Origin: a candidate division FCPU426 bacterium
GTDB taxonomy: Bacteria > Oederibacteriota > JAAXVQ01 > JAUVAV01
Assembly (NCBI GenBank): GCA_016929575.1
Contig: JAFGIQ010000188.1
Location: 1-32,314 of the forward strand
DNA: 32,314 bases
Direction of reading: 5' to 3'
Positions 1 through 32,314 of the stretch are shown here, piece by piece. Position 1 is the stretch's first letter; each line of letters begins with the position of its first letter. A program made the translations under genes and the position numbers. Under the pieces are notes generated by a model. It saw nothing but the letters and a program-made list of their open reading frames with translations. It searched no databases and had not been told where the DNA came from.

Positions 1-137
1 ACCTCTGAAAAAGGTTTTATAGCCATCTGCCTGAATGGATGTTTGGGATGGGGATGAGACGACGGCCGCCTACCCCATGGCGGCCGTCCGGCGAAGGCCC
101 AGCCCAAACATCCGTTGGCAATCAGTTTTTCAGAGGT
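1..137. repeat. Nested three-tier palindrome (cruciform or non-autonomous element)
   Basis: Three nested inverted repeats share one centre. The outer arms 1-12 and 126-137 (ACCTCTGAAAAA) match perfectly. The middle arms 37-52 and 98-113 pair over 16 positions with one mismatch. The inner arms 61-70 and 79-88 (GACGGCCGCC) match perfectly around an 8-nt loop. No convincing coding frame crosses it. It lies beyond the 3' end of the V4R-like gene, and its outer arm begins exactly at base 1, so it may continue upstream. It could be a MITE-like repeat, a structured RNA or an elaborate 3' hairpin. The core does not match the integron attC consensus GTTRRRY. Confidence 0.7.
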
Positions 138-241
138 TTCCTCCTATGGTTGTGGATATCCTTTCCTCGCGTGCTTTCTTCGTGTTCGTTCGCCCGGCGC
201 ACATGTCCGGGGACAGGCATGCCCGAAAGCGGCATCCTGTA

Positions 242-802
242 CTACTCCCAGGAAAACTCATACAAGCAATGCGCATCTCCGCGGGCAATACAGCGGGGAT
301 GGGTGCCAACCACGTTTTTGGCGCCCGCAATCCTTATCGCCTCTTTGATAAAATCGGTCTGGGCAATGTCGTGGTGCAGCGGAATGTCAGGAAAATCCAC
401 CAACTGCAACTGCACTTTGTTGTCCCCTTGCCACAGAACGCTCATTTCCCCTTCATCAAAATATTGGCGCCACACTTTGGCGGCATTGCGCAAAACCATT
501 TTGGGCGAGGCAAATGAAATGAATATTCTGTAAATGCCGGTAAGATCCTTGCGCGCGTTGTACATGGTGGCGGCTTTAAAAAACTCCAGATCGCCTTTTC
601 CTAATATTGTATCCGCCAGCATCATAAAACGCATATAGGCGTTGTAGTCCAGCCAGGAATACGGCAATATCGGCTGGGAAAATATCAGGCGGCGGTCTTC
701 TTCGCTCAGCGCCTCTTTGACTTTATCCAAACCTTCTTCCCCCGCCACTTCGAGTATATAATCAATGTTGCCCCGCCAGCCGGTGCCCTTCATCCTTCCC
801 AT
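242..802 (-). CDS. V4R / TIGR02265-like domain protein, function unknown
   Basis: This is a 186-residue soluble protein with no signal peptide or membrane segment. Its C-terminal end has the pattern CIARGDAHCLYEF (Cys171 and Cys179 around a Gly-Asp), which resembles the closing Cys-x4-GD-x2-C motif of V4R (4-vinyl reductase-like) and TIGR02265/DUF2378 proteins. The middle part (about 85-135) has the alternating hydrophobic pattern expected for that alpha/beta fold. V4R domains are small-molecule-binding or sensory modules often tied to signalling or transcription, but no ligand can be named here. The ATG at 802 follows AAGGA at 7 nt and sits about 40 nt below a good promoter. The gene is single and divergent from the glycosyltransferase at 1169. 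The family call rests on the motif and fold pattern only. Confidence 0.6.
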   Translation of the reverse strand: MGRMKGTGWRGNIDYILEVAGEEGLDKVKEALSEEDRRLIFSQPILPYSWLDYNAYMRFMMLADTILGKGDLEFFKAATMYNARKDLTGIYRIFISFASPKMVLRNAAKVWRQYFDEGEMSVLWQGDNKVQLQLVDFPDIPLHHDIAQTDFIKEAIRIAGAKNVVGTHPRCIARGDAHCLYEFSWE

Positions 803-1168
803 GCTTTGTCCTTCCCTCCCCTGGCATGCAGTCTTGCTGCTTTTTCAGAATATATTCAATTTGTCCCTGTTCGTCAACACTCTTGTCTAAAAATACAAAC
901 CCCACAACACCGCCAAAGCCAGGCAGCCCGGAATATTTTTTTCACCCGCCAGCGGGCCGTTGATTTGCATGTGCACCGCCGGGATGTAGTCCGCCCTTGT
1001 TCTCGCGCTTTACCGCCGGCCGGCACTTTTTCTTTTTGCAATCCCGTATTCATTTAGTACACTGGTATTGTTGACAGGGCGGAGGCTGATCTTTGCCGCA
1101 GCATTTCCGGCCGCGCCAAAAAGCGGATTCGTTCGGCAGGCGCCAAAACTTTATACCACGGGGCGAAA
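803..1168. other. 366-bp divergent intergenic region
   Basis: This stretch separates the leftward V4R-like gene from the rightward glycosyltransferase. It holds the leftward promoter listed at 849-877. A TTGACA at 1071-1076 on the plus strand could be a -35 for the glycosyltransferase, but no acceptable -10 lies 16-18 bp downstream. An open frame at 806-1057 has no ribosome site and no recognisable sequence, and I do not call it. Confidence 0.5.
849..877 (-). promoter_or_regulatory. Sigma-70-type promoter for the V4R-like gene
   Basis: Read on the minus strand, TTGACG (872-877) is followed by a 17-bp spacer and TATATT (849-854). Transcription would start near 842, giving a leader of about 40 nt that contains the AAGGA ribosome site. 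Confidence 0.6.
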
Positions 1169-1948
1169 ATGGGCACAAGCATGAAAGAACACATCACGGT
1201 TATTATGTGCGCCTATAATGAAGAGACCGGCATCCGGCAGGCGGTGGACAGCATTTTGGCGCAGACTTTCCAGGACTTTACATTGATCGTTGTGTTGGAT
1301 CCCTCCCGCGACCGCACATTGGAAATTATCCGCAGCTACGATGATGCCAGGATCATGCTCATCGCCAACAGCAAAAGAGCGGAAGTGGCGCAAAGCCGGA
1401 ATCAGGGCATCCAGGCCGCGCAAGGCAAATACATTGCCTTGCTGGATGCGGACGACATCGCCTACCCGCGGCGGTTGGCCGTACAAAAACAGTATTTGGA
1501 CGACCATCCGGAAATAGACGTGTGCGGCTCTTGGGCACACTTGGAACACAAGGGTGTCATTCAAGAGATCAAATATCCCGTGGACCCGGAATCTTTTAAA
1601 AAATCCCTTACATGGTATCTTCCTATCATCCATCCCAGTGTCATGGGAAAAACCCGGGTCTTCAAGGACAACCTTTACCGTTTCAACCGGGCGGAAGATC
1701 ATGAGTTTTTTTTAAGAATAAGCCGGCATTATGCCATAGGCAATGTCCCGGACTTCTTGATTTTATACCGCAGGAAAAAACCCCTCATGAATGAATGGTG
1801 GGGCCTGCGCGTGAGAGTATATGGGGTCTTTAAGTACGGCCTTCCCTTGTATACGCTCTTGGTTCCCCTGCTCCATTTAATCCTCCCGTCCAGGATCAGA
1901 AAAACACTCAAACGCATCCGCGACAAATATATCTTGCGTATTACCTAA
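1169..1948 (+). CDS. Family 2 glycosyltransferase (GT-A fold)
   Basis: This 259-residue protein transfers a sugar from a nucleotide donor to an acceptor, probably a cell-surface glycan. The N-terminus has the GT2 opening ITVIMCAYNEE (residues 9-19). The nucleotide-binding and metal DxD site is LLDADD (91-96). The ED pair of RAEDHEFFLRI (about 174-184) sits where the catalytic base of the family is found. The C-terminus (about 220-245) is hydrophobic and then strongly basic (RIRKTLKRIRDKY), suggesting membrane association. An alternative start is the ATG at 1181; neither start has a strong ribosome site. The gene is monocistronic and converges tail to tail (59 bp) with the large membrane protein. 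Donor and acceptor cannot be read from sequence. Confidence 0.85.
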   Translation: MGTSMKEHITVIMCAYNEETGIRQAVDSILAQTFQDFTLIVVLDPSRDRTLEIIRSYDDARIMLIANSKRAEVAQSRNQGIQAAQGKYIALLDADDIAYPRRLAVQKQYLDDHPEIDVCGSWAHLEHKGVIQEIKYPVDPESFKKSLTWYLPIIHPSVMGKTRVFKDNLYRFNRAEDHEFFLRISRHYAIGNVPDFLILYRRKKPLMNEWWGLRVRVYGVFKYGLPLYTLLVPLLHLILPSRIRKTLKRIRDKYILRIT

Positions 1949-2007
1949 CCCTCCCAAGGAAAAGAGTTGCCAAATTCCGGCGGGAGCCCTTGCCCGCGCA
2001 ACCGCGC

Positions 2008-5000
2008 CTAATCCCCTTTGCGGATATAGGCCCCATGCAACTCAAGCGGCCGGGTAGTATGCAATTCAATGGCAGCCACGGGATGATGCATCCATTCCCA
2101 CTGGACACTGATGCGCACTAAATAATCGCGGAGTGCTTCACCTGGTTTGGTTGTAAATGAAATTTGGTTGGATAGGTTTTCCCCGTATCGGACGGTCACC
2201 ACCCCTGTTTCCCGGGTTTTTATACGCAGATGCAAATAGTTGCCCGTGGTTTTGTCAATAGCGGGATTAAACGCCAACCGGTGCCTTTCGTTGTCCGCCA
2301 GCCGTACCGCGCGGGTCAGCGGCTGATCCAATATGGCTGTCTTTTTAGCCGCCTGATGATCATCGTACCTCCCCCAGAGGTACGGCAGCAATTGAAGGTC
2401 CAGCGGAGGTTGCTCATATGAAACAATGGGCGTGAAATCTATCCCTTGGTATATGACTTCTATGTGTTTAAGTGTCAAAATGGATCCTGGCGGCGGATCA
2501 AAACGGACATCCCTTAATAAAGCCTGCTCGGCTTTTAATGGCAGCGGTATCTCCACCCAGGCCTCCTCGGTTGCCTGTAAGGCGACTTTGGAACTGTATT
2601 GTTCCTGGAAATGCTCCTGATTCCAGGCATAAAATACCTGCAGCGCTCCGGCCCGGGAACACGCGTATTGGACCTTTAGAAAATAATTTGTATCCGGCCG
2701 TATTGGCCCCAGTGGGGATAATTCTAAAAACCATGACAGCCATGGATCCTGTTTGCCGTTTTGAATAGTCATGCCTTTTCCGTCAATCCGCACAGCATCA
2801 TGCCACTTTGCATTTTCCAGATGCATGCCGACGGGCACGGATACCGGCAGGGACGCCAATGCCGACAGATCGGCGCAGGCGTGATCATTCGCCTCCCAGA
2901 CTTCATATATCCCGATTTTTACCAGCGGATGATAATGGAGGTAAATAAATTCCGCAATACGGTAGGCGCCGATTTCCGTGGCAAAACCGTCCCAGCTGGA
3001 CCCCCACCAATCCGCGCGAAACACCACATAGGGGATAACGCCGTTCTTATAGTGTTTTTCGAACTGTTTGATATATATCTGCTGGGTGGTATCTGAATTG
3101 CAAAGCACGGTCAGGTGATGAAAAAACAGGTTTTTTTTATCAAGCAAAGCATAAAGCAAATGCCCGTTGGTGAATTCAAAAATGGTCTGCCGGGGAAGGG
3201 TGGCGCTGTCAATAAACGCCTTTAATTCCAGGTGTTTCTCCGGCGTGATATATCTCCGGGGTTTGAGCAACCAATGCTTCCATTGAAAGGATTTTTCAAC
3301 ACCAAGAACACTACTGGCCGGAAAAACAAAAAGATAGGCCAGAAAAATACTTAAAAACAATGCCAAACTGCTCTCTCGTTTCATTTTTACCCAAAAAAAC
3401 GGGGCCAAAAGCATTAAGAGGATGAAAAAATACGTGTAATAGTCTTCAAAAAGACAATGCCGGCCAAAAGCGCGATAAAAGATGACCAGTGTTGACAGCG
3501 CAACAAAGGTAATGATGTAATCCCGGACGGCAAGGTCGTCGCCGCGCAACCCCTTGATGATAAACCGCATGACGTAGGCCATGCCGGCCAGAGGAAAAAT
3601 CAAATATTGAAAAACCGCCTGGGTATCGTATTGCTTCACCATTTTTGCATAACTGCCGTACAAGCTGTCGGCTTGAGAAGCGGCAAGGATCAGTTTCGCT
3701 TGGTCTACGAGGGAGTGGCCTTTAAGCCAAACCAGCAATGCATACACTATTGCCGAAGTGCCCATGACCAAGAGAAAAGACCTGATTGCCGGCCCAAGCG
3801 CCGCCCGCTGGTTATGCCCCAGATGGCAGGCGATCACCAGTACCAGGGCCGAAGGCAGACACATGACACCCACTGCCGGCATCCACAGAAAAGCCGCCAG
3901 GAGGCTCGCCCACAGCAATAGCCCGCGTTGAAACCCTGGCCGCTGCGCATAGTAACCCATCAGCAAGGCGGGCAGAAAAGCGAAGCTGTAATAATCGTAA
4001 AGCATGTTGCCATAGGGAGTAAAAAGGACAACAAACAAACCAATCCAGGGATTAAGCAGCTTGCTCAATAGAAAATAAATAAGAACGCCGCTCATGACCG
4101 CCAAAAGCGGCCACTGCCAGAGAATCATATCCACATTGACATCCCGGTTGAGCGCAATATAGAACAGCTGGCCCAGCAGGTCATATAATCCGCGGGCATA
4201 CCACACATCAACAAAGGGTGTGGCGCCAAACCGGACGAGTTGGTGTGCGGGCACCACTGCATTGCCGACATGCAGGAGATCCGTGCTGATATCCTGATGC
4301 GTGAGAAGATGGGTGTGGGTGCTGAAATAGATGAGGGTGATAATGAGCAGAGGAAAATAATAGTACTGCAGGTAATGCCTCACTCTATGATGCGATCTGC
4401 CTTTGGCCCCCCACCGCCAAGCCGTCCATAACACCAGCAGGCCTCCCATGCCAAAAGCCAATTGTTGTGGCGCAATATCGATCCATGCCGAAAGCGTGTA
4501 TTGCATTTCATTGCTGATGGGGACAATAATGGGGATGGCCATGAAAGGCATCAGGGTCCATGCCAGGCGCCGCAGGGTGTGCCCGTTCAAGGAGATGATT
4601 TTCAACCGGCAAGATAAGGCATATACCATCCCATATGACAAAACCATGAACAGCAGGTGCAAATCCCAGGCAATGGGCAGCACTTGGGCTTTGCCGCTCT
4701 TTAGCAAGCAGAATATGAATACAACCGTGCTGCCCAGTAAATAGAAGAGCACGGGCAGATGATAATATGCAAAGCAGGTGCGCAGGGCGTGGTTGCGCAG
4801 GCGATGGGCCATATATTTGAGGACCGACCAGATACACACCAGCAACAACATATAACCGACAGCGGTAAAGCCTTGTAATACTTTGTCTTTTTCCTCCAAT
4901 ACGTGCACCAACAGTAAAAATACGGCGAAAGCGGAGAGCAAGAAAATAAAATACTTTTCGGGTTTAAATTTATAGGCCAAATGTTGCAGATATAGTTTTT

Positions 5001-5295
5001 GCTGGCAGGCAGTCAGCACAATCAATGTCGCCATAAACGACACGGCAAACAAGCACATCATTTGCGTATACAGTTCAGTGCGAACAACCGGATTGACGCC
5101 GTAAAAAACAGCCGTGCCAATAACACGGTCCGCAAAGGACTGCAAGGAGGCGTCGGTCAATCGAAACCATTTCATGCGCAAGGCGACTACAGTGAGGCTG
5201 GCCAGCAGGCTTAAAACAACATTCCAACCTTCCAACTGACGCAAATTGTTCTTTATTCCTTCGGCCGTGCGCGTCATCCAGTTTTTGCTTTGCAT
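2008..5295 (-). CDS. Very large polytopic membrane protein, GT-C glycosyltransferase-like
   Basis: I place the start at the ATG ending at 5295 because GGAGG lies 6 nt upstream. The frame is open 23 codons further, but that stretch is Arg-rich without a ribosome site. The product has 1095 residues. Residues about 25-660 contain some 14-16 hydrophobic segments. Residues 661-1095 are soluble and, at the end, rich in alternating beta-type pattern, perhaps a jelly-roll. A segment at about 351-372 (HQLVRFGATPFVDVWYARGL) resembles the G-x2-P(Y/F)xD loop after the first luminal acid in GT39/GT83-type lipid-linked sugar transferases. Inference: an envelope glycosyltransferase or polysaccharide-assembly protein using a polyprenyl-linked donor. 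I do not recognise the family exactly. It lies 112 bp downstream of a small membrane protein on the same strand, probably co-transcribed. Confidence 0.6.
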   Translation of the reverse strand: MQSKNWMTRTAEGIKNNLRQLEGWNVVLSLLASLTVVALRMKWFRLTDASLQSFADRVIGTAVFYGVNPVVRTELYTQMMCLFAVSFMATLIVLTACQQKLYLQHLAYKFKPEKYFIFLLSAFAVFLLLVHVLEEKDKVLQGFTAVGYMLLLVCIWSVLKYMAHRLRNHALRTCFAYYHLPVLFYLLGSTVVFIFCLLKSGKAQVLPIAWDLHLLFMVLSYGMVYALSCRLKIISLNGHTLRRLAWTLMPFMAIPIIVPISNEMQYTLSAWIDIAPQQLAFGMGGLLVLWTAWRWGAKGRSHHRVRHYLQYYYFPLLIITLIYFSTHTHLLTHQDISTDLLHVGNAVVPAHQLVRFGATPFVDVWYARGLYDLLGQLFYIALNRDVNVDMILWQWPLLAVMSGVLIYFLLSKLLNPWIGLFVVLFTPYGNMLYDYYSFAFLPALLMGYYAQRPGFQRGLLLWASLLAAFLWMPAVGVMCLPSALVLVIACHLGHNQRAALGPAIRSFLLVMGTSAIVYALLVWLKGHSLVDQAKLILAASQADSLYGSYAKMVKQYDTQAVFQYLIFPLAGMAYVMRFIIKGLRGDDLAVRDYIITFVALSTLVIFYRAFGRHCLFEDYYTYFFILLMLLAPFFWVKMKRESSLALFLSIFLAYLFVFPASSVLGVEKSFQWKHWLLKPRRYITPEKHLELKAFIDSATLPRQTIFEFTNGHLLYALLDKKNLFFHHLTVLCNSDTTQQIYIKQFEKHYKNGVIPYVVFRADWWGSSWDGFATEIGAYRIAEFIYLHYHPLVKIGIYEVWEANDHACADLSALASLPVSVPVGMHLENAKWHDAVRIDGKGMTIQNGKQDPWLSWFLELSPLGPIRPDTNYFLKVQYACSRAGALQVFYAWNQEHFQEQYSSKVALQATEEAWVEIPLPLKAEQALLRDVRFDPPPGSILTLKHIEVIYQGIDFTPIVSYEQPPLDLQLLPYLWGRYDDHQAAKKTAILDQPLTRAVRLADNERHRLAFNPAIDKTTGNYLHLRIKTRETGVVTVRYGENLSNQISFTTKPGEALRDYLVRISVQWEWMHHPVAAIELHTTRPLELHGAYIRKGD

Positions 5296-5407
5296 GGTCT
5301 GCCTCCGCCACGGCCGTTGGCGTTGCCTTCGCCCGCCAACACCTTTCGCCGCCGTCATCTGCAATCAGCCCCGCAAATCCTCTCCGGGGTGTTGATGACA
5401 AACACTG

Positions 5408-5902
5408 CTATTGATGTTTTTTCTGGTATACAGCTTTTGTTGTGTTTTCTGCGGATGTTGCCGTAAAGGGAGTGCTCTCCGCCGGCCGCCCCTCTCTATA
5501 ACCCCCTTTGATGATTTTTATGTTTATGCGCCAGGGAAAATAAAAAAGCATAAAAGGAACCACGCCCAACATGATCACACCCACCATGAGTGTGGATAAT
5601 TCCCGGCTTTGCGCATACACTGCTGCCGATATCAAGGCAAACAAACCAAATAATAAAACCGCGGTGGTTAAAACGACCAGGGAAATATGCAGCGCAGCTT
5701 TTATTTTTTTGGCGATCATATTCGCCAGCATAATAAAAATGACGGCCAGGCCCAAAATGGAAAACCACAGTATAAGCACGGTTTGCTTGACGCCGTTCTC
5801 GGCGGCAATCAAAGAAAACGGAAAAACGATGACCGCCATCACTCCCCCCAGGGTATAATGCACCATGGACAGTAGTTTTAATGCCCTGCGTTCATGCAAC
5901 AT
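5408..5902 (-). CDS. Four-helix membrane protein, unknown
   Basis: Starting at the ATG ending at 5902 (GGGAG about 11 nt upstream), the product has 164 residues with four predicted membrane helices at about 14-34, 41-64, 70-97 and 102-122. A basic, Ser/Thr-rich tail follows. The opening (RALKLLSMVHYTLGG) is the kind seen in uncharacterised small integral membrane proteins of environmental bacteria. No catalytic motif is visible. The frame stays open to an ATG at 5947, but that start has no ribosome site and would add an Arg-rich leader. A good promoter lies at 5959-5987, and the next gene downstream is the large GT-C-like protein, so the two may act together at the membrane. No function is assigned. 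Confidence 0.55.
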   Translation of the reverse strand: MLHERRALKLLSMVHYTLGGVMAVIVFPFSLIAAENGVKQTVLILWFSILGLAVIFIMLANMIAKKIKAALHISLVVLTTAVLLFGLFALISAAVYAQSRELSTLMVGVIMLGVVPFMLFYFPWRINIKIIKGGYREGRPAESTPFTATSAENTTKAVYQKKHQ

Positions 5903-5958
5903 GCGTTTGCGCACTCCCACTTTCCGGCCGGCGTCTCGGCCACACAAGTAAAAATATA

Positions 5959-5987
5959 ATCATACACCGAATTTAATTTTTCGGCAA
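5959..5987 (-). promoter_or_regulatory. Sigma-70-type promoter for the membrane-protein pair
   Basis: On the minus strand, TTGCCG (5982-5987), a 17-bp spacer and TATGAT (5959-5964) lie between the archease stop at 6019 and the start at 5902. The spacer contains CCGAA/TTCGG arms (5967-5971 and 5980-5984), a small hairpin without a U-tract. It suggests the membrane-protein genes are transcribed separately from rtcB-archease. Confidence 0.55.
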
Positions 5988-6018
5988 TCCACTCTCCCTG
6001 CTTTTCTTCATGCCGCAT

Positions 6019-6429
6019 TCAGACATCAAAATATATCTCCGCCATCCACCCCCCGCCCTGCTCTTCCACTTTCAAATTATGGTACGTCGGACTTTTTACT
6101 TCGGTTCTGAAATCCCCGCTTGCCAGGCGCTTGCACGCGCATACCACATGAACAGTGTTTTCCGTCATTTCTTTAAACGCCCAGGCGCAGGCAGCCAGCC
6201 GCCGGGTATACAAAAAATAGATAAGCTCTTCTAAAAATCCAATGAGCAGGTCCGGCAACGTATCGGCCCTAAGCTTGATGGTCCAGCTTTCCTCACCATG
6301 CGCCGGCGGAGCGGTCAGTGCCACGGCGTACAATCCCTGTGCCGCATGTTGGTATAATTCAGCCGGGTTTTGACCCCACGCCCGCACGCCTATGTCTGCC
6401 GTGTGTTCCAAAAGCTCATAAGGCTTCAT
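6019..6429 (-). CDS. Archease, RtcB-activating cofactor
   Basis: This 136-residue protein has the archease opening YELLEHTADIGVRAWG (residues 4-19) with the conserved His-Thr-Ala-Asp, and the ending of the family with Asp-Val after a final beta strand. Archease binds Ca2+ or other divalent metal and promotes guanylylation and multiple turnover of the RNA ligase RtcB. Its start codon overlaps the rtcB stop by 4 nt (ATGA, 6426-6429), so the two are translationally coupled. The length is normal for the family (about 135-145). Confidence 0.93.
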   Translation of the reverse strand: MKPYELLEHTADIGVRAWGQNPAELYQHAAQGLYAVALTAPPAHGEESWTIKLRADTLPDLLIGFLEELIYFLYTRRLAACAWAFKEMTENTVHVVCACKRLASGDFRTEVKSPTYHNLKVEEQGGGWMAEIYFDV

Positions 6430-7889
6430 CCTTTGATCACTCCCAACGGCCTGAGGCGGGCCACTTTTTTTGAAAGCCCGGTCTGATGCACGGCTTCCAC
6501 CACCGCATCAACAGATTTATACGCCTCCGGCGATTCCTCGGCCAAAGTGCCGCGCCCCCGGGCCAGGACCTGGATGCCCTGTGCCGACAATTCCTCGGCA
6601 ATGGACCGGCCGCGTGCCTGACGCATGGCTGCCTGGCGAGAAAGCACGCGTCCTGCCCCATGCGCGGTTGAGCCAAACGATTCCGTTAACGCTTGTTCGC
6701 CCCCGGCGCAAACATAGGAAGCCGTACCCATGCTGCCGGGAATTAAAACCGGCTGGCCCACCGGGCGATACTGCGCGGTTACCTCTGGATGCCCGGCTGG
6801 AAAGGCCCGGGTTGCGCCTTTGCGGTGCACACACACTTCCTTGGGCTTGCCCTGCCAGGTGATATGCTCACCTTTGGCAATATTGTGGGCCACGTCATAC
6901 AACAAGTGCATGCCTAAACGCTCTGCCGGCTGGCGAAAGACCTGTTCGAATGACTCCCGCACCCAATGGGTGATGCATTGCCGGTTGGCCCAGGCATAGT
7001 TGGCGGCTCCGGCCATGGCCCGCAGATACTCCTTCCCCTCTGTGGATTGCACGGGCGCGCACGCCAATTGCCGGTCGGGGATGTCGATACCGTATGTTTG
7101 CGCAGCTTTGCGCAATATCAGCAAAAAATCATCGCATACCTGATACCCCAAGCCCCGGGATCCGCAATGAATCATCACCGCCACTTGACCAACAACCAGG
7201 CCGAAGACAGCGGCGATATGGGCATCATAGACTTCCTCCACTACTTGGACCTCCAAAAAATGATTTCCGGAACCTAAAGTCCCCAATTGATTGGCGCCCC
7301 GTTCCAGCGCCCGGCTGCTGATTGCGCCGCTGTCGGCGCCGCGCATGCGCCCCTGGTCTTCAGTCCGTTCAAGATCTCCCGGCCAGCCGTAGCCTTGTTG
7401 CAGGGCCCAGGCCGAGCCGTTCTCCAGCACTTTTTTAAGCTCCGGATTTTTCAGGCGGATCCGGCCTTCGCTGCCAACCCCGGCCGGCACATTGCGATAC
7501 AACAGGTGCAAAAGCTCGGATATGCGCGGCCTGACATCCTTGTCTTCTAGATGTGAAAGCACTAAGCGGACGCCGCAATTAATGTCATATCCCACGCCGC
7601 CGGGTGAAACAATACCCGTTTCCGCATCAAAAGCGGCCACCCCGCCAATGGGAAATCCGTATCCCCAATGAATGTCCGGCATGGCCAAGGCCGCGCCTAT
7701 AATTCCCGGCAATTGCGCCACATTCACCACTTGTTGCAAAGCCTGGTCGCGGCAAATGTCTTTTACCATTTCCGCAGAGGCATATACCACCCCGTCCACG
7801 CGCATCCCCGGATGTTTCTCCTTGGGGATGCGCCATTTGTAGGGGGTCAATGGTTCCAGCCATCCGCTCGCGCTTTCGTTTTCGGACAT
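6426..7889 (-). CDS. rtcB: RNA-splicing ligase RtcB
   Basis: This 487-residue GTP- and Mn2+-dependent ligase joins RNA 3'-phosphate or 2',3'-cyclic phosphate ends to 5'-OH ends in RNA repair or splicing. Metal and active-site residues are all present: Asp102 and Cys105 in GGVGYDINCGVRL, His210 in LGSGNHFLEV, His241 in MIHCGSRG, His335 in DVAHNIAKGE, and the guanylylated His410 in STAHGAGRVLSR. The start at 7889 is chosen because AGGAGG lies 4 nt upstream (7894-7899). The frame is open 19 codons further, into the promoter. A promoter (7928-7956) and an adjacent palindrome precede it. I see no sigma-54-type -24/-12 promoter, although RtcR/sigma-54 control is known for E. coli rtcBA. Confidence 0.95.
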   Translation of the reverse strand: MSENESASGWLEPLTPYKWRIPKEKHPGMRVDGVVYASAEMVKDICRDQALQQVVNVAQLPGIIGAALAMPDIHWGYGFPIGGVAAFDAETGIVSPGGVGYDINCGVRLVLSHLEDKDVRPRISELLHLLYRNVPAGVGSEGRIRLKNPELKKVLENGSAWALQQGYGWPGDLERTEDQGRMRGADSGAISSRALERGANQLGTLGSGNHFLEVQVVEEVYDAHIAAVFGLVVGQVAVMIHCGSRGLGYQVCDDFLLILRKAAQTYGIDIPDRQLACAPVQSTEGKEYLRAMAGAANYAWANRQCITHWVRESFEQVFRQPAERLGMHLLYDVAHNIAKGEHITWQGKPKEVCVHRKGATRAFPAGHPEVTAQYRPVGQPVLIPGSMGTASYVCAGGEQALTESFGSTAHGAGRVLSRQAAMRQARGRSIAEELSAQGIQVLARGRGTLAEESPEAYKSVDAVVEAVHQTGLSKKVARLRPLGVIKG

Positions 7890-7927
7890 GTGTCCTCCTG
7901 CGACCGTGCCCCTATTGGCACGGGACA

Positions 7928-7956
7928 AGTATACGCTTATTGCCATGAACGATCAA
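7928..7956 (-). promoter_or_regulatory. Promoter of rtcB-archease
   Basis: On the minus strand, TTGATC (7951-7956), a 17-bp spacer and TATACT (7928-7933) give a predicted start near 7921 and a leader of about 32 nt with AGGAGG at 7894-7899. Confidence 0.7.
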
Positions 7957-7957
7957 C

Positions 7958-7971
7958 TGCATGATCATGCA
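7958..7971. promoter_or_regulatory. 14-bp perfect palindrome upstream of the rtcB -35
   Basis: TGCATGATCATGCA is a perfect palindrome one base away from the -35 hexamer of the rtcB promoter. Its position suits an activator or repressor dimer site. The regulator is not identifiable in this window. Confidence 0.45.
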
Positions 7972-8103
7972 TTCACACCCTGACCCCAATTTCCATCTCC
8001 AAGCCGGGAGCGATTGACCGGCGCATTTTATGTCCTGGCGGCATTGCCCTGCGTGGATTCCCGATTGGCAATCATCGCCTATGGGCCTCTTCGGTTTTTC
8101 CAG

Positions 8104-8133
8104 TTGGCTTTTGCCGGCCTGATCGCGTATGAT
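8104..8133 (+). promoter_or_regulatory. Candidate promoter of polX
   Basis: TTGGCT (8104-8109), an 18-bp spacer and TATGAT (8128-8133) predict a start near 8140, 24 nt above the polX ATG, with GAAGGA (8151-8156) as the ribosome site. The -35 is only moderate. Confidence 0.5.
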
Positions 8134-8163
8134 AAAGACACTTTCCGTCCGAAGGATTTTATC

Positions 8164-9882
8164 ATGCCTGTCAGCAACCATGACATCGCCGTTCTTTTCG
8201 AACGCATGGCGGTTTTCCTGGAATTGGATGGCGCGAATGCTTTTCGCATACGTGCGTACCAAAACGCCGGCCGCATCATCGAGGGATTGACCCGCAATCT
8301 TGCGGAGGCAGTGCTACAAGGCGAGGATGTGACCCGGTTTGCCGGGATTGGAAAAGACCTGGCCGGAAAAATCAGGGAAATTGTCGCCAGCGGCACTTTT
8401 CAACAGCTGGCAGAGCTGGAAGCGCGGCTGCCAAAGATCCTTTTGGAAATGATCTCCATTCCCGGTCTGGGGCCAAAACGGGCGCGCAGGGTATGGGAAA
8501 ATTTATCCATCCACTCCATCCCCGACTTAAAAGCCGCTGCTGAAAATGGCAAAATCAGGACCCTGCCCGGATTTGGAGCCAAGCTGGAAGAACAGATTCA
8601 AAAAGGCATTGCCTTCCGCGAATCACAGTATAACCGCATACTCTGGTCCGAGGCGGAAATAATCGCCCGGAGCCTTTGCGCCTATTTGGAAAACATACCC
8701 GGTGTGCAAAAGGTTGAGGTTGCCGGCAGCTATCGCCGCAAAAAAGAAACAGTGGGCGATCTTGATATTTTGGCTGTCTGCTCGCAAGCCGAAGCAGTAA
8801 ACCGCGCCTTCCGGAGCTATCCGGGAGTGTCTGAAATTTTAGCTCAGGGCGGCACCAAATCTTCGGTCATTTTACACGGGGGAATGCAAATCGACCTGCG
8901 CGTAATCGCCAAAGAAAGCTATGGCGCCGCGTTGCATTATTTTACGGGTTCCCAGTCGCACAACATTGCCATACGCAAAATGGCGCAGCAAAGAAGAATA
9001 AAAATCAATGAATACGGCGTTTTTAAAAACCAACTTCACGTCGCCGGCAAAACCGAGGAAGAAGTCTTCCGGCAGGTCGGCCTTCCCTATATTCCTCCCG
9101 AACTGCGGGAGATGACCGGTGAAATAGAAGCTGCACAAGCCGGCAGACTGCCGCAGCTGGCATCCCGCGAGCAGCTGCGCGGCGATCTGCACTGTCATAC
9201 GGACGAAACCGACGGCGCGCTCTCTTTGCCTGAAATTGCGGCTGCAGCCCATGAGCTCGGCTATGAGTATATCGGCATCACCGACCATTCCCAGCATGTA
9301 TCCGTAGCCATGGGTTTGGATGAAAAAAGACTGCGGCAACAACTTTTGGCCATCGACAAAACAAATGCCAAACTCAAAAATATCACCCTGCTCAAAGGCA
9401 TCGAAGTGGACATCCTGGATAACGGACGGCTCGATTTGCCTGACAGCATCTTGAAAGAATTGGACTTTACGGTCTGCTCCATTCATTCCAAATTCAATCT
9501 CCCCGAAGACCAGCAAACAGAACGTATCCTGCGGGCCATGGACAATCCGTATTTTACCATCCTGGGGCACCCCACGGGCCGTTTGCTCGGTTCGCGCCCG
9601 GCGTATGCTGTCCATATGGAAAGGATCATCCTCAAGGCCGCGGAATGCGGGTGTTTTTTGGAATTAAATGCCCATCCTGAACGCCTGGACTTGTCGGATA
9701 TGCACTGCCGGCTGGCGAAGGAGAAAAATGTCTTGGTTGCCGTTTCCTCGGATGCCCACAATCGTGTTGGCCTGGAGAATGTTCGTTTTGGCATCAACCA
9801 GGCCAGGCGGGGTTGGTTGGAGGCCAAAGATATACTCAATACGCGTCCTTTAAAGGTATTGCGCCGGCTGCTGCGCAGGTGA
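8164..9882 (+). CDS. polX: DNA polymerase X family with PHP domain
   Basis: The product has 572 residues, close to the roughly 570 of Bacillus PolX. Domains in order: 8-kDa-type helix-hairpin-helix region (about 1-150, with GIGKDLAGKI, IPGLGPKRA and LPGFGAK); nucleotidyltransferase palm with GSYRR (188-192), Asp199 and Asp201 (GDLDI) and Asp244 (QIDLRV); and a C-terminal PHP domain with DLHCHT (341-346), Glu414, His441, GHP (468-470) and SDAH (529-532). All three palm aspartates and the PHP metal ligands are present, so both gap-filling polymerase and 3'-5' exonuclease activity are plausible. The ATG at 8164 is chosen because GAAGGA lies 7 nt upstream and the family starts here; an in-frame 50-codon extension upstream covers the promoter. 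The gene is divergent from rtcB and monocistronic. Confidence 0.93.
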   Translation: MPVSNHDIAVLFERMAVFLELDGANAFRIRAYQNAGRIIEGLTRNLAEAVLQGEDVTRFAGIGKDLAGKIREIVASGTFQQLAELEARLPKILLEMISIPGLGPKRARRVWENLSIHSIPDLKAAAENGKIRTLPGFGAKLEEQIQKGIAFRESQYNRILWSEAEIIARSLCAYLENIPGVQKVEVAGSYRRKKETVGDLDILAVCSQAEAVNRAFRSYPGVSEILAQGGTKSSVILHGGMQIDLRVIAKESYGAALHYFTGSQSHNIAIRKMAQQRRIKINEYGVFKNQLHVAGKTEEEVFRQVGLPYIPPELREMTGEIEAAQAGRLPQLASREQLRGDLHCHTDETDGALSLPEIAAAAHELGYEYIGITDHSQHVSVAMGLDEKRLRQQLLAIDKTNAKLKNITLLKGIEVDILDNGRLDLPDSILKELDFTVCSIHSKFNLPEDQQTERILRAMDNPYFTILGHPTGRLLGSRPAYAVHMERIILKAAECGCFLELNAHPERLDLSDMHCRLAKEKNVLVAVSSDAHNRVGLENVRFGINQARRGWLEAKDILNTRPLKVLRRLLRR

Positions 9883-9933
9883 GGCGTGGCGCTGCCGCGG
9901 CCTCTCTGGCCGGCGGCTACAGGACGGTTGCAC

Positions 9934-9995
9934 GCTGGCAGGCGACCATTGCCCCTGCCGTCATGCGGGCCAACCTACAATCGCCCTCTGCCAGC
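9934..9995. repeat. Inverted repeat in the polX / kinase intergenic region
   Basis: Arms 9934-9945 and 9981-9995 pair over about 12 bp with a 3-nt bulge (GCTGGCAG against CTGCCAGC, then GGCGA against TCGCC). A second GC-rich near-palindrome (GCCGCGGCC / GGCCGGCGGC) sits just after the polX stop. Neither has a U-tract. They could close both convergent genes or mark a small structured element. No gene is visible in 9883-10089. Confidence 0.4.
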
Positions 9996-10089
9996 ACGCT
10001 TCCAGTACTTGGCCGTGCATATGCCGGCAAGAGTTGTAACTGCCGCCGCGATCGGATGTAAAACAAGTTGTCTTTTGTTCACCAACCCG

Positions 10090-10515
10090 TCAACGGACCA
10101 GTTTTTTTGTCATCACCGTTTCATTATATTGGCGGGGGAGCGATATGTAGGTTACAGAATCCATGCACATTTTCATGATATAGCGCCCCATGCCGCCGCG
10201 GGTATAGTTTTTAATGACTTTTCTGATGGTGGAGACATTCACGGGTTTGGGGTTGAACCCTCTGCCAAAATCACGTATTTTTACCAACAGTTTTTTATTC
10301 TCCCGATAGGCATACACGTGGATCAAGCCATTCGTCCTTTGCTGGTAGGCATGCAGGATGACATTAGAAACCGCCTCATCTACTGCAAGCTCAACATTAT
10401 CCACTTGTACCGGCGGCATTTTTAATGACTCGGCGAATTTACGGATGCGGTTCCTCACTTTCGAAAGAACCTTTGGCGTGCTTGTCACCTTTAAAAAGAG
10501 TGTATGCTCGCGCAT
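10090..10515 (-). CDS. RsbW/SpoIIAB-like anti-sigma serine kinase
   Basis: This 141-residue GHKL ATPase is of the HATPase_c_2 type. The N-box is ELAVDEAVSNVILHAY (42-57, Asn51), the G1 box is VKIRDFGRGFNP (78-89, Asp82) and the G2 box is RGGMGRYIMK (106-115). In partner-switching systems such a kinase binds either a sigma factor or other target, or an unphosphorylated STAS protein, which it phosphorylates. The likely partner is the STAS protein at 14898-15254, upstream on the same strand beyond PP2C, HU and PcrA. The start at 10515 has AAGG 7 nt upstream. A weak promoter (TTGTGG, 17 bp, TAATAA) sits just above it, so it may also be expressed alone. No sigma factor gene is adjacent. Confidence 0.85.
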   Translation of the reverse strand: MREHTLFLKVTSTPKVLSKVRNRIRKFAESLKMPPVQVDNVELAVDEAVSNVILHAYQQRTNGLIHVYAYRENKKLLVKIRDFGRGFNPKPVNVSTIRKVIKNYTRGGMGRYIMKMCMDSVTYISLPRQYNETVMTKKLVR

Positions 10516-10829
10516 CTCCTGACCTTGAAATCAATCTTTGTGATTTTTATTACCCTTGTCCCGGACCTGCCACAATCGTCCCTGGCGAACATCTGCGGCG
10601 CTTATGCAGCCAACCACAGACATCCCGGCCATCCAGCCGTTTGGTCAAGGACACAAACAGTATATTGCCTTCACTATGATACTCCATTTTCGCCAAAACG
10701 AAAACCACTTGTTTTACCGGGGCATGAAAATTCCGCTTCTTTCCCGGGGGTATTTTCCCGGCCGACCAATCCCAAAACTGCCTGCCAACATCCACTTTCG
10801 TCTTCTGCCCGCCTGGTTTTAAAGAAGAT
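10516..10829. other. 314-bp gap between pcrA and the kinase gene
   Basis: On the minus strand an open frame crosses from the end of pcrA to 10550. Its last part, from an ATG at 10687, begins MEYHSEGNILFVSLTKRLDG, which vaguely resembles the first strands of a STAS domain but stops after 46 residues without the DLS-x-LxxxSSxG core. There is no ribosome site. It could be the relic of a second STAS gene next to the kinase, or chance. I see no intrinsic terminator after pcrA, so read-through into the kinase gene is possible. Confidence 0.25.
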
Positions 10830-13067
10830 CTAGCATTTCCCCTTGACCGGTTGCAAGGCGGCAAAGCGCACCATCATGAGTTTGCGTCCGAAGTGGGTAA
10901 AGGCCACCTCCACTTTTAGATCTTCGCCTTCGCCCACGCGTCCAACAATTGTCCCGGCTCCATATTTGGCGTGTCGCACCCGTTGTCCAACCCTAAAAAC
11001 ATCCATGCCTTCTTCCGCCTGCCCCTCTTCATCCCAGCTGGAATCCGGCGTCACCTCATCGATGGCATCGGCGTATTTTTCCCCCCGCCACAATCCCCTG
11101 GCTTCCTCGGCTTTCCTGGCTTTTTGATGATGCAAAGGCGTACCGCCCGTGAACAGGCGGGCCGGAATCTCGTGCAAAAACCGTGATTCGGTATTGTAAA
11201 TGCGATTGCCAAAGGAACTGCGGGTTGCTGTCCCTGTGAGCATCAGCCTGTCTTTCGCCCGGGTAATGCCCACATAGCATAACCGCCTCTCTTCCGCCAG
11301 CCCTTTTTCGTCCTGCAAGGCATTGCTGTGGGGAAAAAGCCCCTCCTCCATGCCAACCATTGCCACCAATGGGAACTCCAGGCCTTTGGCCGAATGCAAG
11401 GTCATGAGCGTGACCTGATCTTGGGCATCACCCTCATGCTCGTCCCAGCTAGAAACCAGGGCGATTTGTTCCAAAAAACCCTTAACCGACTGGTCCCCGG
11501 TATGCGCATATTCATCCGCCGCTTCTATTAATTCACTCAAATTCTCCAGCCGGGGCGCCCCTTCATCCCGGGGGGCTTTCTGCCACATGTCCAAATACCC
11601 GGTGTGATGGATGACCAACGCCACACCCTTTGCCAAATCCCCCTGGTGCATGCCGTTTTCTAATTCAGCCAGCAATTGTGAAAACGACGCGGCAGCCAGT
11701 CTGATCCTTTCCCCAAAATCCCCTTCGCCCCTGCCAGCGGCTGACATGGCTTCCAGTACCGTCAATCCCCTCTGCGAGGCCATGTCCTTTATTTTTTGCA
11801 TGGTTTGGAAACCCAGGCCGCGTGGCGGCACATTGACTATTCTTTCCAAAGACAGTTCATCCGCGGGGTTTACCAGCACTTTTAAATACGCCAGAATATC
11901 TTTTATTTCCATGCGGTCGTAAAATTTCATGCCGCCGACAATGCGATAACGGATATGTGCACGGCGCAGAGCGTCTTCAAAGGGACGGGACTGGGCGTTG
12001 GTTCTGTACAGCACTACGCAATCGTTCAAACGCCGCAATCCCCGGTCATAGACATCCTGTATGATCTGCTTTACCACATACTCCGCTTCTTCCGCCTCGT
12101 TTTCGGCACGAAAGTACTGCAAAGGCAATCCCGGCGGATTTTCCGACCAAAGCGTCTTTTCTTTTCGCCCCCGGTTGTTTTTGACCACCTCGCTGGCTGC
12201 CGCCAGAATATTTTGGGTGGATCTATAATTCTGTTCCAGCTTGATTACTTTGGCCTGCGGATAATCCCTTTCAAATTCCAGAATATTCCTCAAATCCGCG
12301 CCGCGGAATTGATAAATACTTTGGTCATCATCCCCGACCACTGTCAAATTTCCGCTTTCTCCGGCCAGCAGGCGGATGAATACATACTGGCTATGATTGA
12401 TATCCTGATATTCATCCACCAGCAAATACCGGAACTGCCGGCGGTATTTCTCTTGCACGGCAGGCTGTGTTTGTAAGCGTTTGACTGTGCCCATGATCAG
12501 ATCGCCAAAATCATAGGCGTGGTTGCGTTCCATTTTTTTCTGATACAATGCGTATACCTTCCCCACCTGGCGGCTGATAAAATCAACGGCCATATTCTGA
12601 TACGCATCGGCATCTATCAATTCGTGCTTGGCCCCTTCAATGCGGTAGGCGAGCCTGTCCACTTTGAGCGTTTTTTCATCCACGCCGAGTTCACGCTGGC
12701 ACTCCTTGATGCAACGTTTGCTTTCCTCTTCATCATAGATGCTGAAGTCTTGCGAAACCTCCCGTTTGAGGATGCGGAGGCACAGCGCGTGAAAAGTGCC
12801 GATCCATATCCGTTGGGCGACGTCGCCCCCCAATAGTTTTTTAATGCGATCCCGCATCTCCCCGGCGGCTTTGTTGGTGAAAGTCACGGCCATGATGGAG
12901 CCGGGGTCCACCCGGCGCCGACAGACGAAATGGGCAATGCGGTAGGTAATGACACGGGTTTTGCCGGAACCTGCGCCCGCCAATACCAAGAGCGGCCCGT
13001 CACCATATTCTACCGCCTCGCGTTGCGGAGGGTTCAATTCCGCCAGTGTGAATTCCTTGGGTTTCAT
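10830..13067 (-). CDS. pcrA: ATP-dependent DNA helicase PcrA/UvrD
   Basis: This is a 745-residue superfamily 1A 3'-5' helicase. The sequence shows the Q-motif LNPPQREAV (11-19), Walker A GAGSGKT (31-37), motif Ia AVTFTNKAAGEM, motif II DEYQD (219-223), motif III GDDDQSIYQFRGA (246-258), motif V LMTLHSAKGLEF and motif VI RRLCYVGITRAK. The last ~60 residues (from about FRVGQRVRHAKYGAGTIV) form the Tudor-like tail by which PcrA binds RNA polymerase. It acts in repair, replication restart and removal of stalled transcription complexes. Length matches PcrA (about 720-740). The start overlaps the HU stop by 4 nt (ATGA, 13064-13067), the last link of a coupled STAS-PP2C-HU-PcrA chain. Confidence 0.95.
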   Translation of the reverse strand: MKPKEFTLAELNPPQREAVEYGDGPLLVLAGAGSGKTRVITYRIAHFVCRRRVDPGSIMAVTFTNKAAGEMRDRIKKLLGGDVAQRIWIGTFHALCLRILKREVSQDFSIYDEEESKRCIKECQRELGVDEKTLKVDRLAYRIEGAKHELIDADAYQNMAVDFISRQVGKVYALYQKKMERNHAYDFGDLIMGTVKRLQTQPAVQEKYRRQFRYLLVDEYQDINHSQYVFIRLLAGESGNLTVVGDDDQSIYQFRGADLRNILEFERDYPQAKVIKLEQNYRSTQNILAAASEVVKNNRGRKEKTLWSENPPGLPLQYFRAENEAEEAEYVVKQIIQDVYDRGLRRLNDCVVLYRTNAQSRPFEDALRRAHIRYRIVGGMKFYDRMEIKDILAYLKVLVNPADELSLERIVNVPPRGLGFQTMQKIKDMASQRGLTVLEAMSAAGRGEGDFGERIRLAAASFSQLLAELENGMHQGDLAKGVALVIHHTGYLDMWQKAPRDEGAPRLENLSELIEAADEYAHTGDQSVKGFLEQIALVSSWDEHEGDAQDQVTLMTLHSAKGLEFPLVAMVGMEEGLFPHSNALQDEKGLAEERRLCYVGITRAKDRLMLTGTATRSSFGNRIYNTESRFLHEIPARLFTGGTPLHHQKARKAEEARGLWRGEKYADAIDEVTPDSSWDEEGQAEEGMDVFRVGQRVRHAKYGAGTIVGRVGEGEDLKVEVAFTHFGRKLMMVRFAALQPVKGKC

Positions 13068-13357
13068 GTTTCAGGCAATGCTTTGGGCGGGGAAATTTCT
13101 TTTAATTCGCGGCCGGGTCTGAAATAAACACGTCGCAACGCCGGCACGTGTACCGTCTGGCCGGTTTTAACCACCCGGCCCAGACTGGGGCGGCGCTGGC
13201 GGGTGCCAAAAGTACCCAGCCCGCGCAATTCAATCCTCCGGTCCAACTCCAATTCGCCGGCCAGGGTATTCATGATATGATCAACGATCATACTGGCTTC
13301 ACGCTGGGTAAAACCGAATCGCTGGCAGAGTTTTTTCGCCAAATCAACCTTATTCAC
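13064..13357 (-). CDS. HU/IHF-family DNA-binding protein
   Basis: This 97-residue protein has the full HU fold signature: N-terminal helices with KVDLAKKLCQRFGFTQREA, the GLGTFGTRQR turn (about 46-55), and the arm leading to VPALRRVYFRPGRELK. In the arm, the usual GRNPxTG is replaced by GRVVKTG, still with the intercalating-type Pro (VPA). HU-type proteins bend and compact DNA. The start overlaps the PP2C stop by 4 nt (13354-13357) and the stop overlaps the pcrA start, so expression is tied to both. An HU gene between a phosphatase and a helicase is an unusual place. Confidence 0.9.
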   Translation of the reverse strand: MNKVDLAKKLCQRFGFTQREASMIVDHIMNTLAGELELDRRIELRGLGTFGTRQRRPSLGRVVKTGQTVHVPALRRVYFRPGRELKEISPPKALPET

Positions 13358-14901
13358 GCTTTGCTTTCCTCCTCGGCTTTCACTACTATCATGGCCATAT
13401 CATCCAGTTGTGGAAATCCGGCCGTAAACAATTGAATCTCTTTTTCCAGGCGCTCAATGATTTTTAACGCCGACACATTCGCCGCCGCCTTGAGGCACGC
13501 GGACAAACGTTCCGTGCCAAAATATTCCATTTTGTCATTGTACGCTGCTTCCACCCCATTTGTATATAAAAGAATGAAGTCTCCCTTGCCAAGCTTGATC
13601 CGTTTGTCACCCAACACGCGTTCAAAAGCCGGGGAGGATGCTATGCCGATGGCCAAACCCGGAGGCGTGATCCATTCGCATTGTTTCGCGTCCTGCCGAT
13701 AGACAACAGCCGGTGTGTGTCCGGCGCGGGCCAGGGTAACCACCTGCTTGGCCTGATCCAACGCCATATAGGAAATGGTCACATACATGTCTTCATGCAT
13801 ATCCCGTGACAACTGCCTTTCGACTTCCAGCAGTGTTTCGCGGGGGGACAAACTCACGAAACCAGTGCTGCGCAACAAGGTGCGGACTTGGGAGATGACC
13901 AACCCTCCCAAAATTCCCTTCCCGGAAACATCCGCCACGGTCATGCCCCAAAGACCCTTGGACAGTTGTACGAAGTCGCAATAATCTCCGGCCGCTTCCT
14001 GGGCACTGCGGTACAACTTCCCTAGAGAGTATCCTTTAATCCTGGGCGCCGTTTTGTCAACAAGTGTATTCTGGATAATCTGCGCGATTTCCATTTCACG
14101 CCGTCTTTTTTCCTTCTCCAGCATCCTCTCCTGGGAACGTTTGATATCAAGCACCATTTGGTTAAACCGGGCGGCGGCGTGCTCCAATTCATTATACCGT
14201 TTCACCGGCAGCTGGATATTCAGGCTCCCCTGGCTAAGCTGTTCTGCCCCCTCCGCCAGACGATTGAGCAGATTGGTAACCTGGCCGAGGAAATAAAAAA
14301 CCAAAATGACCACCAGCAACAACCCTGCACCGGCAATATACGGCAGGGGGGAAAGCATGGCCGTTATTTTTTTGTCCAAGGGTGCCAAGGAATACAGCAG
14401 ATGCGCTGTTCCCAGCTGCCGCGTCCCTCCATTGTCCTTGTTTAAAATCGGCGCCACACATTCCAAATATTGCTCGTTGTTTTGCGCATAACTGATTACC
14501 CGAGACCCGCCCAGTATTTCCGTGACCGTATTTTCAGGATAGCGGTATTTCAGCCCCTCCTGTTTAAAATCACTGTGCGCGATGATCTTGCCCTTGGGAT
14601 CCACCAAGGCTAGGTGGCGGACACCTTCCCCTTGCTGCATGGATTTGTCGACCAAATCAGCCAACAACAGCTGATCGTTCTTCTTTAAGGCTTCCACCGC
14701 ATTGGTGGCGACTATTTTGGCCAATGCCAGTCCTGTTATCCGCAATTGTGCGGCGAGGGCGGATCGCATGTGGGAATGCAGTATATATCCCACTAAAAAT
14801 ATCATGCCGGCGATGACAATCAATATCGAAACCGCAAACCGCAGCTGCAGCCCCAGACCCCGGGAGATGTGCGGTTGTGATCCTTTCGAAGTAGTGGTCA
14901 T
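13354..14901 (-). CDS. Membrane-anchored PP2C (SpoIIE/RsbU-type) phosphatase
   Basis: The 515-residue protein has a membrane helix at about 21-42, an extracytoplasmic sensor of roughly 140 residues with a single-Cache-like pattern (VRHLALVDPKGKIIAHS at 94-110), a second helix at 186-206, a HAMP-type linker (to about 260), a basic coiled coil, and a PP2C domain (about 270-510). PP2C landmarks are AAGDYCDF (Asp306), VADVSGKG (Asp324) and LDDMA (500-501). The usual YTDG is YTNG: Asn448 replaces the Asp that in the family helps hold the second metal. Such enzymes dephosphorylate STAS proteins, and a STAS gene lies directly upstream with a 4-nt overlap (14898-14901). Inference: an envelope signal controls the STAS phosphorylation state, unless the Asn change abolishes catalysis. 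Confidence 0.9.
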   Translation of the reverse strand: MTTTSKGSQPHISRGLGLQLRFAVSILIVIAGMIFLVGYILHSHMRSALAAQLRITGLALAKIVATNAVEALKKNDQLLLADLVDKSMQQGEGVRHLALVDPKGKIIAHSDFKQEGLKYRYPENTVTEILGGSRVISYAQNNEQYLECVAPILNKDNGGTRQLGTAHLLYSLAPLDKKITAMLSPLPYIAGAGLLLVVILVFYFLGQVTNLLNRLAEGAEQLSQGSLNIQLPVKRYNELEHAAARFNQMVLDIKRSQERMLEKEKRRREMEIAQIIQNTLVDKTAPRIKGYSLGKLYRSAQEAAGDYCDFVQLSKGLWGMTVADVSGKGILGGLVISQVRTLLRSTGFVSLSPRETLLEVERQLSRDMHEDMYVTISYMALDQAKQVVTLARAGHTPAVVYRQDAKQCEWITPPGLAIGIASSPAFERVLGDKRIKLGKGDFILLYTNGVEAAYNDKMEYFGTERLSACLKAAANVSALKIIERLEKEIQLFTAGFPQLDDMAMIVVKAEEESKA

Positions 14902-15254
14902 GATCTCCCCTCATAGCTTTTGACCGCTTGCTCACAACTTTCATACACCCTATAGGCTTGGGTAAAGCCGCATAACATTAAAACAGCATCGACCCGTGCC
15001 GAACAACCGCCGACACGGATATCCCCATTTTGGCGGCGAAATTCACGGGTTCTCCCTATAACCGTTCCCAAACCGGCGGAGGAAAGATATTCCAATGCGG
15101 AAAGGTCCAAAACCACGCGTACTTTCTTTTGTATGACCAGCTGATCCAATTTATCTGCCAACGCAGCAATCCCAGCCGCATCCATTACTCCCGCAAGCGT
15201 GATCAATTGTACTGTGCCGGCAACTGTGTGATCCAGAAGTAAGGGTTTATGCAT
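14898..15254 (-). CDS. STAS-domain anti-anti-sigma factor
   Basis: This 118-residue single STAS domain is of the SpoIIAA/RsbV type. The conserved core VVLDLSALEYLSSAGLG (about 47-63) contains the Ser pair 58-59, where the phosphorylated Ser of the family lies. When unphosphorylated it should bind the RsbW-like kinase (10090-10515) and free that kinase's target; the PP2C protein encoded next would reactivate it. It is the first gene of the STAS-PP2C-HU-PcrA chain. A promoter and flanking inverted repeat lie at 15301-15339. The start at 15254 has a modest GGGGA site. Confidence 0.9.
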   Translation of the reverse strand: MHKPLLLDHTVAGTVQLITLAGVMDAAGIAALADKLDQLVIQKKVRVVLDLSALEYLSSAGLGTVIGRTREFRRQNGDIRVGGCSARVDAVLMLCGFTQAYRVYESCEQAVKSYEGRS

Positions 15255-15300
15255 CGGATTTCCCCATGGGTGGGCCCTTTTGGTTTTCCTGCGCCCCGCT

Positions 15301-15339
15301 GTCTTGCAGTGTATACTATTTCCCGTGCTTTTGCAAGAC
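15301..15339 (-). promoter_or_regulatory. Promoter with flanking 8-bp inverted repeat, STAS operon
   Basis: On the minus strand, TTGCAA (15331-15336), a 17-bp spacer and TACACT (15308-15313) form a candidate promoter (TATACA at 15-bp spacing overlaps it). GTCTTGCA (15301-15308) and TGCAAGAC (15332-15339) are perfect inverted copies lying on the -10 and -35 sides, as expected for an operator. The rest of the 199-bp gap after ribF shows no clear terminator. Confidence 0.45.
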
Positions 15340-15453
15340 GGCGCCGCGCGGGTATAGGTGGTGTCTATCGCCGGCTGATGTTTTTTTTGTACGGAAGCCC
15401 TTTTGGCAGGAAACGAAAAGTTGTTGATGGAAAGATGGCTCTTCCCCTGCCCT

Positions 15454-16374
15454 TCATTTCCTCCATATTTTCAGCGCCTGTTTGAAGTCTTGCCGGACCT
15501 GCCGCAATAACGCCGTCGCATTGGAAAAGCGCCTTTCCCCGCGCAAGCGTGATAAAAAACTTATTGTCAATTGTTTGCGGTATATGTTTCCATCCCATCC
15601 GGGGATGTGCACTTCTATGGTTTCCGGTCCCCAGGGATGAAAGGTTGGCCTTTTTCCTATATGACACAAGGCCGGCCACGCCATATTTTCCAAATATACC
15701 CGCACCGCATAGGTCCCTGGTGCGGGGACAACTTCATGAATGGTTTTCAGATTCGCAGTCGGCAGGCCGATCCGGCGGCCGCGACCTTCACCGCGCACAA
15801 CAGATCCGTGCAGTGCATAAGGCCAACCCAGCCATGCCCTAGCCAGCTCGACATTTCCACGGCTGATCAAAGCGCGCAAACCGCTGGAGCTGATGATTTT
15901 TCCCCGGTGCCGCAAGGGCGGAACAACGGAAACGCCAAAATGGCATGCTTTTCCCCACTGTCGCAGCATGGCGGTATTACCCAAGGCATCCCTGCCGAAT
16001 ACAAAATCCCGCCCTACAACAATATGGCGCAGTACCAGGCGCCGGACCAGCACCCGCCGTATGAATTGCTCAGCGGTGGTGTGGGCCAAAAACCTGGTAA
16101 AGGGCACGAGAAAGACTTCATCCACACCGAGTTGTTGCAGACGGTTCAAACACTGCTCGGGTGTTGCCAGCCGCGGCGGCCGTTTTTCCGGCGCCAGCGT
16201 CCCCTGCGGGTGTTCGTTAAAAGTAATAAGGGCGGCCGTCAGTCCCAGGCGCCGGGCCTGCCGGCGGCAGATATGCACAATTTTCGCATGACCGCGGTGC
16301 ACGCCGTCAAAAACTCCCATGGTAATTACACGGCCTTGGTCTTTCATTGAAGGAAAACCGCGGTAGACTTTCAT
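15454..16374 (-). CDS. ribF: Bifunctional riboflavin kinase / FAD synthetase
   Basis: The 306-residue protein converts riboflavin to FMN and FMN to FAD. The N-terminal adenylyltransferase domain has GVFDGVHRGH (20-29, HxGH type), GRDFVFGRDALGN (121-133) and ISSSGLR (161-167). The C-terminal kinase has GEGRGRRIGLPTANL (195-209, PTAN) and the catalytic-type Glu254 in TIEVHI. Length is standard. The start overlaps the truB stop by 4 nt (16371-16374). It closes the nusA-infB-rbfA-nrnA-truB-ribF order known from Firmicutes, where ribC/ribF follows truB. No FMN riboswitch is visible. Confidence 0.95.
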   Translation of the reverse strand: MKVYRGFPSMKDQGRVITMGVFDGVHRGHAKIVHICRRQARRLGLTAALITFNEHPQGTLAPEKRPPRLATPEQCLNRLQQLGVDEVFLVPFTRFLAHTTAEQFIRRVLVRRLVLRHIVVGRDFVFGRDALGNTAMLRQWGKACHFGVSVVPPLRHRGKIISSSGLRALISRGNVELARAWLGWPYALHGSVVRGEGRGRRIGLPTANLKTIHEVVPAPGTYAVRVYLENMAWPALCHIGKRPTFHPWGPETIEVHIPGWDGNIYRKQLTISFLSRLRGERRFSNATALLRQVRQDFKQALKIWRK

Positions 16375-17273
16375 TGGTTTGCTTCCCCGGCCGCATATAA
16401 AACGCGTTCCATTTTCAACCAGCCCTCCTGAAAACGCGCCACCGCGAGCAACCGCCCCTCGGCATTTACAATGCGGTATGGCGTTTGCACACCTTGCATC
16501 CGGCTGGCAGCGGCCGGCAGGGGGCGGCCGTTTTGCACGGCCTTTTGCTCTAGGCGGTCAACAGGGTATTCTGGCAGATGGCGCAAAGCGTGATTACAGC
16601 TCACCAAACACGCCTCCAACCGGTCGGGCTGCAATTTTTCCTCCCACGTTGCCGCTGGCAGCGCTTCATCCCAAAAAAAACCGCTGCAGGCGGTCCTGGT
16701 CAGGCGGAGCAGATGGGCAGCGCAATCAAGCTTTTCCCCCAAATCCCTTGCCAGGCTGCGGATATAAGTCCCCCGTGAACAGGTTACTTCGCATTCCACA
16801 TCCGGCGTTTGCCAGGAAACCAACGTCAAGGCGTGAATGGTAATCGGCGTAGCCGGCAGCGCAACCGGCTTGCCCTGCCTGGCCCACTGGTACAAGCGCT
16901 TGCCCTGATAATGCCGTGCGGATATAAGCGGCGGGCGCTGATACTGCGCGCCGCAAAACTGCTCCAGCACCGCCGCCAGCTCACCCGAGGTTAACCTGGG
17001 AACCGGAAATTCCTGGAGCACTTTGCCGCTGGCGTCCAAGGTGTCCGTAACACTTCCCAGACGGATGACGGCGCGATAGGTTTTATCACCGGGGAGATAA
17101 GGAATAAGCTGGGTGGCCCTTTGCAAGGCGACTGTCAATACGCCGTCCGCCGGCGGGTCTAGCGTTCCCGCATGTCCGACGCGTTTCATCCGGCTCAGAC
17201 GACGGATGCGCCCAACCACGGCAGCGGATGTTGGGCCTACGGGTTTGATGAGGGGTAAAAAACCGCTTGGCAT
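16371..17273 (-). CDS. truB: tRNA pseudouridine-55 synthase TruB
   Basis: This 300-residue enzyme makes pseudouridine 55 in the T-loop of tRNAs. The catalytic Asp39 is in VGHAGTLDPPADGVL (family: GHxGTLDPxAxGVL). Further family motifs are RPPLISARHYQGKRLYQWAR and CSRGTYIRSLARDLG. The C-terminal part (about 240-295) reads as a PUA-like domain. It starts 6 nt after the nrnA stop and overlaps ribF by 4 nt. Confidence 0.95.
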   Translation of the reverse strand: MPSGFLPLIKPVGPTSAAVVGRIRRLSRMKRVGHAGTLDPPADGVLTVALQRATQLIPYLPGDKTYRAVIRLGSVTDTLDASGKVLQEFPVPRLTSGELAAVLEQFCGAQYQRPPLISARHYQGKRLYQWARQGKPVALPATPITIHALTLVSWQTPDVECEVTCSRGTYIRSLARDLGEKLDCAAHLLRLTRTACSGFFWDEALPAATWEEKLQPDRLEACLVSCNHALRHLPEYPVDRLEQKAVQNGRPLPAAASRMQGVQTPYRIVNAEGRLLAVARFQEGWLKMERVLYAAGEANQ

Positions 17274-17279
17274 GTCCTT

Positions 17280-18287
17280 TTAACCCTTGCTGGTTACTCT
17301 GCTTTCCACCTCGCGCAAGACCGCCGACTGCACAGTCATCATGGATCCGGACAATAGTGCCCCGGCTGCGCGCCGGTGTCCTCCCCCGCCAAATTGATGG
17401 GCAATGGTTGAAACATCCACGGCTCCCCGCGAGCGCAAAGAGACCTTGATGCGTCCATCGCTGGTCTCCAGAAAAAAAACCGCCACCTCCACCCCTTCAA
17501 CCGCACGGACGTAATTCACAAAATTTTCCGTCTGATTGGCCTTGGCGCCGGTCTGGGTTAACATGTCCTGGGTGATGGCAAACCACCCCACCTTGCGCTG
17601 TGCATTGTATTGCACCTGAGACAGTCCCCTGGCCAACAAGTGCAACCCTTCCGCCGGCACCCGCTCGTACAATTGCTCGTTCATGTAGCCGGGTTGAACC
17701 CCCAACTCCAGCAACTGGGCGATGATTTTATGCGTCTGCGGCGTGACCCCGGCATATTTAAAATGACCGGTATCGGTTGCTATCGCCGTGTAAATACCTA
17801 TCGCCATGCGATTGTTCCGTTGGCACCCCAGGGCGCAGATTAAATCCCACACCTGCTCTCCGGCTGCGGCCGCCACCGGATCGATCAAGTTGACCGTCCC
17901 GTAGCGCGTATTGAATACATGGTGATCGATATTGATGACGTGCGTGGCGCCGCCGGGCAGTACGATAACCCCGCCGCTGCGTTTTTCGTCCGGGCACTCT
18001 AAAAAAATAGCCACCTCGTGTTTTGTGGTATGCGGCACTTCCACCAGCACCCGTTCCCTTTCCGGCAAAAAATAATATAAATCCGGCGTGGGATTGGCAT
18101 TGACGATCGTGACTTTTTTTCCCAGGCTCAGCAGGGCCAGGCATAGGGCGGACTCGCTTCCCAGACCGTCCCCGTCCGGATTGACGTGGGTGGTCAGGAT
18201 GAAATCCTCATATTGTTTGATGATCGTTACCGCTTTTTCAAACTCCTGTTCATAGTCCCGATCACGTTCCAGTGTCTGTTCCACCAT
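17280..18287 (-). CDS. nrnA: DHH/DHHA1 phosphoesterase, NrnA-like nanoRNase/pAp phosphatase
   Basis: The 335-residue protein degrades short oligoribonucleotides and/or pAp. Motif I is HVNPDGDGLGS (34-44), motif III is IDHH (120-123), Asp172 is in ATDTG, and the DHHA1 substrate loop is GGGGHRRAAG (300-309). In motif II the usual metal-binding Asp (VLDxxD) is Glu97 (FLECPDEKR), a conservative change. The start at 18287 is chosen because a G-rich site (GGGGGGAG) lies 8 nt upstream; a GTG at 18296 is too close to that site. The gene overlaps the end of rbfA by 26 nt. In Firmicutes an nrnA homologue commonly sits between rbfA and truB, as here. Confidence 0.93.
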   Translation of the reverse strand: MVEQTLERDRDYEQEFEKAVTIIKQYEDFILTTHVNPDGDGLGSESALCLALLSLGKKVTIVNANPTPDLYYFLPERERVLVEVPHTTKHEVAIFLECPDEKRSGGVIVLPGGATHVINIDHHVFNTRYGTVNLIDPVAAAAGEQVWDLICALGCQRNNRMAIGIYTAIATDTGHFKYAGVTPQTHKIIAQLLELGVQPGYMNEQLYERVPAEGLHLLARGLSQVQYNAQRKVGWFAITQDMLTQTGAKANQTENFVNYVRAVEGVEVAVFFLETSDGRIKVSLRSRGAVDVSTIAHQFGGGGHRRAAGALLSGSMMTVQSAVLREVESRVTSKG

Positions 18288-18642
18288 CCGCGGCACTCCC
18301 CCCGTAATTCAATTCCGTCATTTTTTTCAAAATACGCTCCGTTTGTTCGGCTTCGGCATCAATTTCAAAAATCGGTTCCGGTATAATGCGCCACTGCAAA
18401 CGTTTCCCGAATTCCCGCCGGATATAGCCGGTGGCGTGCCGCAAGGCCTGCAACATTTGTTCCTGTTTCTCCCCGCCTTCCAGCGTGCGGACATAAATCC
18501 TGGCCTCGCGCATATCCGGTGAAACCTTGGCCCGGGTAATGGTGATCCACTGCAGCCGCGGATCTGATAATTTGCGGCGTATGATTTCCGAGGTCTCGCG
18601 AACAATCTGTGATGCCAAACGCTCTGTCCTTTTTGCCTTCAT
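18262..18642 (-). CDS. rbfA: Ribosome-binding factor A
   Basis: The 126-residue KH-fold protein binds the 30S subunit and aids 16S rRNA 5'-end maturation and cold adaptation. It has the family opening RTERLASQIVRETSEIIRRK, then LSDPRLQWITITRAKVSPDMREARIYV and the C-terminal LQWRIIPEPIFEID. A Gly/Asp/Thr-rich tail of about 12 residues follows and overlaps nrnA. It lies in the standard place after infB and the DUF503 gene. Confidence 0.95.
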   Translation of the reverse strand: MKAKRTERLASQIVRETSEIIRRKLSDPRLQWITITRAKVSPDMREARIYVRTLEGGEKQEQMLQALRHATGYIRREFGKRLQWRIIPEPIFEIDAEAEQTERILKKMTELNYGGSAADGGTDTGT

Positions 18643-18691
18643 CCTGCCGTCACCACGTTTTTGGTCTTTCCCCTTGGCCCCGTTTGTCTTT

Positions 18692-18985
18692 TCACCGGAT
18701 TTCCAAACAGTGATCCATCAATTCCGCTTCGTGAAAAGAGTCGATCAGAGTCAGTGCATGGGAAAGTGTTGAATTTGCTCCCCGCGCCGTGGTATTCACG
18801 CAGGCCACGGCGATGCGGGAACGTTGCCAGAGGTCCTGGTGTTCCACCTCCGCCACCGAAACATTCAATTTTTGCCGCAGGCGTTCGAGTATTTTTCTAA
18901 GTATCATCCGCTTTTCTTTAAGCGAATGATTGTCCGGAAAATGAAGCTCGCCGGTTAGCAGGCCGACAACCACGTCCCCTCCCAT
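18692..18985 (-). CDS. ylxP: DUF503 protein (YlxP family)
   Basis: The 97-residue protein has the DUF503 pattern: VVVGLLTGELHFPDNHSLKEKR at the N-terminus (Ser-Leu-Lys-Glu-Lys-Arg), LRKILERLRQKLNVSVAEVEHQDLWQRS in the middle, and an ending like that of the family. In Bacillus, ylxP lies between infB and rbfA, exactly the position here (42 nt after infB, 49 nt before rbfA). The biochemical role is not established; the location suggests ribosome or translation factor maturation. Confidence 0.9.
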   Translation of the reverse strand: MGGDVVVGLLTGELHFPDNHSLKEKRMILRKILERLRQKLNVSVAEVEHQDLWQRSRIAVACVNTTARGANSTLSHALTLIDSFHEAELMDHCLEIR

Positions 18986-19027
18986 TCCGGGTTCACCCGT
19001 ACAACAAGACGCTCCCTTTTCTGGTGT

Positions 19028-21187
19028 TTACAATTTCTGCGCCACTGTTTCGAGCGTAAAGGCCTCAATCACATCACCGGGCTCGTATTTCTTAAAACCG
19101 CTGATGGCAATGCCGCATTCCTGGCCGGCAGTCACTTCTTTCACATCGTCTTTAAACCTACGCAAGGATTCAATTTTCGCCGAGTGCAGAATCTGCCCGT
19201 CGCGGACCACTTTGCCGTACGCCTGGCGGAGAATTTTACCGTTGATCACCTGCGAACCGGCGATATGCATCCCTGAGGAAAGCTTGAATAACTCCCTGAC
19301 TTCCGCCTTGCCGATGGGCACTTCATGATAGTGCGGCTCCAGGAGCCCTTCCATGGCGGCCCTGACATCTTCCACCATTTCATAAATAACCGAATAGATG
19401 CGCACATCCACCTGTTCATTTTTGGTGAGCTGATCAACCTCGCTTTCCGCCTTGACATTAAAACCCAGCAGAATCGCGTTGCTGGCGCTGGCCAGCATCA
19501 CATCGGTCCGGGAAATATTTCCCACCCCGCTGTGAATGCAGGTCAACTTCACCTTGTCCGTAGAGAGCGCCTCCAATGAGTTTTTCAGCACCTCCGCGGA
19601 TCCCTGCGCATCCGATTTGATGATAATCTTCAATTCCTTGATGGCGCCTTCCGCGATTTGCTCTTTTAAATTATCCAGCGTCACTTTTTGCGCCCGATAG
19701 AGATCCTGTTCGCGCTTGATCATCTGCCGTTTCATGGCGATTTGACGGGCCAGTTTATCACTGGCGACGACTTGAAAAAAATCCCCGGCCGTAGGAAGCC
19801 CGGACAATCCTTGGATCTCCGCCGGCATGCTTGGGCCGGCGTTTTTCATCACTTTTCCGTGCTCGTTTACCAAGGCGCGCACGCGCCCGTATTGGGCGCC
19901 GGTGACCACGGGATCGCTTACCTTCAGGATTCCCTTTTGCACCAATACCGTTGCCACCACCCCGCGTCCGCGGTCCAATTTTGCCTCGATAATCGTCCCC
20001 TTGGCGCGGACTTTGCGGTTGGCCTTCAATTCCAGCATTTCCGCTTCCAATAATAACATCTCCAACAATTTATCCAAGCCTATGCGTTTTTTGGCCGAGA
20101 TTTCGATAAAAATGGTCTTGCCGCCCCATTCTTCGGGAAGCAGGTTGTACTTGGTAAGCTCCTTCTTGATACGTTCCGGATCCGCGCCGGGTTTATCCAT
20201 TTTATTGATGGCGACGATGATCGGCACATTGGCGGCTTGCGCATGATCGATGGCTTCCACTGTTTGCGGTTGAACGCCGTCGTCGGCAGCCACCACCAAT
20301 ACGACCACATCCGTTACCTGTGCTCCCCGCGCGCGCAAGGTCGTAAAGGCTTCATGACCGGGTGTGTCCAAAAAAGTCACATATCCTTTGGGAAGCTTTA
20401 CCTGGTAGGCGCCGATGTGCTGGGTGATGCCTCCGGCTTCGCCTTCCATCACGTTTGTTTCCTGAATGGCGTCCAAAAGCGAGGTTTTGCCATGATTCAC
20501 ATGCCCCATGATGGTGACCACCGGCGGCCGGGAAAGCCGGTCTTCCAACCGGTCCTCCTCCTCATCCTGGGCCAGGATATCTTCTCCGTATAACTCCTCA
20601 TATTCCGGACGATACCCAAGTTCGGACAAAAAAATCTCCAGCGTGTCGTGATCCAACCGTTGATTGATGGTGGCAAATACTCCCAGTCCCATCAGTTTTT
20701 TGATCACTTCCGCCGGCTTTAATTCCACCCGCTCTGCCACATCACTCACCGTTGCCGCCTCGGGGAGCTTCAACATCACGAGTTCGGCCTGCGTTTCAGG
20801 CTTTGTGGCCTCTGGTTCCGGTTCCGGTTCGGGCTCAGGCTCAGGCTCGGGCTCGGGTTCGGGCTCCACTTCTTCCTCGAATTCTAAAACGGACACGCTT
20901 TCCGCTGCAGGCTCCGGCAGCATGCTCTCCGGCGTCCGGGATACGGCGGACAACGCCTCCTGTTGTTCCTCCTCCTCCTTGACGGCAAGCGTCATGCCCG
21001 GCACAATGGTGTCATCCAGTATTTCATCCTCTCCCCAATGCCGTTTGATATAGGCAACCGTTTCGTCTTCCAAAACGCTCATATGGCTTTTGACTTCGAT
21101 ACGCATTTTTTTAAGCTCCCCCAGCAACTCTTTGGAGGTTAATTTCAATTCCTTGGCCAATTCAAAGACACGGACTTTTTGTGTCAT
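19028..21187 (-). CDS. infB: Translation initiation factor IF-2
   Basis: The 719-residue GTPase places fMet-tRNA on the 30S subunit. It has an N-terminal IF2_N domain (about 1-55, VRVFELAKELKLTSKELL), an acidic linker with about nine Pro-Glu repeats (107-124), and a second IF2_N domain (about 135-195). The G domain has GHVNHGKT (226-233), DTPGHEAF (272-279) and NKMD (326-329), followed by domains II-IV, including the fMet-tRNA-binding end ECGIAISGFKKYEPGDVIEAF. Length matches Bacillus IF2. Its start overlaps the nusA stop by 4 nt (21184-21187), with no ylxR or ylxQ between, unlike the Bacillus operon. Confidence 0.97.
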   Translation of the reverse strand: MTQKVRVFELAKELKLTSKELLGELKKMRIEVKSHMSVLEDETVAYIKRHWGEDEILDDTIVPGMTLAVKEEEEQQEALSAVSRTPESMLPEPAAESVSVLEFEEEVEPEPEPEPEPEPEPEPEPEATKPETQAELVMLKLPEAATVSDVAERVELKPAEVIKKLMGLGVFATINQRLDHDTLEIFLSELGYRPEYEELYGEDILAQDEEEDRLEDRLSRPPVVTIMGHVNHGKTSLLDAIQETNVMEGEAGGITQHIGAYQVKLPKGYVTFLDTPGHEAFTTLRARGAQVTDVVVLVVAADDGVQPQTVEAIDHAQAANVPIIVAINKMDKPGADPERIKKELTKYNLLPEEWGGKTIFIEISAKKRIGLDKLLEMLLLEAEMLELKANRKVRAKGTIIEAKLDRGRGVVATVLVQKGILKVSDPVVTGAQYGRVRALVNEHGKVMKNAGPSMPAEIQGLSGLPTAGDFFQVVASDKLARQIAMKRQMIKREQDLYRAQKVTLDNLKEQIAEGAIKELKIIIKSDAQGSAEVLKNSLEALSTDKVKLTCIHSGVGNISRTDVMLASASNAILLGFNVKAESEVDQLTKNEQVDVRIYSVIYEMVEDVRAAMEGLLEPHYHEVPIGKAEVRELFKLSSGMHIAGSQVINGKILRQAYGKVVRDGQILHSAKIESLRRFKDDVKEVTAGQECGIAISGFKKYEPGDVIEAFTLETVAQKL
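20813..20868 (-). repeat. Hexanucleotide tandem repeat encoding Pro-Glu in infB
   Basis: An imperfect 6-bp repeat (plus strand GGCTCG, GGCTCA, GGTTCC variants) encodes about nine Pro-Glu units in the IF2 linker. It keeps the frame and is probably length-variable by slippage. Confidence 0.7.
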
Positions 21188-22680
21188 TTTTTCTCACCTT
21201 CTTCTTCCGAGTCGCCGGGCGATTCATGCACATCCTGCTTTTGCACCGTCTCGTGCTGGGAGCGCCCGGTTTCTGCCGAGATGGCTTCCTGCTCGACCGC
21301 GCGGTCCAGCCCGGCAAACAATTCGCCCGCCTTCAGTTCCCGGCTTTTTTCCACTTTGTTGTCATCCAGATCACTGAACTTGGCAAATAGTTCGGCAGCC
21401 GTTCTTTCCTCCTTGGCCGCGGGTTGCGGCAGGTAATCTTTTATGCTGGCCACTATCTTTTCGGCCGTTCTCTGGCCTATGCCCGGGATAGCGGTCAATT
21501 TTTCAAAACTCACATTGAGGAAATCCCCCACGGTCATATACCCCGCCGCCTGCAGACGCTCCGCCAGCTTGGGCGTTATCCCCGGAATTTTATTCAAAGC
21601 AGGAGCAGTCCGCATAAAGGCCTCCTCCGCTTTTTTACGCATTTCCTGCTGATTCTTCGTCATGCTGATGATGTCAATCTTCCATCCGATCAATTTTGAT
21701 GCCAGCCGCACATTCTGCCCGTTTTTCCCAATGGCCAAGGCCAGCTGGTCGTCGTTGACAATCACGATGGCGTGGTTTTTTTCCGCGGAAATTTCCACTT
21801 TGGAAATTTTAGCCGGCTGCAAGGCCGCGCTCAACAGGGTTTCGATATTCTCTGAAAAAAGAATTACGTCTATTTTCTCCCCGTGGATCTCGCGCACAAT
21901 GGCCTGGATCCGCGAACCCTTGATGCCCACGCAGGCTCCCACCGGATCCACATTTTTATCCTTGGAGCATACCGCCACTTTGGAACGGGCGCCGGCCTCC
22001 CGGGCAATCGTACGTATTTCAACCACTCCGTCCGCGACCTCCGGCACTTCCATTTCAAACAATTTTCGAATAAGACCGGGATGCGAGCGCGAGAGCACCA
22101 CTTGGGGCGACCGGCTGGTTCTCCGCACATCCATGATGTAGGCCTTGATGCGTTCCCCGCTTTTATAACTCTCTCTGGAGACTTGCTCGCGAAAAGGCAG
22201 TATGGCCTCCGTATCCCCCAGATCAATGACCAAATTCTTGTGTTCCAGCCGGAGCACCACGCCATTGACCATCTCTCCCTGACGCTTTTTGAATTCCTCA
22301 AAGATGGCATTGCGTTCGGATTCCCGCACGCGTTGCAGCATGACCTGCTTCGCCGTTTGGGCGGCGATGCGTCCGAAGTCCGACGGGCGCATGGTCAGCT
22401 CAACACTGTCCCCTTCCTGCAGCTTGGGATTGATACGCTGCGCCTCCTCCAAAGAGATTTCATTCCATGGTTCATGCACCTCAGACACCACTTTTTTCTT
22501 GAGAAACGCCAGCAAATCCCCGGTCACGGAGTTGAATTCCACCCGAATATCCTGCGCAGTACCGTGGTTTTTCCTCGAGGCTGAAATGAGAGCCGCCTCA
22601 ATGGCCTGAATGAGAACTGCACGGTCTACTTTGCGCGCCCTTTCAATTTGGCGCATTACTTCGATTAATTGTGTGCCCAT
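21184..22680 (-). CDS. nusA: Transcription termination/antitermination factor NusA
   Basis: With the ATG at 22680 the product has 498 residues; an in-frame ATG at 22701 would add seven and lacks a ribosome site, whereas AAGGGTGGG precedes 22680. Order: NusA_N (about 1-125, DRAVLIQAIEAALISASRK), S1 (about 130-200), two KH domains (VCSKDKNVDPVGACVGIKG and later IVNDDQLALAIGKNGQNVRLA), a helix-hairpin-helix region (IPGITPKLAERLQAAGY, IPGIGQRTAEKIV), then an acidic, Glu-rich tail. NusA binds RNA polymerase and modulates pausing, termination and antitermination. It is the first gene of the translation operon; rimP, usually upstream, is missing. Its leader holds an intrinsic terminator. Confidence 0.96.
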   Translation of the reverse strand: MGTQLIEVMRQIERARKVDRAVLIQAIEAALISASRKNHGTAQDIRVEFNSVTGDLLAFLKKKVVSEVHEPWNEISLEEAQRINPKLQEGDSVELTMRPSDFGRIAAQTAKQVMLQRVRESERNAIFEEFKKRQGEMVNGVVLRLEHKNLVIDLGDTEAILPFREQVSRESYKSGERIKAYIMDVRRTSRSPQVVLSRSHPGLIRKLFEMEVPEVADGVVEIRTIAREAGARSKVAVCSKDKNVDPVGACVGIKGSRIQAIVREIHGEKIDVILFSENIETLLSAALQPAKISKVEISAEKNHAIVIVNDDQLALAIGKNGQNVRLASKLIGWKIDIISMTKNQQEMRKKAEEAFMRTAPALNKIPGITPKLAERLQAAGYMTVGDFLNVSFEKLTAIPGIGQRTAEKIVASIKDYLPQPAAKEERTAAELFAKFSDLDDNKVEKSRELKAGELFAGLDRAVEQEAISAETGRSQHETVQKQDVHESPGDSEEEGEKK

Positions 22681-22754
22681 AATCCCACCCTTGTCACCCA
22701 TGATTGGCCTGGAAGGCGTCTCCCCGCCCCCGGCTAAAACGGTTGTTTTTCATA

Positions 22755-22789
22755 TTGTAAGATATGTAATAATCTGTATGCCCTTACAA
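22755..22789 (-). promoter_or_regulatory. TTGTAAG/CTTACAA inverted repeat in the nusA leader
   Basis: TTGTAAG at 22755-22761 and CTTACAA at 22783-22789 (plus strand) are perfect inverted copies. A further CTTACAA lies at 22884-22890, at the predicted transcript start. In the minus-strand RNA the downstream CUUACAA can therefore pair with either of two UUGUAAG copies, one on each side of the terminator. A further hairpin, CAGTGC/GCACTG, lies at 22792-22809. Confidence 0.45.
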
Positions 22790-22833
22790 ACCAGTGCTGT
22801 CTGGCACTGTGCAGGAACACACGCTTTTTCTCT

Positions 22834-22871
22834 AAAAATAAAAAGAGTGGGCGTATTTTCCCCACTCTTTT
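22834..22871 (-). terminator. Intrinsic terminator in the nusA leader (attenuator candidate)
   Basis: An 11-bp perfect stem (22841-22851 with 22861-22871) and 9-nt loop are followed on the minus strand by TTTTTATTTTT. It lies about 20 nt after the predicted start of the nusA transcript and about 155 nt before the nusA ATG. The upstream CCACT (22878-22882 region) can pair with AGTGG of the terminator stem and so prevent it. Confidence 0.65.
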
Positions 22872-22897
22872 CGTCTAAGTGGTCTTACAACTATGAT

Positions 22898-22926
22898 AGC
22901 ATATGGCTGTCATGGGTGCAAGTCAA
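22898..22926 (-). promoter_or_regulatory. Promoter of the nusA operon leader
   Basis: On the minus strand, TTGACT (22921-22926), a 17-bp spacer and TATGCT (22898-22903) predict a start near 22891. Transcripts would meet the terminator at 22834-22871 after about 57 nt. Confidence 0.55.
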
Positions 22927-22972
22927 GCAAAAAATGACCATCCCGCCTTTTTGTATTTTACCGCACTAGTTT

Positions 22973-23002
22973 TTGACGAAGAGCACATTTTTTTGTTAAT
23001 AT
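22973..23002 (+). promoter_or_regulatory. Candidate promoter of murB
   Basis: TTGACG (22973-22978), an 18-bp spacer and TAATAT (22997-23002) would give a leader of about 275 nt containing both inverted repeats below. It is a moderate match only. Confidence 0.35.
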
Positions 23003-23043
23003 TAGGATATAAGTGTCCAAATTGGGATTGAGAAAGACGCGAT

Positions 23044-23071
23044 GCCTATTGAAAAATTGGCGCCAATAGGC
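23044..23071. repeat. Hairpin upstream of murB
   Basis: GCCTATTG (23044-23051) and CAATAGGC (23064-23071) pair perfectly around a 12-nt loop. The loop side contains TTGGCGCCAA, itself a palindrome (23058-23067). No U-tract follows. Confidence 0.55.
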
Positions 23072-23077
23072 ACCCAG

Positions 23078-23217
23078 ACTGCCGGAGATATCTTTTTGCC
23101 AAGGTGGGGCGGGAACGCGTGCACAAACCGCAGGGATGGAGCGCATCCGCCAAAATGGTTGCAGCCGTGGACGTTTCTTTTCCTCTGCCACCTTGGCAAA
23201 AAGATATCTCCGGCAGT
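23078..23217. repeat. 140-bp element with 30-bp perfect inverted ends
   Basis: Bases 23078-23107 and 23188-23217 are exact reverse complements (30/30), separated by 80 bp that contain a small GGATG/CATCC hairpin (23134-23148). No direct target duplication is visible at the ends. It lies in the leader of murB, 68 bp before the chosen start. The length of the perfect arms argues for a recent MITE-like insertion or a maintained structure; coding frames through it give no recognisable protein. Confidence 0.7.
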
Positions 23218-23285
23218 ATTCACGCAATTCGGACAGCAATGAATATAGGACACGTTTTACAAAACGCTCAGGAAGGACCAGCACT

Positions 23286-24200
23286 TTGCACACGCTCCCC
23301 GAGGTTGTGGCAAAACTAAGCCGTGCGGCTGGGGTGCCGGTATCTACCGACTTTTCCATGGCCAGGGAATGTTCCTTTAGGCTGGGAGGAAATGCCAGGT
23401 ATTTTTGCACGCCCCTAACTGCCGAGGCCCTACGCGATTGCATCGAAGTCTGCCGCCGGCTGTCACTGGCTTATATTGTAATCGGCGGCGGCGCCAACCT
23501 GGTTTTTCGAGATGATGGTTTTGACGGCGTGGTCCTGAGCACCAAGGGCCTTAATCATTTTTCCATCGTTTCCCCGGGCCGGGTTCAGGTGGGCGCCGGG
23601 CTGGACAATGCGGACTTGACCGCATATACCCTCCAATACGCCCTCACTGGTTTTGAATGGGCCTCTGGTCTGCCCGGCACTGTGGGCGGCGGTATTTTCA
23701 TGAACGCCAAATGTTATGGCGCCAGTTTCGCGGACATTGTTTTGACAGTAACTGCCCTGACCTCCGCGGAAGGGCTGACCACCAAGTCCAAGGCCGATTG
23801 CGGCTTCACCTATAAAAACAGCGTATTTCAGCAGAGCGGCGAAATTATAGTCTCCGCCATGCTGGGATTGACTCCAGGTCAGACTGAAGCAATTGCCGGC
23901 CGCACCAAGGAGGTGCTGCAAGACCGGATGGATAAAGGCCAGTTTCTCTTCCCTTCCGCGGGCTGTGTTTTTAAAAACGACTACCATTGCGGCATCCCCG
24001 CCGGCAGTTTGATTGAAACCGCCGGTTTAAAGGGCCGGCAGATCGGCGGGGTCCGCGTTTTTGAACAGCACGCCAATTTTTTGGTCAATACCGGCCGGGG
24101 CCGCACCCAGGATATCCTCGATCTGATGGCTTTGATCCAGGACGAAGTCTTCAAAAAACACGGCGTGCGTTTGGAACCCGAAATAAAAATCGTGCCCTAA
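23286..24200 (+). CDS. murB: UDP-N-acetylenolpyruvoylglucosamine reductase MurB
   Basis: I take the TTG at 23286 as start because AGGAAGG (23270-23276) lies 9 nt upstream. The frame is open back to 23136, but that part runs through the inverted repeat and has no family similarity. The 304-residue FAD enzyme makes UDP-MurNAc for peptidoglycan. FAD-binding motifs are FRLGGNARYF (31-40), IGGGANLVFRDDGF (66-79) and GLPGTVGGGIFMNAKCYG (128-145). In the active site, the usual Tyr-Arg-x-Ser is YKNS (176-179, Lys for Arg) and the proton-donor Ser is Cys227 (SAGCVFKN); the terminal Glu is in LEPEIKIV. The Cys variant occurs in the family; Arg to Lys is less usual. A GNAT gene follows after 11 nt. Confidence 0.93.
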   Translation: MHTLPEVVAKLSRAAGVPVSTDFSMARECSFRLGGNARYFCTPLTAEALRDCIEVCRRLSLAYIVIGGGANLVFRDDGFDGVVLSTKGLNHFSIVSPGRVQVGAGLDNADLTAYTLQYALTGFEWASGLPGTVGGGIFMNAKCYGASFADIVLTVTALTSAEGLTTKSKADCGFTYKNSVFQQSGEIIVSAMLGLTPGQTEAIAGRTKEVLQDRMDKGQFLFPSAGCVFKNDYHCGIPAGSLIETAGLKGRQIGGVRVFEQHANFLVNTGRGRTQDILDLMALIQDEVFKKHGVRLEPEIKIVP

Positions 24201-24211
24201 AAGGATTTTAC

Positions 24212-24832
24212 ATGTTACGCGCCACCACCCCCGCAGATTTCGAGGAAATGTATCTCATCATCAATGACGCCGCCCAGGCCTATCGCCACCAGATCCCCGC
24301 GGATTGTTGGCATGACCCCTACATGTCCAGGGAAGCCCTGCGCCGGGAAATGGACAGTGGCGTGGTGTTTTGGGGATGGGAGGAAAACGGCATGCTGTTG
24401 GGGGTCATGGGTATCCAGGACGTGCAGGATGTCACCCTGATCAGGCATGCCTATGTGCGCACTGTCCACCGCCACCGCGGCATCGGCGGGCTTTTGCTGC
24501 GGCACCTTCTGCATATCACCACCCGCCCGGTGTTGGTCGGCACCTGGGCCGCTGCTTCCTGGGCCATTCGTTTTTATGAAAAAAACGGTTTTCAGCTGGT
24601 TTCCGCAGAGGAAAAAAACCGTCTGCTGCGCAAATACTGGTCCATCTCCGAGCGCCAGATTGAAACCTCGGTGGTATTGAAAGAATCAGGGGGCGTATTT
24701 GCAATAAAAAAGGCGCTTGGAAGCGCCTTTGGGGATTTCATCTTTTTGACTTGGGGCCTGAGTTTCTTGATAAATCATCTAACCCTCACTCCGTCCCCAA
24801 TCAATTACTTTTCCCTCCCACAGGTCGCTTAA
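24212..24832 (+). CDS. GNAT-family N-acetyltransferase with C-terminal extension
   Basis: The 206-residue protein has the acetyl-CoA motif HRHRGIGGLLLRHLL (86-100; R/Q-x2-G-x-G type) and the beta5 to alpha4 segment AIRFYEKNGFQLV (118-130). The substrate is unknown. The canonical domain ends near residue 158. The remaining ~47 residues are encoded by DNA that forms the opposite-strand terminator (24703-24730) and the 3' end of the ATPase gene (54-nt overlap), so the tail probably arose from loss of an earlier stop when that cassette arrived. AAGGA lies 6 nt before the ATG; probably co-transcribed with murB. Confidence 0.85.
   Translation: MLRATTPADFEEMYLIINDAAQAYRHQIPADCWHDPYMSREALRREMDSGVVFWGWEENGMLLGVMGIQDVQDVTLIRHAYVRTVHRHRGIGGLLLRHLLHITTRPVLVGTWAAASWAIRFYEKNGFQLVSAEEKNRLLRKYWSISERQIETSVVLKESGGVFAIKKALGSAFGDFIFLTWGLSFLINHLTLTPSPINYFSLPQVA
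24703..24730 (-). terminator. Intrinsic terminator of the ATPase gene
   Basis: AAAGGCGC and GCGCCTTT pair perfectly (24709-24730, loop of about 6 nt), followed on the minus strand by TTTTTTATT. It lies 49 nt beyond the ATPase stop and inside the GNAT frame on the other strand. Confidence 0.75.
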
Positions 24833-25936
24833 AAATTCCCTCCACGGCACGACTGAAATATTGCCATGTTTCCAGGCGCGCGCTTCCATGCAGACCAGCA
24901 GATATTTCTTCAGGCGTTTTTCCTCCTTGAGCGCCTGCAATCCCTTCAAGTCGCGCTCGCTGACGTGCTTTTTGGCTTTTACTTCAATGGCGACCTCGTC
25001 TCCCAGCACAAAATCCACCTCAAAGCCGGATTGCGAACGCCAGTAATGCAAACTGTCTATTTGGAGGTAATCACAATATGTTTTCAGCTCATGGGCAAGG
25101 TAGGTTTCAAAAGCCGCGCCATATTCCGGTGACCCGGGCGAAACCATTTGCCGGTGCTGAAAATAATTCGCCAACCCTACATCAAAAAAATAATACTTTG
25201 GCGCCCTGATGGGCTTTCGTTTCACCGAAGCCCCCCAGCCTGATATTTCAAAAGCCAGCAGGGTGTCTTTCAGAATCTGAAAATACTCTTGCACGGTCCG
25301 CCTGGGCACCTGTGCGTCGCTCGCAATTTTGGAATAATTCGCCATCTGGCTGTTGCACAAGGCAGCGACTTCCAAAAACCGGCTGAAAGCCGGAATATTC
25401 CTGACCAGTCCTTCGGCAGCTATTTCCTGTGCCAGGTAATCCCCGGCATAGGCCTTCAAATCCTCCCGGGGGGAATCGGAAAAGAACACTGCCGGCAGCA
25501 GGCCGTAAGCCAGCGCTCTGTCCAGGTGGAAATGTTTTCCCAACTCAACCTGGGAAAATGGATGCAATATCCTTGCTCGCGCCCGCCCACCCAACAAATT
25601 GACCCCTCCGCGCCTCAGTTTTCGGGCCGAGGACCCGGTCAACAAAAACCGCACACTGCGTTTTTCTATCAGCCGGTGGACTTGGTCCAGCACGCCCGGC
25701 ACTTTCTGAATCTCGTCTATGACCACCACCCGGTCCGAGGGCCTCAGTTCCGCTTCCAGGCGCGAGGGATTCCGGGTGAATTGCAGAAAGGTTTCCCCGT
25801 CCAAAAGGTCGTACACCCGGTCGGCCTTGATTTGATGCGCAATCAGCCAGGATTTTCCGGTTTGCCTCGGCCCCCACAAAAAGCATGATTTTTTCATCAA
25901 GATGGAATTCAGGTCCAAATAGCGCTTAATCTGCAT
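24779..25936 (-). CDS. AAA_14 / DUF4143 ATPase
   Basis: The 385-residue protein has an AAA_14 N-terminal ATPase domain with Walker A GPRQTGKS (22-29), Walker B VVVIDEIQK (70-78) and the sensor-like FLLTGSSARKL. The C-terminal DUF4143 part includes a PD-(D/E)xK-like motif, EVDFVLGDEVAIEVKAKK. Such proteins are widespread, patchily distributed and often found in multiple mobile-looking copies; no cellular role is established. The ATG at 25936 follows GGGGGTGA at 6 nt. It has its own near-consensus promoter and operator-like palindrome (25953-25998) and its own terminator, forming a self-contained cassette between polC and murB. Confidence 0.92.
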   Translation of the reverse strand: MQIKRYLDLNSILMKKSCFLWGPRQTGKSWLIAHQIKADRVYDLLDGETFLQFTRNPSRLEAELRPSDRVVVIDEIQKVPGVLDQVHRLIEKRSVRFLLTGSSARKLRRGGVNLLGGRARARILHPFSQVELGKHFHLDRALAYGLLPAVFFSDSPREDLKAYAGDYLAQEIAAEGLVRNIPAFSRFLEVAALCNSQMANYSKIASDAQVPRRTVQEYFQILKDTLLAFEISGWGASVKRKPIRAPKYYFFDVGLANYFQHRQMVSPGSPEYGAAFETYLAHELKTYCDYLQIDSLHYWRSQSGFEVDFVLGDEVAIEVKAKKHVSERDLKGLQALKEEKRLKKYLLVCMEARAWKHGNISVVPWREFLSDLWEGKVIDWGRSEG

Positions 25937-25952
25937 GCAATTTCACCCCCGG

Positions 25953-25998
25953 CATTACTATTGCCATTTATCATAATAATTGGCAATAGTAATGTCAA
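25953..25998 (-). promoter_or_regulatory. Near-consensus promoter inside a 14-bp-arm palindrome
   Basis: On the minus strand, TTGACA (25993-25998), a 17-bp spacer and TATGAT (25970-25975) predict a start near 25963. The arms CATTACTATTGCCA (25953-25966) and TGGCAATAGTAATG (25981-25994) are perfect inverted copies around a 14-nt centre that contains the -10, so one arm covers the start site and the other the spacer. This is the geometry of a repressor operator. The rest of the gap to polC (25999-26156) shows no gene and no clear polC terminator. Confidence 0.7.
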
Positions 25999-26156
25999 AT
26001 AAATAATAGCGTAAACCTGCCCCGTCGGGTCCCAGAAAGGGGGCCTGCCCATTATTGGGAAGACGCACGGACAGGCTACCAAGCTTTGGCCGCATGTTGC
26101 TTTTCAGCTGTTGCGCTCTCTTAGTCCCGCGGGTGTTTCCACGCCAACCCCCCCCC

Positions 26157-29100
26157 TCACCCAAAAAGCGAGGTCTGATCGGCCTTGGGCAGGATGTCCA
26201 GGCAGCGGTGCAGGGTCATGATTTCGATGACATTCTTGTTTGCCCCTGTGCGTTGGGCCAGTTCCTCCACCGAGCGGAAGGGGCGCGCCACGCGTTCTTC
26301 TGAAATGCGCAGGGCGCAGGTCAATCCCAGCCCGGTCAGTGAAATCAAAGGCGGCAGGAGCTCTTTTTCACCCACCAATGTAAACAATTCCTGGTGGGAA
26401 TCAGACAGGGAAACCGGCAGAAAGGTGATGCCCCGGGCAAAAGCCTCGCGCACCACTTCCAAAACCGTCAGACTGTTTTTATCCTTGGCGGTCAAGTCCT
26501 GGCGGTTTTTCAATTCCTGAATGCGCTCCTGCACCCGCCGCGGACCCCCGCGCACCACCAGCTCGGCGTTAAAAAACTCGGCGTTCAGGGAGAAATAATT
26601 GGTGTAAAACGCCGCCGGAAAATGCACCTTGAAGTAGGCAATGCGAAAAGCCATGATGCAATAGGCCACGGCGTGCGCCTTGGGAAAAATGTATTTAATC
26701 TTTTTGCAGGAGGCGATGTACCAGGCAGGGACATTGTGCTCCCGCATGGCAGCCTCCTGCTCCGGATTCAACCCCTTGCCCTTGCGCACGGATTCCATGA
26801 TCTGAAAAGCCTGTTCCGGATCCATGCCCTTGCTGTTGAGGTAATTCATGATGTCATCGCGGGCGGAAATGACGGTTGACAGGGTGACGGTCTTGTCCTT
26901 GATTAACTCCGCGGCATTATTCAGCCATACGTCCGTGCCGTGGGACAGGCCGGAAATCCTCACCAGTTCGGAAAACACCGTTGGCCGCGTTGCCTCCAGC
27001 ATCTGGCGGACAAACTCGGTTCCGAATTCAGGAATACCCAGGGTGCCGATGGCAGTCCCGATGTCCCCCTGCACGCGGAGGGTTTCCAGTCCGGAAAATA
27101 TTTTCAGCGTATCCGGATCATCCAGGGGGATGGAACGCACATTGACGCCGGTCATGTCGCCCAAGCGGCGCAGGGAGGTGGGATCGTCATGTCCCAGTAT
27201 ATCCAGTTTGAGCAGGGAATCATGAATAGCATGGTAATCCAGATGCGTGGTGGTTATCTCCGAGTCGCGGTCATCCGCCGGCCGTTGTACGGGCGTAAAA
27301 TCGTGAATCTCCATGTCCGCCGGCACGATCATAATGCCGCCCGGGTGCTGCCCGGTGGTTTTTTTCACGCCGGCGCATCCGCGGGTCAGACGGTTTACTT
27401 CCGCTTCCCGGACGACCAGTTTGTTCTCCTCGAGATATTTTTTCACAAAACCGTAGGCAATACGGTCCGCCACGGTGGAAATGGTGCCGGCACGGAAAAT
27501 ATGGCCGGCATCGAAGATTTCCTCCAGGGCTTTGTGCGCCTTGGCCTGGTATTCCCCTGAAAAATTCAAATCAATATCAGGCAGCTTGTTTCCGTTAAAG
27601 CCCATGAAAACCTCAAAGGGAATGTCAAAGCCTATTTTTTCCATCATGGTCTGGCAACGGGGGCAGGCTTTGTCTGCGATGTCCGCACCAATGCACCCGT
27701 TTTCAGCCAGCTCAAAACAGCGGCACTGCGGGCATAAATAATGTCCAGGCAAGGGATTGACTTCCGTGATACCCAGCATGGTTGCAGTCAGGGAAGATCC
27801 TACGGATCCCCGGGACCCGACCAGATAGCCATCATCGATGGATTTATGCACCAGCCGGCGGGCGATTAAAAACAGGGAAGCGAAATGATTCTCATTAATG
27901 CCCTTGATCTCCCGGGCCAGGCGCTGGGCCACCAGTTCAGGCAGGGGGTCCCCGTACATCATCCGGGCGCGCTCCAATGCCCGGCGTTCCAATTCCCTCT
28001 CCGCCTCAGGCAGTTTGGGCGGATAAAATTTCTGTTTCAGGGGTTCGATATCCCCTATTTGCGCGGCAATACGCCGCGGTGCTTCCACCACGACCTCATA
28101 GGCTTCCTTTTCCCCCAAATAAGCGAACTCCTCCAGCATCTCCTGGGTGGTTTTAAAAAACAAGGGGGCCTGTTGGGCCGCATCCTCGTAACCCATCCCG
28201 GCCTGTAAAATGGACCGGTAAATCTCGTCGCCGGGCTCGAGAAAATGCACATCACCCGTGGCGACCACCGGTATCCGGTTTTTTCTTCCTATTGCCAGAA
28301 TACGGCGGTTGATGTCCAACAAGGCCTCTTCGTCGCGGCATTGCCCTTCACGGATGAGAAAGTGGTTGTTCTCGCGGGGCATGATTTCCAGGTAGTCATA
28401 GCGGCGGACAATTTCCGCCAGGGTCTCATCGTCGGCGCCCCGCAAAATATGCTGAATGACTTCACCCTGCTCACAGGCGGACCCCAGCAGCAGGCCTTCG
28501 CGGTGATGGTTTAGGCTGGAACGTAAAATGCGGGGATGCCGGTAGAAATGGTTTAAGTGCGCCTCTGAAACCAGGTGATAGAGGTTGCGGATGCCTTGCG
28601 GTTTGGCTATCAATATGCTGATATGGTATGGCCGCGGCGGTTTCTTTCCGACCTGCTCTTTGGCCCACGCATCTTCAATTAAATACCCCTCCATGCCGTA
28701 GAGGACTTTACACCCGTGCTTTTTGGCCGCAGCCATCGCCTCGGGATAAGCCTGGACCACGCCGTGATCTGTTATGGCGATGGCCTCATGTCCGAAGGCC
28801 GCGGCCTGTTTGATCAAATCCGAGACGCTGACCATGGCGTCCATGGCGCTCATTTGTGTATGCGCATGAAGCTCAATGCGTTTTTGGGGAGCCATATCCC
28901 GGCGGCTTGATTTTTCTCCCAGGGAAATATCTTTCAGAAACAAGCACAAATCTTGTGTGTATTTGTCGTATTGTATTGATCCGCGCAAGCGGGCATAAGC
29001 GCTTTTTTTCACTTCCGGCGACAGTTGTCTCCCCGCATCCACAAACAACCGGGCATTGATGGTGCTGGTTTTGTCGTAGATGTCCATTAAAACCAGCTGC

Positions 29101-29903
29101 CGGCCCGTACGGAGGGTCTTGCACTCAAATGCAATCAGTTCCCCCTCCACCACCACATTGGTTTCTTCCTCCTTGATGGCGGCTATGGGCGTGGGGACGG
29201 CGGATATTTTCCGGCCATACACAACACGCCAACGCGGTTGCTTGGACGCTTCGGTCTGCGGCGCGTGTATTCCCCCCGGCTCCTCGTTTTCCTGCTGGAT
29301 CCTCTCCAACTCTTCACGAATGCGCTTGCGGTAGAGCGCTTCACGTTCCCGGACCTCTTGTGTGAATTCCCCGATCTCAAACCGCACCTGTACTGGCATG
29401 TTCAGCCGTTCGCTGAGCAGGCGCCCCATGATTTTGTCCGCATCCTGGCGCTGCAGCGCCACGAGTGACATTTCGTTGGCCAAAGCAATACGGACCCGGT
29501 TCTCCCCGCCGCTGTTTGTAAACCGCACCAAGGACAGGTAGGCGCCGGCCATGTGCACAGTCCGCGAAAAAACACCCAGCAGGTCCGTCCAGTGTTCCTG
29601 CACGTATTCCAGCGCCGACATGACCCCGGCGGAATAATGCACATCCCACAGCATCTGTACTTTGCCGCTTTCGGTCAGCTGTACTTCCAGCAGGGTCCGC
29701 AATTTTTCCAGCAATTCGCGGGGCAGGCGTTTATCGGAGTCCAGCCGCACAATCAGCGCTGCCGGCCGGCAGGAAAGATGCACAGAACGGGGGACGGCGG
29801 CAAGGAAGTCTTTTTTGGTGTCCGGTGCCAGCTCTAATTTTTCAATGAGTTCCCGCAGACGGGGCGATATTCCTTTTGGTTCCAAAATGATTTCTGGAGA
29901 CAT
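26157..29903 (-). CDS. polC: PolC-type DNA polymerase III alpha subunit lacking the exonuclease domain
   Basis: The 1248-residue replicative polymerase is shorter than typical PolC (about 1430-1450). Order: N-terminal domain (about 1-235), OB domain (about 245-330), PHP domain with ELHAHTQMSAMDAM (344-357), AITDHG (376-381), GMEG (403-406), GSACEQGE (474-481) and TGDVHF (549-554). Zinc-type Cys pairs follow at CPQC and CPRC (724-750), then palm Asp776 and Asp778 (LPDIDLNFSGEYQ) and Asp901 (LDILGHDD), and the C-terminal tail. In PolC the DEDD 3'-5' exonuclease is inserted in the PHP domain. Here GMEGYLIEDAW (403-413) runs directly into PPRPYHISIL (422-431) with no FDxET-type motif. All PHP ligands remain, so PHP proofreading or a separate exonuclease is possible. 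Start has GGAG 7 nt upstream. Confidence 0.95.
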   Translation of the reverse strand: MSPEIILEPKGISPRLRELIEKLELAPDTKKDFLAAVPRSVHLSCRPAALIVRLDSDKRLPRELLEKLRTLLEVQLTESGKVQMLWDVHYSAGVMSALEYVQEHWTDLLGVFSRTVHMAGAYLSLVRFTNSGGENRVRIALANEMSLVALQRQDADKIMGRLLSERLNMPVQVRFEIGEFTQEVREREALYRKRIREELERIQQENEEPGGIHAPQTEASKQPRWRVVYGRKISAVPTPIAAIKEEETNVVVEGELIAFECKTLRTGRQLVLMDIYDKTSTINARLFVDAGRQLSPEVKKSAYARLRGSIQYDKYTQDLCLFLKDISLGEKSSRRDMAPQKRIELHAHTQMSAMDAMVSVSDLIKQAAAFGHEAIAITDHGVVQAYPEAMAAAKKHGCKVLYGMEGYLIEDAWAKEQVGKKPPRPYHISILIAKPQGIRNLYHLVSEAHLNHFYRHPRILRSSLNHHREGLLLGSACEQGEVIQHILRGADDETLAEIVRRYDYLEIMPRENNHFLIREGQCRDEEALLDINRRILAIGRKNRIPVVATGDVHFLEPGDEIYRSILQAGMGYEDAAQQAPLFFKTTQEMLEEFAYLGEKEAYEVVVEAPRRIAAQIGDIEPLKQKFYPPKLPEAERELERRALERARMMYGDPLPELVAQRLAREIKGINENHFASLFLIARRLVHKSIDDGYLVGSRGSVGSSLTATMLGITEVNPLPGHYLCPQCRCFELAENGCIGADIADKACPRCQTMMEKIGFDIPFEVFMGFNGNKLPDIDLNFSGEYQAKAHKALEEIFDAGHIFRAGTISTVADRIAYGFVKKYLEENKLVVREAEVNRLTRGCAGVKKTTGQHPGGIMIVPADMEIHDFTPVQRPADDRDSEITTTHLDYHAIHDSLLKLDILGHDDPTSLRRLGDMTGVNVRSIPLDDPDTLKIFSGLETLRVQGDIGTAIGTLGIPEFGTEFVRQMLEATRPTVFSELVRISGLSHGTDVWLNNAAELIKDKTVTLSTVISARDDIMNYLNSKGMDPEQAFQIMESVRKGKGLNPEQEAAMREHNVPAWYIASCKKIKYIFPKAHAVAYCIMAFRIAYFKVHFPAAFYTNYFSLNAEFFNAELVVRGGPRRVQERIQELKNRQDLTAKDKNSLTVLEVVREAFARGITFLPVSLSDSHQELFTLVGEKELLPPLISLTGLGLTCALRISEERVARPFRSVEELAQRTGANKNVIEIMTLHRCLDILPKADQTSLFG

Positions 29904-30288
29904 GCACTACTCCGCCGATAATAGTCCTTGGTCAAACGAGGTGATGATTGAAGCGCCTCTCCCACTCTTAGGCAACCCTACTTTTAACATGTGTTGGAGG
30001 GGAGGTCTGTGTTGGTTTATCCAATACTGCCTTATGCCACTTTTCCTTGGCAACACCAAATTCCAAACCATGCTGTTTCCCAGCCGGGTGAAGATGCCGC
30101 CTTGCTTTTTCATAATATTTTTTTGCTGCAGTTGCTCCTATTTTACCAGAATATTTTTAAAGATAAAGTGTTTTGTTTTTTTTTGTTTGCTGGCGTATGC
30201 CAGCGGTGTTCACTGGGTTGCACGACCATGGTTTCACCCCTTCCGGCATGCATCTCATCTGCTGCCGCCACCCAAGGTGTCGGGCCTC
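29904..30288. other. 385-bp gap upstream of polC
   Basis: On the minus strand an ATG at 30113 opens a 68-codon frame ending 3 nt before the polC start (29907). It has no Shine-Dalgarno and no recognised sequence, so I leave it uncalled. An extended -10 (TGGTAAAAT) lies at about 30136-30144 and could start polC transcription. GCTGGC/GCCAGC at 30188-30203 forms a short hairpin next to a run of T on the plus strand (30174-30187), in the wrong order to end the leftward membrane-protein transcript. Confidence 0.35.
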
Positions 30289-30735
30289 TTATTTTTTTGT
30301 GAGCAGTTCCTGAATGCGTTCTATGGTCAGGCGCTGGATGCGTTGCAACAACCGAAAAGCGGGGTAAAGAGCCAGAATCAAGAATTCAAATACAAATATA
30401 TTTTGCACCACCAGCAGCCAAAAACGGCTTTTTGCGGGAATAACAAAAGCCCATAGGGTCGCCAGCATAAAAAGCACAAGCAGGCACTGCCAGGGCAGCC
30501 AGACCAGCATACGTGAAAACACACGGTCGCGCTGGAGCAGCAGTCTGGCCACCTGGTAGATGTCCTTGCCCGGATAGGCATGCGCGAATTTTTGGCGCGC
30601 ATCCTGCAGGGTCCAGGTGGGCAGCGTACGACTGGCCAGGTTGAAAAGCTTTTGTACCAACAAAGTGATCAGGGCCGCCAAAACGATGGCCACCAGCGAC
30701 CAGGTAATGATGTCCCGGGATGAAAATGGCGTCAT
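30289..30735 (-). CDS. Small three-helix membrane protein, unknown
   Basis: With the ATG at 30735, which overlaps the upstream glycosyltransferase stop as ATGA, the product has 148 residues. Three hydrophobic segments lie at about 10-32, 75-100 and 105-127, with an amphipathic, basic C-terminus (RLLQRIQRLTIERIQELL). The frame is open 26 codons further into the glycosyltransferase gene, but the coupled start is more likely. No family is recognised. The tight coupling suggests a membrane partner of the glycosyltransferase. Confidence 0.6.
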   Translation of the reverse strand: MTPFSSRDIITWSLVAIVLAALITLLVQKLFNLASRTLPTWTLQDARQKFAHAYPGKDIYQVARLLLQRDRVFSRMLVWLPWQCLLVLFMLATLWAFVIPAKSRFWLLVVQNIFVFEFLILALYPAFRLLQRIQRLTIERIQELLTKK

Positions 30736-31901
30736 GCCCTGCCCCCGTGTTTGGAGTGAATCAGCCCGCCGTACGTATCCAGCATTTCCTTGGCCTTGTT
30801 CTCCGCCGACCACACCTGCGCTTGCTGCGCGGCTTCTTTGACTTTCTGACTGTATAAATCTTTGTCGCTCAACATCCGGTCAACCGCTGCGCCGAATGCA
30901 TCCACAGCGAGTGGAACCGCCAATCCTCCCCCGCCGGCTAAAACATCCTGCACCCCCAATGCATTGACGGCCACACAGGGCGTGCCGGCTGCCATGGCCT
31001 CCGTAAGCACCAACCCCTGGGTTTCAGTCGTTGATGCCAGCAACTGCAAATCCGCGGCGGCATACAGATCCGCCCAATCGCGGCGGTTCAAGAGCCCGAG
31101 AAAAACAACCTTCGCGCCCAGTTTTCTCGCACCGGCTTCCGCTTTAACTGACTGCAAAGCCGGCCCCTGGCCGGCCACGACCAAACGCGCTTTGGGCTGG
31201 CTTTTTTCAAGCCGTTTCAGCACATCGAACAGAAAGGGTATGTTCTTCTCCCCTGCCACCCGTCCCATGCAAAGCAGCATTTTTTCATCCTGGCCAAAAC
31301 CGAGCTGCTGACGCATGCGGGCGCCGTCAACACTTTGAAAAGGCCGGATATCCGTCCCCGTCGGCAAAACTTTAACCGGCTTTTTGATGCCATAGCCGCT
31401 TAAAATTTCCTTAATCGCCCAGGAGGGAACGATGATCTGATCATGAAGGTTGCAAAACTTTCTTGAATACCACGCCACCAGGGGTTTATGCATCACCCGC
31501 GGCAGCACCGGAAAGTAATGAGGCATGTAGGCTTCAAATAACGTGTGATAGGTATGCACCGATGGGATCTGCAGTCGTCTTGCCCGCCATGCCATTAACA
31601 ATCCCAGCGTGAACGGCGTCTGGGTGTGAATAATATCCAGTTTAAGTTCATGCAGCCGCGCCAACTGCTGCCGCGTTTGCAGCGCCAGCGGATTGGGCAA
31701 CCGGTCCTCGGGATTGAAAAATAAATACAAGGAAGGAAACCGCCAGACGTCTTCTTCGGGATTTTTAAGTTCCGGAAAAGCCGGGGCAAATATCGTCACC
31801 TTGTGCCCAAGCAGGCGAAACTGTTCGGCAAAGGTTAAAATGGATTTCATTACGCCATTGACGCGCGGCAAATACGTGTCAGTCGCCAGACCGATATGCA
31901 T
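30732..31901 (-). CDS. Family 4 glycosyltransferase, diacylglycerol-glucosyltransferase-like
   Basis: The 389-residue GT-B enzyme opens with IGLATDTYLPRVNGVMKSI (3-21), typical of the lipid-directed GT4 group (monoglucosyldiacylglycerol synthases and PimA/PimB-like enzymes). SVHTYHTLFEAY (114-125) is the acceptor-side segment; PTGTD (180-184), GRVAGEKN (213-220) and the donor-site EX7E motif Glu293 to Glu301 (ETQGLVLTE) followed by AMAAGTPCVAV complete the family pattern. It should transfer a sugar from a nucleotide donor on the cytoplasmic side of the membrane, perhaps onto a glycerolipid; the acceptor is inferred. It lies 143 bp after proS and overlaps the next membrane protein by 4 nt. Its insertion between proS and polC is a departure from the Firmicutes order. 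Confidence 0.85.
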   Translation of the reverse strand: MHIGLATDTYLPRVNGVMKSILTFAEQFRLLGHKVTIFAPAFPELKNPEEDVWRFPSLYLFFNPEDRLPNPLALQTRQQLARLHELKLDIIHTQTPFTLGLLMAWRARRLQIPSVHTYHTLFEAYMPHYFPVLPRVMHKPLVAWYSRKFCNLHDQIIVPSWAIKEILSGYGIKKPVKVLPTGTDIRPFQSVDGARMRQQLGFGQDEKMLLCMGRVAGEKNIPFLFDVLKRLEKSQPKARLVVAGQGPALQSVKAEAGARKLGAKVVFLGLLNRRDWADLYAAADLQLLASTTETQGLVLTEAMAAGTPCVAVNALGVQDVLAGGGGLAVPLAVDAFGAAVDRMLSDKDLYSQKVKEAAQQAQVWSAENKAKEMLDTYGGLIHSKHGGRA

Positions 31902-32044
31902 AATGTATTATCCCATCCCCTTTTCAGCAGGTTTTTTCAACCGGGTAAATGCCTTCCCCGATTCCTTGCGCCTGCAAAAGTCTGCGTATGGATATCACGC
32001 ACTGGCCGTTGCATCGTAACACATTGCAAACCAACTTGGCCTTT

Positions 32045-32314
32045 TCAATCATTGCCCGCCCTGGCGGTGACCAGGGCGAGTATTCTTTCCGCGATTTCCC
32101 CGCGCGGCACCATGACCGCCTCCTGTTGGCCTCTTTGCTTGAGCTCGATTTTATTTTCGCTCACGCCTTTGCCAAAAGTCAGGCGGATGGGAATGCCGAT
32201 CAAATCCGCATCTTTAAATTTTACCCCCGCACGCTCATCCCGGTCATCCAGCAACACCTCCACCCCTGCGTCCTGCAGCTCCCTATAAACATCTTCGGCC
32301 ATTTCCATAGCCGC
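32045..32314 (-). CDS. proS: Prolyl-tRNA synthetase, C-terminal part (gene runs off the window)
   Basis: The last 89 residues of ProS are visible: an anticodon-binding domain with ELQDAGVEVLLDDRDERAGVKF (about 13-34 of the visible part) and DADLIGIPIRLTFGKG, followed by the conserved basic ELKQR and the final helix. The 5' part, including the catalytic core, lies beyond base 32314; the first visible codons are GCG GCT. In Firmicutes proS directly precedes polC. Here the glycosyltransferase and a membrane protein lie between. Confidence 0.93.
   Translation of the reverse strand, partial: AAMEMAEDVYRELQDAGVEVLLDDRDERAGVKFKDADLIGIPIRLTFGKGVSENKIELKQRGQQEAVMVPRGEIAERILALVTARAGND

Follow-up and report, generated by a model that had tools for sequence, protein, structure and literature searches.

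An Exonuclease-Free PolC-Type DNA Polymerase III in Candidate Division FCPU426 with a Predicted PHP Proofreading Site

What removes misincorporated nucleotides when a PolC-type replicase is without the exonuclease that is its hallmark? The question is raised by a polC gene found in a 32,314-nucleotide stretch of DNA from a candidate division FCPU426 bacterium, here called the window. The DEDD-type 3'-5' exonuclease (Exo) of PolC is inserted in a loop beside the PHP metal site (PMC5636811), and the window PolC passes through this loop with no such insertion. We examined the domain organization of the protein, its distribution, the state of its PHP site, and the possible origins of the form.

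Domain organization of the window PolC

The window gene encodes a protein of 1248 residues that scored 1409 bits against the NCBIfam equivalog PRK00448 (cut-off 873) and 1280 bits against TIGR01405 (cut-off 1043). The G. kaustophilus PolC of structure 3F2B aligned to residues 241–1247 with 1097 bits. PolC and DnaE were separated by a branch with support of 100 in a DnaE-rooted tree, and the window protein fell on the PolC side. It has the N-terminal OB-fold and the complete polymerase core with Asp triad of a PolC-type alpha subunit and lacks the DEDD Exo within the PHP domain, corresponding to the variant of Timinskas et al. (2013), in which the core is without the Exo insertion. The features identified are as follows.

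26157–29903, minus strand: polC, 1248 residues, PolC-type DNA polymerase III alpha subunit without Exo (open reading frame, NCBIfam models, 3F2B alignment)
28959–29156, minus strand: OB-fold N-terminal to the PHP domain, residues 250–315 (PF01336, E=3e-4, under the gathering score; the 3F2B alignment begins at residue 241)
28677–28874, minus strand: first part of the PHP domain, residues 344–409, with ligands H346, H348, D355, H380 and E405 (PF02811, ligand columns)
28629–28676, minus strand: 16-residue loop EDAWAKEQVGKKPPRP, residues 410–425, at the Exo insertion site (spacing, alignment)
28245–28628, minus strand: second part of the PHP domain, with ligands H427, C477, D551 and H553 (ligand columns, 3F2B alignment)
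27192–27995, minus strand: polymerase core (palm/thumb), residues 637–904, with catalytic D776, D778 and D901 (PF07733)
27654–27734, minus strand: zinc-type Cys pairs CPQC (724–727) and CPRC (747–750) (sequence)
26757–27182, minus strand: fingers domain, residues 908–1049 (PF17657)
26190–26432, minus strand: tandem HhH, residues 1158–1238 (PF14579)
26163–26177, minus strand: C-terminal QTSLF, a probable clamp-binding motif (sequence compared with the published PolC consensus QL[S/D]LF; PMC3919608)

An earlier reading of the sequence alone had placed the missing exonuclease at positions 28,629–28,676, and residues 410–425 map exactly there. Pfam analysis detected no RNase_T domain at this site or anywhere else in the 1248 residues, and the PHP domain was recovered as a single uninterrupted unit (residues 344–502; PF02811). 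At the position of EDAWAKEQVGKKPPRP in the window PolC, Exo-containing PolCs carry a stretch of some 200 residues that includes the motifs DxETTG and HNxxFD. The spacing from the PHP Glu to the PHP His across the site is 21 residues in the window PolC and 205–236 residues in 71 Exo-containing PolCs; it is 10–25 residues in DnaE and 12–39 in the Exo-less relatives of the window PolC, with one clostridial Exo-less PolC having a low-complexity spacing of 84. Exo-sized intermediates were not seen among the sequences compared, nor was a decaying or remnant Exo seen among 71 Exo-less PolC sequences. The palm Asp triad, which is invariant across all aligned PolCs, the two zinc-type Cys pairs (C724/C727 and C747/C750) and all nine PHP ligands are present, in line with the earlier reading, which had judged the triad, the Cys pairs and every PHP ligand that it could locate to be intact. 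Together with the DnaE-like spacing, this upholds the description of the site as a clean absence and not decay.

Comparison with the canonical Exo-containing PolC (Bacillus type; 3F2B, 9QPC) shows a common set of OB, PHP, palm/thumb, zinc motif, fingers, HhH and clamp motif, the differences being the lack of the DEDD Exo in the window PolC and its complete PHP ligand set, with Asp551 in place of Asn. The Exo of 3F2B was removed at the corresponding position by engineering, which left a linker of the GSGS type, whereas the window PolC is without Exo naturally. The GSGS-type linker in the 3F2B sequence aligns at the 16-residue loop of the window PolC. That the G. kaustophilus PolC folds and crystallises with its Exo engineered out counts in favor of an Exo-less architecture. 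An AlphaFold2 model of residues 225–1248, based on 10 sequences only, was poor (pLDDT 58.6, pTM 0.39).

Distribution in FCPU426 and in Clostridia

The source genome is a metagenome-assembled genome (MAG) of 327 contigs and 87% completeness, but an assembly deletion or contamination is a negligible explanation for the Exo-less protein and was rejected, because every scorable PolC of the phylum has the same architecture, repeated in independent MAGs of 13 families, because murB, nusA and infB lie near polC in relatives also, and because the PolC and the DnaE of the window's genome each group with the phylum. We surveyed 45 FCPU426 genomes from 16 families, a few of the genomes carrying PolC as contig-edge fragments, and found no Exo-containing PolC. 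PolC was present in 13 of the families and missing from three (f3, f4 and f5), and most of the closest named relatives of the window PolC carry the title candidate division FCPU426. The FCPU426 PolCs formed one clade (support 99) in a PolC tree from which the Exo columns had been removed. FCPU426 was likewise one clade (96) in the DnaE tree, within which the families lacking PolC fall at two separate positions, so that, most simply, PolC is old in the phylum and has been lost at least twice. The Exo-less form would then also be old, and was probably already present in the ancestor of the phylum. The polC gene lies near nusA-infB in FCPU426, and likewise in Clostridia and Mollicutes. In the window, a gene for an AAA_14/DUF4143 ATPase (24779–25936, minus strand) lies between polC and murB, whereas murB directly follows polC in two relatives (L005, L006).

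The earlier reading had known of no description of such a PolC. This part of the reading fails, since the form is not rare and was published in 2013. Timinskas et al. reported that PolCs without the Exo insertion made up 6% of PolCs and 16% of PolC + DnaE1 systems among complete genomes, all of them from Clostridia and Negativicutes except for one extra copy in Thermotogae (PMC3919608). The window PolC thus extends a known architecture to a further phylum. It shares with the published form the absence of Exo from the PHP domain and a DnaE1 partner, and with the 41 sampled clostridial Exo-less PolCs an intact PHP site. It lies outside the published range, in a separate FCPU426 clade, and differs further in that FCPU426 yielded no Exo-containing PolC at all and the window's order no stand-alone RNase_T. 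Searching the literature for PolC and FCPU426 jointly brought up no relevant paper, and the phylum-wide occurrence of Exo-less PolC outside the Firmicutes appears to be new.

For an estimate of frequency, an even draw of 120 species (at least 90% complete) was made from the phylum of the clostridial genome G051, which was the search centre and itself contributed one of the Exo-less PolCs. PolC scored over the cut-off in 92 of the 120; 32 of these contained Exo, 56 were Exo-less, and 4 were cut by contig ends. The Exo-less share is therefore 56 of 88 classifiable PolCs (L086–L125), compared to the published 16% for PolC + DnaE1 systems. In the phylum to which the Mollicutes genome G056 belongs, all 61 PolCs keep Exo. 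The Exo-less share among the PolCs sampled directly from these phyla is reason to revise how common the form is considered to be.

The PHP metal site and candidate proofreaders

All nine metal ligands expected of a PHP-proofreading replicase are found in the window PolC. None of the nine is changed in any of the 70 scorable Exo-less PolCs (29 from FCPU426, including the window, and 41 from Clostridia), and the full set is kept by 61 of 71 Exo-containing PolCs. The 10 broken sites, all in Exo-containing enzymes, belong without exception to the Bacilli/Mollicutes portion of the tree. Shared ancestry may therefore account for the association of Exo absence with an intact PHP site, and an independent-pairs test of the Exo and PHP states had no power. 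In the G. kaustophilus PolC, one of the nine PHP residues is changed and PHP exonuclease activity is absent (PMC5636811, Nat Commun 2017), and the residue aligned with D551 of the window PolC is Asn in that protein. The DnaE1 polymerases of M. tuberculosis and Thermus have an active PHP exonuclease (PMC5636811). These share with the window PolC a complete nine-residue metal site and a short, uninterrupted adjoining loop; the window PolC differs from them in its PolC domain order, with an N-terminal OB, and its PHP activity is a prediction.

We also searched for other proofreaders. No RNase_T (DnaQ-fold) match was obtained by profile search of the window's genome (87% complete), while the same search gave matches in 10 of 14 control genomes. 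RNase_T was likewise absent from the matches in 8 of 8 genomes of the window's order, four of which are 96–99% complete, and in at least 15 Exo-less Clostridia of at least 90% completeness. Note that such a search could miss an exonuclease too divergent for PF00929 or PF01612. The only PF01612 match in the window's genome is a separate ORF of 411 residues, judged by its size to be RNase D-like. A second alpha subunit, which the sequence-only reading had thought worth seeking in the genome, is present: the main DnaE (contig C287) keeps all nine PHP ligands and groups with FCPU426 DnaEs next to clostridial DnaE, as expected of a DnaE1 and not a DnaE3 partner. That reading had offered either the PHP domain or a separate DnaQ-like exonuclease as proofreader, and the PHP alternative is the better supported, because a DnaQ was not found in the genome or order while the PHP site is intact in both polymerases. 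The retention of all nine PHP ligands in every scorable Exo-less PolC appears to be new, as does an order lacking a detectable RNase_T gene.

Several minor observations concern other genes of these genomes. Second, shorter DnaE-like ORFs of 1025 residues in the window's genome (G000:C169, L168) and of 1040 residues in a further genome (G016:C41, L219) have broken PHP sites and are possibly DnaE2/ImuC-like. The window encodes a PolX-type DNA polymerase (8014–9882, plus strand) with its own PHP domain at residues 391–554, a possible further PHP nuclease. It also contains an ORF of 1118 residues (2008–5364, minus strand) with no Pfam or NCBIfam match at E<=0.001.

Based on these comparisons, we consider it fairly probable that the window PolC is a natural Exo-less replicase acting in a PolC + DnaE1 system of FCPU426 and proofread by PHP. 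Such an enzyme would polymerise like other PolCs and carry out bulk synthesis, and its PHP domain is predicted to be an active 3'-5' exonuclease. Mismatched 3' ends would probably be removed by the three-metal PHP sites of PolC and of the partner DnaE1, this being likely because no DnaQ-fold RNase_T was found in the protein or in the genome.

A rather unlikely alternative is that DnaE1 replicates the genome and PolC is an accessory or low-fidelity enzyme for special occasions that needs no proofreader, a view of PolC beside DnaE1 that has been raised for Clostridia (PMC3919608). It would fit with the completeness of DnaE1 and its intact PHP site, and with the three FCPU426 families that live without PolC; however, retention of the PHP ligands in 70 of 70 Exo-less PolCs is not predicted by relaxed fidelity, and the position of polC near nusA-infB and the conservation of a clamp-like motif also argue against it.

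We regard it as improbable that a stand-alone DnaQ-like exonuclease proofreads for the window PolC in trans, given the lack of RNase_T matches in its own genome, in the 8 genomes of its order, and in the Exo-less Clostridia described above, but such an arrangement would fit other lineages. In families f9 and f10 (G022–G030), between two and six PHP ligands have been lost from the scored DnaEs. Each of these genomes encodes a single stand-alone RNase_T, which in several lies on the contig of dnaE, about 10 kb from that gene (L156–L159, L213–L215, L220), as if a DnaQ-like subunit had replaced proofreading by the DnaE PHP domain. Some Exo-less Clostridia have stand-alone PolC-type Exo ORFs: G102 and G140 (L225, L226) each encode an Exo-less PolC and a separate ORF of about 200 residues that scores about 220 bits against a model of the embedded Exo, and is perhaps an Exo domain freed from PolC. 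Families f4 and f5 (G003–G011; L173–L175, L221) have no PolC and an intact DnaE PHP site, together with one stand-alone PolC-type Exo of about 190–275 residues that scores up to 195 bits against the PolC model. In family f8 (G021; 89% complete), the DnaE PHP site is broken and no RNase_T was found.

The window's order would be of experimental use. Proofreading by the PolC PHP domain is hard to test because the usual DEDD exonuclease would mask it. In this order PolC has no Exo, its PHP site is intact and RNase_T genes are not detectable, which makes its enzymes, each with one proofreader by nature, suitable for a clean test.

Primitive state or loss of the exonuclease

The sequence-only reading had left the Exo-less form as either ancestral or derived, and the tree data narrow this choice. 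Placing all Exo-less PolCs in one clade was rejected (AU p=1.6e-4, 245 lnL), and with it a single ancestral relic for all of them, so that the Clostridia switched Exo state many times regardless of the origin of the FCPU426 form; the Exo was lost (or gained) repeatedly in that group. At least nine changes of Exo state are required on the best PolC tree, at least five of them on starred branches. A primitive state of FCPU426 alone, on the other hand, would fit some of the accepted root placements but not all.

The position of the root was examined by attaching the outgroup to each of 97 branches with the ingroup tree fixed. In the DnaE-rooted tree FCPU426 is deepest and all Firmicutes PolCs form one clade (100), with a very long outgroup branch (2.97 + 2.97 changes per column); when the tree is drawn with a midpoint root, FCPU426 is nested inside the clostridial PolCs (support 83). 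Neither placement was secure after the root test. The best roots lie inside FCPU426 or on its stem, most within 1.9 lnL, many branches within Clostridia are also accepted, and so is the branch leading to Bacilli/Mollicutes together with three clostridial PolCs (2.75 lnL, AU 0.24); branches inside Bacilli are rejected. With one gain only, the Exo distribution takes 10 losses under an FCPU426 root and 11 under a Bacilli root.

The Exo domains provide a second line of evidence. Embedded Exo domains mostly track the core tree, the core topology costing 88 lnL compared to about 700 for shuffled trees, although a strict fit to that topology is rejected by the Exo data. Embedded Exo domains as one clade gave p=0.055, and stand-alone PolC-type Exos intermix with the embedded ones.

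We tentatively lean toward a derived loss, in which Exo was cleanly deleted before FCPU426 diversified, possibly with a clostridial donor of the gene. This would accord with the nesting in clostridial PolCs, with the tracking of the core tree by embedded Exos, and with the repeated occurrence of Exo-less and Exo-containing PolCs as close sisters (for example L115 with L082/L084, support 100); the nesting, however, is weakly supported and depends on the midpoint root, a decaying Exo was seen in 0 of 71 Exo-less sequences, and the Exo data reject the exact core topology. It is possible, though doubtful, that FCPU426 instead predates the Exo insertion and that Exo was gained later in Firmicutes. 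The depth of FCPU426 in the DnaE-rooted tree, the best root placements, the DnaE-length PHP loop of the window PolC and the Firmicutes-like location of polC near nusA-infB are all consistent with this primitive state, but the outgroup branch is very long, roots in Clostridia and on the Bacilli/Mollicutes stem survive, the Clostridia changed Exo state many times anyway, and an FCPU426 root saves one loss only. A fuller scenario, a little more doubtful again, is that FCPU426 keeps a PolC that never had Exo, PolC having begun as a PHP-proofread enzyme into which the DEDD domain was inserted in Firmicutes and from which it was then often lost. Both a derived loss and a primitive state are compatible with proofreading by PHP.
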